NCBI RefSeq assembly: GCF_030551875.1
Contig: NZ_JAUOZU010000007.1
Location: 496,001 to 560,000, forward strand
Reading direction: 5' to 3'
Source of the DNA: Fluviirhizobium alvei
GTDB lineage: Bacteria; Pseudomonadota; Alphaproteobacteria; Rhizobiales; Rhizobiaceae
DNA: 64,000 bases
The notes under the pieces were generated by a model. It had not been told where the DNA came from. It worked only from the letters and a program-made list of their open reading frames with translations, and made no database searches. The translations under genes and the position numbers were made by a program. Every line of letters starts with the position of its first letter. The first letter of the stretch is position 1. Shown here piece by piece: positions 1 through 64,000 of this stretch.

Positions 1-201
1 GTTGCCGGCTGACGCTTCCTGCTTGTCATAGGGGTAAAGCACCCAGAATTCGGCAGCCGAATTCGCGTTGACCGCATAGCCCGCCTCGTCTTCGGACGTT
101 TTCACGCGCACATAGCCGAGCGTTGACAGAACCGGGTCATAGAATTCGATGGCCCGCTCAAGATTGTTGGTGCCGACCGTCACATAAAGCAGCATGCTCA
201 T
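1..201 (-). CDS. VOC (glyoxalase/bleomycin-resistance) family protein, 3' part missing
   Basis: The gene starts at 201 on the minus strand and runs off the left edge, so only about 67 N-terminal residues are visible. They begin [20 protein letters not shown], the first beta-alpha unit typical of vicinal-oxygen-chelate (glyoxalase-like) proteins, with a later ...[13 protein letters not shown] strand. Its ATG overlaps the rlmE stop by four bases (ATGA), so it is probably translated by coupling as the last gene of a ppx-rlmE-VOC run. Family membership is an inference from a short fragment, and the substrate cannot be judged. Confidence 0.7.
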
Positions 202-920
202 TCCTCCTCTGGAGATGCCGCCGCCCTTCCCTTGAAGCCCTTTGCCAGAATGAACATTTCCACCGATTCCTGGCGCGATGCGCCCGGCTTGACGTGGATG
301 ACCTGCTTGAAATTTTGCTTGAGCAGATTGAGCAGGTCGCGTTCCGTTCCTCCCTGGAAGGTCTTGGCTAGAAAATGCCCGCCTTCGGCAAGAACTTCAA
401 TGGCGAATTGCGCCGCGACCTCGCAAAGATGCATCGTCCGGATATGGTCGGTGCGCTGATGGCCCGTGGTCGGTGCCGCCATGTCGGAAATCACGAGATC
501 CGGCGTGCCGCCGATCGCATCGATCAGCTTTTGCGGAGCACCATCCTCCAGAAAGTCCATCTGGATGAAATGCACGCCGGGAATGGCATCCATCTCGAGA
601 AAATCGATCGCCGCTACCCGGATACTGTCATTGGTGGAATTGGTGACGCGGGCCGCGATCTGCGACCAGCCGCCCGGAGCGGCGCCGAGATCGATGATGC
701 GGCGGGCGCCCTTGAGGATCTGGTGCTTTTCGTCGATCTCGAGCAGCTTGTAGACGGCGCGCGACCGGTAGCCCTCGCGCTTGGAGCGCTGGACATAGGG
801 ATCGTTGATATGGCGCTCGAGCCAGCGGCGCGAGCTTTCCTTCAGCTTCGTCTTGCGGATCTTCTGGGTCAGGCCCTTGCGGCTTGCATCGCCACGTCCG
901 CCCTCGGGGGTCTTGGCCAT
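198..920 (-). CDS. rlmE: 23S rRNA (uridine-2552-2'-O)-methyltransferase RlmE/FtsJ
   Basis: Cytoplasmic SAM-dependent enzyme that 2'-O-methylates U2552 of 23S rRNA during 50S maturation. The 240-residue protein has a basic N-terminus, the SAM motif [15 protein letters not shown], and the K-D-K-E tetrad of RrmJ-type enzymes, seen as [26 protein letters not shown] and [10 protein letters not shown] place the start at 920 ([10 protein letters not shown]) because AGGAG lies about 7 nt upstream and the preceding phosphatase gene stops 2 bp before it. A longer reading to 968 would intrude into that gene. The ATGA overlap at 198-201 links it to the downstream VOC gene. The N-terminal tail of about 40 residues is longer than in E. 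coli RlmE, as in other alphaproteobacteria. Confidence 0.95.
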
Positions 921-922
921 AG

Positions 923-2395
923 TCAGCTCCTGTGGTGATGGTGTGGCCGGGACCGGATGCGCCGCCACACGCCGTCATCCGCCATCATTTCCGTGAGAAG
1001 GCCTTCGCGCAAGCCCCGATCTGCCACCCGCATGCGCGAGGCCGGAAAACGGCGACGAATGGCTTCGAGGATCGCGCAGCCGGCGAGCACCAGATCGGCG
1101 CGGTCCGGCCCGATGCAGGGATTGGCGGCGCGTGCCGAAAAATCAAGACCAAGCAACTTGTCCTGCATGGACGTCACTTCGTCGGACGACATCCAGAGCC
1201 CGTCGACCTGGCGGCGATCGTAGCGCGGCAGGTTGAGATAGACGCCGGCAAGCGTGGTGACGGTTCCGGACGTGCCGATCATATGGAAACCGGAATCGAC
1301 GCCGTTCAATTCATGGGCCGCCGGCGAATCGAAGCGCGACAGCATCTCCTCGACCTCCGAGACCATGGCCTCGAAGATTTCCGGCGTCACATGCTTGCCG
1401 CCATGCCGTTCCGACAGGGTCACAACGCCGACCGGAAGCGAGGTCCAGTGCGTGATGTGATTGGCAAGCCGTGGAGAGCGCTGGCCATTGATCTGCAGGA
1501 CGGCGATCTCCGAAGAGCCGCCGCCGATATCGAACAGCACCGCCGAACGCGCTTCGCGTCCGATCAGCGAGGCGCAACCGGATACCGCCAGCCTGGCCTC
1601 GGTCTCGCGGTTGATGATCTCGAGTTCCAGCCCCGTTTCCACCGTCACCCGCGACAGGAACTCCTCGCCATTGCCGGCAGCGCGGCAGGCTTCGGTGGCA
1701 ATCAGCCGCATCCGACGAACCGGTCGGGTGCTGAGCTTGGATGCGCAGACCTTCAGCGCATCGACGGCCCGGTCCATAGCTTCGGCCGCCAGCATGCCGC
1801 TTGCGCCCAGCCCCTCGCCCAGCCGCACGATGCGTGAAAAGGCATCAACGACCCGGAACTGGCCCGGACGCGTCGGCTGCGCCACCAGGAGACGGCAATT
1901 GTTGGTGCCGAGATCAAGCGCCGCATAAAGCGGTTCGGCCGCCGCTTCACTGCGCACAACGGCGGGCGCGGACGTTTCCGGCCGCTCTTCGCGCTTTGGC
2001 GCTACCGCGGCCTTGTGGTCTTCCGCCTGCACTTTTGGCAGCGGACGCCCCTGCAGACGTCGTCTCTTGTTGGATTTCGATTGCCGGGAAGGATCGCGAA
2101 CAGCTGCCTCGCTGCGCGCCGGAACATCGGCTGGCTTCGCCTGCTGTGCGCCCTTGCCGGACCGCGAGCGTTTGCGACGCCGCTTCTTGCGTTCGCCATC
2201 AGGCACATTTTGCGACTCGGTGCGCACGGGCGCCGGCGGAGTCCCACCGGCATTGACCGTAACAGCCGCAGGCGCCTTGGAGTTGCCTCTCCTGCGCTTG
2301 CGTTTTCCCCGCGACGATCGCTTCGATCCCGCCGGGCCTGCCGTCTCATGCGCCCCGTTCGTGGCCGGCTTGCTGCCGGAATCGGGGTCACTCAC
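923..2395 (-). CDS. Exopolyphosphatase / guanosine pentaphosphate phosphatase family (Ppx/GppA)
   Basis: Actin-fold phosphatase expected to hydrolyse polyphosphate or pppGpp. The core starts near residue 155 with phosphate-loop [15 protein letters not shown] and has the second phosphate motif [14 protein letters not shown] and a later [11 protein letters not shown] motif. It is preceded by about 150 low-complexity, Lys/Arg-rich residues (runs such as GKRKRRRG and [14 protein letters not shown]), probably disordered and perhaps nucleic-acid or polyphosphate binding. The start is uncertain. I favour GTG at 2395 ([10 protein letters not shown]...); an ATG at 2485 is also in frame. Reading further upstream is wrong because it would translate antisense across tRNA-Gln. 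It lies 2 bp upstream of rlmE, so the two are probably cotranscribed. Confidence 0.85.
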
Positions 2396-2644
2396 TGTCT
2401 TTTTCCATCGCGCCGCGCAGACCTCTAGGATCGCAGCAGGCACTTGCTTGTTTTCAATGTTGGGCCGAATGTAACAGTTCGCCATGAAATCGACAATTTG
2501 TTTTTGCGGACGCGATGGCGAATTCGGCAAGTCCGCCGCTCGACCCCGATTGAATTTTTTCGCGAAAAAATGACGAAAGGGCCTTTGCAAAGCAGGCACA
2601 ATCTGTTTATAAGCCCGCCACCGGTCGCAAGCGACCGGCCCTGC

Positions 2645-2718
2645 TGGGGAATAGTTCAACGGTAGAACAGCGGACTCTGACTCCGTCAATCTTGGTTCGA
2701 ATCCAGGTTCCCCAGCCA
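2645..2718 (+). tRNA. tRNA-Gln (anticodon CTG)
   Basis: Full cloverleaf: acceptor TGGGGAA pairs with TTCCCCA, D-arm AGTTCAACGGTAGAAC, anticodon stem GCGGA/TCCGT around loop CTCTGAC (anticodon CTG, reads CAG), T-arm TTGGTTCGAATCCAG, discriminator G and an encoded CCA at 2716-2718. It is divergent from the ppx gene and followed by a small accessory-looking block. Confidence 0.96.
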
Positions 2719-2918
2719 TAACTTATTTATCAATAAAACAATTACTTAGGCGTTTGGCGGAAATCGCAGCCGAAACATTTTTCCAGTGCATGGAACCATA
2801 ACGGTTCCGCATGCTTTATGCTGTACTAGCTGCTACGAGGCGATCGGCAACTAACTTGCAACTTCCGGAAGGCGCGTTTAGGTTCCGCGCGTCAATAACC
2901 CCATACCTGAAGAATCTC

Positions 2919-3317
2919 ATGAAACAGAAGTTGCTAACGCTCGCCATCGCTGGAATGGCTCTATCGGGTTGCCAGACGCAGGCCGAACTACAAACCGCGA
3001 TGACCGAGGCGAAGCCTGCCCCAGCATCGGTGAAGGCCGCGATCGTGCGTGACGCCCGCGACTACCTCGTTGATCCCTATTCGGTCAGGGATGCCGAAAT
3101 ATCCTACATGCAATTCAACAAGCATAGCAAATTGCACTGGGTATGCGTGAAGGCGAACGCCAAGAACCGGATGGGCGGCTATACCGGTCGGCAGGCGGTA
3201 GAGGTAGTGGTGCGGAATGGTCAGCTAGTCGGGAACCTGCCGAACAGCCCCGCATGTAACAGTCCGTCGTTGAAGTGGCAGGCGTTCCCCGAGCTAGAAG
3301 CGCTACGCCAACTTTAA
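2919..3317 (+). CDS. Small putative lipoprotein of unknown function
   Basis: A protein of 132 residues starting MKQKLLTLAIAGMALSGCQ: a basic n-region, a hydrophobic stretch and the lipobox ALSGC with the lipidated Cys at residue 18. It is therefore exported and lipid-anchored by inference. The mature part includes RDYLVDPYSVRDAEISYM and VCVKANAKNRMGGYTGRQ, a pattern I have seen in small alphaproteobacterial lipoproteins of unknown role. An in-frame start at 2811 would put about 36 non-signal residues ahead of the signal peptide and is rejected. The 200 bp between tRNA-Gln and this gene show nothing else I can name. Confidence 0.7.
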   Translation: MKQKLLTLAIAGMALSGCQTQAELQTAMTEAKPAPASVKAAIVRDARDYLVDPYSVRDAEISYMQFNKHSKLHWVCVKANAKNRMGGYTGRQAVEVVVRNGQLVGNLPNSPACNSPSLKWQAFPELEALRQL

Positions 3318-3342
3318 ACACTCATGAAGCAGCCCGTGATCT

Positions 3343-3630
3343 TTATCGGCCGGCCTCGCGTTTGCGTAATGCGCTTCGCAGTGTAACGAAGCACCAAGTT
3401 AAACCAACGCCGCTGCCGAGCAGAAGAGACGTCCAATGCAATAGCCCGAAGTAAAATCTTTTTGGTTCGTCGCCCAAACGGTGATATCCGCTTGGCGCAT
3501 ATTTCCCCGGCATATACACTGCACCGGTGGCAACCGCCTCGACCAAGTAGCGAAGCGCCATAACGGCAATTACAGCGCAGATGACCAAAATCACTATGCC
3601 GACGGCGATTTGAACAATCGGTCTTTTCAT
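3343..3630 (-). CDS. Small two-helix membrane protein, unknown function
   Basis: A protein of 95 residues beginning MKRPIVQIAVGIVILVICAV, with a first membrane segment at about residues 5-27 and a second at about 64-85 (GLLHWTSLLLGSGVGLTWCF), a periplasmic or cytoplasmic loop between, and a basic tail. I choose the ATG at 3630; a TTG at 3672 is in frame but lacks a ribosome site. It converges on the lipoprotein gene, with 25 bp between the stops. I do not recognise the family. It could be an accessory gene carried next to tRNA-Gln. Confidence 0.5.
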   Translation of the reverse strand: MKRPIVQIAVGIVILVICAVIAVMALRYLVEAVATGAVYMPGKYAPSGYHRLGDEPKRFYFGLLHWTSLLLGSGVGLTWCFVTLRSALRKREAGR

Positions 3631-3706
3631 TGCTGATGCATCCGTCGCCCTCGATTCGCGAAAAGAGAGCAAAGATTCATTTCTAAGGCTTTAAATGGCA
3701 ATCAAT

Positions 3707-3732
3707 AGCCCGCCGATTTTCACCGGCGGGCT
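3707..3732. terminator. GC-rich hairpin, probable terminator
   Basis: AGCCCGCCG (3707-3715) and CGGCGGGCT (3724-3732) form a perfect 9-bp stem with an 8-nt loop. It lies between the end of rtcR and the small membrane gene. There is no strong T run on either side, so direction is undecided. The rest of 3631-3926 shows no gene. Confidence 0.5.
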
Positions 3733-3926
3733 TGTTCATCAGTGGCGCTCATTGCCAAATTCGCGCCTGTTGGACTCGATCGTATCAAGCAGCAGATTGA
3801 TTTCGGCCAAAACAATTTCTCCCTGATTCCGGGTTAACCGTTGCGGCAAGATTGCGCCTTGCAGACTTTTTCCAATTTACTGCTGGCACCAGATGATGAG
3901 CGGCGACAACCTCCTGTTCCGCAGCT

Positions 3927-5522
3927 TCAGGCCCGCACATCCTCGAACCGAAGCCCGAAACGCGCGAGATATTTCACCAGCCGGTCGGCGTCGTTGCTGC
4001 TCTTCTTTTCAAGCCGGGAATGCGCAAACAATGCTCGGCCCGCTGCACTTGCCGTCGCATGCTGGCGGCAAAGAGAAAGCACATCGGCTAGCTGGACGGC
4101 ATCGAACCGGTCGAGCCGTTCGCTGGCCTCCTCCCCCAGAACCTCTTTCAAGAGGATAAGTTCGCCCGCGGCGGCCGGCTTCCAGAATGACCGCAGCCTT
4201 TCAATCTCAGCATCGACCACCTCGGTCGTGATACGGCCTTGTGGCGCAAGCGTCGCCATTCTTGTCACGGAAGCCGAAAGATCGCGGAAATTGGCGCTCC
4301 AGACCGCCTCAGGGCTGGTAGCAAATTGCAGATACCGCTGCCGTGCCTCCTTGTTGAAGGTGACCGCCTGCCCTTCCCTCTCGAGAAAGCGCCGCAGTTC
4401 GAACTCGAGATTCGGCTCGATATCTTCCTTGCGGTCGCTGAGCGCGGGCAACCGGAAGGTCCAGAGATTGAGACGGGCATAGAGATCCTCGCGGAACTTG
4501 CCCTTGCGCACATCCTCGCCGAGATCGCGGTTGGTTCCGGCAAGCAGCTGGAAATCGGCCGAGACCTCCTTGTCGGCTCCGACAGGCAGAAACCGCTTCT
4601 CTTCGATCGCGCGCAGGCACATGGCCTGCTCATCGAGTCCCAACTCACCGATTTCATCGAGAAACAGAACCCCCTTGTCCGCCCCTTTCAAGAGGCCGGC
4701 GCGTTCTGCCGCCGCACCGGTGAAAGCACCTTTGACATGACCAAACAGCGCCGACATGGCCTGGTCGCCGCGCAGCGTGGCGCAGTTCACTTCCACGAAC
4801 GCACCGGTGATCTTGTGCTGGCTCTTCTTGAGTTCGTAGATGCGCCGCGCCAGCTGCGATTTGCCCGCACCGGTCGGCCCGGTGAGAAGCACAGGCGCTT
4901 TCGAGCGCACCACGACGCGCTCGATTTCATCGATCATGCGGTTGAAGGCGACGTTGCGCGTCGAGATGCCGGATTTGAGGAAAGACGTTGCCTCAGCCTG
5001 TTCGACAGCAAAACGCTTGGCGATTTCGTCATAACGGGAGAGATCAAGATCGATGATCGTGTGCGTGCCCGCATAGTCATCGAACTTGCTCCGGTCGCGC
5101 GGCGGTGAAAGCTGCAACAGGCGGGCGGGAATGATGCGCGCCTCGGTCAGCAGGAACCAGCAGATCTGCGCCACATGGGTGCCGGTAGTGATGTTGACGA
5201 TATAGTCTTCGCTCTCCAGATCGAAAGGGTAGGTTCGGGCGAAATCGCGGAGCTTGGTATAGACTTCCGAAAAGTCCCAGGGATCCCGGAAGTTGATCAC
5301 ATTGCGGCGCACATCAGTTGCCGGCGACACGATCTCGATGTCGCTGACGATGCGGGCAGCCAGCGCACCGGCATGGGTATCATGGATCATTTCCAGTCTG
5401 TCGATGAACAGACCTGTCTGCTGGCAGAGCGCCACATTCGGCCGCCACCGTGTCCAGCGGTCTTCGCGCTTGCCCATGTCGAGCGTGGTTCCAAGGATGC
5501 TGATGGCAACGCGGCGCTTCAT
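3927..5522 (-). CDS. rtcR: Sigma-54-dependent RNA-repair operon activator RtcR
   Basis: Transcription activator of the RNA-repair operon. The 531-residue protein has an N-terminal RtcR ligand domain (about 1-180; CARF-like in published family descriptions). Next comes an AAA+ sigma-54 interaction domain with Walker A LLTGPTGAGKSQLA (about 213-226), the sigma-54 contact loop GAFTGA (about 262) and Walker B GVLFLDEIGEL. The C-terminal helical DNA-binding region is about 470-531. In enterobacteria RtcR is switched on by RNA-damage products binding the CARF domain. Here it is transcribed divergently from rsr, with a perfect sigma-54 promoter and a palindrome between them, so the target is evident from context. 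Confidence 0.95.
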   Translation of the reverse strand: MKRRVAISILGTTLDMGKREDRWTRWRPNVALCQQTGLFIDRLEMIHDTHAGALAARIVSDIEIVSPATDVRRNVINFRDPWDFSEVYTKLRDFARTYPFDLESEDYIVNITTGTHVAQICWFLLTEARIIPARLLQLSPPRDRSKFDDYAGTHTIIDLDLSRYDEIAKRFAVEQAEATSFLKSGISTRNVAFNRMIDEIERVVVRSKAPVLLTGPTGAGKSQLARRIYELKKSQHKITGAFVEVNCATLRGDQAMSALFGHVKGAFTGAAAERAGLLKGADKGVLFLDEIGELGLDEQAMCLRAIEEKRFLPVGADKEVSADFQLLAGTNRDLGEDVRKGKFREDLYARLNLWTFRLPALSDRKEDIEPNLEFELRRFLEREGQAVTFNKEARQRYLQFATSPEAVWSANFRDLSASVTRMATLAPQGRITTEVVDAEIERLRSFWKPAAAGELILLKEVLGEEASERLDRFDAVQLADVLSLCRQHATASAAGRALFAHSRLEKKSSNDADRLVKYLARFGLRFEDVRA

Positions 5523-5626
5523 GCTTTATCCATTTTTATAATCTGCGCTAACTATGGATAGAATATTGGCATGCCTGCTTGAACACAAGTTGGCGGCTCA
5601 TATGAAACGCAAAATTTAATCGTCAA

Positions 5627-5645
5627 CAATATCAGATAGATATTG
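5627..5645. promoter_or_regulatory. Palindrome CAATATC-N5-GATATTG, candidate RtcR enhancer site
   Basis: Perfect 7-bp inverted repeat with a 5-bp spacer in the rtcR-rsr intergenic region, centred about 73 bp upstream of the predicted sigma-54 start. That position suits an activator site. Its assignment to RtcR is inference; no other palindrome of this quality was noticed in the interval. Confidence 0.45.
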
Positions 5646-5682
5646 AATTTTTTAGATCGACGACAGGCGCTTTCAGCCAATC

Positions 5683-5698
5683 TGGCACGCTGCCTGCA
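5683..5698 (+). promoter_or_regulatory. Sigma-54 (-24/-12) promoter of the rsr-array-rtcB operon
   Basis: TGGCACG-CTGC-CTGCA matches the RpoN consensus TGGCACG-N4-TTGCA. The essential GG (5684-5685) and GC (5696-5697) are separated by exactly 10 nt. Transcription should start near 5709. An ATG at 5710 would then be leaderless, which supports the rsr start at 5734. Confidence 0.88.
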
Positions 5699-5733
5699 AA
5701 TGAAGTGGCATGAACAACCGAAAAGGTGCTGTC

Positions 5734-7290
5734 ATGGCAAACAAGGCAATCTTCAAATCCTATCCCGGAAAACTGCTTCCGGGCACGGACACCAAAAACG
5801 CAGAGGCAGCAACGGCTTATGCGCTGACGCAGCGCGAGGCCTTGGCGCAGTATGCGGTCACTGGAACCTTGAACAGCACCTTTTACGCCGATGGCGCCGA
5901 ACAGCTCGATGCGGTGATGTACCTGGCGCTCGAAGTCGAACCGGAGTTCCTGGCGAAGGTGGCGATCCACGCCGCCGAGAAAGGTCATATGAAGGATATG
6001 CCGGTGACCTTGCTGGCCCTGCTTTCGGGTCTTCAGAGCGATGCCTTCGCCCGTGCCTTCCCGCGTGTGGTCAAGAGCGGCAAGATGCTGCGGACCTTCG
6101 TGCAGGTGATGCGTTCGGGTGCCGCTGGTCGCAAGTCGCTGGGAACGCGACCGAAAAAAATGGTCCAGGCCTGGCTCGAACGCGCAAGCACCGAGCAGAT
6201 CCTGCGCGCCATGGTCGGCAACGATCCCTCGCTCGCCGATGTGATCCGGATGGTGCATCCGAAGCCTGCAACAGCGGAGCGCAAGGCGCTCTATGCCTGG
6301 GCGATCGGAAGGCCACATGATCAGGCGCAGTTGCCCGATCTCGTCAAGGCGCTGGAAGCGTTTCGGCGTGACCAGACGAATCCGATACCGGATGTGCCGT
6401 TCCAGATGCTGACCTCGCTTGCGTTGACGCGCGAGCAATGGGTCGCGATCGCCCGCAAGGGCAGCTGGCAGATGGTGCGACAGAACCTCAACACCTTTGC
6501 ACGCCATGGCGTGTTTGAGGTTGCGGGGGTGGCCGAACAGCTGGCGGCGCGGCTGGCTGACCCCGATGAGATCCGCAAGGCGAAAGTCTTCCCCTACCAG
6601 TTGATGGTAGCGTGGAAGATGGTTGACCCGGCGGTGCCACATGTGGTGCGCGATGCGTTGCAGGATGCAATGCAGGTGGCGATCGGCAATGTGCCGGTCG
6701 TGCCCGGCAATGTCGTGCTCTGCCCTGACGTATCTGGCTCGATGAGCTGGCCGGTGACGGGTTACCGCAAGGGGGCCACGTCGGCGGTGCGCTGCATCGA
6801 CGTGGCTGGCCTGCTGACGGCGGCTTTCTTGGAGCGCAACCCGAAGGCACGCGTGCTGCCGTTCGAGAATGACGTCGTGAACGTGGATCTCAACCGGCGC
6901 GACTCGGTGATGACCAATGCCGAGAAGCTGGCGGCAATCGGCGGTGGCGGAACCAACTGCTCTGCTCCGTTGAAGCGGCTCGCGGACGAGAAGGCGAAGG
7001 TCGACCTTGTTCTGTTCATCTCGGACAACCAGTCCTGGATGGATGCGCGGCCGAACGGGCAGGCGTCTGCAATGATGGTCGAATGGGCGCGGATCAAGAC
7101 GCAGAACCCGGCTGCGAAGCTGGTCTGCCTCGATATCCAGCCCTACGCGACGTCGCAGGCGGTGACATCGGCCGATGTGCTGAATATCGGCGGCTTCTCG
7201 GATGCCGTCTTCAGCGCCATCGCAGCCTTCGCCGCCGGCAAGTCCGGAACGGAAAGCTGGGTGAAGACAATCGAGGACATTGCCCTTTGA
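5734..7290 (+). CDS. rsr: Ro60 orthologue Rsr (TROVE + vWA domain RNA-binding protein)
   Basis: Ring-shaped RNA-binding protein that holds Y RNAs and misfolded RNAs and, in other bacteria, tethers exoribonucleases. The 518-residue protein has an N-terminal TROVE/HEAT region (about 1-320) and a C-terminal von Willebrand A domain with MIDAS DVSGSMS (D332), the downstream Thr of GGGGTNCS (T407) and the Asp of LFISDNQSW (about 431). I choose the ATG at 5734 (MANKAIFKSYPG) because AAAGG lies just upstream and the sigma-54 start falls near 5709. It opens the operon and is followed immediately by five Y-RNA-like units, its expected ligands, then by rtcB. Confidence 0.95.
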   Translation: MANKAIFKSYPGKLLPGTDTKNAEAATAYALTQREALAQYAVTGTLNSTFYADGAEQLDAVMYLALEVEPEFLAKVAIHAAEKGHMKDMPVTLLALLSGLQSDAFARAFPRVVKSGKMLRTFVQVMRSGAAGRKSLGTRPKKMVQAWLERASTEQILRAMVGNDPSLADVIRMVHPKPATAERKALYAWAIGRPHDQAQLPDLVKALEAFRRDQTNPIPDVPFQMLTSLALTREQWVAIARKGSWQMVRQNLNTFARHGVFEVAGVAEQLAARLADPDEIRKAKVFPYQLMVAWKMVDPAVPHVVRDALQDAMQVAIGNVPVVPGNVVLCPDVSGSMSWPVTGYRKGATSAVRCIDVAGLLTAAFLERNPKARVLPFENDVVNVDLNRRDSVMTNAEKLAAIGGGGTNCSAPLKRLADEKAKVDLVLFISDNQSWMDARPNGQASAMMVEWARIKTQNPAAKLVCLDIQPYATSQAVTSADVLNIGGFSDAVFSAIAAFAAGKSGTESWVKTIEDIAL

Positions 7291-7296
7291 AACATA

Positions 7297-7325
7297 CTCC
7301 ACGCCGGGTCGTGACCGGCGTGGAG
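7297..7325 (+). terminator. Perfect 11-bp hairpin after rsr, ahead of the Y-RNA array
   Basis: CTCCACGCCGG (7297-7307) and CCGGCGTGGAG (7315-7325) pair fully around loop GTCGTGA. There is no T run, so it is a weak intrinsic terminator at best. It may instead be a 3'-end stabiliser or processing signal separating rsr mRNA from the RNA units, since the first unit's stem begins only one base later (7327). Confidence 0.55.
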
Positions 7326-7326
7326 G

Positions 7327-7503
7327 GCCGTGACGAATGCCGGAAGAAACTACAGGCTATCACCCTCCAGGTCGCGGGTTCGAATCCCGTCGGGTCCCCC
7401 ATACTTGTTTGCGCGCAGCCGCCACACCAACCCTGCGCGCGCAACATGGACCCGTAGCTCAGTGGACAGAGCAGGGCGTTTCTCCAACTCTCGTCGTCAC
7501 GGC
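7327..7503 (+). ncRNA. Y-RNA-like permuted tRNA mimic, unit 1 (YrlA-type)
   Basis: The terminal Ro-type stem pairs GCCGTGACGA (7327-7336) with TCGTCACGGC (7494-7503), 10 bp. Then CGAATGC, an inner helix AGAAAC (7345-7350)/GTTTCT (7478-7483) and the array-invariant ACTACA. The T-arm (7374-7390) has loop TTCGAAT. The acceptor stem CGGGTCC (7391-7397)/GGACCCG (7448-7454) is perfect over 7 bp, so 3' and 5' acceptor strands are joined by a loop: a circularly permuted tRNA. The D-arm is GCTC/GAGC (7457-7472). Its acceptor loop is unusually long (50 nt) and carries a second GC-rich hairpin, GCGCGCAG (7411-7418)/CTGCGCGC (7433-7440). Assignment to YrlA RNAs rests on fold and location beside rsr. Confidence 0.85.
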
Positions 7504-7517
7504 GAGCATACGAAATG

Positions 7518-7626
7518 CATGGCGAATGCAAGAGAAACTACATCTCCGTCTCGGGTTCGACTCCCGGCGGGGCGAAAGCCTCGAAGCTCACGGCGAGCAA
7601 GATGTTTCTCAACCCTCGTCGCCATG
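7518..7626 (+). ncRNA. Y-RNA-like permuted tRNA mimic, unit 2
   Basis: The terminal stem pairs CATGGCGA (7518-7525) with TCGCCATG (7619-7626). The inner helix GAGAAAC (7532-7538)/GTTTCTC (7604-7610) is 7 bp, followed by ACTACA. The T-arm (7551-7567) has loop TTCGACT. The acceptor CGGGGC (7568-7573)/GCCTCG (7578-7583) is capped by a GAAA tetraloop, the clearest sign that the acceptor end is closed and cannot be aminoacylated. The D-arm is GCTC-ACGGC-GAGC (7586-7598). Unit length is 109 nt. Confidence 0.87.
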
Positions 7627-7654
7627 GCTGGTTGAACAGGAAAAGAGTGAAATA

Positions 7655-7771
7655 CATGACGAATGCGAAAGGGAACTACATCTGTGTAGCGGGTTCGAGT
7701 CCCGCCAGGGCACTCGCCCTGTAGCTCAACGGGTAGAGCAAGGCGTTTCCACGAAATACTTTGTCGTCATG
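7655..7771 (+). ncRNA. Y-RNA-like permuted tRNA mimic, unit 3
   Basis: The terminal stem pairs CATGACGA (7655-7662) with TCGTCATG (7764-7771). The inner helix is GGGAAC (7671-7676)/GTTTCC (7745-7750) with one G-U pair, then ACTACA. The T-arm GCGGG-TTCGAGT-CCCGC (7689-7705) is perfect. The acceptor CAGGGC (7706-7711)/GCCCTG (7716-7721) is closed by ACTC. U8-A9 are present, and the D-arm GCTC-AACGGGTA-GAGC spans 7724-7739. This is the most canonical unit. Confidence 0.88.
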
Positions 7772-7780
7772 ACCTGAAAT

Positions 7781-7911
7781 GCAGCGGCGAATGCCCGACG
7801 GAACTACAGCCTCCAACGTTGGGATGGTCTGGCAGGTTCGACTCCTCCTCGGCATACGCTCTCTGGCACGAGCGGGACCATTCCGGTTTCGTCCATCCTC
7901 GTCGCCGCTGC
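7781..7911 (+). ncRNA. Y-RNA-like permuted tRNA mimic, unit 4 (degenerate acceptor)
   Basis: It has the longest perfect terminal stem with unit 1: GCAGCGGCGA (7781-7790)/TCGCCGCTGC (7902-7911). The inner helix is GACGGAAC (7797-7804)/GTTTCGTC (7886-7893), followed by ACTACA. The T-arm keeps loop TTCGACT (7837-7843) with one C-C mismatch in the stem, and the D-arm GCTC-N8-GAGC (7858-7873) is intact. The stretch between T- and D-arms (7849-7857) is too short for a normal acceptor stem, so the tRNA elbow may remain without an acceptor. Confidence 0.78.
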
Positions 7912-7921
7912 TCAGGAACAC

Positions 7922-8058
7922 CCCCGGCGAATGCCGGCAGGACTACATGGATAGAGCGCTTCTGCAATTGCAGGAGAGGTCGGATGATCGAACCATCCCG
8001 GTTCCGGTAACGGAACGCGTAGCTCAGGAAAATGTCTTGCCACCCGTTGTCGCCGGGG
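7922..8058 (+). ncRNA. Y-RNA-like permuted tRNA mimic, unit 5 (degenerate D-arm, extra hairpin)
   Basis: The terminal stem pairs CCCCGGCGA (7922-7930) with TCGCCGGGG (8050-8058). The inner helix is GGCAGGAC (7936-7943)/GTCTTGCC (8034-8041), followed by ACTACA. An additional hairpin CTTCTGC-AATT-GCAGGAG (7959-7976) sits where a variable arm would be. The T-arm GGATG-ATCGAAC-CATCC (7982-7998) has A in place of T54. An acceptor-like stem GTTCC/GGAAC (8001-8016) follows. GCTC of the D-stem is present (8022-8025) but its GAGC partner is missing. This is the most diverged copy, nearest rtcB. Confidence 0.78.
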
Positions 8059-8108
8059 TCGAAGAGATTTGAAACAATACGAGAAGGACTGCAGTAGCAG
8101 AAAAGAAA

Positions 8109-9530
8109 ATGATCGAGATAGTGAGCGGACAGGATTTGATCAATGCCGGCATGAGCCAGGGCAAGTGGTTTCGCCATGCCCTTGTGGCGGCCAACAAGGT
8201 GCTGGAGCAAGGCGGCTCGATGGCCGATGCGCTGGCGACGGCGCGCACATTCGCGCCGGGTCCGACCTTGCCGCTGAAGCTGGAAAACGACGTGGAAATC
8301 CACATGAACATTCGCGCCGAAGACGAATTCGAACGGGACAACGTCGAAAAGGTCAATGCGACCATGCGGGCACTGGCACGCACGCCGGTGGTCAAGGCCG
8401 CAGCGATCATGCCCGACGCCTGCCCTTCGGGTCCGGTCGGCACGATCCCCGTTGGCGGCGTCGTCGCATCCGAAGCGATCCATCCAGGCATGCACTCGGC
8501 AGACATCTGCTGCTCGATGGCGATTTCGATCTTTCCGGGCGTGGCACCGAAGGACCTTCTGGATGCCGTCCATGGCGTGACGCATTTCGGCCCGGGTGGT
8601 CGTCCGCGTGGTGCCCAGATCAGGCCGTCGGACGCGACGCTTTCGGCCTTTCGCGAGAACCCGTTCCTGACGGACGTCATTGCCGTGGCTATCGAGCATT
8701 TCGCCACCCAGGGCGATGGCAACCATTTTGCCTATGTTGGCCAGATGAAATCGACCGGTGAGGCCGCGCTTGTGACCCACCATGGATCGCGGGCACCTGG
8801 CGCGCGCCTCTACGACAAGGGCATGAAGACCGCCAATCGCTACCGCGAGCAGCTTTCGCCGGAAACGCTGAAGGACAATGCCTGGATTCCGGCCGACACC
8901 GAAGATGGTGAGGCCTATTGGGCGGCGCTCCAGGCAATCCGCCAGTGGACGAAGGAGAACCATCTGGCCATCCACGACATGGCGGCGGAAAAGCTGTCCG
9001 CCAAGGTCGCCGATCGCTTCTGGAACGAACATAATTTCGTGTTCCGGAAGTCCGACGGGCTCTTCTATCACGGCAAGGGTGCGACACCGGCCTTCGATGG
9101 CTGGGCGGAGGATGCGACGGACCTGACGCTCATACCGCTCAACATGGCGGAACCGATCCTGATTGCGCGTGGATCGAATGCCGCAAACGGACTTGGCTTT
9201 TCGCCGCACGGCGCCGGGCGCAACTTCTCGCGGACGAGCCATATCCGTCGGCTGGGTGAAGAACATGGTGCCGACAGCCGTGGATTGAGCCCGAACAACA
9301 TTGCCGCGATCATGGCGAAGGAAACGGAAGGATTGGATGTCCGGTTCTTCTCCAATGCACCCGACGTCTCGGAACTGCCGAGCGCCTACAAGAATGCCGC
9401 CAATGTGCGGGCACAGATCGAGCATTACGGCCTTGCCGAAGTGGTCGATGAAGTGATCCCCTATGGCTGCATCATGGCCGGCGACTGGCAGAAGGACGCG
9501 CCCTGGAGAAAGAAGAAAGTCCGCGCATGA
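8109..9530 (+). CDS. rtcB: RNA ligase RtcB
   Basis: Mn2+/GTP-dependent ligase joining RNA 2',3'-cyclic-phosphate or 3'-phosphate ends to 5'-OH ends. Motifs in the 473-residue protein: metal-site segment HPGMHSADICCSMA (125-138, replacing the commoner GVDIGCGM form), GDGNHF, HHGSRAPGARLYDKG, HNFVF, HGKGATPA, the SPHGAGR segment whose His (H367) should be guanylylated, and the C-terminal IPYGCIMAGD. The variant metal site suggests a divergent RtcB subgroup. It is the last gene of the rsr-array operon and is followed by a strong terminator. No rtcA (RNA cyclase) accompanies it. The start lacks a strong ribosome site; GAGAAGGA lies about 20 nt upstream. Confidence 0.92.
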   Translation: MIEIVSGQDLINAGMSQGKWFRHALVAANKVLEQGGSMADALATARTFAPGPTLPLKLENDVEIHMNIRAEDEFERDNVEKVNATMRALARTPVVKAAAIMPDACPSGPVGTIPVGGVVASEAIHPGMHSADICCSMAISIFPGVAPKDLLDAVHGVTHFGPGGRPRGAQIRPSDATLSAFRENPFLTDVIAVAIEHFATQGDGNHFAYVGQMKSTGEAALVTHHGSRAPGARLYDKGMKTANRYREQLSPETLKDNAWIPADTEDGEAYWAALQAIRQWTKENHLAIHDMAAEKLSAKVADRFWNEHNFVFRKSDGLFYHGKGATPAFDGWAEDATDLTLIPLNMAEPILIARGSNAANGLGFSPHGAGRNFSRTSHIRRLGEEHGADSRGLSPNNIAAIMAKETEGLDVRFFSNAPDVSELPSAYKNAANVRAQIEHYGLAEVVDEVIPYGCIMAGDWQKDAPWRKKKVRA

Positions 9531-9536
9531 AAGCGC

Positions 9537-9567
9537 AACAGGCGGCAGGGCTCCCCTGCCGCCTGTT
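9537..9567. terminator. Strong intrinsic terminator after rtcB
   Basis: AACAGGCGGCAGGG (9537-9550) pairs perfectly over 14 bp with CCCTGCCGCCTGTT (9554-9567) around loop CTC. It ends the rtcR-controlled operon and may also serve the convergent oxygenase gene. Confidence 0.85.
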
Positions 9568-9601
9568 TGGTCGTCCCGACCCGAACACGCGGGATCGGGT
9601 T

Positions 9602-10657
9602 TTAGACAACAGTAGCTGCATCCTTCTGCTGTTCGGCATAGCTCGCAAAGGTCGCGGTGAAGCGGCCATTGACATAGTCACCCGAGCTGATCGGCGGATA
9701 TTTTGCCGGATGATCTTCATCGACGCAGCTCGGCAGCACTTCGACGATCGTGTCGTAGTTCGGCCCGAAGAAGAACGGGATCGAATAACGCTCCTTGCCG
9801 GACCGGTTGATGGCACGGTGAACTGTCGAGGCGAACAGGTCATTGGTCCAGCGCGCCATCTGGTCGCCGACATTGACGACGAAGCAATCTTCCATCGGAT
9901 CGGCCGCAATCCATTCGCCAGCGGCGTTGAGCACCTGTAGCGCGGGAATGCCCATCTGCTGCGCAAGAATGGTGAAGCATTCATAGTCGGAATGGGCACC
10001 GATGCCGATCTGGCGTTCGTCGATCTCGCCGAATTGCGGCGGATAGTGCAGCACCCGGAGGGTAGCCAGAGGCTTCGTCACCATGGCATCGAAATAGGTT
10101 TCCTCAAGCCCGAGCGCTAGCGCGAAAGCATGCAGGAGGTGATGGCTGAGCTTGATCATTTCGGCATGGTAGGATTCGAGCGCCTTGCGGAAGGACGGGC
10201 GGTCTTCCGGCCACTGGTTGGGGCCGTAGAGCACTTTCCCGGCCAGAACATCGGGATCATCGGCCGGCACATCGAGCGCGATATCGAAGGATTCATGCAG
10301 GTCGCCACGGGCGGTAGGATCGGTATTCTCCTCAAGCATGGCGGCATAGCCGCGCAGGTTGGACGATTTGGAGACATGGTTCTTCATCTTCGCCTCATCA
10401 GGCTGGGCGAAGAACTGCTCAGCTTCGGCAAAGGCCGCCGCCAGCGCCTCCTTGGGAAAATGGTGGTTCTTGATATAGAGAAAGCCCACCTGCGTGCAGG
10501 CATGGCGCAGGCTCTCCGCCAACGCGGCCTTGGCATCCGCATCGCCGCTGAACATGGGCTCCAGATCGATGACCGGGATCTGGTCGAAAGGGACCCTCAC
10601 CGGATCCAGGCCGGACTTGATCAGACGTGCACCGTTTCCTGTCGGCAATTCTTTCAT
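9602..10657 (-). CDS. 2-oxoglutarate/Fe(II)-dependent dioxygenase, isopenicillin-N-synthase family
   Basis: Cytoplasmic non-haem iron oxygenase of 351 residues. It has an N-terminal DIOX_N-like region (about 25-140: VIDLEPMFSG..., GFLYIKNHHFP) and a C-terminal jelly-roll. The iron facial triad is HSDYE plus the distal His of STVHRAINRS, and the 2OG-binding Arg-x-Ser is ERYSIPFF. The substrate is unknown. The ATG overlaps the upstream lysR stop by four bases (ATGA, 10654-10657), so the two form a coupled operon in which the regulator is translated first. Confidence 0.88.
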   Translation of the reverse strand: MKELPTGNGARLIKSGLDPVRVPFDQIPVIDLEPMFSGDADAKAALAESLRHACTQVGFLYIKNHHFPKEALAAAFAEAEQFFAQPDEAKMKNHVSKSSNLRGYAAMLEENTDPTARGDLHESFDIALDVPADDPDVLAGKVLYGPNQWPEDRPSFRKALESYHAEMIKLSHHLLHAFALALGLEETYFDAMVTKPLATLRVLHYPPQFGEIDERQIGIGAHSDYECFTILAQQMGIPALQVLNAAGEWIAADPMEDCFVVNVGDQMARWTNDLFASTVHRAINRSGKERYSIPFFFGPNYDTIVEVLPSCVDEDHPAKYPPISSGDYVNGRFTATFASYAEQQKDAATVV

Positions 10658-11625
10658 TGCTGTTCTCCTCTTTGGTTATTGTCGGTGGGATTGAAGATGG
10701 TTTCGACGTAATAGCGCGGGCCGTTGAACACATAGCTCGGCGAGAAATAGTCGCGGCAGAACTCGATGAAGGCGCCCATGCGCCGCGACATCGCACTTGG
10801 TCGCATCACGCGCAGGGTCACGCATTGCTGCGCCGAGGTCCAACCTGGCAGAACGGGAACGAGATCGCCGCGCCCGCATTCGATCTGGGTGAAGAAGGAT
10901 GGCAGATAGGCTATGCCCTCGCCTGCGACCGCGAAGTATTTCACCGTCCAGTATTCGTTGGCGAAGAGATCGCAACGCGGCAGCACTGACACCGTTTCGG
11001 CATCCTTCTGCAACAGCCAGGGCAACGGGCCAGAGGGCTGGCGGAACATCACGGCCTGGTGATTGTCGAGATCGTCGGGCGTCTCTGGAACGCCCATCCT
11101 GGCGAGGTAGTCGCGGCTTGCATAAAGGCAGAAGCAATCGGTCCAGAGCTGTTCGGCTCCGCCCTGGGCGGCATTGCCATCGTCCCAGGAAATAATCGCA
11201 TCCATCATCTCCTGCCGTTCGGGCAGATAGAGCGTATGCGGCGAAAAGAAACTGAGATCGAGCTGGACCTTCGGATAGCGGCGCCGGAAGGCATAAAGCA
11301 TCTGCGAATAGAAAGCCGTGCCGAATTCGCCGGTCGCGCCGATCCTCAGCATGCCGGCCGCATCATCGAGCGTTTCAGCAACCGCCATGCGGGCCGCCTC
11401 GCATCGGCCGAGAATATCCGCCGCATGGATGCGTAACGTCTGGCCGGCTTCGGTCAGGACGAGCGCCCGTCCCTCGCGCAGGAACAGGCTTGTGCTCAAC
11501 TCGCCCTCAAGTTGCTTCAAACGCAGACTGAGCGTCGATTTCGGCAACCCGTAGAGTTTGGCGGCGGCCGACATCGACCGAAGTTCGGCGATTTTCAGAA
11601 ATGCGTCCAGTGCATCGACGTCCAT
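10654..11625 (-). CDS. LysR family transcriptional regulator
   Basis: A 323-residue protein starting MDVDALDAFLKIAELRSMSA. The N-terminal winged helix-turn-helix includes SMSAAAKLYGLPKSTLSLRL (about 17-36), followed by a LysR effector domain (about 90-300). I choose the ATG at 11625 because the helix-turn-helix then lies at the normal distance from the N-terminus; open frame continues upstream to 11775 but looks non-coding. It is cotranscribed with the 2OG oxygenase and divergent from the BMP-type importer, so either could be its target. Confidence 0.87.
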   Translation of the reverse strand: MDVDALDAFLKIAELRSMSAAAKLYGLPKSTLSLRLKQLEGELSTSLFLREGRALVLTEAGQTLRIHAADILGRCEAARMAVAETLDDAAGMLRIGATGEFGTAFYSQMLYAFRRRYPKVQLDLSFFSPHTLYLPERQEMMDAIISWDDGNAAQGGAEQLWTDCFCLYASRDYLARMGVPETPDDLDNHQAVMFRQPSGPLPWLLQKDAETVSVLPRCDLFANEYWTVKYFAVAGEGIAYLPSFFTQIECGRGDLVPVLPGWTSAQQCVTLRVMRPSAMSRRMGAFIEFCRDYFSPSYVFNGPRYYVETIFNPTDNNQRGEQQ

Positions 11626-11631
11626 TGTTTC

Positions 11632-11647
11632 GTCCACAATTCTGGAC
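11632..11647. promoter_or_regulatory. Inverted repeat GTCCA-N6-TGGAC, candidate LysR operator
   Basis: A perfect 5-bp dyad lies 6 bp upstream of the lysR start codon, in the 218-bp divergent region with the importer operon. The location suits autoregulation; the short arms keep confidence low. The rest of the gap to 11843 is AT-rich promoter-like DNA. Confidence 0.35.
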
Positions 11648-11843
11648 AATATGCCCAAAAATTGACCATGATTAATTATGTTGCATGAACGACGGTAATC
11701 GGCTTTAATGCACCGCACAAGAGTTAGGAATGAAAATTCCGCACCGCATGAACCAATTTCGCCAGCGCAGGCCACAAGCTCGCACGGAGCGGAGACCTGT
11801 GACGAAATTTCAGAAATAGCCTAATAAAAACAAGGGAACAGAC

Positions 11844-12965
11844 ATGATGACGACTTTCACCTCTCGGGGCAGCGCCGGCTGTCTCAGCGCCGCAGCCCTG
11901 ATTGCCGGTCTGGCTTTCAGCACCGAAGGCGCATTTGCCTTTAGCCTGAAAAGCGAACCCAAAGTCGCCTTCATCTACGCCGCATCCGTCAATGACGGCG
12001 GCTGGAACGAAGCCATCGACAAGGGACGCAAGGCCGTCGAGGAGCAACTGGGACTGACGGTGGCGGTAACAGAAAACATTCCGGAGGACGCGACCAAGCT
12101 CCGGGCCGCGATCGACCTCTATGTGAAGCGTGGATTCAACATTATCGTCGGTACAACCTATGGTTACTCCGCCCCCATCGCGGATGCCGCCAAAGCCTAT
12201 CCCGACGTCGCCTTCCTCAATGCGTCCGGCACGACCAACGGCCCGAACCTCGAAAGTTTCTATGCCCGCACCTATCAGGGCTGGTATCTGGCGGGAATCG
12301 CCGCTGCCGATGCCACGAAAAGCAAGAAGATCGGCATGCTCGCAGGCTTCCCGGTCGGTGTCGTGAACTGGGATATCAATGCCTTCGCGCAAGGCGCGCG
12401 CTCCGTGGATCCGTCGATCGAGACGGTCGCGGTCTTCACCAATTCCTGGTGGGACCCGGTCAAGGAAGGGCAGGTTTCGGAAGCCATTCTCGACCAGAAG
12501 GCCGATGTGGTCGCAACCGATCTGAGTGCGGCATCGGCGCTGGACGCTGCCGAAAAACGCGGCGCCAAATCCTTCGGCTATCAGATCGACATGAGTGCTG
12601 CCGCACCCAAGGGCATCCAGACCTCGGTCATTTTCCAGTGGGATCGCTACCTCGTCCCGACCATCAAGGAAATCACCGAAGGCAAGTGGACGCCAGAGGA
12701 ATATGGCGCCTTCGAAGGTCTTGAAAGCGGCGTCGTGGACCTCGCCCCCTTCGGGCCAAGTGTATCAGCCGAAACCAAAGCCAAGATCGAAGCGGCCCGC
12801 AAGGCGATGATCGAAGGAAAACTCGATCCGTTCCAAGGCCCGCTGAAGAAGCAGGACGGCACGCTTGTGGTCAAGGCGGGCGAGAAAGTGGATGATGGCG
12901 CGCTCTGGAACATGGACTATTTCGTCGAAGGCGTGACCGGCACCATGCCTGCCGCGGCCCAATGA
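11844..12965 (+). CDS. BMP/PnrA-family ABC importer substrate-binding protein
   Basis: Periplasmic binding protein of 373 residues. The signal peptide spans about residues 1-32 and ends ...AFAFS. The Bmp domain is recognisable from VAFIYAASVNDGGWNEA, GTTYGYSAPI, YQGWYLAGIAA and IGMLAGFPV. Characterised members bind purine nucleosides or related molecules; the ligand here is unproven. AAGGGA sits 6 nt before the ATG. The stop overlaps the start of the ATPase gene by four bases, giving a four-gene importer operon: SBP, ATPase, permease, permease. Confidence 0.92.
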   Translation: MMTTFTSRGSAGCLSAAALIAGLAFSTEGAFAFSLKSEPKVAFIYAASVNDGGWNEAIDKGRKAVEEQLGLTVAVTENIPEDATKLRAAIDLYVKRGFNIIVGTTYGYSAPIADAAKAYPDVAFLNASGTTNGPNLESFYARTYQGWYLAGIAAADATKSKKIGMLAGFPVGVVNWDINAFAQGARSVDPSIETVAVFTNSWWDPVKEGQVSEAILDQKADVVATDLSAASALDAAEKRGAKSFGYQIDMSAAAPKGIQTSVIFQWDRYLVPTIKEITEGKWTPEEYGAFEGLESGVVDLAPFGPSVSAETKAKIEAARKAMIEGKLDPFQGPLKKQDGTLVVKAGEKVDDGALWNMDYFVEGVTGTMPAAAQ

Positions 12966-14485
12966 CGCCAGGCCTTCCGCACAAACTGCCGCCGGGAACA
13001 CCTTGCGCCTTGGAAATGCTTGGCATTGCCAAGGCGTTTGACGGCAAGCCGGCGCTACACCATGCCGGCTTCACGCTGTCCTGGGGCGAAGTTCATGCCC
13101 TTGTCGGTGAAAATGGTGCCGGCAAGTCGACGCTGATGAATATTGCGGCCGGCATCTATGCTCCCGATGCCGGCCAACAGCGTCTCGACGGCATTGCCTA
13201 TACGCCAAACTCGCCCGCAGACGCGGCCCGTGCCGGTATCGGCATGGTCCATCAGCACTTTCGCCTGGTCGAGAGTTTCACGGTGGCCGAAAATGCCTTG
13301 CTCACGCTCGGCGCGCAGGCGCGGTCGCTCAAAGAGGCCTCCATGCTCCTGCGGCAGAAAGCCGAAGCGGTAGGACTAACGATCGATCCCGCCCGCAAGG
13401 TATCGACGCTTTCGATCGCCGAGCGCCAGCGCGCCGAGATCCTGAAGGTGCTGCTCCTGGGCGCCCGTATCCTCATCCTCGACGAGCCGACGGCAGTGCT
13501 GACGGAAGAGGAATCCCGCGCCTTGCTGGAATTCACCCGCCGCCTCGCCGATCAGGGTTTGGCCGTCGTGTTGATTACGCACAAGCTGAAGGAAGTCGCC
13601 GACTTCTCGCACAAGATCACCATCATGCGTCATGGACAAACGGTCCTGGCATCCGCGCCGATGGCAGAGGTTCAGGAAGCGGAGATCGGAACATTGATCG
13701 TCGGTGAAACCGTTACGGCAAGTGAACGACCCGCAAGTCAACCGGGTGACATCCGCCTTGCGGTCAAGGATCTGCGTTTTTCCGGGCAGAAATCGCGTGA
13801 GGGTGTGAGCCTTGAATTGCGAGCGGGCGAAGTGCTCGGCCTCGCGGGCGTCGGCGGCAACGGACAGGAAGAGCTGGTCGCCTGCCTTTCCGGCGGACTG
13901 AAGCCGGTTTCCGGAACCATCACCATCGCTGGCGAGCGGATCGACGATCTGCCACCAAAGGCGCGACGCGCGATGGGGCTTCGCCTGATCCCGGCCGACC
14001 GTTTCGCCGGAGGCTTGATCCGGGAAATGACGGTGGCGGAAAATCTGGTCATGACGGAGATTGCGCGCGAGGTTCCAGGCCGCCTTCGCCTGCTTGATCG
14101 CAAGAAAATGACTGAGAACGCCAGACAGGCGATCACGCATTTCGATATCCGGGGCGCAGCACCAGACCGCCGCACGGAGCTTCTGTCCGGCGGCAACGCC
14201 CAGAAAGTTCTGCTCGCGCGCGAGCTCGATCCCGGCATGAAGATCCTCATTGCCCACTCGCCTTCGCGCGGGCTTGACGTCAAGGCGAGCGCCTTCGTGC
14301 GCAGCGCCATTGCCAAAGCCGTGGAACAGGGGGCCGCGTGCCTGCTCATCAGTGAAGACCTGCAGGAAATTCTCGCGCTATCGCATCGGGTTGCGATTAT
14401 CAACGGCGGCGCCATTGCCGGTGAGAGAGCGATTGCCGATGTAACCCTCGACTGGATCGGAGGCCTGCTGGCCGGTCATGCTTAA
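12962..14485 (+). CDS. Double-domain ABC ATPase of the BMP/nucleoside-type importer
   Basis: A 507-residue protein with two ABC cassettes. The first has Walker A GENGAGKST (about 52-60), signature LSIAERQRAEI and Walker B ILILDEPTAVL. The second has a degenerate Walker A (GVGGNGQEEL), signature LLSGGNAQKVLLARE and a degenerate Walker B region (ILIAHSPSRGLD), so only the first half is expected to be fully hydrolytic, as is common for sugar and nucleoside importers. The start overlaps the SBP stop (ATGA), and the end overlaps the first permease by 8 bp, indicating coupled translation. Confidence 0.93.
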   Translation: MTPGLPHKLPPGTPCALEMLGIAKAFDGKPALHHAGFTLSWGEVHALVGENGAGKSTLMNIAAGIYAPDAGQQRLDGIAYTPNSPADAARAGIGMVHQHFRLVESFTVAENALLTLGAQARSLKEASMLLRQKAEAVGLTIDPARKVSTLSIAERQRAEILKVLLLGARILILDEPTAVLTEEESRALLEFTRRLADQGLAVVLITHKLKEVADFSHKITIMRHGQTVLASAPMAEVQEAEIGTLIVGETVTASERPASQPGDIRLAVKDLRFSGQKSREGVSLELRAGEVLGLAGVGGNGQEELVACLSGGLKPVSGTITIAGERIDDLPPKARRAMGLRLIPADRFAGGLIREMTVAENLVMTEIAREVPGRLRLLDRKKMTENARQAITHFDIRGAAPDRRTELLSGGNAQKVLLARELDPGMKILIAHSPSRGLDVKASAFVRSAIAKAVEQGAACLLISEDLQEILALSHRVAIINGGAIAGERAIADVTLDWIGGLLAGHA

Positions 14486-15560
14486 TACTGCTTTTCTCAT
14501 TCGCCGACAGGATCCGGGCGCATGGCGCACCGCTCTTGGTTATGGGTTCGGGCTGCTCATCGGCCTTGGCCTTTCGGCTGCCATTCTGGTTTGGGTCGGT
14601 GTTCCGCCAGCCGATCTGCTGCAGGAATTCGTGATCCAGACCTTCATGACCAGCGATGGGCTGGCCCAGACCCTGACAGCCTCCGCACCCCTGATCCTTG
14701 TCGGGCTGGCATCGGCCATTGCCATGCGCATCCGCTTCTGGAACATCGGCATCGAGGGGCAGATGTGGATGGGAGCGATTGCGGCGACCTGGGTGGCGCT
14801 ACACCATGTCGGCCCCGAAGCCCTGCGCCTGCCGCTTGGGCTCATCGCCGCATTCTGTGCCGGGGCACTCTTCATCTGGCCATGGATGTGGATGAAGGCA
14901 CGCTTTGGCGTCAACGAGGTGATCACCACGCTGCTGTCTGCCAACATTGCCTTCCTGCTCGTGCAGCATCTGCTATTTGGTCTCTGGCGCGATCCGGCCA
15001 ACGGCTTTCCGATCACGGTGGAGTTTCCCCCAGCCAGCCAGTTTTCCACGCTCGGCTGGGGGCAGATCCATACCGGTCTCGTGCTTGCCCTGATCATTGC
15101 CGTCATTCTTTATGTTCTTCTCGAGCGATCGCCGCTTGGCTATATCGCCAATGCCATCGGCTTTAACCGCCGCACGGCCATCCAGACCGGCCTACCGGTC
15201 GCCGCCGTTTCCATGATCGTGACATTGTCGTCGGGCGGCCTTGCCGGCTTGGCCGGCGCAGTCATCCTTTCGGGAACCGAGCATCGGCTCAGCCAGGCGC
15301 TGAGTTCCGGCTATCTGTTCAGCGCCATCGTCATCGCCTATCTCGCCCGTTCACGCCCCTTCTGGGTCGTCTTCGTCGCGCTGGCGCTCGCCGCCGTCTA
15401 TACGGCCGGCAATGTGCTGAAGGTGTTTTACGGCGTCTCCGAAGCCGTCATCGTGCTGGCGCAGGGCACGGTACTGATGTCGGTCCTGACGGCCAATTTC
15501 TTCAGCACCTACGTGATCCATTTTCCTGACAGGACGCAACGCGACGGGGAACCAACATGA
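14478..15560 (+). CDS. ABC importer permease 1 (BPD_transp_2 family)
   Basis: A 360-residue inner-membrane permease with about nine hydrophobic segments; the first is near residues 20-42 (LGYGFGLLIGLGLSAAILVW). MRIRFWNIGIEGQMWMGA and FGVNEVITTLLSANI are characteristic of the larger permease of nucleoside/BMP importers. It overlaps the ATPase gene by 8 bp and the next permease by 4 bp. Confidence 0.92.
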   Translation: MLNTAFLIRRQDPGAWRTALGYGFGLLIGLGLSAAILVWVGVPPADLLQEFVIQTFMTSDGLAQTLTASAPLILVGLASAIAMRIRFWNIGIEGQMWMGAIAATWVALHHVGPEALRLPLGLIAAFCAGALFIWPWMWMKARFGVNEVITTLLSANIAFLLVQHLLFGLWRDPANGFPITVEFPPASQFSTLGWGQIHTGLVLALIIAVILYVLLERSPLGYIANAIGFNRRTAIQTGLPVAAVSMIVTLSSGGLAGLAGAVILSGTEHRLSQALSSGYLFSAIVIAYLARSRPFWVVFVALALAAVYTAGNVLKVFYGVSEAVIVLAQGTVLMSVLTANFFSTYVIHFPDRTQRDGEPT

Positions 15561-16483
15561 CGGATTTTCTGGTCGGATGGGCCGCGATTGTACCCAGCTA
15601 CATGACACCGCTGCTGCTGGCCTGCCTCGGCCTGATCATCAGCGAACGCGCCGGCGTGCTCAACCTCGGAGCCGAAGGCCTGATGGCGCTGGGTGCCATG
15701 GCGGCGGCTGTGACCGTGCTTTCGGGTCATGATCCACTCATCGGCTTTGTCGCCGGCGCCGGCGCAGCAATCGCGCTGTCACTGGTCTTTGGGCTGGCTG
15801 TCGTCGTGTTCCGGGTCGATCAAACCCTGGCGGGGCTTGCCGTTGTCGCGATCGGCCTCGGCATAACCGGCGTTGTCGGGCGACCATTCACCCAGAAAAC
15901 CTTTGCTGGACTTCCGAAATTCGGAGAGATGCTCTCCTTCGACCAGCAGACGAGCCTCGGCCGCTTCCTCGCCGCGCAAGACATCGTGTCGCTGCTCGCA
16001 CCGCTGCTGGCAATTTTTCTGTGGTGGTGGCTCGGCTATACGAGAGCGGGTCTGCGATTGCGGGCCACAGGCGAAAACCCGTCCGCCGCCGATGTCGCGG
16101 GCGTCGACATTCAATGGACGCGGCTCGCGGCGGTTCTGGTCTGCGGACTTCTCTGCGGCCTTTCGGGAGCCTATCTCACCGTCGCCACCAGCCATGTCTG
16201 GGTCGAAAACATGATTGCCGCGCGCGGCTGGATTGCGATTGGCCTCGTCATCCTCGCCAACTGGAGCCCGGGACGCGCCATCTTCGGTGCGCTTCTCTTC
16301 GGCAGTGCCGATGCGCTGATCCCGAGGCTGCAGGCCGTGGGTGCCGATGTGCCGGTCTATCTGATGATGATGCTGCCCTACGCACTGACGCTGGCGATGC
16401 TGTTCCTCGCCGCCTTGATGGGGAAAGGATCCGGTGAGCCTGAGGCTTTGGGCGCGACCTATCTCCGCCAGGACAAGCATTAG
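15557..16483 (+). CDS. ABC importer permease 2 (BPD_transp_2 family), stop codon at MITE junction
   Basis: A 308-residue permease with about eight membrane segments; SERAGVLNLGAEGLMALGAM and ATGENPSAADVAGVDIQWTR are typical of the second subunit of BMP-type importers. It pairs with the preceding permease (ATGA overlap). The TAG stop at 16481-16483 is also the first three bases of a 271-bp inverted-repeat element. Removing the element with one TA copy restores TAG, so the protein end is unchanged by the insertion. Confidence 0.92.
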   Translation: MTDFLVGWAAIVPSYMTPLLLACLGLIISERAGVLNLGAEGLMALGAMAAAVTVLSGHDPLIGFVAGAGAAIALSLVFGLAVVVFRVDQTLAGLAVVAIGLGITGVVGRPFTQKTFAGLPKFGEMLSFDQQTSLGRFLAAQDIVSLLAPLLAIFLWWWLGYTRAGLRLRATGENPSAADVAGVDIQWTRLAAVLVCGLLCGLSGAYLTVATSHVWVENMIAARGWIAIGLVILANWSPGRAIFGALLFGSADALIPRLQAVGADVPVYLMMMLPYALTLAMLFLAALMGKGSGEPEALGATYLRQDKH

Positions 16484-16751
16484 GGTCAAAACTCAATCAG
16501 GATTTGGCGCGTGGTATGCGGGAAAATCGTTCGGTTTTAGAAGCAGATCCGAAGATGGATCGATCATCCATCGAGGAGTTGCGACGCCAAACCGGGCGAT
16601 TTTCACTATATCCCTTCGGGACGCGGCGGATTTTTGTTCTGAAGGCGTCGAAAACCCTTTGTGGAGTTGCGCTCCACGGCAGGCTTTTCTCCTGTTCAGA
16701 ATCAAAATCCGTCTCGCGCCACGCCCGAAACCTGATTGAGTCTTGACCCTA
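16481..16751. mobile_element. 271-bp MITE with 20/21 terminal inverted repeats and TA ends
   Basis: The left end TAGGGTCAAAACTCAATCAG (16481-16500) and right end CTGATTGAGTCTTGACCCTA (16732-16751) are inverted copies with one mismatch; the match runs one base further inward. The outermost TA on each side is consistent with TA target duplication, as in IS630/Tc1-mariner elements. There is no transposase, and the short frames inside are not credible. An internal hairpin GATGGAT-CGATC-ATCCATC and a TGGAG/CTCCA stem are present. A non-autonomous element mobilised by an IS630-type transposase elsewhere is the best reading. It fills most of the gap between the importer operon and the DUF993 gene. 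Confidence 0.82.
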
Positions 16752-16784
16752 GGCTTTATCTGACCGCAGATCACGGGTCGGGCA

Positions 16785-17954
16785 TCACGGCTCGATACCA
16801 TAAACCCCGACGAAATTCTTCATCCGCTTCACGGCAAGTTCCGGCTGATCGAGCACATTCGCCTGGTCGGCCAGCCGGAAGATCTCGGCATAGTGGTTGA
16901 GACCGCGGGCACTCTGCATCCCGGCCGGCAGGCTGAAATGGCTCTGGTGACCATTCAGCCAGGCGAGGAACACAACACCAGCCTTGTAATATTGCGTTGG
17001 TGCCTCGAAGATCTTGCGCGACAAAGGCACGGTCGGCGCAATGACGGACCGGAATGTACCGACATCGCCAGCGGCAAGCGCTGCCAGCGCCTTGGAGGCG
17101 GATGGCGCCACGGCATCGAAGATCCCGAGCAGCGCATGGCTATATTTCTGGCCGTCGCCCTCGATCAACTCCGCATAATTGAAATCGTCGCCGGTAAAGC
17201 AGAGAACATCTGCCGGCAGGCGATTGCGGAGTTCGACTTCCTTGCTGTTTTCGAGCAGCGAGATCTTGATCCCCTCGACCTTGGCCTGATTGGCCTCAAT
17301 GATTGCGAGCACGCAATCGAGAGCCTGCCCGAATTCGTTACTGCCCCAATAGCCGGCCAACTGCGGATCGAACATGTCACCCAGCCAATGCAGCACCACC
17401 CTGTTCTGCGCCTGCGACAGGATCCTTCCATAGACCTTCGCATAGTCATCCGGTGACCGGGCAATGCGGGCCAGAGCCCGGCTCGCCATCATAATCGCAC
17501 GACCGCCATGTTTCTCGACGAATTCGATCTGCGTTTCATAAGCGCGGATGACATCATCGAGCGAGCGTGCATCGGCGGGGGCGAGATGATCGGTGCCTGC
17601 GCCACAAGCGAGATCGGCGCCGGGTACGGTGGCCGCCTCGGCCAGCGAACGCCGGATCAGTTCCTGCGCACCGGCCCAATCGAGCCCCATGCCGCGTTGC
17701 GACGTATCCATCGCCTCGGCGATCTTGAACCCGAGGCTCCAGAGATGATGCCGGAAGGCCATGGTGGTCTCCCAATCGATCGCCGGCTTGCCCCAGGGAT
17801 CGGTCTCCCTGATGGGATCGGAGACGACATGGGCCGCCGCATAGGCGATCCGGTTGAACTGCGGCGGGGCGGACGGCCGCGACAGCGGCATACCGACGAG
17901 CGCATAGTTTGTCACCGCGCCATCGGCGCCCGGCAATTTCAGGGTCAAGGCCAT
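16785..17954 (-). CDS. DUF993 family protein (dihydrodipicolinate-synthase-like TIM-barrel fold expected)
   Basis: A 389-residue cytoplasmic protein; blocks such as LTLKLPGADGAVTNYAL, WETTMAFRHHLWSLGFKIAE, MGLDWAGAQELIRRSLAEA and ISLLENSKEVELRNRLP match my knowledge of DUF993, annotated as dihydrodipicolinate synthase/N-acetylneuraminate lyase-like, with no assigned reaction. I choose the start at 17954 because GGAGGAACCC lies directly upstream; 17999 is less likely. It is divergent from lacI and has a near-perfect operator in its leader, so it is almost certainly regulated with the 18.2-24.2 kb catabolic operon. Confidence 0.83.
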   Translation of the reverse strand: MALTLKLPGADGAVTNYALVGMPLSRPSAPPQFNRIAYAAAHVVSDPIRETDPWGKPAIDWETTMAFRHHLWSLGFKIAEAMDTSQRGMGLDWAGAQELIRRSLAEAATVPGADLACGAGTDHLAPADARSLDDVIRAYETQIEFVEKHGGRAIMMASRALARIARSPDDYAKVYGRILSQAQNRVVLHWLGDMFDPQLAGYWGSNEFGQALDCVLAIIEANQAKVEGIKISLLENSKEVELRNRLPADVLCFTGDDFNYAELIEGDGQKYSHALLGIFDAVAPSASKALAALAAGDVGTFRSVIAPTVPLSRKIFEAPTQYYKAGVVFLAWLNGHQSHFSLPAGMQSARGLNHYAEIFRLADQANVLDQPELAVKRMKNFVGVYGIEP

Positions 17955-17985
17955 GGGTTCCTCCAACGATTGTCCTGCCAATAAT

Positions 17986-17999
17986 TTGGATCGTTCCAA
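17986..17999. promoter_or_regulatory. LacI-type operator O1 (TTGGATCGTTCCAA)
   Basis: A 14-bp near-palindrome differing in one arm position from the perfect site at 18161-18174. It lies 32 bp upstream of the DUF993 start codon, in the leader/promoter region. It is presumed bound by the LacI protein encoded at 18212. Confidence 0.78.
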
Positions 18000-18152
18000 T
18001 TTTCAAGTCTATTTTCGCCCATCCCTGAGCCACCATTGCACGATATTACTCGGCCTTGCGATGTTTTTACGCGTCTTAATATTGTTATTATTAGCTATTT
18101 TTCGGAAGTCTGAGCTTCGAGCGCCGATCAACAAAAATCCCCGCCATTCGCA

Positions 18153-18180
18153 TTGACATTTTGGAACGTTCCAATTAAAC
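18153..18180 (+). promoter_or_regulatory. lacI-operon promoter with perfect operator O2 in the spacer
   Basis: TTGACA (18153-18158) is followed at about 16 bp by a weak -10 (TTAAAC). The perfect 14-bp palindrome TTGGAACGTTCCAA (18161-18174) fills the spacer, so a bound repressor would block RNA polymerase directly. The remaining divergent region (18001-18150) is AT-rich with no gene. Confidence 0.72.
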
Positions 18181-18211
18181 GCTGTTTTGAGGATGAAACT
18201 GGGAGGGCAGC

Positions 18212-21880
<3,669 letters not shown>

Positions 21881-21884
<4 letters not shown>

Positions 21885-22660
21885 GCAGCGGCACCGTCAA
21901 GATCACCCTCGAGGGTCCGGTCGCAATCCTGACGCTTTCGCGTCCGGAAAAGCTCAATGCACTCGATCTCGATATGCTGAGCGCGCTTTCGTCTGCTGCA
22001 GATGAGATCGAAGCCAACCCGGCGGTTCGCGCAGCCATTCTGACCGGAGAGGGCAAGGGCTTTTCCGCCGGCGGCGACATCAAGGCCTGGGCAGGCATGC
22101 AGCCACAGGAGTTTGGTCATGCCTGGGTGCGCCACGGTCATCGCGTGTTCGAACGACTTGCCACATTGCGGATGCCGCTGGTCGCAGCATTGAACGGCCA
22201 TGCATTGGGCGGTGGTCTCGAACTCGCCGGCATTGCCGATATCCGCATCGCCGAGAACCATATCCGCATCGGCCTGCCGGAAACCGGTCTGGGCATGGTT
22301 CCGGGCTGGTCGGGCACCCAGCGGCTCGTCAAGCGTTTCGGGGCGCAACTGGTCCGCCGCATGGCACTGGGTGGCGAAATCTTCTCTGCCCAGGAAGCCT
22401 GCACACTCGGTCTTGTCGATGCCGTGGTCGAAACCGGCGGCTCGGTCGATGCCGCCCGCGCTTATGCGATGCGGATTGCCGACCGCGGTCCGGCCGCGCT
22501 TGAAATCACGAAAATGATGATCGCCATGGCCAATGGCGAGGACAATGGATCGGCCGCCGAAGCGCTCGGCTCCATCCTCGTCGCCAAGACTGGCGACCTG
22601 AAAGAAGGCGTAACCGCCTTTGGCGAAAAACGCCCGGCTCAATTCAAGGGAGAATGGTGA
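21881..22660 (+). CDS. Enoyl-CoA hydratase/isomerase family protein
   Basis: A 259-residue crotonase-fold protein. Oxyanion-hole segments are GEGKGFSAGGDIKAWAGM (about 62-79) and ALGGGLELAGIADIRIA (about 108-124), and ETGLGMVPGWSGTQRLVKR includes the usual Glu position. It may be a hydratase, isomerase or hydrolase; the sequence does not decide. It overlaps the CoA transferase gene by four bases and the ALDH gene by one. Confidence 0.9.
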
Positions 22661-24165
22661 TGACGATCCTTGTCACCCCGAAGACGCTCGCAAACCACAC
22701 GATCCGCGATTTTCGCATGCTGATTGGCGGCCAATGGCTGAATGGCAATGCCGCGCCGATCGAGCGTATTGCTCCCAGCCATGGCACCGTGGTGAGCCGG
22801 TTCGCCTCTGGCACCAGGGCCAATGCGGAAGCCGCCATTCGCGCTGCCCGCAAGGCCTTCGATACTGGCCCCTGGCCGACCATGACGGCAGCGGAACGAT
22901 CGAACGTGCTGCTCAAGGCCGCCGATCTGATTGCCGCGCGCACAGACGAACTCGCTTTCCTCGATGCGATCGAGGCCGGCAAGCCGATCAGCCAGGTGCG
23001 CGGCGAGATCGCCGGTGCCGTCGACATCTGGCGCTATGCTGCCGCCCTTGCGCGTGATCTCCATGGCGAGAGCTACAATACGCTGGGCGACGGCACGCTT
23101 GGGGTCGTCCTGCGAGAGGCGGTTGGCGTCGTCTCGATCATTACGCCCTGGAACTTCCCCTTCCTGATCGTCAGCCAGAAGCTGCCCTTCGCACTGGCGG
23201 CCGGCTGCACGACCGTCGTCAAACCGTCCGAACTGACATCGGGCTCGACGGTGCTGCTCGGGGAGATCCTTCTCGAAGCCGGCCTGCCGGCGGGCGCTCT
23301 CAACATCGTCACCGGCACAGGACCGGAGGTCGGCGCGGTCATGACCTCGCATCCAGAGGTCGATATGGTTTCCTTCACCGGCTCGACCGGGGTGGGCCGC
23401 CTGACCATGTCCAATGCTGCCCAGACGCTCAAGAAGGTCTCGCTCGAACTGGGTGGCAAGAACCCACAAATCGTGTTCCCAGATGCCGATCTTGACGCCT
23501 TCATCGATGCCGCCGTCTTCGGCGCCTATTTCAATGCCGGCGAATGCTGCAATGCCGGTTCGCGGCTGATCCTGCACAAAAGCATCGCCGATGATGTCGT
23601 GGCGCGGGTCGCAGAACTGGCGAAGAAAGTGAAGGTCGGCGATCCTCTCGATCCCGAAACACAGGTCGGTGCGATCATCACGCCGCAGCATCTCGACAAG
23701 ATCGCTTCCTACGTCTCGGGTGCCCGAGCCGGCGGTGCCGAAATCGCCCATGGCGGCGACGCGCTCGATCTCGGCATGGGCCAGTTCATGGCCCCGACCA
23801 TCCTCTCAGGCGTCAGACCGGATATGGCGGTCGCCCGCGAGGAAGTATTCGGCCCGGTTCTCTCCGTGCTGACCTTCGAAACGGTGGCAGAGGCGATCGA
23901 GATTGCCAATTCGATCGATTACGGCCTGTCCGCCGGTGTCTGGAGTCGCGATTTCGACACCTGCCTGACCATTGGCCGCAAGGTGCGTGCCGGCACCGTC
24001 TGGATGAACACATTCATGGATGGCGCCTCAGAACTGCCCTTCGGCGGCTACAAGCAATCCGGTCTCGGTCGCGAACTCGGGCGCCATGCGGTCGAGGATT
24101 ATACCGAAACCAAGACGCTCAACATGCATATCGGCAATCGCACCAACTGGTGGATGCCGCGGTAA
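22660..24165 (+). CDS. NAD(P)-dependent aldehyde dehydrogenase
   Basis: A 501-residue ALDH. PWNFPF (substrate tunnel), GSTGVGR (cofactor loop), LELGGKNP with the general-base Glu, and NAGECCNAGSR with the catalytic Cys. I place the start at 22660 in a TGATG junction because AAGGGAG then sits 7 nt upstream, while the ATG at 22654 would be too close. It is the last gene of the lacI-led operon and should oxidise an aldehyde released by the pathway, possibly the product of the DUF993 aldolase-like protein. Confidence 0.93.
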   Translation: MTILVTPKTLANHTIRDFRMLIGGQWLNGNAAPIERIAPSHGTVVSRFASGTRANAEAAIRAARKAFDTGPWPTMTAAERSNVLLKAADLIAARTDELAFLDAIEAGKPISQVRGEIAGAVDIWRYAAALARDLHGESYNTLGDGTLGVVLREAVGVVSIITPWNFPFLIVSQKLPFALAAGCTTVVKPSELTSGSTVLLGEILLEAGLPAGALNIVTGTGPEVGAVMTSHPEVDMVSFTGSTGVGRLTMSNAAQTLKKVSLELGGKNPQIVFPDADLDAFIDAAVFGAYFNAGECCNAGSRLILHKSIADDVVARVAELAKKVKVGDPLDPETQVGAIITPQHLDKIASYVSGARAGGAEIAHGGDALDLGMGQFMAPTILSGVRPDMAVAREEVFGPVLSVLTFETVAEAIEIANSIDYGLSAGVWSRDFDTCLTIGRKVRAGTVWMNTFMDGASELPFGGYKQSGLGRELGRHAVEDYTETKTLNMHIGNRTNWWMPR

Positions 24166-24232
24166 GTCAGACGACAGCAACCCGAACGGAAAGGAGGCAG
24201 TCATGGTTGGTTTCGCGAACAGGCAGGCTGCC

Positions 24233-25273
24233 TCAACGCGGCATGGGTTCGAATTGCACCGGCGGTTCGAGCAGCACCTGAAGGCCCGCGGCTTGCGGGT
24301 TGGCTATACGCCGCAGAAGCACCTTGCCGAGCGTTTCGCCGGCCTCGGTCAGATCTTCATAGATCGTCTCGACCATCGGCTGGATATCGGACAACAGACG
24401 CGACGTGCGCTTGGCGACGATATCGAATTCGCGACCAAGCACCCAGCCGCCTTCATTGAGGCCGGTAATGGCGGCAAGCGCCGAGACTTCGCCGGGACAG
24501 ATCAGCCCATCCGGCGGTTCCGGCTGCGTCAGGCGGGTCCGAAAATGATCCCGGACCATGCCGGCGGTGGAATCGAGCGTGATACCATCGTCGATCTCGA
24601 ACGCGATGCCCGCTTCGCGGACGGCGGTCATGAAGCCATGCAACATATGCTGGCTGAAGGTCAGCCGCTTGGGCGGCAGGATGATGGTGAGTTTCTTACG
24701 TCCTTTGGCAATCAGGCGCCTGGCAGCCTCAAGGGCGAAGGTGAAGTTGTCGTAATCGACATAGGGATGCGGCGTCGTGAATTCCGTTCTTCCGTGGCTG
24801 ACGAAGGGGAAACCGGCCTCGATCAAACGCCGGACCCGCGGATCGAACGTTTCCGTGCGGGTGAAGATGATCCCATCGGCGAGGTTGTTGCGGATGATGT
24901 AATCGACAGCCTCGACATTCGACGTTTCGAGGAAGTTCGGCATCACGATGAGATGATAGGGCGTGCCCTTGAGCGCCTTGGTCAGACCATAGAGCAGCGA
25001 CGTGCCAAAACCGAGGATTTCCTCGTGCGGATCCAGAAGGACGCTGATGACGTTGGTTCGGCCGGTCTTCAGCCTCTGGGCGGCGCGATCCGGCGCATAA
25101 CCGAGCTGTCCGGCAATTTCACGCACGCGATCACGCGTCGTCCGGCTGATCAGCGGATCGTCTGCCAGCGCCCGCGATACCGTTGCGACAGCAAGTCCGG
25201 CTGCCTGCGCCACCGTCTTCAACGTCGGCTTGCCAGCGCCCCTCTTCCGTTCGCTCTCCAGGATGGTTGTCAT
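24233..25273 (-). CDS. LacI family regulator of the sugar importer locus
   Basis: A 346-residue protein: helix-turn-helix PTLKTVAQAAGLAVATVSRA (about 16-35), then a LacI effector domain with VISVLLDPHEEILGFGTSLL and PYVDYDNFTFALEAARRL. I choose the start at 25273 (MTTILESERK) because GGAAGAGAGA is just upstream; 25306 is possible. It is divergent from the carbohydrate importer operon, and a near-palindrome with an AAACGTTT core lies between. GlcR/AglR-like roles are known for similar regulators, but the ligand is not evident. Confidence 0.9.
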   Translation of the reverse strand: MTTILESERKRGAGKPTLKTVAQAAGLAVATVSRALADDPLISRTTRDRVREIAGQLGYAPDRAAQRLKTGRTNVISVLLDPHEEILGFGTSLLYGLTKALKGTPYHLIVMPNFLETSNVEAVDYIIRNNLADGIIFTRTETFDPRVRRLIEAGFPFVSHGRTEFTTPHPYVDYDNFTFALEAARRLIAKGRKKLTIILPPKRLTFSQHMLHGFMTAVREAGIAFEIDDGITLDSTAGMVRDHFRTRLTQPEPPDGLICPGEVSALAAITGLNEGGWVLGREFDIVAKRTSRLLSDIQPMVETIYEDLTEAGETLGKVLLRRIANPQAAGLQVLLEPPVQFEPMPR

Positions 25274-25351
25274 TCTCTCTTCCGCATTTCGGGCTTTCCG
25301 CGACACAGGCTAGCCCGTTGCTTGACCAGCAGCAAGCGCAGTCTGTTGATT

Positions 25352-25366
25352 TTGAAACGTTTGCAA
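25352..25366. promoter_or_regulatory. LacI-type operator candidate (TTGAAACGTTTGCAA)
   Basis: A near-palindrome with core AAACGTTT in the divergent region between lacI and the sugar SBP gene, about 80 bp upstream of the repressor start. A second AACGTT-centred site (TATAACGTTTTA, 25473-25484) overlaps the importer promoter. Confidence 0.55.
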
Positions 25367-25456
25367 TTGCGATATATTGTGCAACGCAGCGAAACCTATA
25401 AATCAAGCTATTGAATTATATGATTTTATTTTGAAACGCAAAAAGCGACGAGGTTC

Positions 25457-25487
25457 TTGACAGAAAAAAATTTATAACGTTTTAAAT
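25457..25487 (+). promoter_or_regulatory. Putative promoter of the sugar importer operon with overlapping AACGTT site
   Basis: TTGACA (25457-25462) with an AT-rich -10-like TTTTAA about 17 bp downstream. TATAACGTTTTA overlaps the spacer and -10, as expected for repression by the divergent LacI protein. No gene is seen in 25274-25597. Confidence 0.45.
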
Positions 25488-25597
25488 AGCCATGCACAGG
25501 TTAAAGTGCAGCGAAATACCCCGGCATCGAAGGGTCGATGACGGGTTTGGGAATGGCGGGACAATCCGCCGGACAACTTGCAAACGGGAGGAATACG

Positions 25598-26848
25598 ATG
25601 CGCAAGTTTTTGATGACAACCGCCGCCATGGCGCTCGCCCTTGGCGTATCCCAGGGTGCCGCACGGGCCGCGGAAAATGTTGAAGTCCTGCATTGGTGGA
25701 CATCTGGCGGCGAAGCTGCCGCTCTCGACGTTCTGAAGAAGGACCTCGAAAGCAAGGGCATCACCTGGACAGACATGCCCGTCGCCGGCGGCGGCGGCAC
25801 CGAAGCTATGACCGTCCTGCGCGCCCGCGTCACTGCCGGCAACGCACCGACGGCCGTGCAGATGCTCGGCTTCGACATTCTCGACTGGGCCAAGGAAGGT
25901 GCGCTTGGCAATCTCGACGAGATCGCCGCCAAGGAAGGCTGGGACAAGGTCATCCCGGGTGCCCTGCAGCAGTTCTCGAAATATGACGGTCACTGGATCG
26001 CCGCTCCGGTCAACGTCCACTCCACCAACTGGCTGTGGATCAACAAGGCCGCGCTCGACAAGGCCGGTGGCAAGGAGCCGCAGAGCTGGGACGAACTGAT
26101 TGCCATGCTCGACAATTTCAAGGCACAGGGCATCACCCCGATTGCAGCCGGTGGCCAGCCCTGGCAGGACGCGACCCTTTTCGACGCCGTCGTGCTCTCG
26201 CTCGGTGACGATTTCTACAAGAAGGCCTTCATCGATCTCGACTCGGCGACCCTCGGCTCCGACAAGATGAAGGAAGCCTTCGACCGCATGACCAAGCTGC
26301 GGTCCTATGTCGACGACAACTTCTCCGGTCGCGACTGGAACCTGGCGTCTGCCATGGTGATCGAAGGCAAGGCCGGTGTTCAGTTCATGGGTGACTGGGC
26401 CAAGGGCGAATTCATCAAGGCCGGCAAGACGCCGGGCACCGACTTCGTCTGCATGCGCTTCCCCGGCACCCAGGGCGCCGTGACCTTCAACTCCGACCAG
26501 TTCGCGATGTTCAAGGTTTCTGCCGACAAGGTGCCGGCTCAGCTGCAGATGGCTTCGGCTATCGAGAACCCGACCTTCCAGTCGGCCTTCAATGTCGTCA
26601 AGGGCTCGGCGCCGGCACGCACCGACGTTCCGAACGATGCGTTTGACGCCTGCGGCAAGAAGGCAATGGCCGACCTCGCCGACGCCGACAAGAACGGCCG
26701 TCTGTTCGGTTCGATGGCGCATGGCCATGCCAATCCGGCAGCTGTGAAGAACGCCATCTATGACGTCGTCACCCGTCAGTTCAACGGCGAGCTTTCCTCC
26801 GAGGATGCCGTCAAGGAACTCGTGTCGGCCGTCGAAGGCGCAAAGTAA
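25598..26848 (+). CDS. Carbohydrate ABC importer substrate-binding protein
   Basis: A 416-residue periplasmic protein. The signal peptide [20 protein letters not shown] runs to about residue 27 with cleavage after ARA. The mature start [20 protein letters not shown] is typical of family-1 solute-binding proteins of the glucose/mannose (GtsA-like) group, as are [19 protein letters not shown] and [16 protein letters not shown]. The start at 25598 has GGGAGGAAT upstream. The exact sugar cannot be read from sequence. It is followed by a hairpin and two permease genes. Confidence 0.92.
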
Positions 26849-26859
26849 GCGCAATGACG

Positions 26860-26882
26860 GGAGCCGTGACTATCGCGGCTCC
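26860..26882 (+). terminator. Hairpin after the sugar SBP gene (attenuator-type)
   Basis: GGAGCCG (26860-26866) pairs with CGGCTCC (26876-26882), followed by TGTCTCTTTC. It lies in the 154-bp gap between the SBP gene and the first permease, where partial termination or mRNA protection usually raises SBP levels over membrane components. Confidence 0.6.
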
Positions 26883-27002
26883 TGTCTCTTTCAGAACCAC
26901 TGCCTTCGGATCACCTTGTCCATCGGGACGAGCATTGATGTCGGCTATCGATCGTCCGGACAATCGGCCGATCATCACAACGCACATCGGGGATGTTGAG
27001 CG

Positions 27003-27881
27003 ATGAACAGTCGCAACCGGCTCCAGGAGTTGCTGCCGAAGATCGTGGTGGCACCAAGCTTCGTCGTCATCGTTCTGTTCGTGTATGGCTTCATTGCCTA
27101 TACGGGCTATCTGTCGATGACTGGCAGCAAGATGCTGCCGAACTACACCTTCGTCGGGTTTTCGAACTACGCGAAACTCTGGGCCTTGCCGCACTGGTGG
27201 CGGGCAATCAGCAACCTCGCGATCTTCGCCACGCTCTATATCGCGATCTGCTCGGTTCTCGGCCTGTTTCTCGCCATCCTGCTCGATCAGAAGATCCGCG
27301 GCGAAGGTGTGCTGCGTCCGATATATCTCTATCCGATGGCACTCAGTTTCATCGTCACCGGCACAGCCTGGAAGTGGTTTCTCGATCCCGGCATCGGTCT
27401 TGAGAACACCATGCATCTCTGGGGTTGGGAGAGTTTCTCCTTCACCTGGATCAAGGACAACAAGCTCGCGATCTATTGCGTCGTGATCGCCGCCGTCTGG
27501 CAATCGTCCGGCTTCGTGATGGCAATGTTCCTTGCCGGTCTGCGCGGCGTCGACAACGAGATGATCAAGGCGGCGCAGGTCGATGGGGCCAGCACGGTGA
27601 CGATCTATCGCCGCATCATCATTCCGCTGATGCGGCCGGTCTTTCTCTCCGCCTTCGTGGTACTCGCCCATCTCGCCATCAAGGCCTACGACCTGATCGT
27701 TGCCCTGACCGGCGGCGGACCGGGCCAGGCGACCGAACTGCCGGCGACCTTCATGTATTCCTACACCTTCACCCGCAACCAGATGGGCATCGGGGCATCG
27801 TCGGCGATCATCATGCTGATCATGATCTTCTCGATCATCGTGCCCTATCTCTATTCCGAAATCCGCGGAGGAAAACGCTGA
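27003..27881 (+). CDS. Sugar ABC importer permease (MalF type)
   Basis: A 292-residue, six-helix permease. The EAA loop is EMIKAAQVDGASTVTIYRRI (about 195-214), which contacts the ATPase. The N-terminal helix starts near residue 14 (IVVAPSFVVIVLFVYGFI). Its stop and the next ATG share one base (TGATG), so the two permeases are coupled. Confidence 0.93.
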   Translation: MNSRNRLQELLPKIVVAPSFVVIVLFVYGFIAYTGYLSMTGSKMLPNYTFVGFSNYAKLWALPHWWRAISNLAIFATLYIAICSVLGLFLAILLDQKIRGEGVLRPIYLYPMALSFIVTGTAWKWFLDPGIGLENTMHLWGWESFSFTWIKDNKLAIYCVVIAAVWQSSGFVMAMFLAGLRGVDNEMIKAAQVDGASTVTIYRRIIIPLMRPVFLSAFVVLAHLAIKAYDLIVALTGGGPGQATELPATFMYSYTFTRNQMGIGASSAIIMLIMIFSIIVPYLYSEIRGGKR

Positions 27882-28765
27882 TGAGTGGCGGTTCCAATCC
27901 CGAAAATGCGATCTCGCACGGCCGTCTCACCCGCGCACTGATCTACACGGCCCTGATCTTCTTTGCGATTTACTACCTCCTGCCGCTCTATGTGATGGTG
28001 GTGAATTCGCTGAAGCCGCTGGAGGAAATCCGCCAGGGCGGCATGCTCAACCTGCCGCAAACCTGGACGATCGAACCGTGGATCTCGGCCTGGTCGACAG
28101 CGCAGATCGGCGTCCAGCCAACGGGCCTCAAGCCCTTCTTCCTGAACTCGATCCTGATGGTCGTGCCGGCCGTGGCCATTTCCACCATCATCGGGGCACT
28201 CAACGGCTATGTGCTCACCAAATGGCAGTTCCGCGGCTCCAACATCTTCTTCGGCATGCTGCTGCTTTCCTGTTTCATTCCGTTCCAGATCGTGCTGATC
28301 CCGATGGCGCGCATCCTCGGCATTCTGGGCTTGGCTGGTTCGATCTGGGGCCTGATCATGGTCCATGTGATCTATGGCCTCGGCTTCACCACACTCTATT
28401 TCCGGAATTACTACGAGAATTTCCCGACCGAGCTGGTGCGCGCGGCCCAGATTGACGGGGCATCCTTTTTCCAGATCTTCCGGCGCATCCTGCTGCCCTC
28501 GTCGGGACCGATCATCGTGGTGTCGGTCATCTGGCAGTTTACCAACATCTGGAACGACTTCCTGTTCGGCGCATCCTTCTCGGGCCCCTATTCGACCCCG
28601 ATGACCGTGGCGCTCAACAACCTCGTTTCCTCCTCCACCGGCGTCAAGGAATACAATGTCCACTTTGCCGGTGCGATCCTCGCCGCCCTGCCCACACTCA
28701 TCGTCTACATCGTCTCCGGCCGCTATTTCGTCCGCGGACTGATGTCCGGCGCCGTGAAAGGATAA
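27881..28765 (+). CDS. Sugar ABC importer permease (MalG type)
   Basis: A 294-residue permease starting MSGGSNPENAISHGR, with GGAGG 10 nt upstream. Six membrane segments; the EAA loop is ELVRAAQIDGASFFQIFRRI. VYIVSGRYFVRGLMSGAVKG at the C-terminus is the usual MalG-type ending. An upstream in-frame extension to 27425 overlaps the MalF-type gene and is rejected. Confidence 0.93.
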   Translation: MSGGSNPENAISHGRLTRALIYTALIFFAIYYLLPLYVMVVNSLKPLEEIRQGGMLNLPQTWTIEPWISAWSTAQIGVQPTGLKPFFLNSILMVVPAVAISTIIGALNGYVLTKWQFRGSNIFFGMLLLSCFIPFQIVLIPMARILGILGLAGSIWGLIMVHVIYGLGFTTLYFRNYYENFPTELVRAAQIDGASFFQIFRRILLPSSGPIIVVSVIWQFTNIWNDFLFGASFSGPYSTPMTVALNNLVSSSTGVKEYNVHFAGAILAALPTLIVYIVSGRYFVRGLMSGAVKG

Positions 28766-28768
28766 ATC

Positions 28769-29887
<1,119 letters not shown>

Positions 29888-29901
29888 GGACGGATCGCAT
29901 C

Positions 29902-31410
29902 ATGACCAGGGCTCCCGACATCGTCATCATCGGCTCCGGTATCGGTGGCGCAACCATTGCCGCCGGACTTGCCAGGACCGGCGCCAGGATCCTCATTCTG
30001 GAAGCGGGCGATCATTTGATCGACCGACCGGAAAATCGCGACCAGCGCGCCATCTTCCAGCGCGGTTTCTTCCGGCCGAAGGAAGTCTGGTATGAGGCCG
30101 ATGGCGCGCCCTTCAATCCCGGCAACTATTACAATGTCGGCGGCAATTCGAAATTCTATGGCGCCGTCCTGACGCGCTACCGCAAGGAAGATTTCGCCGA
30201 ACTCCGGCATCGCGAAGGTGTTTCGCCCGCCTGGCCGTTCCCCTACGAGGAGCTCGAACCCTGGTATGGCCGCGCCGAGACCCTTTTCAAGGTCCGCGGC
30301 ACCCTGGGGGAGGATCCAACCGAGCCCGAACATTCAACGCCCTACCCCTATCCGCCGGTGCGGGAGGAAAAGGTGATTGCGCGTGTCCGCGCCCGATTGA
30401 AGGCCGCAGGCATGCATCCCTATTCGCTACCGCTTGGCGTCGATATCGATGCCTGGCTCAAGGGTGGCAAAACCCCGTGGGATGCACATCCGCATCGGGC
30501 TGACGGCAAGATGGATGCCGAAACGACAGCACTTGCCGAAGCGCTCAAGCACCCCAATGTCGAACTGATGACCAACGCCCGGGTCGTGCGGCTCGAAACC
30601 GCCACCGACGGCAATCGCATCTCCGGTATTGTCTATCGCAAGGACGGTGCCGAACATCGCCTCAGCCCCCGGCTTGTGGTGCTCTCTGCCGGCGCGGTCC
30701 AATCGGCCGCTCTCCTCCTTCGCTCGGCAAATGAGCACCATCCCCGGGGGCTGGCCAATTCGTCCGATCAGGTCGGTCGCAACTTCATGAACCATAATTC
30801 GAGCGCGGTGCTGGCACTCTCACCCTTCTTCGTCAACCGCTCGACCTACCAGAAGACTTTCGGCTTCAATGACTTCTACCTGTCGGATGGCGCAGGCGGC
30901 CCGCCGCTCGGCAATGTGCAGCTGCTTGGGCGCGTCTCGGGCAAGATCCTGAAAGCCAACATGCCATCAGTGCCCGAATGGCTGCTCAACCGGGTCTCGA
31001 TCCATGCCGTGGATTTTTACGCGATGAGCGAGGACATTCCGCATCCCGAAAGCCGGGTGATGGTCGATGGCGATCGCATCATCCTCAAATGGCACCGCAC
31101 CAACTGGCAGGCCCATCTCGATCTGGTTGCAAAACTGAAGGCCGTGTTGCGCAAGGCCGGCTTCCCGATCGTGCTGTCGCGCGCCTTCGACAAGCGCACA
31201 CCTTCGCACCAGTGCGGCACGATCCGGATTAGCGATGATCCGGGCAAGGCACCGCTCGATATCTGGTGCCGGTCATTCGATCACGCCAATCTTTTCGTCG
31301 TCGATGCAAGCTTCCTGCCGACATCCGCAGCCGTCAATCCTGCCCTGACGATCGCGGCACAGGCGCTACGCGTCGCCGATCATATTGCCAGCAAGGAGTT
31401 CGCGACATGA
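29902..31410 (+). CDS. GMC-family FAD-dependent oxidoreductase 1
   Basis: A 502-residue flavoenzyme. The N-terminal FAD motif is IVIIGSGIGGATIAAGLART and the C-terminus has the GMC His region, with AFDKRTPSHQCGTIRIS and SFLPTSAAVNPALTIAAQAL. It is probably a dehydrogenase of a sugar or sugar derivative taken up by the adjacent importer. I choose the ATG at 29902 after the ATPase gene; longer readings overlap it. Its ATGA overlap with the SDR gene indicates coupling. Confidence 0.88.
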   Translation: MTRAPDIVIIGSGIGGATIAAGLARTGARILILEAGDHLIDRPENRDQRAIFQRGFFRPKEVWYEADGAPFNPGNYYNVGGNSKFYGAVLTRYRKEDFAELRHREGVSPAWPFPYEELEPWYGRAETLFKVRGTLGEDPTEPEHSTPYPYPPVREEKVIARVRARLKAAGMHPYSLPLGVDIDAWLKGGKTPWDAHPHRADGKMDAETTALAEALKHPNVELMTNARVVRLETATDGNRISGIVYRKDGAEHRLSPRLVVLSAGAVQSAALLLRSANEHHPRGLANSSDQVGRNFMNHNSSAVLALSPFFVNRSTYQKTFGFNDFYLSDGAGGPPLGNVQLLGRVSGKILKANMPSVPEWLLNRVSIHAVDFYAMSEDIPHPESRVMVDGDRIILKWHRTNWQAHLDLVAKLKAVLRKAGFPIVLSRAFDKRTPSHQCGTIRISDDPGKAPLDIWCRSFDHANLFVVDASFLPTSAAVNPALTIAAQALRVADHIASKEFAT

Positions 31411-32180
31411 CCGGAAAGCGTCCCGTTGCAATCATCACCGGCGGTCGCCGCGGCATCGGCCTCGGCATTGCCCGCGCGCTCGCCGCCGATGGCTACGACA
31501 TCGCACTCACCGGCATCGGTGCGGCAACCGATGGCGATCCGACATTGACCGAACTGGAAAGGCTCGGCGCCCAATCCATCTATGTCCAGTCGGATCTTGC
31601 CGATCTTTCCTCCCATACAAGGGCTGTCGATACGATCGTCGAACGGTTCGGCCGGATCGACTGTCTCATCAACAATGCCGGTATCGCCTCGGTCGTGCGC
31701 GGTGATTTTCTCGAACTGGATCCGGCCAATTTCGATACGATCGTCGCCACCAACCTGCGCGGAACCATTTTCTTCACCCAGGCCGTCGTCAAAACCATGC
31801 TGTCATCGAAGGCGACAGCTGCCGCCCGCACGATCGTCAACATCACCTCGGTCTCCTCCAGCATGAGTTCGCCGGAACGGATCGACTATTGCGTCACCAA
31901 GGCTGGCCTTTCCGCTTTCTCCCAGGGCCTCGCGCTTCGGCTCGCCGAAACGGGCATCGCCGTTTTCGAGCTTCGCCCGGGCATTATCCGCAGCGACATG
32001 ACCGCCGGCGTCTCTGCCAAATACGATGCGTTGATCGAGGCCGGTCTGGTGCCGATGAAACGGTGGGGCGAACCGGCCGATATCGGCGCCATGGTCAGCG
32101 CGCTGGCCTCGGGCAAGTTCGGTTTTGCGACCGGTTCTGTGATCGATGCCGATGGCGGCCTCTCGATCCCCCGTTTGTGA
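31407..32180 (+). CDS. Short-chain dehydrogenase/reductase (SDR)
   Basis: A 257-residue classical SDR. Cofactor motif IITGGRRGIGLGIARAL, NNAG at about 92-95, catalytic Ser in NITSVSSS and YCVTKAG (Tyr-x-x-x-Lys). The C-terminal VIDADGGLSIPRL is typical of 3-ketoacyl-reductase-like SDRs. AAGGAG lies 8 nt before the ATG at 31407, which overlaps the GMC 1 stop. Together the two oxidoreductases could interconvert keto and hydroxyl positions of one sugar derivative. Confidence 0.92.
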   Translation: MTGKRPVAIITGGRRGIGLGIARALAADGYDIALTGIGAATDGDPTLTELERLGAQSIYVQSDLADLSSHTRAVDTIVERFGRIDCLINNAGIASVVRGDFLELDPANFDTIVATNLRGTIFFTQAVVKTMLSSKATAAARTIVNITSVSSSMSSPERIDYCVTKAGLSAFSQGLALRLAETGIAVFELRPGIIRSDMTAGVSAKYDALIEAGLVPMKRWGEPADIGAMVSALASGKFGFATGSVIDADGGLSIPRL

Positions 32181-32191
32181 CAGGAGTTTTC

Positions 32192-33847
32192 ATGACCTAC
32201 GACTATATCATCACGGGCGCGGGACCGGCTGGCTGCGTGCTTGCGAACCGCCTGACCGAGGATCCGTCCGTCAAGGTGCTGCTGCTCGAAGCGGGCGGCG
32301 GCGACTGGAACCCGCTCTTCCACATGCCGGCCGGTTTCGCCAAGATGACAAAGGGCGTTGCCAGCTGGGGCTGGGAAACCGTGCCGCAGAAACATATGAA
32401 GGGCCGCGTGCTGCGCTATACGCAAGCCAAGGTGATCGGCGGCGGCTCATCGATCAATGCCCAGCTCTATACGCGCGGCAATGCTGCCGATTACGATCTC
32501 TGGGCATCCGAAGAGGGATGCGAAGGCTGGGACTATCGCTCGGTGCTGCCCTATTTCAAGCGTGCCGAGGATAACCAGCGTTTCGCCGATGATTATCACG
32601 GCTATGGCGGTCCGCTCGGCGTTTCGATGCCGGTGTCGCCGCTGCCGATCTGCGACGCCTATATCCGGGCCGGCCAGGAACTCGGCATTCCCTACAACCA
32701 CGATTTCAACGGCCGCCAGCAGGCTGGCGTCGGTTTCTATCAGCTCACCCAGCGCAACCGTCGCCGCTCTTCGGCCTCGCTCGCCTATCTTTCGCCGATC
32801 CGCAATCGCAAGAACCTCACCGTCAGGCTCGGCGCACGTGTTGCGCGGGTGGTACTGGAAGGCAAGCGCGCCACTGGCGTCGAAGTGATCACGGGTTCGG
32901 GCTCCGAGATCATTCGCGCCGAACGCGAGGTCATCGTCTCCTCGGGCGCCATCGGCTCGCCGAAGCTCCTGTTGCAGTCGGGCATCGGTCCGGCCGATCA
33001 TCTGCGCGCGGTCGGCGTCGACGTGCGCCACGATCTGCCGGGCGTTGGCTCCAACATGCAGGATCATCTCGATCTGTTCGTGATTTCGGAATGCACCGGC
33101 GACCACACCTATGACGGCGTCGCAAAGCTGCACCGGACACTCTGGGCCGGCATACAGTATGTACTCTTCCGCACCGGACCTGTCGCCTCCTCCCTCTTCG
33201 AGACCGGCGGCTTCTGGTATGCCGACCCCGATGCACGATCACCCGACATTCAATTCCACCTGGGCCTCGGATCGGGCATCGAGGCCGGCGTCGAGAAACT
33301 AAAAAATGCCGGCGTCACACTGAACTCGGCCTATCTGCATCCGCGCTCGCGTGGAACCGTGCGGCTTCGATCGTCCGATCCGGCTCAGGCGCCGCTGATC
33401 GATCCCAATTACTGGTCCGATCCGCATGATCGCAAGATGTCGATCGAAGGCCTGAAGCTGGCGCGTGAAATCATGCAACAGGCAGCCCTCAAACCCTATG
33501 TGCTGGCCGAGCGCCTGCCGGGACCGAAGGTTATGTCGGACGACGAACTCTTCGATTATGCCTGCGCCAATGCCAAGACCGATCACCATCCGGTCGGCAC
33601 GTGCAGGATCGGCACCGGAGAGGATGCCGTCGTGGGGCTCGATCTCAGGGTGCGGGGCTTGGAGGGCCTGCGCGTCTGTGATAGTTCGGTCATGCCGAGG
33701 GTCCCCTCGTGCAACACCAATGCGCCGACCATCATGGTGGGTGAAAAGGGAGCCGACATCATCCGGGAATTGCCGCCCTTGCCGCCGGCGATTTTCCAGA
33801 ACGAACGCAACGATACCCGTCCGAGAGCCCGAGCAGAGGTCCGCTGA
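32192..33847 (+). CDS. GMC-family oxidoreductase 2 (choline dehydrogenase-like)
   Basis: A 551-residue flavoenzyme. FAD motif YIITGAGPAGCVLANRL, GMC signature 1 around AKVIGGGSSINAQLYTRG (about 73-90), signature 2 SSGAIGSPKLLLQSGIGP and the catalytic C-terminal HHPVGTCRIG and CNTNAPTIMVGEKGAD. It resembles BetA/alcohol dehydrogenases, but the sugar operon context makes choline an unlikely substrate. AGGAG precedes the ATG at 32192. It is 11 bp after the SDR gene. Confidence 0.9.
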   Translation: MTYDYIITGAGPAGCVLANRLTEDPSVKVLLLEAGGGDWNPLFHMPAGFAKMTKGVASWGWETVPQKHMKGRVLRYTQAKVIGGGSSINAQLYTRGNAADYDLWASEEGCEGWDYRSVLPYFKRAEDNQRFADDYHGYGGPLGVSMPVSPLPICDAYIRAGQELGIPYNHDFNGRQQAGVGFYQLTQRNRRRSSASLAYLSPIRNRKNLTVRLGARVARVVLEGKRATGVEVITGSGSEIIRAEREVIVSSGAIGSPKLLLQSGIGPADHLRAVGVDVRHDLPGVGSNMQDHLDLFVISECTGDHTYDGVAKLHRTLWAGIQYVLFRTGPVASSLFETGGFWYADPDARSPDIQFHLGLGSGIEAGVEKLKNAGVTLNSAYLHPRSRGTVRLRSSDPAQAPLIDPNYWSDPHDRKMSIEGLKLAREIMQQAALKPYVLAERLPGPKVMSDDELFDYACANAKTDHHPVGTCRIGTGEDAVVGLDLRVRGLEGLRVCDSSVMPRVPSCNTNAPTIMVGEKGADIIRELPPLPPAIFQNERNDTRPRARAEVR

Positions 33848-33849
33848 AC

Positions 33850-34170
33850 ATGATCCGCCATTGCGTCTTCATCCGCTTCCGCCCAGAAACCTCAGCCGAG
33901 GCAAAAACGGAAATCTACCAGGAAATCAGCGACCTCAAGGACCGACTGCCCGGTATTCTCGCCGTTCATGTCGGTGACAATGTCAGCCCCGAGACCGGCA
34001 TGGACAAAGGTTATGCCGAAGGCTTCATCGTCGATTTCAGCGATGCCGAAAGCCGCGATATCTATCTCGCCGATCCCGGCCACCAGAAAACCGGCGGCAA
34101 GATCGTGGCTGCGGCCATCGACGGTATCGGCGGCATTTTCGTCTATGATATCGAGATCGCCGGGTCCTGA
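33850..34170 (+). CDS. Dabb (stress-responsive alpha/beta barrel) domain protein
   Basis: A 106-residue ferredoxin-like protein starting MIRHCVFIRFRPETSAEAK, with the Dabb pattern of an N-terminal His-containing strand, DKGYAEGFIVDFSDAESRDI and a HQKTGGKI segment. Family members dimerise; some act as small enzymes on polyketide-like or sugar-derived compounds. Here it sits between GMC 2 (2 bp) and the glycerate-kinase-like gene (1 bp) and is surely in the operon. Confidence 0.85.
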   Translation: MIRHCVFIRFRPETSAEAKTEIYQEISDLKDRLPGILAVHVGDNVSPETGMDKGYAEGFIVDFSDAESRDIYLADPGHQKTGGKIVAAAIDGIGGIFVYDIEIAGS

Positions 34171-34171
34171 C

Positions 34172-35434
34172 ATGTCATTGCCGCCGCGCGCCATCCTGAC
34201 ATCCCTTTTCGAGGCGGCCGTGGCGGCCGCTGATCCTTATGCGTCCATCGTCCGGCATCTGCCGGACCGGCCAAAGGGGCGAACCATCGTGGTGGGGGCC
34301 GGCAAGGCGGCAAGCCAGATGGCCGCAGCCTTCGAACGCGCCTGGGATGGACCGGTCGAAGGTCTCGTGGTTGCCCGGCATGGGCCGGTGGAAGCCTGCC
34401 GGCAAATCAAGATCCTGCAGTCGGCACACCCTGTGCCGGATGACGCGGGCCTTGTCGCATCGGACGCCCTGATGCAGACGGTCGAGGGAATGACGTCCGA
34501 TGATCTCGTCGTTGCTCTCATCTCCGGTGGTGGCTCGGCGCTGCTCCCCGCCCCGCCGGTGGGCTTTTCTCTGGCTGATGAAGTAGCCCTCAACCAGGCG
34601 CTGCTGGCCTCCGGCGCCCCCATTTCCGCCATGAACACGCTGCGCAAACATTTTTCCCGCATCAAGGGAGGACGGCTTGCCGCGCGCGCCCATCCGGCCA
34701 AGGTGGTGAGCCTGATCGTTTCGGATGTCCCGGGCGACGATCCCGCCATGGTCGCCTCCGGCCCGACGGTTCCGGATATGACGGATGCCGAAGAGGCGCT
34801 GCGCCTGATCCGGGACTATCGCATCGATCTGCCCGAACCGATCATTGCCAGCATCGCTTCTGCCCAGGCACCGAAACCGTCCGACCCGGTCTTTGCCAAC
34901 AACGAGGTGCATGTGATCGCCTCTGCCCGTGTTTCGCTTGAGGCCGCAGCCGAAAAGGCCCGCGAGCTTGGCCTCACGCCGATGGTCCTGTCGGATTGCA
35001 TCGAAGGTGAGGCGCGCGATGTTGGCCGGGTTCATGCGGCAATTGCCCGCGAATTCGCGCTCCATGGCGCCCCTTCGAGCAAACCGATGGTCCTCATCTC
35101 CGGCGGCGAGACGACGGTGACGATCGGAACCGGTGTTTACGGCAAGGGTGGTCGCAACAGCGAGTTTCTCCTCTCGGCCGCGATCGATCTGCAAGGCATT
35201 GAGAATGTCGTAGCCCTGGCCGCCGATACCGATGGAATCGACGGTTCCGAGACGAACGCCGGTGCTTTCGCCGACGGAACCACGACGGCAAGGATCAGAG
35301 CCGCTGGCGGCGATGCCCGCGCCTATCTCTCTGGACATGACGCATGGTCGGCCTTCCATTGCATCGGCGATCTGTTCGAACCGGGCCCGACAGGCACCAA
35401 TGTCAACGATTTCCGCGCCTTCCTGATTTCCTGA
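34172..35434 (+). CDS. Glycerate 2-kinase / hydroxypyruvate reductase family (MOFRL)
   Basis: A 420-residue protein with an N-terminal DUF4147 domain (about 1-240; TIVVGAGKAASQMAAAFE, LISGGGSALLPAP) and a C-terminal MOFRL domain (about 300-415; MVLISGGETTVTIGTG, GGRNSEFLLSAAIDL). This family phosphorylates D-glycerate to 2-phosphoglycerate and was formerly called TtuD or hydroxypyruvate reductase. As the last gene of the importer/oxidoreductase operon it suggests that the pathway yields glycerate, fed into glycolysis. Confidence 0.9.
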   Translation: MSLPPRAILTSLFEAAVAAADPYASIVRHLPDRPKGRTIVVGAGKAASQMAAAFERAWDGPVEGLVVARHGPVEACRQIKILQSAHPVPDDAGLVASDALMQTVEGMTSDDLVVALISGGGSALLPAPPVGFSLADEVALNQALLASGAPISAMNTLRKHFSRIKGGRLAARAHPAKVVSLIVSDVPGDDPAMVASGPTVPDMTDAEEALRLIRDYRIDLPEPIIASIASAQAPKPSDPVFANNEVHVIASARVSLEAAAEKARELGLTPMVLSDCIEGEARDVGRVHAAIAREFALHGAPSSKPMVLISGGETTVTIGTGVYGKGGRNSEFLLSAAIDLQGIENVVALAADTDGIDGSETNAGAFADGTTTARIRAAGGDARAYLSGHDAWSAFHCIGDLFEPGPTGTNVNDFRAFLIS

Positions 35435-35583
35435 TATCGCGGCATGGAATACCGGCAAGGCTACGACTTGCCGCAGCCCGGCCGGAGGTCACTGTCTTGT
35501 CGTATTGACCTGCCAATGCTAGCCATAGATCGGCAGTCGGGGGAGCATGCCGAAAACCGCAGCGCGCGTCAGGAGACCTGCGA

Positions 35584-37413
35584 ATGGATGATCGGACCGA
35601 TTTCACACCCGTTGCCACGCCGGATATGCAAGCGACGACGACCGTGTCGGCAAACGAACCCTCGCTCCCTGCGCAACCGCCTTCGCCCAACCCGGCTCTA
35701 CCTCTCGAGGACCTGGATCGCGAGATCCATGCATTCGTCGCCAAACTCACCGGCGGCCTGTCGCCGATCGCCATGTATGAGGCCTTTTCCGACTGGATGC
35801 TGCATCTGCTGGCCTCGCCCGGCCGCCAGCAGCAGATCGGCATCAAGGGCACGCAGAAGCTCGTTCGGCTGCAGCATTTCCTGATGACCTGCGCCACATC
35901 TGACAAGCCGGACTGCGTGATCGATCCGCTGCCGCAGGATCACCGTTTCAAGCATGAAGGCTGGAAGCAGTTTCCTTTCAATGTGCTCAGCCAGTCCTTT
36001 CTTCTCACCCAGCAATGGTGGCACAATGCTACGGATTCCATTGCCGGCGTGATGCCCGAGAACCAGCGGCTGGTCGAGTTCTTCGGCCGCCAATGGCTCG
36101 ATGTCTTCTCGCCATCCAACTATCTTCTGACCAATCCGGAAATCCTTGAACGCACGGCCGAAGAACAAGGCGCCAACCTTCTGCGCGGCGCCTCTCACTT
36201 CGCCGAAGATCTGATGCGTCAGGCCACCGGGCAGCCGACCGAGGGCACTGAGGCCTTCAAGCCCGGCGAAACGGTTGCCGTGACACCCGGTGAAGTGATT
36301 TTCCGCAATGATCTGATCGAGCTCATCCAGTACCGGGCGACAACGCCGACGGTGCGGCCGGAACCGGTCCTGATCGTGCCGGCCTGGATCATGAAATACT
36401 ATATCCTGGACTTGTCGCCGGAGAATTCCCTGATCCGCCATCTGGTCGACCAAGGCTTCACGGTCTTTTCGATCTCCTGGCGAAATCCGGACGAAACGGA
36501 TCGCGATATCAGCTTCGACGATTACCGAACCAAGGGCATTCTGGCCGCCCTCGATGCCATCGAGGCCACTGTTCCGGGACAGAAGATCCATGCCACCGGC
36601 TATTGCCTCGGCGGCACCAAACTGGCGATCACAGCTGCCGCGATGGCACGGGATGGCGATGAACGTCTCGCCAGCCTTTCCTTTTTCGCAGCACAGGTGG
36701 ATTTCGAGGAGCCGGGCGAACTCGGCCTTTTCATCACCGAAGGCCAGATCGCCTTTCTCGAAAGCCTGATGTGGCGCGATGGCTATCTCGACCAGAGCCG
36801 CATGGCCGGCGCCTTCCAGATGCTGCGGAGCCAGGACCTGATCTGGTCGCGCATGATCCGCGACTACATGATGGGTGACCGGGCAGCCATGACCGATCTC
36901 ATGGCCTGGAATGCCGATGCCACACGCATGCCCTACCGCATGCATTCGGAATATCTGCGCCATCTTTTCAAGGACAATGAACTGGCCGAGGGCCGCTACA
37001 GGGTGGATGGGCGACCGGTCTATCTCGAAGACATTACTGTGCCGGTCTTTTCGGTGGCAACGGTCTCGGATCATGTCGCGCCCTGGCGGTCGGTCTTCAA
37101 AATGATCCATCTGCTGGACACCGACACGACCTTCGTGCTGACCAGCGGCGGCCATAACGCCGGCATCGTATCCGAGCCCGGCCATCCGCACCGCAGCTAC
37201 CAGACACTGTTTCATCCACATGGCAGCAGAAATCCGGATCCGGACCGGTTCCATGCTGAAGCGCCGCTCCAGGAAGGCTCCTGGTGGCCGCGCTGGACCG
37301 ACTGGCTGAATACGCTCTCCGGTGCCGATGTCGGCTTGCCGCCACTCGGCAATGTCGCGGCCGGCTATCCCATTCTCGGCCCGGCACCGGGAACATATGT
37401 TTTTCAGCGTTGA
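35584..37413 (+). CDS. phaC: Class I poly(3-hydroxyalkanoate) synthase PhaC
   Basis: Polymerises (R)-3-hydroxyacyl-CoA on storage granules. The 609-residue protein has a variable N-terminal region with a Pro-rich stretch (about 15-40) and an alpha/beta-hydrolase catalytic domain with lipase-like box GYCLGG (nucleophile C341), plus VSDHVAPW and SGGHNAGIV carrying the catalytic Asp and His. Class I length and W-rich PWRSVFK/WWPRWTDWL fit. It stands alone, without phaA, phaB or phaR nearby. A gap of 149 bp separates it from the previous gene. Confidence 0.93.
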   Translation: MDDRTDFTPVATPDMQATTTVSANEPSLPAQPPSPNPALPLEDLDREIHAFVAKLTGGLSPIAMYEAFSDWMLHLLASPGRQQQIGIKGTQKLVRLQHFLMTCATSDKPDCVIDPLPQDHRFKHEGWKQFPFNVLSQSFLLTQQWWHNATDSIAGVMPENQRLVEFFGRQWLDVFSPSNYLLTNPEILERTAEEQGANLLRGASHFAEDLMRQATGQPTEGTEAFKPGETVAVTPGEVIFRNDLIELIQYRATTPTVRPEPVLIVPAWIMKYYILDLSPENSLIRHLVDQGFTVFSISWRNPDETDRDISFDDYRTKGILAALDAIEATVPGQKIHATGYCLGGTKLAITAAAMARDGDERLASLSFFAAQVDFEEPGELGLFITEGQIAFLESLMWRDGYLDQSRMAGAFQMLRSQDLIWSRMIRDYMMGDRAAMTDLMAWNADATRMPYRMHSEYLRHLFKDNELAEGRYRVDGRPVYLEDITVPVFSVATVSDHVAPWRSVFKMIHLLDTDTTFVLTSGGHNAGIVSEPGHPHRSYQTLFHPHGSRNPDPDRFHAEAPLQEGSWWPRWTDWLNTLSGADVGLPPLGNVAAGYPILGPAPGTYVFQR

Positions 37414-37430
37414 CGCAACAATCCAACAAA

Positions 37431-37460
37431 AAACAACACAAATGAACATTTATGTTGTTT
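37431..37460. promoter_or_regulatory. AT-rich 13-bp inverted repeat with 4-nt loop (operator or terminator)
   Basis: AAACAACA-C-AAAT (37431-37443) and ATTT-A-TGTTGTTT (37448-37460) pair with a single C/A mismatch around loop GAAC, followed by TT. It could terminate phaC transcription. Its AT-rich arms and position upstream of the dimethylglycine-dehydrogenase-like gene also suit a repressor site. Confidence 0.5.
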
Positions 37461-37565
37461 TTCGCCCCATTCCATTGCAGCATCGCAGCCGGATGAATGC
37501 AGGAAAGGGACCGATCCGATCGGCAACCGGCCGGAATCGATCTCGCAAAGGGGAACTGGCTGAAC

Positions 37566-39977
37566 ATGAAGACTGCAAAGCATTTGATCATCGGCGGTGG
37601 CATGATCGGCTGCTCGATCGCCTACCATCTGGCCCGCAATGGCGAAAAGGATGTGGTTCTCCTGGAAAAGGCAAACCTCACCGAAGGCGCTACCTGGCAC
37701 GCAGCAGGCCTGGTCGGGCAATTGCGATCCTCGCGCAACACCACGCGCATGCTGCAAAAATCGATCGCGCTCTATGACCGGATCGGCGAAGAAACCGGCA
37801 TGGCGACCGACTGGAAGAAGGTCGGCTCGCTGCGGCTTGCTGCCTCGAAGGATCGCATGCTCGAAGTCAAGCGCCTTGCCACGATGGCCGCAAGCTTCGG
37901 GCTGGAACTGCAGGTCGTCACCCCTTCTGAAGCCAAGGACCTGTTCCCCTATATCGAAACGAAGGGGCTTGAAGGCGCCGCCTACATTCCGTCCGACGGC
38001 CATGTCGATCCGGCCAGCCTCTGCCAGGCCGTGGCCGCCGGTGCCCGCCTGCATGGAGCAACGCTCAAACAGGGCGTGAAAGTGCTGGATTTCGAAGTCA
38101 GCAATGGCCGCATTACCCGCGTCATCACCTCAGATGGCGATTATCAGGCCGAAAACATCGTGCTCGCCACCGGCATGTGGAGCCGCGAGATCGGTCGTAA
38201 GCTTGGCATCATGATCCCGGCCTGCGCCGTCGAGCATCAATATATCGTCACCGAACCGATCCCGGGCTTTCCCAAAGATCTGCCGACGCTGCGCGATCCT
38301 GACCGGCTTGTCTATTACAAGCCGGATGCCGGCGGCCGGCTGGTGATCGGCGGCTACGAGGAAGGCACATTGCCCTTCGGCGATGACGGCATTCCCGGTG
38401 AGTTCGTCCGCCAGCTGCTGCCGGAGAATATGGACCGTTTCGCGCCGCTGGCAGAGCTTGCCGGACAGGTGACGCCGATCGTCAACGAAGTTGGCATCCG
38501 CACCGTCATCAACGGTCCGATCCCCTATTCCGCCGATGGCGATTTCGTCATGGGCCGGCCGCCCGGCTTCGACAACCTGATTGTTTCGACCGGTTTCCTC
38601 TACGGCATCGCCGCAGGCGGCGGTGCCGGCGAAATGATCGCCGAATGGATCCTGAATGGCCGGCCGAGCCTCGATCTCTGGCCACTCGATATCCGTCGTT
38701 TCGGCCCCCATCATGGCACCAAGAGTTTCATGTATGCGCGCGCCGTCGAACATTACGCCCATCACTACAAGATGCGCTATCCCGGCAGCGAAAGCGCCGT
38801 TGCCCGCGGCATCCGCCGCAGCCCGCTCTATGAGATCCTCAAGCGCAAGGGTGCCGTTTATGGTTCCCGCAATGGCTGGGAACGTCCTTTGTGGTTTGCG
38901 CCCGAAGGCGTGGAACCGGTCGACCAGCTCGACTATCTCGAGCCGGGCTGGAAGAAATATGCCGCTCTCGAACATAAGGCGATCCGTGAAGGCGTGGCAC
39001 TCATCGACCAGACGAGCTTCTCCAAGTTCGAACTGATCGGCCCCGGCGCGCTTGCCGCCATGCAGAACCTTGCCGTATCCAACATGGACAAGCCGGTTGG
39101 ATCGGTCATCTACACCCAGCTCTGCAACGAGCGCGGCGGCATCGAAGCAGACGTGACGATCACGCGCCTTGGCGAGAACCACTTCTATCTGGTGACAGGC
39201 AGTGCGTTCGGCATCCATGACAGCGACTGGATCCGTCGCAACATGCCCAAAGACGGCTCCGTACATCTGATCGAAGTCACCTCGGCCCGTGCCGTCATCA
39301 ATATCTGCGGACCGAAGGCCCGCGACGTGCTGCAGAGCGTAACGGAAGAAGACATTTCCAACGATGCCTTCCCCTTTGCCACCGCACAGAACATCATTGT
39401 GGGAGCCGCACCAGTTCGCGCCGTGCGTATCGGCTATGTCGGTGAACTCGGCTGGGAACTGCATGTGCCGACAGAATATGCCGCCCATGTCTACGAAACT
39501 CTCGCCAAGGCAGGTCAGGCCCATGGCATCATCGATGTCGGATATCGCACCATCGAATCCCTGCGCGTCGAGAAGGGCTATCTCTACTGGAGTTCGGATA
39601 TCACACCGGACTACACACCCTATGAAGCCGGGCTTGGCGGACGCGTTCATCTGAAATCGAAGGGCGATTTCATCGGGCGGGCTGCGCTCGAAAAACAAAA
39701 AGCCGACGGGATCAAGCGCACGCTCTGCACCTTCGTGGCCGATGGCATGCTGCCCGTCTATGGCGGCGAGACCATCATGCTCGATGGCAAGGTCGTCTCC
39801 CTCGCCTCTGCCGCTTCCTTCGGCCATACGCTGCAGAAGACGATCTTCTACGGTTACCTGCCGGTGGAAATGGCGGATCGGACCGATTTCACGGTCGAGA
39901 CATTCGGCAATATCTATCCGGTTGTCAGGACAAAATCGCCGCTCTACGATCCGGAAAACCTCAGGCTGAAAGCGTAA
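37566..39977 (+). CDS. Dimethylglycine/sarcosine dehydrogenase-like FAD enzyme with GCV_T domain
   Basis: An 803-residue enzyme. The N-terminal DAO-type FAD domain (about 1-370) has HLIIGGGMIGCSIAYHLA and ATWHAAGL, whose H45 matches the covalently flavinylated His of dimethylglycine/sarcosine dehydrogenases. The C-terminal folate-binding aminomethyltransferase-like domain (about 420-800) has VGYVGELGWELHVP and LGGRVHLKSKGDFIGRAAL. It demethylates N-methylated glycines, passing C1 units to tetrahydrofolate. The start at 37566 has AAGGGG about 12 nt upstream. With the choline-kinase-like gene and choline/betaine importer downstream it suggests methylamine-type osmolyte catabolism. Confidence 0.9.
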   Translation: MKTAKHLIIGGGMIGCSIAYHLARNGEKDVVLLEKANLTEGATWHAAGLVGQLRSSRNTTRMLQKSIALYDRIGEETGMATDWKKVGSLRLAASKDRMLEVKRLATMAASFGLELQVVTPSEAKDLFPYIETKGLEGAAYIPSDGHVDPASLCQAVAAGARLHGATLKQGVKVLDFEVSNGRITRVITSDGDYQAENIVLATGMWSREIGRKLGIMIPACAVEHQYIVTEPIPGFPKDLPTLRDPDRLVYYKPDAGGRLVIGGYEEGTLPFGDDGIPGEFVRQLLPENMDRFAPLAELAGQVTPIVNEVGIRTVINGPIPYSADGDFVMGRPPGFDNLIVSTGFLYGIAAGGGAGEMIAEWILNGRPSLDLWPLDIRRFGPHHGTKSFMYARAVEHYAHHYKMRYPGSESAVARGIRRSPLYEILKRKGAVYGSRNGWERPLWFAPEGVEPVDQLDYLEPGWKKYAALEHKAIREGVALIDQTSFSKFELIGPGALAAMQNLAVSNMDKPVGSVIYTQLCNERGGIEADVTITRLGENHFYLVTGSAFGIHDSDWIRRNMPKDGSVHLIEVTSARAVINICGPKARDVLQSVTEEDISNDAFPFATAQNIIVGAAPVRAVRIGYVGELGWELHVPTEYAAHVYETLAKAGQAHGIIDVGYRTIESLRVEKGYLYWSSDITPDYTPYEAGLGGRVHLKSKGDFIGRAALEKQKADGIKRTLCTFVADGMLPVYGGETIMLDGKVVSLASAASFGHTLQKTIFYGYLPVEMADRTDFTVETFGNIYPVVRTKSPLYDPENLRLKA

Positions 39978-39987
39978 GGGGATCCGG

Positions 39988-40938
39988 ATGCAGGACGAAA
40001 TCTTTCGTGCACTCAATGCCCTGACGATGTTTGCAGGGCTTAGCCCAAGCGATTATTCAGCGCATCGTCTCGGCGGATTGACCAATCTCGTCTTCCGGAT
40101 CGAACCGGAAACGGAAAAGGCAAGAACCGCGCTCGGCGGCCGGTTGGTAGCCCGCCTGCCCGGCGCCGGAACCTCCGACTATATCGACCGCAGTGTCGAA
40201 GCCCACAATGCAGAGGTCGCTGCAAAGGCTGGCGTTTCGCCTGCCGTTCTGCATGCCGATCCGGCCACCGGTTTCATGGTGACGCGGTTTGTCGATGGTG
40301 CGGCAACGATGACACCGGATGGATTTCGCGAACGAACCGGATCGCCGGCACGGGCTGGTCTCGCCTTCCGCAGGCTCCATGATTCCGGGCTTGAATTCCG
40401 CTTCCGGTTCGAACTCTTCTCGATGATTGCGGACTATCTCAAGGTCCTGTCCACCAAGGACATCACGTTGCCCGATGGCTATCACGATGTCGTCAAGGCT
40501 TCCGACCCGGTCCGCGCCGCACTGGCAGCCAATCCCGGTCGGTTGGCGCCTTGTCATTGTGATCCGCTCTGCGAGAATTTCCTCGACGACGGCCAGCGCA
40601 TGTGGATGGTTGACTGGGAATATTCCGGCATGAACGATCCGCTCTGGGACCTCGGCGACCTGTCGGTGGAAGCCGGCTTCGATGCAGAGCAGGACCGCGA
40701 GATGCTCGAGGCCTGGGCCGGCGGCGCACCGACGGCCGAGGAAGAGGCGCGCATGGTGATCTACAAGGCCATGTGCGATCTGCTCTGGACGCTCTGGGGC
40801 CTGATCCAGCATGCGAATGACAATCCCGCCGATGATTTCTGGGCCTATGCGCTGAACAGGTTCGAACGCTGCAAGGCGCTGATGGCGACAGAAGCCTTTT
40901 CTCGCCACGTGAAAACCATCGCGGCGGGCGCGCGCTAG
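39988..40938 (+). CDS. Choline/ethanolamine kinase-like phosphotransferase
   Basis: A 316-residue protein kinase-fold small-molecule kinase. HRLGGLTNLVFRIEPE is the nucleotide-loop region, LAPCHCDPLCENFLDDG corresponds to the catalytic HxDxxxxN loop (His-Cys-Asp...Asn) and WMVDWEYSGMNDPLWDLGDL to the metal-binding segment. It lies 10 bp after the dimethylglycine-dehydrogenase-like gene. It may phosphorylate choline or a related amino alcohol, but aminoglycoside-phosphotransferase-like relatives have many substrates. Confidence 0.8.
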   Translation: MQDEIFRALNALTMFAGLSPSDYSAHRLGGLTNLVFRIEPETEKARTALGGRLVARLPGAGTSDYIDRSVEAHNAEVAAKAGVSPAVLHADPATGFMVTRFVDGAATMTPDGFRERTGSPARAGLAFRRLHDSGLEFRFRFELFSMIADYLKVLSTKDITLPDGYHDVVKASDPVRAALAANPGRLAPCHCDPLCENFLDDGQRMWMVDWEYSGMNDPLWDLGDLSVEAGFDAEQDREMLEAWAGGAPTAEEEARMVIYKAMCDLLWTLWGLIQHANDNPADDFWAYALNRFERCKALMATEAFSRHVKTIAAGAR

Positions 40939-41022
40939 ACCGATCCGGACGCAAGACAGGCCATCGCCGGCAGCTGGTTGCCGGCAGATTTTGCGCGTCC
41001 GTCGCCATGCCGAAGCAAATTC

Positions 41023-41048
41023 AACAAATTCCCAAATTTTCGTTTGTT
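41023..41048. promoter_or_regulatory. AACAAA-N14-TTTGTT dyad upstream of the choline/betaine SBP gene
   Basis: A weak inverted repeat whose arms resemble those of the repeat at 37431-37460. It is followed by TTGACA (41063-41068). If a common regulator binds both, the enzyme and importer genes would be coregulated. The 275-bp region 40939-41213 holds no gene. Confidence 0.3.
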
Positions 41049-41213
41049 TATGTGGAATTTTCTTGACAGGTCAGGCGATGTGAAGAACCTTTGACGGACC
41101 GGACGACAGCGACCCAAAAGAAGGTCCATCGATCGGGCTTCAAACCGACGGACAGCTGGATCGCTCGAGGTCCGGCAATGTCGTCCCGAAAAGATAACAG
41201 AGGGAAACAGGCA

Positions 41214-42164
41214 ATGCTGAAAAAATTGATTGCAGGCGGAATTGCGGCATCCTTCCTGGCGCTCGCCGCGGCCCAGCCGGCCTTTGCCGAGCCGGAATCG
41301 AAGGACCCGATCAAGATTACCCTCAACGACTGGACCGGGCAGCTTCTGTCCTCCAACATCATGGCCGAAGTGCTGAAAAAGGCCGGCTACAATGTCGAAC
41401 TCGTCCAGGCCGATTACCTTGCCCAGTTCGCAGGGTTGAAGACGGGCGACCTCACTGTCGCCATGGAAATCTGGGCCACCACCGGCCAGGAAGCACTGAA
41501 CGAAGCCACCGCTTCCGGTAAAGTCGAAAATCTCGGTGAAACCGGCATGCTGGCCCGCGAGGAATGGTGGTACCCATCCTACATGAAGGAAAAGTGCCCG
41601 GGCCTGCCGAACTGGGAAGCATTGAAGGATTGCGCCGAAGCCTTCTCGACGGCTGAAACCGCGCCGAAGGGCCGTTATCTTGGCGGTCCGGTGACCTGGG
41701 GCGGGTTCGATGAGGAACGCGTTGCGGCTCTCGGCCTCGATTTCGAAGTCGTCCATGCCGGCACTGATGCCGCGCTGTTTGCCGAACTGGAATCGGCCTA
41801 TCAGCGCAAGGCGCCGATCGTTCTCTGGATCTATTCTCCGCACTGGGCACCGGCCAAGTTCGAAGGTGAGTTCGTCGAATTCCCGCCCTATGAAAAGGCC
41901 TGCTACGAAGATCCCTCCTGGGGCATCAACAAGGATGAGGCCTATGACTGCGGCAAGCCGAAGGGCCCGATCTGGAAGGCTGGCTGGGCTGGCATGAAGG
42001 ACAAGTGGCCGGGCGCCTACAAGGCCGTCAAGGCCTTCAACCTGACCACCGACGAAATGAACAAACTGGTGGCTGAGGTCGACCTCGACGGCAAGAAGGT
42101 TGAAGATGTCACCGCAGCCTGGATCTCCGCCAACGAAGCCCGTTGGAAGGAATGGCTGAAGTAA
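41214..42164 (+). CDS. Choline/glycine betaine ABC importer substrate-binding protein
   Basis: A 316-residue periplasmic protein. Signal peptide MLKKLIAGGIAASFLALAAA, cleaved near residue 25 (AFAEP). The OpuAC-type mature domain includes ITLNDWTGQLLSSNIMAEVL, aromatic cage candidates WWYPSY and WAPAKFEGEFVEFP, and Cys pairs (KCPGLP/DCAEAF). It probably binds a quaternary amine such as choline or betaine. The start at 41214 has AGAGGGAAA upstream. It is followed directly by a strong terminator, so it may be made in excess over the rest. Confidence 0.87.
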   Translation: MLKKLIAGGIAASFLALAAAQPAFAEPESKDPIKITLNDWTGQLLSSNIMAEVLKKAGYNVELVQADYLAQFAGLKTGDLTVAMEIWATTGQEALNEATASGKVENLGETGMLAREEWWYPSYMKEKCPGLPNWEALKDCAEAFSTAETAPKGRYLGGPVTWGGFDEERVAALGLDFEVVHAGTDAALFAELESAYQRKAPIVLWIYSPHWAPAKFEGEFVEFPPYEKACYEDPSWGINKDEAYDCGKPKGPIWKAGWAGMKDKWPGAYKAVKAFNLTTDEMNKLVAEVDLDGKKVEDVTAAWISANEARWKEWLK

Positions 42165-42179
42165 TCCCCGCGTGAAGCT

Positions 42180-42206
42180 GCCGGCGGCCCAGCCGCCGGC
42201 TTTTTT
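42180..42206 (+). terminator. Strong rho-independent terminator after the betaine SBP gene
   Basis: GCCGGCGGC (42180-42188) and GCCGCCGGC (42192-42200) form a 9-bp all-GC stem with loop CCA, then six T residues. It should uncouple the SBP gene from the ATPase/permease genes that follow 70 bp later, at least partly. Confidence 0.93.
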
Positions 42207-42277
42207 CCCAGCAATCCTTATGGTTCCGTGGCATATTTGCGGGACTGACCTTTTCATTCCGAATTGCCGGAACGCCT

Positions 42278-43288
42278 ATGATCCCCAAGCTTCAATGCCG
42301 CAATGTATGGAAGATCTACGGCGAGAATGCCGCGAGCCTGCTCGGCGGCGAAACGGCACCCGATAGCGACGCGTTGAACAAGGCTGGCGTGGTCGCCGCC
42401 GTCCGCGCCGCCAATATCGAAATCCGGGAGGGCGAGATCTTCGTGATCATGGGCCTCTCAGGCTCCGGGAAATCGACGCTTGTGCGCTGTCTCTCACGAC
42501 TGGTGGAGCCGACGGCCGGCGAGATCCTGTTCGAGGGCCGCGACCTGCTCAAGGCCAGCCGGCAGGAGATGATCGACATCCGCCGTCACAAGATGGGCAT
42601 GGTGTTCCAGCATTTTGCGCTTTTGCCGCATCTGACCGTCCTCGAGAATATAGCCTTTCCGCTCGACATCCAGGGCATGGGTCGCAAGGAGCGGGAAGAG
42701 CGCGCGCGCCAGGTCATTTCGCTTGTCAGTCTCGAAGGCCGCGAGGATCGCTATCCGCACGAGTTGTCGGGTGGCCAGCAGCAGCGCGTCGGCATTGCCC
42801 GCTCGCTCGCCGTCGAACCGGAAATCTGGTTCCTCGACGAACCCTTCTCGGCGCTTGATCCCTTGATCCGTCGCGAGATGCAGGACGAGTTCATGCGCCT
42901 GCAGGCAATGCTGAAGAAGACGATCGTCTTCATCACCCATGATTTCGACGAAGCCATCCGTCTGGCCGACAGGATCGCCATCATGAAGGATGGCCAGATC
43001 ATTCAGGTTGCGACACCGGAAACGCTCGTTCTCGAGCCCGCCGATTCCTATGTCCAGGAATTCACCCGCCATATTCCGCGCGAAAAAGTGCTGACCGTGC
43101 GTTCGATCATGCATACTGGCGTTGCCGAAGGCGAGCCCGTTGCCGCCAATGCGCGGATCGCCTCGGTTTCGGAGCGGATCGTTTCCGGTGGCCGGGACCT
43201 GCCGGTCGCCGATGAGACCGGCACGATCATCGGTGCCATATCGCCCGGGGCCGTCATCGATGTGCTGATCGGGCGGAAGGTTGCGTGA
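42278..43288 (+). CDS. Choline/glycine betaine ABC importer ATPase (ProV/ChoV type)
   Basis: A 336-residue ATPase. Walker A GLSGSGKST (about 59-67), MVFQHFALLPHLTVLENIAF, signature LSGGQQQRVGIARSL, Walker B IWFLDEPFSALDPLIRREMQ, VFITHDFDEAIRLADR and a short C-terminal regulatory region. The IYG...N-terminal extension and DxxxALNKAG segment match ProV-type proteins. Its TGA overlaps the permease ATG (TGATG). Confidence 0.93.
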   Translation: MIPKLQCRNVWKIYGENAASLLGGETAPDSDALNKAGVVAAVRAANIEIREGEIFVIMGLSGSGKSTLVRCLSRLVEPTAGEILFEGRDLLKASRQEMIDIRRHKMGMVFQHFALLPHLTVLENIAFPLDIQGMGRKEREERARQVISLVSLEGREDRYPHELSGGQQQRVGIARSLAVEPEIWFLDEPFSALDPLIRREMQDEFMRLQAMLKKTIVFITHDFDEAIRLADRIAIMKDGQIIQVATPETLVLEPADSYVQEFTRHIPREKVLTVRSIMHTGVAEGEPVAANARIASVSERIVSGGRDLPVADETGTIIGAISPGAVIDVLIGRKVA

Positions 43289-45309
43289 TGGCGCAATCCG
43301 TCCCTTCCTCTCGCAATCTCACCCGATGGATGTGGATTGCGCTCGGGCTTCTGACGGTCGTGATGGCCCTCTACGGGCGCGATCTCCTCAATGCGGCCGG
43401 ACTTGGCTTCTTCGCCAAATATCCCAAGTCTTCCGTCATTCCACTCGCCAAATGGCTGTCGGCGGCCATGAAATGGCTGATCGAGGATGCCTCCTTCGGC
43501 CTCTTTTCCTTTACCGATCTCACCCGTGCCATCGCATGGCTGATCGACCTGCCCTATCAGTTCGTGCTTTCGCTGTTGGCAACAGGGTTCAGAAGCGGTT
43601 TCGGGGATGACGCCGTGCTCTGGATGCCGCAACTGTCCTGGGTGGCAGTGATCGTCGTCGCGATCATGATCGGTCATTATGCCGGCGGCGTCGGACTTGC
43701 GCTTCTCTCGGGCGCCGCCTTTCTCTATCTGGCGCTGTTCGGCCAATGGACAAGTGCCATGGTGACGCTGGCATCGATCGCGATTGCCGTGCCGCTTGGA
43801 ATTGCCGGTGGCGTCGGGCTTGGCGTACTCGCCTATCGCTCGACCTTTGCGGAACGGATCCTGCGCCCGGTGCTGGATCTGATGCAGACGATCCCGACAT
43901 TCGCCTATCTTGTGCCGATCCTCTTCATGTTCGGCTTCGGCCCGGTCGCCGCTCTTGTGGCCACGATCGTCTATGCCCTGCCGCCGATGGTGCGCATCAC
44001 GCTGATGGCACTCAAGGATGTCGATCCGGAAATCCACGATTTCGGCGTCATGGTCGGCACCACCGATCGCCAGATGCTATGGAAGGTTCTGCTTCCGGCT
44101 GCCAAACCCGGCCTGATGATCGGCGTCAACCAGGTGATCATGCTGTCGCTCAACATGGTGATCATCGCCTCGATGATCGGCGCCGGAGGATTGGGATACG
44201 ATGTCCTGACGGCGCTCAGACGCCTGCATATCGGCGAGGGACTGGAGGCCGGCATCGCGATCGTCGTGCTGGCAGTGGCACTCGACCGCATCAGTCAGGC
44301 TTTCGCCACCCGTCGCCGGCTGAGCGCCGAGGCAAAACGTGGCGGTCCGCTGATGGAGCGCTATCCGCAGTGGACTCCGGCCGTGATCGTGCTTGCGCTT
44401 ACCATGGGCCTGAGTTTTCTGCTGCCCGGTTCGCAGAGCTTTCCCGAAAGCCTGACCTTTTCCACCGGCTCCTTCTGGGAACATCAGATCGAGTGGCTGA
44501 ACGTGAACTTCTTCGATGCATTCGAGGCCTTCAAGGTGGCGCTGCTGCAGAATTTCATGCTGCCGATCAAGAAGTTCCTGCTGTCGCTGCCCTGGGCCTT
44601 CGTTGTGCTGCTGATCTTGGCAGCCGGCTACACGTTTGGCGGCTTCCGGATGGCCGTCAAAATGGGGGCGCTTGCGCTGTTCCTCGCTGTGACCGGCCTT
44701 TGGGATTTTGCCATGGTCACTGTCTATCTCTGCGGCGCATCGGTGATCATCGCCTGTCTGATCGGCATCCCGCTCGGCGTCTGGGCAGCCGTAAGCCCAA
44801 TGGCGGGACGGATCATCGGCGGCGTCATCGATACGCTCCAGACCCTGCCGAGCTTCGTCTATCTCATTCCCGTCGTCATGCTGTTCCGGGTCGGTGATTT
44901 TACCGCCATGGTGGCGATCGTGCTTTACGCGCTGGCGCCGGCCGTGCGCTATACCGCCTTCGGCATTCGCAACATCGATCCGCAGATCATCGAGGCCGGT
45001 ATCGTTTCGGGCTGCACGCAGCGGCAGTTGCTTACCCGCATCCGCCTGCCGCTGGCGCTGCCGGAAATCATGCTCGGGCTCAACCAGACGATCATGCTGG
45101 CGCTTTCGATGCTCGTGATCACCGCCCTCGTTGGTACCCGCGACCTCGGCCAGGAAGCCTATTCGGCGCTGACCAAGGCCGATACCGGCCGCGGACTGGT
45201 GGCCGGCCTTGCAATTGCCGCCATCGCCATCATCGCCGATCGCCTCATTTCGGCTGCCTCGCAGAACCTGCGCAAACGCTATGGACAGTTGCCACGCGCC
45301 GAGGGATAG
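43288..45309 (+). CDS. Tandem-fused choline/glycine betaine permease (two BPD_transp_1 domains)
   Basis: A 673-residue membrane protein made of two ProW-like halves. The first (about 1-345) has EAA-type loop VGTTDRQMLWKVLLPAAKPG. The second (about 365-673) has SGCTQRQLLTRIRLPLALPE. LDLMQTIPTFAYLVPILFMF and IDTLQTLPSFVYLIPVVMLF are matching segments of the two copies. A complete heterodimer-like channel is thus encoded in one chain, about twice the size of ProW. Fusions of this kind are known in rhizobia. It is coupled to the ATPase gene. A 28-bp gap separates it from convergent dnaE2. Confidence 0.92.
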   Translation: MAQSVPSSRNLTRWMWIALGLLTVVMALYGRDLLNAAGLGFFAKYPKSSVIPLAKWLSAAMKWLIEDASFGLFSFTDLTRAIAWLIDLPYQFVLSLLATGFRSGFGDDAVLWMPQLSWVAVIVVAIMIGHYAGGVGLALLSGAAFLYLALFGQWTSAMVTLASIAIAVPLGIAGGVGLGVLAYRSTFAERILRPVLDLMQTIPTFAYLVPILFMFGFGPVAALVATIVYALPPMVRITLMALKDVDPEIHDFGVMVGTTDRQMLWKVLLPAAKPGLMIGVNQVIMLSLNMVIIASMIGAGGLGYDVLTALRRLHIGEGLEAGIAIVVLAVALDRISQAFATRRRLSAEAKRGGPLMERYPQWTPAVIVLALTMGLSFLLPGSQSFPESLTFSTGSFWEHQIEWLNVNFFDAFEAFKVALLQNFMLPIKKFLLSLPWAFVVLLILAAGYTFGGFRMAVKMGALALFLAVTGLWDFAMVTVYLCGASVIIACLIGIPLGVWAAVSPMAGRIIGGVIDTLQTLPSFVYLIPVVMLFRVGDFTAMVAIVLYALAPAVRYTAFGIRNIDPQIIEAGIVSGCTQRQLLTRIRLPLALPEIMLGLNQTIMLALSMLVITALVGTRDLGQEAYSALTKADTGRGLVAGLAIAAIAIIADRLISAASQNLRKRYGQLPRAEG

Positions 45310-45337
45310 GCCGATCCGGTCTGTTCCTGCGTGATCG

Positions 45338-48300
45338 TCAATGGAAGTTGCGGCCACCCGGCATCGCCTGCCGTGCCCGATCGGCAATGGCTTTCAGATC
45401 CTCCTTGAGTTCGGGTATTTCTGCAAACAGACTGGTCGCCGCAGCCCCGGTGCGGGGACGGATACGGCTTTCCGGCACCGGCCGCCGCACCTCGTCGGCA
45501 TTGGCCAGGCTCTGGAACCAGCGCGTGCTTTCTCCGAGTGCGGCCAGATGCTCGGACAGATCCATGACATGTTCGGCCACCACATGGATGACGCCATCGG
45601 CCTTCTGCACCCGGCCGCGAAGGCCGGTGAGCTTCGCGCCCATGACGATGCTGCGATAGGTTTCGAACACTTTCGGCCAGATGATGGCATTGGCAACGCC
45701 CGTCTCGTCCTCGATCGTCATGAAGATCACGCCCTTGGCCGAGCCCGGCCGCTGGCGCACGAGCACGAGGCCGGCTATCGAGACCCGGCGACCATCCGGT
45801 ACCGTTTCGAGATCGCCGGCACGGATGAAGCCCCGCGCAGCATAATCCTGCCGCAGGAAGGAGAGCGGATGCGCCTTCAGCGACAGGCCCACCGTCCGGT
45901 AATCATGCCGCACATGTTCGCTCTTGGGCATCACAGGCAGGCGCACGGCCGGCTCGTTCACCTCTTCGCCCACCGTCTCGAACAGGGGTAACCGCTCAGA
46001 GGCGGCTTTCTGATCGAGCGCGCGGACCTGCCAGAGCGCCGCCCGGCGGTCGAGCCCCATGGAACGAAAGCAGTCGGCATCGGCGAGCCGCTCGATGACG
46101 GCCCGCGTCAGGCCTGAGCGGAGCCAGAGATCGCGGACACTGCGATAACCATCGCCTCGCGCCGCCACCAGCCGCTGCATGTCGGCCTCGCCGAGACCCC
46201 GCACCTGCTGGAAGCCCAGCCGCACCGCATGCCGGCTCCGGATCACGGAGGCCATGCTTCGATGCTGGGGGGCAATGCGCTTCGGCTCATGAACGCCCTG
46301 CTCGAGACCGCTTTCCCAGAAGGAGAGATTCACATCCGCCTCGCGGATCTCCACCCCATGCTCGCGTGCATCGCGCACCAGCTGGCTCGGCGCATAAAAG
46401 CCCATCGGTTGCGAATTGAGGATGGCCGCACAGAAGACATCCGGATAATAGGCCTTCAGCCAGCAGGAGGCATAGACGAGGAGCGCGAAGGAGGCCGCAT
46501 GGCTTTCGGGAAAGCCATATTCCCCGAAACCCTCGATCTGCTTGAAGCAGCGTTCGGCAAAATCGCGTTCATAGCCGTTGGCGACCATGCCCTCCACCAT
46601 CTTGCGCTGCATAGTATGAATGGTGCCCACGCGCCGGAAGGTGGCCATGGCACGCCTGAGCTTGTCAGCTTCGGCGGGCGAAAACCCGGCCGCGACGATG
46701 GCAATCTGCATCGCCTGTTCCTGAAACAGAGGCACACCGCAAGTGCGGCCCAACACCTTCTCCATCTCGGGCTTCGGGAAGGTGACGGGCTCCTTGCCCT
46801 GCCGCCGCCTGAGATAGGGATGCACCATATCGCCCTGGATCGGACCCGGCCGGACGATCGCCACCTCGATGACGAGATCGTAGAACTTGCGCGGCTTCAG
46901 GCGTGGCAGCATGGTCATCTGCGCCCGGCTTTCGATCTGGAACACACCGAGCGTATCGGCCCGGCAGATCATGTCATAGACCTCCGGCTCTTCCGAAGGG
47001 ATCGTGGCCAGCGACAATTTGCGATCATAATTCAGTTCGAGCAATTTCAGCGCCTTGGCGATACAGGTCAGCATGCCGAGTGCCAGAATGTCGATCTTGA
47101 GAATGCCGAGCGCATCGAGATCATCCTTGTCCCACTCCACCATCGTGCGCCCCTCCATCGCCGTCGGCATGATCGGGACGACTTCATCGAGCCGGTCGCG
47201 GGTGATGACGAAGCCGCCGACATGCTGGGACAGATGGCGTGGAAAGCCCATCAGCATGGAGGCATAGGTCAAGACGCGCTGAGTCAGCGGCTCGCGCACA
47301 TCAAGGCCCGCAGCCGTTGCCTCCCGCTCCTTCAGCGCCGCCGTCGACCAGCCCCAGACAGCACCGGACAGGGCCGATTGGGCATCCTCGGAAAGGCCGA
47401 AAGCCTTGGCAACCTCGCGACCGGCCGAGCGTGCCCGGTAGGTGACGACGGTGGCGGCAAGACCGGAATGGGCATGGCCATAGCGCTCATAGATATGCTG
47501 GATCACCTCCTCACGCCGGGCATGTTCGAAATCGACGTCGATATCGGGCGGTTCGCGCCGTTCGGGCGAAATGAACCGTTCGAACAGCAGATCCGTCAGG
47601 TTCGGATTGACCTCCGTGATGCCGAGGCAGAAGCAGACGGTGGAGTTGGCCGCCGAACCCCGGCCCTGGCAGAGAATGTTCTGCGACCGGGCATAGGTGA
47701 TGATGTTGTAAACGGTAATGAAATAGGGCTCGTATTCGAGTTCGCGGATGATGGCGAGCTCATGCTCGATCTGCCGCGAAACCTTCTCCGGGATCCCCTC
47801 TGGATAGCGCCATTCGGCCCCGGCCCAGGCCAGCCGCCGCAGGGCAATCGCGGGGGTTTCGCCATTGAGGGATTCGTCCGGATACTGGTAGCGCAATTCC
47901 TCGAGCGAGAAGGAAAGGCGGGCAAAAAATTCCGATGCCGTCGTGAGCGCCTGCGGATACTGCCGGAAAATCCGCTCCATGTCCTTTTCGCCCTTCAGAT
48001 GCCGCTCCGCATTGGCAGCCAGCCTCAGACCGGCATTGTCGATCGTCACATGCTCGCGAATGGCCGTGACGACATCGGCAAGCGGCCTGCGTGCCGGCTC
48101 ATGCATCAGCACATCGTTGGTGGCGACCAGGCGGATAGACGCCTGTTCGGCCAGCACCTGCAGGCGGGCAAAATTCAACCGGTCATGCCCGTCGTAACGC
48201 GGTGACAGGCCGAGATGAACGTGATCGCCAAACCCCTGCCGCAGGCCGGCGAGCAGGCTGGCAAGCGCTGCCTGCTGGTCCGGCTGTTCAATGCGACCGG

Positions 48301-48673
48301 GCATGACCGCAAGCATCATCCCCTCGCCCCAGTCTTGCAGATCGGTCAGGTTGAGGATCGGCTTACCCTTGTCCGCCCTGAGATTGCCGAGGCTCAAGAG
48401 ACGGCAGAGATTTCCCCAGCCGGCCCGATGACGCGGATAGGCGAGAATGTCCGGCGTGCCATCTGCAAAGACCAGCCGCGCACCGGGCTGGTAGCACAGA
48501 CGCGCCTCCTTTGCGGCCTGGTGCATCCGCACTACCCCCGCGACCGTGTTGCGATCGGCAAGCCCCACCCCTGCAAGCCCAAGCCGATGGGCGGCGACGG
48601 CCAGTTCCTCAGGCTGGGAGGCGCCTTCGAGAAAGGAAAAATTGCTGCGGACGCCAATCTCGACATAGGTCAT
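45338..48673 (-). CDS. dnaE2: Error-prone DNA polymerase III alpha homologue DnaE2 (ImuC)
   Basis: The polymerase subunit of the ImuA-ImuB-DnaE2 mutasome, which copies damaged DNA after SOS induction. The 1111-residue protein has an N-terminal PHP domain ([18 protein letters not shown]), polymerase active-site Asp residues in [14 protein letters not shown] (about 380) and the QGRGSAANS and GGFVITRD motifs, a helix-hairpin-helix region and a C-terminal OB fold ([18 protein letters not shown]). It lacks the long tail of replicative DnaE. The start is at 48673, overlapping the imuB stop (ATGA). Confidence 0.96.
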
Positions 48674-50268
48674 GCAAAGACCCCATGCATGAACCAGCGC
48701 GGACTGTTCGTCTCGCGTTCGTAAAGCCCTTCGCGATAGAGCCAGTAGCGGCGGCCGGCCTCGTCCTCGACCCGGAAATAGTCGCGCGTTCGGGCATCCT
48801 CGCCGTCCACCCACCATTCGGGCGCGATGCGTTCCGGCCCCTCCGCCCGCTTGACGCGGAAGAAGGCGCGGCGCCAGCGGAAGGTCGCAGGCGGCCCCTC
48901 CGGCACGCTGGCGGTCGCCTCGACCGGTTCGGCATGCTCAAAGAGACGCAGCGGCCGACTGGCCGGACCGGAGGAGCCACTGATCCCGGCGAGATCGATC
49001 TCCTCGACCGGAACCATGGCGCCCGCGCGCTCCGGCATATGGCTCGCAACGGCCACAGGCAGTGAAAAGACGCCCGGGCCGAAGCGGGCCGACATCTGGT
49101 CGAGAAAATCATTGAGCCCCTCGTCCTGCTGGCCGCCGCCGGAAAAATCACCCTGCTTCTGGCGATATTCCGCCGTTTGCAGAACATTGAGACGCAAGGT
49201 CTCGAAGCCGTAACCGGCATCGAAATCATCATGGATGGCGGCGAGGCGAGCCGAAAAGAGCGCGCTGATACGCTCGGCATCGCGCAAGGGCGACGAACTG
49301 CCCGCAGTCATGCGGAAGACGCGGCCATCGACGCGGAACAGCAGCATCTCAAAAAGGCGACCACCTTCGCCGCGCGCCTCCAGGCTCTGGCGCATCGGTA
49401 CGGCCAGCTTGCCGATCAGGGCCAGGATATCCTCTTCCGACACGACGGGCGAAGCCAGACGGCGCTCGCAGGAGAGTGCGGCAACCGGCCGGCGCGGTGA
49501 AATCGCCTCTTCCTCCAGCCCGAGCGCCTGATCGAGCCGGAGCATCAGTTCGGTCCCGAACCGCCGCGTCAACGGTGCCCGCGGCTGGTCCATCAGGTCG
49601 CCCACCTGCCGCAGGCCGGCCTTGACCAGCAGTTCCACGGTCACAACCGGCAGCCGCAGCGCCTTGACCGGCAGCGGCGCAAGCGCCTCGCTTTCCTCCT
49701 CCGGTACCACGATCTCGCGGCGACCGAACCGCGCCAGCCCGTGCGACAGGCCCGGCGTCGAGGAGATCGACCCGCGGGCGCTGATCCCCATATGGAAAAG
49801 CCGGTTCAAGGCATCATCGAGGAGCGCCTTCTCGCCGCCGAAAAGATGCGCCGAGCCGGTGATATCGAGATAGAGCCCATCCTCGCCGTCGATCGCCACC
49901 AGCGGCGTGTAACGATCGCACCAGTCGGCGATCGCTTCGAGAAAGGCGCGATCGGCCTGGGGCTCGGCTGCCACCACATCGAGGCCGGGGATCATGGCAC
50001 GGGCATCGGCCACACCCTGGCCTGGTCTCAGCCCGACACCGCGCGCCGCCTCGTCAAGCGCGCTCAGGCGCATCGCATTGCCGCTGCGGGCCGCACAGAC
50101 GATCGGCGGATGATCAGGACGCCCGGTCGAACGCCAGGATCGTCCCCATCGTGCCCGGGCGATCCGGTCGGTCGCCAGATGCGGAAAGTGCAACGCCAGC
50201 AGGCGGGTTTGCCCCTGTGTGGAAAACAGGGTCCGGCTCGGATCGGGACAGAAGACAGTCATCGGCAT
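48670..50268 (-). CDS. imuB: ImuB, catalytically divergent Y-family polymerase-like mutasome hub
   Basis: A 532-residue Y-family-like protein that, in characterised systems, bridges DnaE2, the beta clamp and ImuA rather than polymerising. [16 protein letters not shown] starts the IMS-like domain, and [24 protein letters not shown] and [13 protein letters not shown] are typical. I choose an ATG at 50268; one at 50262 is equally possible. The gene overlaps imuA by about 155 bp in another frame, an unusually long but conserved-looking arrangement. Confidence 0.92.
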
Positions 50269-51040
50269 TCCACTCCAGGAAAAAACTCTCGAAAATCGGG
50301 GTGCGGCTTTTCTCGATATCGATGCGGAAAACCGGCGGCCCGATGCTGGCGGCAAACGACGTTCCATCCGGAAGCCGGCAAGGTGCGGCGCGCGCAGGCG
50401 TGGCGCGGAACCGCAAAAGCGCGCTCGAAGCCTCTTCCTCGCCCCTCTCCCGCAACAGCAGCAACGGCCGCCGGTAGGCTCGGGCTCTCAGATGCAGCCG
50501 GCGGCTTTCCGTCAGGCCGAGGCCACGCGGATTGCCGTTGACCTCGAGGATCACGGCGGCAAAGGCATCGACCGTCAGCGCCATTTCGGCGATCATCAAC
50601 GCATCGGTGAGATTGCGCGGCGTCGCATGCACCATGCCACCCGGCTTCATGCCAAAGCCGACTAGGCCCGGTCCGTAAGGCCGGCCCGTTTCGTTTGCCT
50701 GCAGCCGATCCGCAATCCAGAGAATGCGGGCGCCGCTGCCTGCGCGCCCCTGCCTGACCGCCATCAGCGCGAGCGCCAGGGCGAAAGCGCTTGCCGCACC
50801 ATTGTCGCGCGATTCCGCCGAACGGATCTCATGCAGCGCGCCTCTCTCGATCCCGCCGCCCAACGCATGGTCAAATGGCTCGGCCCCGGTCCGGATCAGG
50901 TTCGGGATCGTCTCAGGCGATTGCCAACCCTCACCATGACGCGCCTTGCGGCCAAGAGTGGAGGTCTTTTCATTTTCCAGCCGGTTGATCTCTGTGCGCA
51001 AGGCGCAAAGCGTCTCCTGCGCCAGGACAGACGTTGCCAT
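50114..51040 (-). CDS. imuA: ImuA, RecA-like mutasome accessory protein
   Basis: A 308-residue protein distantly related to RecA/SulA. DHALGGGIERGALHEIRSAE corresponds to the P-loop region without a canonical Lys-Ser/Thr, followed by ILWIADRLQANETGRPYGPG and EVNGNPRGLGLTESRRLHLR. First gene of imuA-imuB-dnaE2, starting at 51040 shortly downstream of a perfect LexA box. Confidence 0.92.
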   Translation of the reverse strand: MATSVLAQETLCALRTEINRLENEKTSTLGRKARHGEGWQSPETIPNLIRTGAEPFDHALGGGIERGALHEIRSAESRDNGAASAFALALALMAVRQGRAGSGARILWIADRLQANETGRPYGPGLVGFGMKPGGMVHATPRNLTDALMIAEMALTVDAFAAVILEVNGNPRGLGLTESRRLHLRARAYRRPLLLLRERGEEEASSALLRFRATPARAAPCRLPDGTSFAASIGPPVFRIDIEKSRTPIFESFFLEWNADDCLLSRSEPDPVFHTGANPPAGVALSASGDRPDRPGTMGTILAFDRAS

Positions 51041-51059
51041 GGCGGGCGCTCCTATATTT

Positions 51060-51074
51060 GTTCTTGTTATGTTC
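51060..51074 (-). promoter_or_regulatory. LexA/SOS box (GTTC-N7-GTTC) of the imuA-imuB-dnaE2 operon
   Basis: GTTC (51060-51063), TTGTTAT, GTTC (51071-51074) match the alphaproteobacterial LexA site. It lies 20 bp upstream of the imuA start codon, where LexA would block transcription until DNA damage. Confidence 0.87.
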
Positions 51075-51145
51075 TTATAGATTCCAGAGGATCAAAAAAG
51101 AGTCAAGGTTCAAAATTGTGAATTTATTCCTTGCTCGAGCGACAA

Positions 51146-51166
51146 AGGCCGCCACAGGGGCGGCCT
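51146..51166 (-). terminator. Terminator of the branched-chain-type importer operon
   Basis: AGGCCGCC (51146-51153) and GGCGGCCT (51159-51166) form an 8-bp stem. On the minus strand it is followed by a short T run (TTTGTC). It lies 29 bp beyond the LivM-type stop. Confidence 0.7.
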
Positions 51167-51194
51167 CTCGAAACATGATAGGTGAGACTTGGTC

Positions 51195-52166
51195 TCAGCT
51201 CGGCATCCTGCGGCGCACGACCATCCAGTCGATCCGCAACCGGTCGCGCAGCCAGGGCCACAGACCCTGCGGCGCAAAGAGCATGGTGGCAACGGCAACA
51301 GAACCCATCGCGACCCAGAACCAGGTGCCCGACAGCGGAAAGACGACCGTCAGCAACTGTCTCAGTGCAAAATAGATCAGGGTTCCGATCACCGGCCCTT
51401 CCAGTGTGCCGATGCCGCCGATCACGACGACGAAGGTCATGATCACCGACCATTCGCCGGAAAAGGCATTGCCGGGCTGCACCACGAGGCCACCGAGCAG
51501 CGACAGCCCCCCGGCAAAGGAACATCCCGCAGCCGAAAGAATGAACACGATGAAACGGTTGCGCCAGACATCCACGCCGATGGCTGCAGCCGCCAGTTCA
51601 TTGTCGCGCACGCACATGAAACCGAGCCCGAGCCGCGAACGCAGCAGCCAGAGGCTACCAAGAACGGTCACCAGCACGCCGATGCCGCCGATGATGAACA
51701 GTTGCGATTCAAAGCGCATGAAATCGATGAGATCGATCCGCTCCAGCGAAACGCCGGTAATCCCGCCTAAGGCATCGGTCTTCTGCACAGCGATCGACAG
51801 GATTTCCGCCAGAACCCAGGTCGCAATCGCGAAATAGGCATCGCGCAGGCGAAAGAGAACCGGAGCGATCAGCGCGGCAACCAGCGCACCGAACAGCATG
51901 GCGGCAATCAGCCCGGTATAGGGATGCAGGCCCGTCTTGTTGGAGAAGATGAACAGCACATAGCCGCCGGCGCCGAAAAATGCCTGATGGCCGAGCGACA
52001 TCAGCCCGGCATAACCGGCAAGCAGGTTCCACATCGAGGCAATCACGATGATCACGAACATTTCGGTCGCCAGATGCAGGCTGCCATCCGACAAGGACAG
52101 GGGGGAGGCAACCAGGAACAGGAGGAAGGCGGCGAAGGGAAGACCCCTCAAAATGGTGGCGGTCAT
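51195..52166 (-). CDS. LivM-type ABC importer permease
   Basis: A 323-residue, about nine-helix permease of the branched-chain amino acid/amide family. WNLLAGYAGLMSLGHQAFFG (about 46-65) and FVVVIGGIGTLEGPVIGTLI are the family signatures. It overlaps the LivH-type gene by four bases. Last gene of a five-gene minus-strand operon. Confidence 0.93.
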   Translation of the reverse strand: MTATILRGLPFAAFLLFLVASPLSLSDGSLHLATEMFVIIVIASMWNLLAGYAGLMSLGHQAFFGAGGYVLFIFSNKTGLHPYTGLIAAMLFGALVAALIAPVLFRLRDAYFAIATWVLAEILSIAVQKTDALGGITGVSLERIDLIDFMRFESQLFIIGGIGVLVTVLGSLWLLRSRLGLGFMCVRDNELAAAAIGVDVWRNRFIVFILSAAGCSFAGGLSLLGGLVVQPGNAFSGEWSVIMTFVVVIGGIGTLEGPVIGTLIYFALRQLLTVVFPLSGTWFWVAMGSVAVATMLFAPQGLWPWLRDRLRIDWMVVRRRMPS

Positions 52167-53029
52167 GCGCGCGCTCCCAGAATGCCGTTCGGTCGGATGA
52201 CGAGGAACAGGAAGAAAAGCAGATGGGCGTAAAGCAGGCCCGAATTGGCATCGAACTGGAAGGACAGAAGCTGCACCACACCCAAAAGGATGCCGGCAAT
52301 CAGGGCGCCCCAGAAGGAGCCGAGCCCGCCCAGAACCACCACTTCGAAGGCGATGAGAATGCGATCGGTGCCCGAGGTTGCCGAAAAGGATGTGCGCATC
52401 GACAGAAGCACACCGGCAACGGCCGCCATGACGAAGGCAAGCCCCATCACCAGCGCATAGACCCGCTTCGGATTGACGCCCATCAGACGCATGATTTCCG
52501 GATTGTCCGCCGTCGCCCGTACCATGCGTCCGAACATCGTGCTCTTGATCAGATATTGCAGCAATCCGAACAGCACGATGGAAATCGCCAGGGTGATGAT
52601 CGGCAGGAGACCGATATGGACGCCGGCGATTTCAAGCGAGGCCTTGGCAATCGGCCCGGCATCGATCGCCATCGGATTGGAGCCGAATTCCGCCAGCATG
52701 AGGTTGCGGATGACGATCGACAGACCGAAGGTCACCAGCATCGGCACAAGCATGTTGCGGGATTCGACCACGCGATTGAGCAACACCGTCTGAAACAGCC
52801 ACCCGGCCCCGAAGGCGAGAACCATGATCGGGATGAGCGTGACGAGCGGATTGACCCCCGGCAGCAGCCAGCCGAAAACGACGCCGACAAAGGCCGCCCC
52901 GACAATGAATTCGCCATGGGCGACATTAATGACACGCATCACGCCGAAGACCAGCGCCAGGCCGAGACCCAGAATGCCATAGAGCCCGCCAAGCAGGATG
53001 CCGTTGATGATGGTTTCCAGCCAGACCAT
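52163..53029 (-). CDS. LivH-type ABC importer permease
   Basis: A 288-residue permease. NGILLGGLYGILGLGLALVF starts the first helices, MRVINVAHGEFIVGAAFVGV and EVVVLGGLGSFWGALIAGIL are diagnostic. Coupled by ATGA to the LivM-type gene and 3 bp from the LivF-type gene. Confidence 0.93.
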   Translation of the reverse strand: MVWLETIINGILLGGLYGILGLGLALVFGVMRVINVAHGEFIVGAAFVGVVFGWLLPGVNPLVTLIPIMVLAFGAGWLFQTVLLNRVVESRNMLVPMLVTFGLSIVIRNLMLAEFGSNPMAIDAGPIAKASLEIAGVHIGLLPIITLAISIVLFGLLQYLIKSTMFGRMVRATADNPEIMRLMGVNPKRVYALVMGLAFVMAAVAGVLLSMRTSFSATSGTDRILIAFEVVVLGGLGSFWGALIAGILLGVVQLLSFQFDANSGLLYAHLLFFLFLVIRPNGILGARA

Positions 53030-53032
53030 GGC

Positions 53033-53731
53033 TCACTCTCCGAAATAGGCGGCCGTCAGCCGGTCCATGTCGATCTCGCGCGAGCGGCCCTCGAGCGTGA
53101 TCTTGCCTTTGAGCAGACACATGACCCTGTCGGCAACCGAAAGCGCGCGATTGATATCCTGCTCGACCACCACCAGCGCCGTGCCTTCCTGGCGGATCGT
53201 GCCGAAGGAATCGTAGATCTGCCCGACCACGACCGGGGCAAGACCAAGTGAAATCTCGTCGCAGAGCATGACGCGCGGATTGGACATCAGGGCACGTCCG
53301 ATCGCCACCATCTGCTGCTGGCCACCCGAAAGCGTCGTGGCCATCTGGTTCCGCCGTTCCTTGAGGATCGGGAAAAGGCCATAGACCCGCTCGAGCGACC
53401 AGGGACCCTTTCGCCTCGTCAGGGTCCCCATCGTCAGATTTTCCTCGACGGTCAGCGAAGCAAACAGCATGCGACCTTCCGGCACCATGGCAATGCCCGC
53501 CCGCGCCAGGCTCTCGGCTGTCAGTTTGAGAGTGGAACTGCCGTCATAGCGGATATCGCCGCGCAGCTTGCGGATGAGCCCGGTCAGACAGCGCAGGGTC
53601 GTCGATTTACCCGCACCATTGGCACCGACAAGAGCAAGGCACTCCGTTTCGCCGAGCGCGAAATCGATGCCGAACAGCGCCTGCATGTCGCCATAGAAGG
53701 CCTCGAGTTTTTCCACCTCAATGATCGGCAT
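53033..53731 (-). CDS. LivF-type ABC importer ATPase
   Basis: A 232-residue ATPase. Walker A VGANGAGKST, signature LSGGQQQMVAIGRALM, Walker B VMLCDEISLGLAPVV and switch VVVEQDINRALSVADRV. I take the ATG at 53731 (MPIIEVEKLEAFYG); a TTG at 53740 is in frame. It overlaps the end of the LivG-type gene by 14 bp. Confidence 0.93.
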   Translation of the reverse strand: MPIIEVEKLEAFYGDMQALFGIDFALGETECLALVGANGAGKSTTLRCLTGLIRKLRGDIRYDGSSTLKLTAESLARAGIAMVPEGRMLFASLTVEENLTMGTLTRRKGPWSLERVYGLFPILKERRNQMATTLSGGQQQMVAIGRALMSNPRVMLCDEISLGLAPVVVGQIYDSFGTIRQEGTALVVVEQDINRALSVADRVMCLLKGKITLEGRSREIDMDRLTAAYFGE

Positions 53732-54452
53732 CGGCAGCAAGCCCCATGTAGATTTCCTTGACCACGGCCGAGCCCATCACCTCCTCCGGCGCACCTTCCA
53801 GGAGCTTCTTGCCGAAATGCAGCACGATGATGCGGTCGGCGACGGATTTGAGCGCATGGGCGATATGTTCGATCCAGATGATGCCATGGTCGCGCTTCAG
53901 ATCCCGGATCGTTTCGACGAGATTGAGAACCTCACGCTCGGTCAGGCCGGCGCCGATTTCATCAAGCATCAGCAACTTGGCACCCGTTGCCAGGGCCTTG
54001 GCGAGTTCGAGCCGCTTGCGATCGAGCAATGTCAACGAACCGGCGAGAATATCGGCCTTTGCGGCCAGTCCCGTTCTCTCCGCCACCTCGCGCGCCTTTT
54101 GCCGCGCGACGTTGCCGGACAATCCTGCTCCAAAGCCGGTAGCCGCAAGGATGTTTTCATAGACGGTGAGACCGACGAAAGGCTGCGGAATCTGGAAAGC
54201 CCGCCCGACGCCGAGATGAACGCGCTTGAAGGCCGGCAAGGCAGTTACGTCGCGACCATCGAGAACAATCCGGCCGGAATCCGGCGTCAAGCTGCCCGCG
54301 ATCAGGCCGAAGAGCGAACTTTTGCCGGCACCGTTCGGGCCAATGACCCCGATACATTCGCCGGTTTCAATGACAAGATCGACATGGTCGGCCACGACAA
54401 TGGCCCCAAAGCTCTTGTTGAGATCCCTGACTTCGAGAAGCGGCACGATCAT
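53718..54452 (-). CDS. LivG-type ABC importer ATPase
   Basis: A 244-residue ATPase. LLEVRDLNKSFGAIVVADHV, Walker A GPNGAGKSS, signature-like GSLTLLDRKRLELAKALA (LTLLDRK replacing LSGGQ, normal for LivG) and Walker B LLMLDEIGAGLTEREV. I choose the ATG at 54452 by comparison with typical LivG N-termini; one at 54479 is also in frame. An 81-bp gap separates it from the SBP gene. Confidence 0.92.
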   Translation of the reverse strand: MIVPLLEVRDLNKSFGAIVVADHVDLVIETGECIGVIGPNGAGKSSLFGLIAGSLTPDSGRIVLDGRDVTALPAFKRVHLGVGRAFQIPQPFVGLTVYENILAATGFGAGLSGNVARQKAREVAERTGLAAKADILAGSLTLLDRKRLELAKALATGAKLLMLDEIGAGLTEREVLNLVETIRDLKRDHGIIWIEHIAHALKSVADRIIVLHFGKKLLEGAPEEVMGSAVVKEIYMGLAADADH

Positions 54453-54533
54453 CGTCCATTCAAATTCAGTTGCATCCATGGCAGCGGGCAGATGCACCAG
54501 GCACCCGCCCGCCAAACCTCAACAACTATCTCA

Positions 54534-55850
54534 TCAATAAGCGATCGGCAGCAACTGCGAGGAAACCGGAACATCCGGATTCGTCGAATTGTCAACGACC
54601 TTGAGATCGAAGGGGAACTTCGCATCCCCGGTTTTCTGCCACTGGCCGCCGGTAATGTGCGTCAGGCCGACATTCTTCAGCGGCGTATTCTTGAAATCGA
54701 CCTTGCCGACAACCGTATCCAGCGTCAGGCCGGCAATGGCATCGCGGATCGCCACCCTGTTCTTCGGATCGCCCGAAGCTTTCAGCGCCGCAATACCCAC
54801 CTCAAGCAAGGCATGGTCATAGCCGAGCGGCTGGGTCCACTGCTTGCCGGTCGCTGCCGTATAGGCATCGGCAACATCCTTGGCGGATTGACCGGTGAGC
54901 GAGGATTTGAACGGGAAGGCCGGTGTCCACCAGACTTCGGTCGACATGCCATCACCGCGCACACCGAGGTTGTTCACAGACGATGGGAACAGCAGACCGG
55001 CGGCAATGGTGCAGATCTTCGGCTGGAAGCCGACCTGCGCCGCCTGGTTCCAGAAGGTTGCGAGATGATTTTCGAAGGCATGACCGGCAACGATTTCGAC
55101 ACCGGCTTCCTTGAATTTCGCGATCTGGGTGGAGAAATCATCCGTATCCATGCGGAAGAGACCGGTATCGATAACCTCGAAACCTGCCGCATTGAAGGCG
55201 ACAGGAAAGCCGCGCTCCGGATCCGACATCGCACGACCGCCATCATTGTCGGCATAGAGGGTTCCAACCTTCTTGTTGGTCTCCATGCCGTTCCACATGT
55301 TGGCATAGACAGCGCCCAGTTCATCCGCACCCCAGAAGAAGTGATAGGTGAAGGGGAAGCCCTTGGCCGGATCGTAACCACGCTGGAAGGCCCAACCCTG
55401 CCAGGGACCTGCCGTCGAAATCTGCGGAATACCGCGCGCGTCAGAGAGGTTGCCGATCGCCGTGCCGCCTTCGGCATCCGAAACCAGAATGATATCCGGC
55501 TGGTCGTTGAGGATCAGTTCGTTGCCAACCTGAAGCGAACGGGTCGGGGTCGACTGATTGTCCTTGACGATGATCTCGACGGCATATTTCTTGCCGCCAA
55601 CCTCGATACCGTCTTTCAGATGTTCGCGGACGCTGTCGATTGTGAACTGCGTCGACTCGCCGAACGAAGCCCGAATACCGGAAAGCGGCACGATGAAGCC
55701 GATCTTGATCGTCGCTTCCTGCGCCCGCACGATGTTGAACGACGGCAAACTCATGGCGGCAGATGCAGCCGCGACCTTGCCCGCACTCTTGAGCACAGAA
55801 CGGCGGCTCATCTGGCCATCGATGATTGAAGACAGAATCTTGTCAGTCAT
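54534..55850 (-). CDS. Branched-chain-type ABC importer substrate-binding protein, Tat-type signal
   Basis: A 438-residue periplasmic-binding protein of the LivJ/AmiC type. The N-terminus has a twin-arginine motif SRRSVLKSAG (about 15-24) followed by a modest hydrophobic stretch ending ...IVRAQEA, which suggests folding before export. IGFIVPLSGIRASFGESTQF and VLVSDAEGGTAIGNLSDARG are typical ligand-domain segments. The substrate may be an amino acid, amide or urea-like compound. GGGGGAA precedes the ATG. It is the first gene of the operon and divergent from tetR. Confidence 0.9.
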   Translation of the reverse strand: MTDKILSSIIDGQMSRRSVLKSAGKVAAASAAMSLPSFNIVRAQEATIKIGFIVPLSGIRASFGESTQFTIDSVREHLKDGIEVGGKKYAVEIIVKDNQSTPTRSLQVGNELILNDQPDIILVSDAEGGTAIGNLSDARGIPQISTAGPWQGWAFQRGYDPAKGFPFTYHFFWGADELGAVYANMWNGMETNKKVGTLYADNDGGRAMSDPERGFPVAFNAAGFEVIDTGLFRMDTDDFSTQIAKFKEAGVEIVAGHAFENHLATFWNQAAQVGFQPKICTIAAGLLFPSSVNNLGVRGDGMSTEVWWTPAFPFKSSLTGQSAKDVADAYTAATGKQWTQPLGYDHALLEVGIAALKASGDPKNRVAIRDAIAGLTLDTVVGKVDFKNTPLKNVGLTHITGGQWQKTGDAKFPFDLKVVDNSTNPDVPVSSQLLPIAY

Positions 55851-56086
55851 GAATTCCCCCCATGTTTCGTCGGCGATGGGGCGCTAGCCCTTACACCTGC
55901 ACCGCCCTCCTACCGGCGACGCCTCATGAGCTTATTTAAACACTCAACCAATTGCGGTAAAGCGATTTGTGTCTGAGAGCACCTATCGGTTCCATCGATA
56001 CATCCAAAGAGCACTCGTCTATAGGACGATTGAAACCAAACGCGCCCGAAGGCATAATCGAATCACATTGATCAAGGGAGTCCGCA

Positions 56087-56767
56087 GTGTCGAAGGCAGG
56101 TCTGAAGCAAGCAAAGCGGGGCGGCACCGCACCTATGACACGCGCCAACGGCGACCAGACCAAGGAAAAAATCCTTGATGCGGCCGAGGAACTGTTCGGT
56201 GAGCAGACGTTCGACACCGTATCGCTGCGCGATATCACCAACCGCGCCGATGTCACCCTGGCTCTTGCGAGCTATCACTTCGGCACCAAGGACAATCTCT
56301 TTGCCGCGGTGGTGGCGAGACGCGTTCACCTGCTCAACGACATGCGTCGCGAGCGTCTGCGTGCGCTTGAAGAAAGCGGCAATGTCACGGTCGAAAGCCT
56401 GCTCGACGCCTTCATGCTGCCTCTGTTTCAGCAAATGCAAAGCGGCGACGATGGCTGGCGCGCCTATGTTCATGTCATTTCCAAACTGGCGCTGACCAAC
56501 CGCTGGCTAGACCTGCTGAAGGAATATTTCGACGAGACGGCCAATCTCTTCATCGAGCGGCTGCGCCCGCTTCTGCCCGGATTGAGTGAGGAAGAACTGA
56601 TGCGCGGCTTCTCCTTCAGCCTCCAGCTGATGCTGCAGGCCGTCTCCTCCAATCGCCGCCTCGATTCCCTGTCCGGCGGCCGCTTCACCGCCAACAATCT
56701 CGACAACGCCTATTCGACATTGTTGAAATACACAGCCGCAGGTCTGAAGGGGCTGCTGCCGACCTGA
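56087..56767 (+). CDS. TetR/AcrR family regulator, probable controller of the divergent importer
   Basis: A 226-residue regulator with N-terminal helix-turn-helix QTKEKILDAAEELFGEQTFD and VSLRDITNRADVTLALASYH (about 24-68) and a C-terminal ligand/dimerisation domain. The start is GTG, with AAGGGAG just upstream; an ATG at 56135 is a fallback. It is divergent from the importer SBP gene across a 236-bp region in which I see no clear palindrome. It converges with the iron-type permease, leaving 11 bp between stops. Confidence 0.88.
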   Translation: MSKAGLKQAKRGGTAPMTRANGDQTKEKILDAAEELFGEQTFDTVSLRDITNRADVTLALASYHFGTKDNLFAAVVARRVHLLNDMRRERLRALEESGNVTVESLLDAFMLPLFQQMQSGDDGWRAYVHVISKLALTNRWLDLLKEYFDETANLFIERLRPLLPGLSEEELMRGFSFSLQLMLQAVSSNRRLDSLSGGRFTANNLDNAYSTLLKYTAAGLKGLLPT

Positions 56768-56778
56768 TTGGCGGCGGC

Positions 56779-58461
56779 CTAGCGACCTTTTTCCAGTGAC
56801 CTCAAGACAATCATCACCGGAATGAGCCCGGCCAGGATGATGATCATGGCCGGCACAGAGGCATCCTCGACCTTTGCGCGGGACGCGTCCTCATAGACGA
56901 GCGTGGCCAGCGTATTGAAGTTGAACGGCCTGAGCAGCATCGTGGCCGACAGTTCCTTGATCGTTTCGATGAAGACCAGAAGGGCCGCCGTCAGCACTGC
57001 CGGGCGCATGGACGGGACAAGAATGGTCCAGAGTGTCTGGCTACTTGTGCGGCCGAGCGTACGCGACGCATGGTCGAGATTGACGGGCAGTTTCTGGAAG
57101 CCTGCTTCCACCGTTCCTTCCGCCATGGTGAGAAACCGCACGGTGAGTGCGAAAACGATGGCAAACATCGTGCCTGACAAAAGCAGGCCAAGCCGCAAAC
57201 CGAAGACATCGCGCAGAAACGCGGAAACGAGATTGTCGATCCCCGCAAGCGGGATCAGCACACCGATTGCCAGTACGGTTCCCGGGATACCGTAGCCGAA
57301 TGCCGCAATCCTCGCGGCAATGCCGGTCGCGCGGTTGCGACCCAAGCGAGCCGAATATGCAAGCAGGAAGGCAAAGCCGACCGAGATGATTGCCGTCGCA
57401 CAACCGACCAGCACCGTGTTGCCGAGCGCATTCCACAAGGCGGGCGACCCGAAGAGGTCGAGACGCTTGATCGCATAGCTCGACAACATCAGAAACGGCA
57501 TCAGGAATCCGCCGATCACAGGTGCGAGGCACGCAAGCGTCATCAGCCAGCCCCAGCCTTTTGCCGGGCGAACACGGGTGCTGTCGATCAGCGCCTGGGC
57601 GGCTTTGCCGGTATGAAACCGCTGCCGGTGACGTGCATGGCGCTCTATGACGATCAGGGCGCCGATGAAGACGAGCATGAAGGAAGCAATTTGCGCCGCC
57701 CCGGCCAGACTGCCGCGATTGAGCCAGGTGTCGTAGATGGCGAATGTAAGCGTGTTGACGCCAAGATATTCGACCGCACCGATGTCGTTCAGCGTCTCCA
57801 TGCCCACCAGCGTCAAGCCGGCGGCGATCGCCGGTCGCGCCATCGGCAATTGCACGGTGAAGAAAACCCTCATTGGCGATGCGCCCAGGGTCCGGGCAAC
57901 ATCGGCCGCTGAACGCCCCTGCAGCAGGAACAGCGAACGGCAGGAAAGATAGACATAGGGATAGAGCACCGACCCCATGATGAAGACGGCGCCGGATGTC
58001 GTGCGGATATCGGGAAACCAGTAATCCCGCGCCGAGTGGAAGCCGAAGACGGTTCGCAGGAGGCTCTGCAGTGGGCCGGCATAATCGAACACCTCGCCGG
58101 CGGCATAGGCGGCAAGATAGGTCGGCATCGCCAGCGGAAGAACCAAAGCGACTGTGAGGATACGCCGGAACGGAAAATCGAAGGCCACCGTCAGCCAGGC
58201 GGTGAGGATGCCGGTGATGCCTGTCGCCAGCGAAATCAGCACCATGAGCGTCAATGTCCGCCCAAGCGCGCGCGGCAGGACCGTCTCGACAAGATGCGGC
58301 AGATCATCCGTGCCGGCCGTTACGCCCATCCAGAGAATGGCGGCCATCGGCAGCGCAATCAAGAAGGATACCGAGATCACAGCGATCTGCAACAGAGGAG
58401 ACCGCCACCGGCGAAGGGGCTGCGGGCTCACCGCAAAGGCTTGGCTTGCTTGATCTGGCAA
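56779..58461 (-). CDS. Ferric-iron-type ABC permease with two fused BPD_transp_1 domains
   Basis: A 560-residue, about twelve-helix membrane protein of the FbpB/SfuB/ThiP type. Two halves with EAA-like loops: ARTLGASPMRVFFTVQLPMA (about 187-206) and SRTLGRTSSQTLWTILVPSM (about 478-497). GYGIPGTVLAIGVLIPLAGI is characteristic of this group. It starts at an apparent TTG. No substrate-binding protein or ATPase is adjacent, so partners must be encoded elsewhere, or lie in another operon. Confidence 0.87.
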   Translation of the reverse strand: MPDQASQAFAVSPQPLRRWRSPLLQIAVISVSFLIALPMAAILWMGVTAGTDDLPHLVETVLPRALGRTLTLMVLISLATGITGILTAWLTVAFDFPFRRILTVALVLPLAMPTYLAAYAAGEVFDYAGPLQSLLRTVFGFHSARDYWFPDIRTTSGAVFIMGSVLYPYVYLSCRSLFLLQGRSAADVARTLGASPMRVFFTVQLPMARPAIAAGLTLVGMETLNDIGAVEYLGVNTLTFAIYDTWLNRGSLAGAAQIASFMLVFIGALIVIERHARHRQRFHTGKAAQALIDSTRVRPAKGWGWLMTLACLAPVIGGFLMPFLMLSSYAIKRLDLFGSPALWNALGNTVLVGCATAIISVGFAFLLAYSARLGRNRATGIAARIAAFGYGIPGTVLAIGVLIPLAGIDNLVSAFLRDVFGLRLGLLLSGTMFAIVFALTVRFLTMAEGTVEAGFQKLPVNLDHASRTLGRTSSQTLWTILVPSMRPAVLTAALLVFIETIKELSATMLLRPFNFNTLATLVYEDASRAKVEDASVPAMIIILAGLIPVMIVLRSLEKGR

Positions 58462-58567
58462 CGCTCTCGTCCGGCTTCATGTTCTCGGCGCCTAAGCCAT
58501 TCGCCCCGGCGCCGACCACCCATCAATCGCGGGTAAAGTTGAGCATCATGCTCTAATATCACCAGCC

Positions 58568-61500
58568 TCAATTCGCAAGAACGCGCTGCGGCGGGAAGGT
58601 GATTTCCACCAGCGTTCCCTCGTTGGGCGCGGAATGGATCGAGAAGAGCGCCCGATTGGCTTCCGTCATGGCCTTGGTCAGGGGCAAGCCGAGCCCGGTT
58701 CCATCACCACGCTTGCGACTGCCCGGAGAAACCTGGCCGAAGGGCTTCATCGCCTGTTCAAGCTCGGCCCGCGACATGCCGACACCGGTATCGCGGATCT
58801 TCAGCGACACGGATCCCGACGGTTCGTAGGCCGTCGACACCACGATCTGTCCACCCGGCTGGGTGAAACGGATCGCGTTGGCCAGAATGTTGATCGCGAT
58901 CTGCTTCACCGATCGCAGATCGGCCACTACGTTCGGGACGGACTGCGACAACGAGGTGCGCACGATCACCCGCTGGGTATTGGCCTGCGGCTGCAGGAGC
59001 GACACTGCCTCGGAAATGCAGTCGTTGAGGCCGACGGCAACGAAATCGAGATCCATCTCGCCGGCTTCGATTTTCGAAATGTCGAGAAGGTCATTGACAA
59101 TATCAAGCACATGCCGCCCCGACCGACCGATATCGGCAGCATATTCGACATAACGGGCATGCCCCGCCGGACCGAAATGCTCGCTGGCGATCATGTCGGA
59201 GAAGCCGATGATCGCGTTCAGCGGCGTGCGGATCTCATGGCTCACGCGGGCCAGGAAATCGCTCTTGTGCTGGTTGGCCGTTTCCGCAGAACGCTTGGCA
59301 GCGCGCAATTCCTCCTCGGAACGCTTCCACTGGGTGATATCGCGGATCACGGCACAATAGCTGTCCGATCCCGGCATCCGCCCCATGGTCATGAACATCG
59401 GGATAAAGCCGCCCGAAGCCTCGCGGCCAATCACCTCACGGCCATCGTTGAGCACGCTGGCCACGCCATGGCCGGCCAGGCCCGCGAGATAATCCTGCAC
59501 CGCACGCTGGCTCTCATGGGCAAAGAGCATGGCAAAGGGCCGGCCGTTGATTTCGGCATCGTCATAGTTGAACAGCGCACTGGCGGAACGGTTCATCGAG
59601 CGGATACGCCCTTCGGTATCGAGCAGGACGACGCCATCCGTTGCCGTTTCGAGGATCGAGCGCAACTCGTCGACCTCGACCGAGAGTGCCGCCAGACGTC
59701 TGCGATCGGCGCCATCATCGACGACTGGTTTGGCAACCGACGGGATCGGCACAAGTGCCAGAAGCAGGGCCGCCACACCCTCGTAACGGATTGATTGCAG
59801 CCGCGCCGACACCGGCGACTGGGTTCCATCGGCACGAATGAGATAAACGCCCGCCTCTTCGCCCTCGCGGCGCAGGATAAGCGCATCCAGACCTCCGGCA
59901 GCTTGGAGCGCTGCAATCCCGTCATAACCCGTCAGCCGGCGGAATTCCGCATTCACCGCAATCAGATCATCGCCGGCGTGAATGAGAATGGCGAGCGGCA
60001 CCATATCGATCGAAGCAGCCGTCAGGCCGCGCTCCCGGTCCGAGAGGTCGATGACATCGGCGTCAGTGGCGGAATGCGCGGTTTGCTCTGCCTCACCTTC
60101 TTCGGTGGAAGGACCGGGCTGCTCTTCGTCAGATGCCGAAACGGGAGCGGCCTCGACCTCCTCCATCACGGAGACAAAATCATCATCCTGCTCGAAATCG
60201 CCATCAACCTCATCGCCATCCTCGAAAGGACGACCCACCGTCTCAAGCTGGCGCGCGATCTCACGGAACGCGGCCTGTTCGGCCTGGCTCAGACCGTCAC
60301 GCGCCTTGGCGCGGCGCTCTTCAAGCAGCACGACCTTTTCGGAGAGGCCGGGCACCAGAGGCGGCACCTCGTTTGTCGCGGCGAATACCGGAACTTCGCC
60401 AGCAAAAGGATCTGGCGTATCCGCCATAACGTCTTCATCAGGCCGGGCATGATCGAAACCGGAATCACCCGCCATCTGTTCGCCATCGTCAGCCACAGGC
60501 TCTTCTTCGGTCGCGATCGATGCATTGACCACCGGTTCACCATCGCCTGTAATGTCGAAAGCCTCGGAAGCCTCTCCGCCCGTTACAGCCGCGATCGACA
60601 GGCCTATAGCGCGGTTGTCGATTTCCGCGTCGTTGACGCGAATTATGCCGAAACCGCGGAACCCGTCGAATTCGCGATTGCGCGAATAGGTCGGCAGCGC
60701 CGCCAGATCGACCGGAACCATCAGGTTGGTGCCTTCGATCGGCCAGCGGATGGTCCGGCCAGACCAGGTGTCGCGTCGTTCCAGAAGACCGCGGATCTCT
60801 CCGTTCGGATCGAACCCATAATCTTCGGCAAGCAACGCAAAGCTCTTGCCATTGATATCACCGCTCACCGGCCCCACAGTGCGGGCGAATTCCGGCGACA
60901 CTTCGGAAAAGCGACCGTCCGCACCGAGTTTCCAGACAAACCGGATCGGCCGGTTCTGCGGCTCGAACCGGAACGGTTCGCTTGTGAGCGGGCTTTCCGC
61001 ATCGATCGTCTCATGTGCTTGCGGCGCCGTCGCGGCCGCATCGGCAATGATGTCCGCTGCCGTCTCCGTCACGTCTTCGGCTTGAGCGACGGGTTCGAAT
61101 GGCTCATCCGCGACGGCTTCGTCAGCGGCAACCATCTCGGCCGATGCATCATCCTCGCGCTGAACTGCATGACTTACCACATCGTCCAGAACATCATCGG
61201 CCTGCGGTGCCTCGCCCTGAATGTCAGAGTCCGGAAACGCATCGGTTTCCTCGGCAACGGGTTCCGCCGTCATGCCGTCGGCCGCCACCTCGGAGACCAG
61301 GGTCTCCGGCAATTCAATCACGTCTGCGGCAGCATCGGCTGGCAGCGCTTCAACGATGTCGACTTGGTCGGTGACCACACTATTCCATTCAGGGATGCTC
61401 TCGACAACCGGATGATCCTCAGGTTCAGCAAGCGCGAACACCGGTTCGGCAGGTGCGGAAATCGCATCCGCCTCGGGAGGATCCATCAGGCCAAGCACGG

Positions 61501-62158
61501 TTTCGACACAGAACATCAGGTTGAGCGACGGCTGATCGGACAGTTTGCCGATCGCAGCCGGAAGATAGCCCGCACCCGAAGGGATCGGCCGCTTGATCAG
61601 ACGATCGGCATCCCGATCGGCAGCCACGATCAGGCTTTTCGCAGTCGCCTCGGAAATGCCGAGCGTTGCAAAGCGCGGCGAAGCGGCCAGAACACGACCT
61701 TCTCCATCAAGCACGGCCATGTGCGTATCGGGGTCATCGAACCCTTCGAGCATGGCGGAATAGCGGTGCTCAGGATTGTTTCCTCCCGCCGCCATCGGTG
61801 CCGAAAACATGATCACAGTCTCGCCCGGCCGGATGGCAATGCGGCTCACTTCAGCTGGCGTCGTTGTGCTGCGGAAGCCGGAGGCCACGCGCATGGCAAA
61901 GCCCAGCCGATCTCCGACGCCGGCCAGTTGACCGACGGCCGAGGAAAGCTGGCGGAACGCCACCCCGTTCCTGTCGGGTCCATTGTCCAGCAGGTCATAG
62001 ATAAACTTTTCGCCAAACAGTTTCGCCCCGCGACCATTGGCCCAGAGCACGTCGTTCATGTCCTCGGAGAACAGCACGATCGCCTCACCGGCCGCAAAAC
62101 GTTCGCGAACATCCGGATGCACGGCTATGTCGATGAATGGGTATTGCACCTGGGGCAT
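58568..62158 (-). CDS. PdhS/PleC-DivJ-type PAS sensor histidine kinase with long acidic linker
   Basis: A 1196-residue cytoplasmic kinase. N-terminal sensor region (about 1-235), a low-complexity acidic Ala/Glu/Asp/Val-rich linker (about 235-390), a PAS-like region (PIRFVWKLGADGRFSEVS, about 400-520), a second acidic linker, two further PAS domains (about 740-950; ETATDGVVLLDTEGRIRSMN) and the kinase core: H-box VSHEIRTPLNAIIGFS with H974, N-box NILANAIRF, G1 DTGVGMS and G2 GTGLGLPLTKAM. This H-box and layout match rhizobial/Brucella PdhS-family kinases that set DivK phosphorylation and polarity. I choose the ATG at 62158 (MPQVQYPFIDIAVHPDV). No membrane helices are seen. Confidence 0.85.
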   Translation of the reverse strand: MPQVQYPFIDIAVHPDVRERFAAGEAIVLFSEDMNDVLWANGRGAKLFGEKFIYDLLDNGPDRNGVAFRQLSSAVGQLAGVGDRLGFAMRVASGFRSTTTPAEVSRIAIRPGETVIMFSAPMAAGGNNPEHRYSAMLEGFDDPDTHMAVLDGEGRVLAASPRFATLGISEATAKSLIVAADRDADRLIKRPIPSGAGYLPAAIGKLSDQPSLNLMFCVETVLGLMDPPEADAISAPAEPVFALAEPEDHPVVESIPEWNSVVTDQVDIVEALPADAAADVIELPETLVSEVAADGMTAEPVAEETDAFPDSDIQGEAPQADDVLDDVVSHAVQREDDASAEMVAADEAVADEPFEPVAQAEDVTETAADIIADAAATAPQAHETIDAESPLTSEPFRFEPQNRPIRFVWKLGADGRFSEVSPEFARTVGPVSGDINGKSFALLAEDYGFDPNGEIRGLLERRDTWSGRTIRWPIEGTNLMVPVDLAALPTYSRNREFDGFRGFGIIRVNDAEIDNRAIGLSIAAVTGGEASEAFDITGDGEPVVNASIATEEEPVADDGEQMAGDSGFDHARPDEDVMADTPDPFAGEVPVFAATNEVPPLVPGLSEKVVLLEERRAKARDGLSQAEQAAFREIARQLETVGRPFEDGDEVDGDFEQDDDFVSVMEEVEAAPVSASDEEQPGPSTEEGEAEQTAHSATDADVIDLSDRERGLTAASIDMVPLAILIHAGDDLIAVNAEFRRLTGYDGIAALQAAGGLDALILRREGEEAGVYLIRADGTQSPVSARLQSIRYEGVAALLLALVPIPSVAKPVVDDGADRRRLAALSVEVDELRSILETATDGVVLLDTEGRIRSMNRSASALFNYDDAEINGRPFAMLFAHESQRAVQDYLAGLAGHGVASVLNDGREVIGREASGGFIPMFMTMGRMPGSDSYCAVIRDITQWKRSEEELRAAKRSAETANQHKSDFLARVSHEIRTPLNAIIGFSDMIASEHFGPAGHARYVEYAADIGRSGRHVLDIVNDLLDISKIEAGEMDLDFVAVGLNDCISEAVSLLQPQANTQRVIVRTSLSQSVPNVVADLRSVKQIAINILANAIRFTQPGGQIVVSTAYEPSGSVSLKIRDTGVGMSRAELEQAMKPFGQVSPGSRKRGDGTGLGLPLTKAMTEANRALFSIHSAPNEGTLVEITFPPQRVLAN

Positions 62159-62399
62159 GGCGGACCTGAAAACGCGGAACCTGAACAAACGTCAACTGCC
62201 GCATTCGCGCGATCGTTAACGCATTCTTAATACTCCTTCGCCGCACGGCGGTCCAGAACGGCACGGGACCTATCGCTGCGAAGGGTTAATCATGCTGCAT
62301 CGCATTATTATGTTGCGCTGCACAATAAACCGTGCTATAAGAATAATCACAGTGATTAATTTGGCGTCCCAACCCATCGCCCTATCGAGAGGTAATAGC

Positions 62400-62852
62400 A
62401 TGTCCACGTTCAAGACCGATGACGTTTTCTCCTTCTCCAGCTTCGACCCGAGCAAGTTCACCGAGAGCTTCAAGGAATTCGCCGAAAAGGGTTCCTTGAA
62501 GACCAAGGAAACGCTCGCCAAGGTCAAGGAAGCCACCGAAGAAGCCTCCAAGACGGTTGAAGCCACCGTGCAGAACGCTCAGGCGGGCTCGGTCGAGTTC
62601 GGCCTCAAGGCAATCGAAATGCTGCGCACCAACACCGAAAACTCCTTCAGCCATCTTGAAGCCCTGCTCGGCGTGAAGTCCGTTTCCGAACTGTTCGAAC
62701 TGCAGACCGCTTTCCTGCGCAAGCAGGCCGAGCTCGCTGTCGAACAGGCCAAGGCATTGCAGGAGACCTCCAAGAAGGTTGCCGAAAATGTTTCCAAGCC
62801 GGGCAAGGACGCTGCCGAAAAGGCCATGTCGTCCATGAAGCTCAACGGCTGA
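62400..62852 (+). CDS. Phasin family protein
   Basis: A 150-residue, almost wholly helical amphipathic protein of the Phasin_2 group: FKEFAEKGSLKTKETLAKVK, TVEATVQNAQAGSVEFGLKA and LFELQTAFLRKQAELAVEQA. Phasins coat PHA granules; the PhaC enzyme at 35.6 kb is the obvious client, though not linked. The start at 62400 has GAGAGG 8 nt upstream. A 241-bp divergent region separates it from the kinase gene. Confidence 0.9.
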   Translation: MSTFKTDDVFSFSSFDPSKFTESFKEFAEKGSLKTKETLAKVKEATEEASKTVEATVQNAQAGSVEFGLKAIEMLRTNTENSFSHLEALLGVKSVSELFELQTAFLRKQAELAVEQAKALQETSKKVAENVSKPGKDAAEKAMSSMKLNG

Positions 62853-62876
62853 TCGGCAAGACCGCATCGATTTCGG

Positions 62877-62898
62877 AGGGCCGGTTCATTCCGGCCCT
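62877..62898 (+). terminator. Terminator after the phasin gene
   Basis: AGGGCCGG (62877-62884) and CCGGCCCT (62891-62898) form a perfect 8-bp stem with loop TTCATT, followed by TCGCGTTT. Confidence 0.75.
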
Positions 62899-63026
62899 TC
62901 GCGTTTCAGGTCCCAGGCAAACTGTGGAATTCGTCTTCGAGACAAAAATCCTGACGAAAGGGCTTGAAAAAAAATCCGTCGCCCCGTATGTGACCCCCAC
63001 GAATGCGATTTGTCGCAGACAGTCAT

Positions 63027-63103
63027 GCGGTTGTAGCTCAGTTGGTTAGAGCGCAGGATTGTGGCTCCTGAGGTCGGTGGTTCGAATCCACCCAACCGTA
63101 CCA
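63027..63103 (+). tRNA. tRNA-His (anticodon GTG), no encoded G-1
   Basis: Acceptor GCGGTTG pairs with CAACCGT (one G-U), D-arm GCTCAGTTGGTTAGAGC, anticodon stem CAGGA/TCCTG around TTGTGGC (anticodon GTG at 63061-63063), T-arm GGTGGTTCGAATCCACC, discriminator A63100 and encoded CCA. The base before the acceptor is T, not G, and the discriminator is A, the atypical alphaproteobacterial tRNA-His form. Confidence 0.96.
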
Positions 63104-63163
63104 CTCTTTATGCAAAGAATTCAGCCACATTATGCCGCGACGCGGATGCGTCTTGCCGCACAA

Positions 63164-64000
63164 TCACTCCCTCAAGAATTGCAGTAACCAACGCGTCAGC
63201 GGATCCTGGTCGTTGCGGCGATGCCAGAACACCGAAACCGGAAAGCGTCGTATATCGAGCGGAGGCTCGGCTACCGCCAACCCGAAGCCGGGCGCGAAAT
63301 CCCGGGCAATCCGGCTCGGAACGGTTACGATGGCATCGGATGAGGCAACGACCGCAAACGCTGGCAAAAACGAGGGCAGTCCGAGCACGATGCGCCTCGT
63401 CCTGCCAAGCGCTTCCAGCCGGTCGTCTACCACCCCGCGCAAATCGCCGCCCGGAGAAACGAGAACATGGTTTGCCGCGCAATAGGCATCCAGTGACAAA
63501 TCCGGCGCGTCCGGCAGTATTGCCGGTTTTCCGACAACGAGAAACGACTCATCATAGATTTTCTTGCGGATAAGGACGTCCGGCGCCTCCCAGACATAGC
63601 CGAGTGCCAGATCTGCCCGCCCATCCACCAGCGCTTCGACCGCCGCGCGACGACCAAGCGGAATCACCGAGAAAGCCAGCTTTGGTGCCAGATGCGCCAC
63701 ACGTTCGACCAACCGTGGCACCAACACGGATTGTTCCGCATCGAGCGCGGCAATGCGAACAACACCTTCCGCCAGTGTCGGCTCGAACGCACGCGCTGAC
63801 TTGAGAGCCGAACGCAGCGCCGAGACCGCCTGGGCCACTGGCAATTCCAGCGCCAGAGCCGTTGCCGTTGGCTCCATGCCATGAGGCAGGCGAAGGAAAA
63901 GCGGATCCCCGAAGACATCCCGCAGGCGCTTCAAGGCCTGACTGATGGCCGATTGCGTGAGGCTGAGTTCGGCCGCGACCAGTGCCGCCTTCCGGTGACG
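63164..64000 (-). CDS. LysR family transcriptional regulator, 5' end beyond window
   Basis: The visible part is about 278 residues ending LTRWLLQFLRE. At the right edge the frame continues as RHRKAALVAAELSLTQSAIS and QALKRLRDVFGDPLFLR, which is the LysR helix-turn-helix, so only the first ~20 codons are missing. The effector domain follows (about 90-278 of the visible part; VRIAALDAEQSVLVPRLVER, DLALGYVWEAPDVLIRKKIY). Its target is probably to the right of the window. It converges with tRNA-His. Confidence 0.87.
   Translation of the reverse strand, partial: RHRKAALVAAELSLTQSAISQALKRLRDVFGDPLFLRLPHGMEPTATALALELPVAQAVSALRSALKSARAFEPTLAEGVVRIAALDAEQSVLVPRLVERVAHLAPKLAFSVIPLGRRAAVEALVDGRADLALGYVWEAPDVLIRKKIYDESFLVVGKPAILPDAPDLSLDAYCAANHVLVSPGGDLRGVVDDRLEALGRTRRIVLGLPSFLPAFAVVASSDAIVTVPSRIARDFAPGFGLAVAEPPLDIRRFPVSVFWHRRNDQDPLTRWLLQFLRE

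What the first reader, a model, noticed from the sequence alone, without database searches (positions are those of the whole stretch)
7327..8058. Five tandem Y-RNA-like, circularly permuted tRNA mimics between rsr and rtcB
Seen directly: five non-coding units, each with (1) a terminal stem carrying CGAATGC on the 5' strand and TCG(T/C)C on the 3' strand, (2) a second helix, (3) invariant ACTACA, (4) a T-arm with a TTCGANT-type loop, (5) in most units an acceptor stem closed on itself, (6) a D-arm. The stems covary: GTGACGA/TCGTCAC, CATGGCGA/TCGCCATG, CATGACGA/TCGTCATG, GCGGCGA/TCGCCGC, CCGGCGA/TCGCCGG. The inner helix also changes compensatorily (AGAAAC/GTTTCT, GAGAAAC/GTTTCTC, GGGAAC/GTTTCC, GACGGAAC/GTTTCGTC, GGCAGGAC/GTCTTGCC). 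Established: bacterial YrlA RNAs lie near rsr/rtcB, bind Rsr and mimic tRNA. Inference: here the RNA has expanded into a five-member string, each member potentially a different Rsr guide or decoy. I know one- or two-copy YrlA loci, not a five-unit array like this.
Basis: partly seen in the sequence, partly recalled or inferred. Interest (0 to 1): 0.93.

Follow-up and report, generated by a model that had tools for sequence, protein, structure and literature searches.

The report
Array of shuffled tRNA look-alike RNAs
Between two RNA-repair genes this bacterium carries five small RNAs of the known YrlA (Y RNA) kind; at least two of them look like whole tRNAs cut open at unusual places, with an anticodon-arm-like part kept, which makes it testable whether such RNAs act as baits or stand-ins when tRNAs are attacked.

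Summary
The five-unit array is real and the YrlA assignment is right: Rfam YrlA matches all five units (60.8, 62.1, 71.3, 19.9, 25.5 bits in order; only unit 3 passes the gathering score of 69), between rsr and rtcB, with rtcR and a sigma54-like site upstream. A five-unit array is not exceptional: 22 of 81 rsr loci have five or more (strays in two loci removed).
The new part is what the units are. Unit 5 is a complete cloverleaf opened in the D-loop; 38 units of this class lie in 31 of 81 loci, with strong covariation. Rejoined in tRNA order, 28 of 40 are called tRNA; 0 of 40 native, 0 of 1000 shuffled. Unit 1's class is opened between tRNA positions 28 and 29: 68 of 106 units examined keep a 3-bp, 7-nt anticodon-loop-like hairpin (U33 60/68, A37 63/68). 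A quarter (27 of 107) encode CCA exactly at the tRNA end, with a U(-1) junction. Nine loci also hold ordinary tRNA genes.
Favoured mechanism (inferred): Rsr-held tRNA mimics, made on tRNA damage, as baits and adaptors. Key YrlA papers could not be read; novelty is provisional.

The parts
3927..5522 (-). rtcR: RtcR domain plus sigma54-activator AAA+ domain
   Evidence: Pfam RtcR 259.5 bits, Sigma54_activat 168.8 bits
5683..5697 (+). sigma54-like promoter TGGCACGCTGCCTGC upstream of rsr
   Evidence: sequence; the strict pattern lies upstream of rsr in 34 of 80 loci against a shuffled rate of 0.00075; 46 of 80 lack the strict pattern
5710..7290 (+). rsr (Ro60 orthologue); ATG at 5710 or 5734
   Evidence: Pfam vWA_Ro60 62.1 bits, TROVE 23.6 bits
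7327..7503 (+). Y RNA unit 1, class A: tRNA-like, opened between positions 28 and 29, acceptor with encoded CCCA and 46-nt insert
   Evidence: Rfam YrlA 60.8 bits
7354..7366 (+). unit 1: anticodon-loop-like hairpin AGG-CTATCAC-CCT (an insertion in the Rfam model)
7398..7401 (+). unit 1: encoded N73-CCA (CCCA) after the 7-bp acceptor 3' strand
7446..7454 (+). unit 1: AT|GGACCCG, an RNase P-like junction (U-1 before the acceptor 5' strand)
   Evidence: N-1 is T in 24 of 25 CCA-bearing units; the RNase P reading is inference
7518..7626 (+). Y RNA unit 2: T arm, closed acceptor, short D arm; no anticodon-like hairpin
   Evidence: Rfam YrlA 62.1 bits; fold
7655..7771 (+). Y RNA unit 3: ordinary YrlA (T arm, closed acceptor, D arm)
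   Evidence: Rfam YrlA 71.3 bits, over the gathering score 69
7781..7911 (+). Y RNA unit 4: T arm followed directly by D arm, no acceptor helix; conserved in Rhizobium-like loci
   Evidence: Rfam YrlA 19.9 bits; 18-sequence alignment
7922..8058 (+). Y RNA unit 5, type D: complete cloverleaf opened in the D-loop
   Evidence: the single-sequence fold gives the same structure
7954..7957 (+). unit 5: 3' strand of the D-stem (GAGC), placed first
   Evidence: pairs with 8022-8025
7959..7976 (+). unit 5: anticodon-arm hairpin CTTCTGC-AATT-GCAGGAG
7982..7998 (+). unit 5: T arm GGATG-ATCGAAC-CATCC
7999..8019 (+). unit 5: acceptor helix closed by a short loop
8022..8025 (+). unit 5: 5' strand of the D-stem (GCTC), placed last
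8109..9530 (+). rtcB RNA ligase
   Evidence: Pfam RtcB 99.6 bits

Best explanation
An RtcR/sigma54-controlled RNA-repair operon (rsr - five Y RNAs - rtcB) that makes several Rsr-binding tRNA mimics of different architecture. Shown by sequence comparison: the units share the Y-RNA core and stems; units 1-3 are permuted as T-acceptor-D; unit 1's class reads as a whole tRNA opened between 28 and 29, with an anticodon-loop-like hairpin and in part of its members N73-CCA; unit 5's class is a whole tRNA opened in the D-loop. Inferred: on tRNA breakage RtcR turns the operon on, each RNA binds Rsr through the core, and the tRNA-like part, including the anticodon-like arm in the complete classes, engages enzymes that act on tRNA. 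The mimics thus work as baits for tRNA-cleaving nucleases and as adaptors that bring PNPase or RtcB to broken tRNA. The different openings put the Rsr-bound helix on different sides of the same tRNA shape, so that several tRNA faces are covered.
For: Rfam and operon context. Type D covariation: 94.6% of cells paired against 82.2 when dealt anew, 25 pairs changed on both sides against 11.1, 0 of 500 shuffles reach any of five measures, slid controls 37-52%; 40 sequences 96.3% against 74.3 (aligned to the model, so it leans that way); RNAalifold on its own finds the split D-stem. Rejoined as tRNA: type D 28/40 called, native 0/40, shuffled 0/1000, wrong cut 2/320; class A of the right length 72/73, native 0/106, shuffled 0/730, wrong cut 2/657. 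Anticodon-like loop: 3-bp stem in 68 of 71 against a dealt-anew mean of 25.8 (maximum 38), U33 60/68, A37 63/68 while position 34 is nearly free. Triplets: GUN 25, Lys 14, Arg 10 of 68; colicin E5 cuts tRNA-Tyr, -His, -Asn and -Asp and colicin D tRNA-Arg (PMC9223846, passages), PrrC tRNA-Lys (PMC3400036, passage). Ordinary tRNA genes for Asn, Lys or Pro sit in 9 of 81 arrays; in 5 of 6 genomes tested by a D-arm-plus-anticodon-loop pattern the array tRNA-Asn is not the only one. [quoted passage not shown]
Against: No experiment. Salmonella YrlA was not cleaved by the RecA-dependent nuclease (PMC7790460, passages). The class A hairpin has only 3 bp and appears in the minimum-energy fold of 10 of 68 units. 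Shuffling the anticodon segment still lets ARAGORN call 1109 of 1460, so those calls do not test that arm. Type D loops vary in length and do not look like decoding loops. In this window units 2-4 have no anticodon-like loop. Positions 35 and 36 are biased (35 is T or C in 67 of 68, 36 is T in 48), so the triplet is not a free display. The triplet sets were chosen after seeing the data; the sequences are related; ATT, TCA, CCA and array tRNA-Pro do not fit. Only 9 of 81 loci carry ordinary tRNAs, and not this window.
Confidence: 0.45

Rival explanations
1. Plain adaptors: each unit only tethers Rsr to PNPase (as in the RYPER complex) or to other tRNA-binding proteins; the anticodon-like arm and CCA are inherited from tRNA and stay for shape, and array length reflects dosage.
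For: Y RNA tethering of Rsr to PNPase is known (PMC8394870, PMC7790460, passages). Units 2-4 lack anticodon-like arms, and type D loops are unconstrained. Array length varies, 1-8 among loci with any unit.
Against: U33 and A37 are held while 34 varies; CCA sits at exactly one offset, 27 of 107 against 0-6 elsewhere, with T at -1 in 24 of 25; mere shape would not obviously need these.
Confidence: 0.35
2. Permuted tRNA genes: RNase P opens the acceptor loop of class A, an endonuclease removes the Y stem, RtcB joins 28 to 29, and a translating tRNA results, as for algal and archaeal permuted tRNAs.
For: Rejoined class A gives standard cloverleaves (72/73 of the right length); N73-CCA and U-1; RtcB next door; algal precursors are thought to be joined, then cut by RNase P and tRNase Z (PMC3978253, passages).
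Against: The discriminator is T or C in 14 of 25 CCA units, odd for Asn-type loops (recalled identity rule). Triplets differ between sister loci. Many other members have acceptors capped by tight loops without CCA. No splicing motif was looked for.
Confidence: 0.07
3. Neutral by-product: Y RNA genes duplicate and tRNA pieces drift into them without use.
For: Array size and make-up vary; unit 4 has no acceptor helix; strong YrlA matches are patchy in the genus (4 of 9 genomes).
Against: Compensatory changes keep the type D stems in 16 and 40 sequences over Alpha- and Betaproteobacteria and a Bacteroidota bin (names).
Confidence: 0.05

Closest known systems
YrlA / bacterial Y RNA (Rfam RF02553; Salmonella YrlA, PDB 6CU1)
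   Same: Next to rsr and rtcB; core CGAAUGC...ACUAC; outer and inner stems; T, acceptor and D arms in permuted order
   Different: Unit 5's class is opened in the D-loop and keeps an anticodon arm; unit 1's class keeps an anticodon-like hairpin that Rfam treats as an insertion, and in part an encoded CCA; unit 4 lacks the acceptor
Circularly permuted tRNA genes of algae and Thermofilum pendens (PMC3978253, passages)
   Same: 3' half before 5' half, acceptor ends linked by an intervening piece, one type opened in the D-loop (20/21), CCA encoded in the T. pendens cases
   Different: Here the outer ends form the Rsr-binding Y stem; the anticodon-side opening is at 28/29, not 37/38; the D-loop opening lies before G18G19; no evidence of joining or decoding
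Salmonella rsr-yrlBA-rtcBA RNA repair operon (PMC7790460, passages)
   Same: Divergent RtcR, sigma54-type activator, rsr, Y RNAs, rtcB
   Different: More units and more kinds. rtcA was not searched for; the next long ORF after rtcB lies on the other strand (9602-10657). YrlA is described with D, T and acceptor arms only (PMC8394870, passages)
tRNA operon of Anabaena induced by translation stress (PMC10272220, passages)
   Same: Extra tRNAs under stress control, with rtcB in the same regulon
   Different: A tRNA operon controlled by TrcR; Y RNAs are not mentioned in the passages seen. Here ordinary tRNAs occur inside the Y array in 9 of 81 loci, not in this window

Membership tests
YrlA (RF02553) | Covariance-model score over the gathering score (69 bits) | tested here: inconclusive
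   Unit 3 met (71.3); units 1 and 2 below (60.8, 62.1, E about 1e-12); units 4 and 5 not met (19.9, 25.5)
YrlA (RF02553) | Encoded beside rsr | tested here: met
   rsr ends at 7290, unit 1 starts at 7327
YrlA (RF02553) | Rsr-binding core CGAAUGC...ACUAC with outer and inner stems | tested here: met
   All five units; in type D both stems covary, 100% and 98.4% of cells paired
YrlA (RF02553) | tRNA-like part in the order T arm, acceptor, D arm | tested here: inconclusive
   Met in units 1-3; unit 4 without acceptor; not met in unit 5 (D3', anticodon arm, T, acceptor, D5')
YrlA (RF02553) | Binds Rsr; carries tRNA-type modifications in D and T loops | not testable with these tools
   needs RNA
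Permuted tRNA gene | Standard cloverleaf when rejoined | tested here: met
   72/73 class A of the right length and 28/40 type D called; the window's unit 1 is called, its unit 5 is not
Permuted tRNA gene | Ends joined by splicing at a bulge-helix-bulge motif; functional charged product | not tested
   no motif search made; the product needs RNA
Permuted tRNA gene | Intervening acceptor loop with processing signals | tested here: inconclusive
   unit 1: CCCA, 46-nt insert, T at -1, but cleavage is not shown; units 2-5 have no such signals
Ordinary tRNA gene | Called as it stands | tested here: not met
   ARAGORN finds none in the window's array; 0 of 40 and 0 of 106 related units

The most novel reading that the evidence does not exclude
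RNA-repair operons carry an inducible panel of Rsr-held permuted tRNAs of two opening sites that display anticodon-type loops (mostly Asn/Asp/Tyr, Lys and Arg types) as bait for anticodon nucleases, and in some lineages also spare tRNAs for the same targets; some members are opened by RNase P at an encoded CCA end.
Probability: 0.3. Interest if true: 0.86.

Novelty: new variant of a known kind. Interest (0 to 1): 0.7.

Why it matters
The purpose of bacterial Y RNAs beside RtcB is open (PMC7790460, passages). If a large share of them are whole tRNAs with an anticodon-type loop held on Rsr, the bait idea becomes directly testable, and the Rfam model and the usual picture of YrlA (no anticodon arm) need widening. 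It would also show two further ways in which bacteria permute a tRNA shape, and give concrete candidates for what RtcB, PNPase and RNase P meet in this pathway.

Tried and rejected
Array length as the surprise: rejected by the census. ARAGORN as proof of the class A anticodon arm: rejected, because shuffling that segment still gives calls. Single-sequence folding of class A: the anticodon-like hairpin is in 10 of 68 minimum-energy folds; unit 1's proposed fold is 2.6 kcal/mol above its minimum. Whole-genome census with model R1: 261 of 385 and 292 of 398 genomes match at E 0.01, nearly all weakly, which I read as tRNA-like noise, so it was not used for distribution. A first sigma54 pattern had the wrong spacing and found 0 of 80; corrected. 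The nearest genome tRNAs to unit 1's halves are Arg types, weakly. A tRNA-Leu call in L068 overlaps a Y unit and was not counted. A pattern search for a second tRNA-Pro was too loose to read.

Rows dropped: L095's two matches upstream of rsr; L045's stray motif at 20.8 kb and L095's two matches from the count of loci with five or more (24, 22 after this; 21 if L114's second cluster 2 kb further on is left out too); L078's minus-strand match. L060 ends right after rsr and counts as 0. R1 at E 1e-4 misses the window's unit 3, so R1 alone undercounts. L104 11840-11969 (62 bits) looks like type D but lies under my cut and is not counted. The class A counts rest on units that my parser filed as T-D: 108, less L095's two = 106; 74 of length 19-23; 68 with the hairpin. 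The 106 units filed T-only, 55 without T arm and 33 as D-loop (L112 and L115 among these are misfiled) were not examined for it. For the rejoining test 96 of 106 could be parsed: 72 of 73 of the right length and 4 of 23 others were called.

Full report
What is there. rtcR runs leftward (3927-5522); to its right lie a sigma54-like site at 5683, rsr (to 7290), five non-coding units, and rtcB (8109-9530); Pfam confirms the three proteins. The units are 7327-7503, 7518-7626, 7655-7771, 7781-7911 and 7922-8058. Rfam's YrlA model matches all five, but only unit 3 passes the gathering score. Within the genus the system is patchy: YrlA matches of 60 bits or more occur in 4 of 9 genomes searched (G000, G002, G005, G007), two have only weak matches and three none; some of these are incomplete.

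Is five unusual? A protein scan gave 80 named rsr loci (154 stretches encoded a relative, the best 80 were kept). Counting the core motif together with matches of my model R1, the 81 loci including the window hold 0 to 8 units: 0 in 1, 1 in 2, 2 in 9, 3 in 17, 4 in 28, 5 in 14, 6 in 8, 7 in 1, 8 in 1. Three of the counted matches are strays outside the array (one in L045, two in L095); without them 22 of 81 loci have five or more. The 23 Rhizobium/Brucella-like loci (L038-L059 and the window) hold 3-8. So the length is ordinary for the clade. In the 29 sources, all 130 R1 matches at E up to 1e-4 lie on the rsr strand within about 1.6 kb after rsr.

Unit 5 is a different permutation. After ACTACA comes TGGATAGAGC (the 3' half of a D-arm), a 7-bp hairpin, a five-base variable loop, a T arm, an acceptor closed on itself, TA, and GCTCAG (the 5' half of the D-arm), then the Y stem. 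Sixteen such units were aligned. With the structure taken from the window, 94.6% of cells pair against 82.2% when partners are dealt anew; 25 pairs show changes on both sides (11.1 expected), and no shuffle of 500 reaches any of the five measures. RNAalifold, not told the structure, predicts the split D-stem, part of the anticodon arm and the T arm, but not the acceptor. The window's own sequence folds this way. In the 40, all 160 D-stem cells pair and one pair changes from A-U to C-G in four. G18G19 survives in 39 of 40. Two further units look like class II tRNAs with a long variable arm: L064 11947-12095 and L111 10253-10421 (by eye).

Rejoined, they read as tRNAs. Cutting type D at the acceptor loop and closing the D-loop gives a tRNA call for 28 of 40; 0 of 40 as they stand, 0 of 1000 shuffled, 2 of 320 cut at wrong places. 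The window's unit 5 is among the 12 not called. An earlier, cruder cut called 7 of 16. The anticodons assigned disagree between species, so no decoding identity is kept.

Unit 1's class hides an anticodon-like loop. In 106 units of T-acceptor-D order, 74 have 19-23 nt between CTAC and the T stem. In 68 of these the stretch reads as 3 bp, a 7-nt loop, the other strand, two bases, and a variable loop. The 3-bp stem is formed in 68 of 71 testable units against 25.8 on average when dealt anew (maximum 38); the two further anticodon-stem pairs (27-43, 28-42) are made with bases after the D-arm in 66 of 68 (33.1 dealt anew), the two misses being parser slips by my reading. Position 33 is T in 60 of 68, 37 is A in 63, while 34 is nearly free; 35 and 36 are biased to T or C and to T. 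The opening thus lies between 28 and 29. Rfam's alignment of unit 1 shows this hairpin as an insertion. Rejoined, 72 of 73 units of the right length are called tRNA, 4 of 23 others, 0 of 106 native; but shuffling only that segment still gives 1109 of 1460, so the call speaks for the D-T-acceptor order, not for the hairpin. The hairpin is weak: 10 of 68 minimum-energy folds have it.

CCA and an RNase P-like junction. CCA stands exactly one base after the 7-bp acceptor in 27 of 107 units and is seen 0-6 times at each other offset from 0 to 11. In 25 of these (L095's two dropped) the base before the acceptor's 5' strand is T in 24, and the one before that A in 20 of 24, although the loop between is 1-59 nt long; in 48 non-CCA units with a 7-bp acceptor it is T in 10. 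Of the 68 hairpin units 21 have the CCA (my count's list). Relatedness inflates such tests. That U(-1) and 3' CCA suit bacterial RNase P is recalled, not tested.

Real tRNAs inside arrays. ARAGORN over 1600 nt after rsr in 81 loci finds ordinary tRNA genes in 9, all alphaproteobacterial by record title: Lys and Asn in L070, L076, L096, L107; Asn in L080; an odd one and Asn in L103; Pro in L083, L087, L105. In 5 of 6 genomes tested with a D-arm-plus-anticodon-loop pattern a second, different tRNA-Asn lies elsewhere, so the array copy is extra there; in the sixth, a 2.7-Mb bin, only the array copy was found.

Mechanism. Known: RtcR binds 5' tRNA fragments with cyclic phosphate; Y RNA tethers Rsr to PNPase in Deinococcus; a competitive-inhibitor role for YrlA has been suggested (PMC7790460, passages). 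Triplets in class A loops are GUU, GUC or GUA in 25, Lys in 14 and Arg in 10 of 68, types cut by colicin E5, PrrC and colicin D (PMC9223846, PMC3400036, passages). This grouping was made after seeing the data. I therefore favour baits and adaptors, at 0.45.

Novelty. Full-text searches showed, in the listed titles and abstract beginnings and in the passages I opened, no mention of a D-loop-opened or anticodon-bearing Y RNA, or of tRNA genes inside such arrays; the lists were capped. That YrlA is circularly permuted against tRNA is known (PMC11472068, passages). The central YrlA papers are not held, so the claim is provisional.

Noticed in passing
L070 5175-5250 and 5575-5649; L076 9052-9126 and 9316-9390; L080 11973-12048; L096 11797-11871 and 12073-12147; L107 4268-4342 and 4674-4748: Ordinary tRNA-Lys and/or tRNA-Asn genes lie between Y RNA units of RNA-repair operons in Rhodobacterales-like genomes; the tRNA-Asn is not the only one in 5 of 6 genomes tested.
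   Followed up: partly
L083 11874-11950; L087 11854-11930; L105 12005-12080: A tRNA-Pro (CGG or UGG) gene in the same kind of place; whether it is an extra copy was not settled (too loose).
   Followed up: no
L064 11947-12095; L111 10253-10421; L068 12073-12214: Y RNA units that look, by eye, like D-loop-opened class II (Leu-like) tRNAs with a long variable arm.
   Followed up: no
L054, L055, L058, L061, L063, L068, L071, L073 (units of 59-87 nt): Short Y RNA units without a T arm, possibly YrlB-like, inside the same arrays.
   Followed up: no
window 7402-7447: The insert in unit 1's acceptor loop carries a GC-rich hairpin (TTGCGCGC...GCGCGCAA); nearly the same insert is in L038 unit 1.
   Followed up: no
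L292 5784-5854: Myxococcus phage Mx1 has a tRNA-Gly and a peptidyl-tRNA hydrolase shortly after its Rsr-like gene.
   Followed up: no
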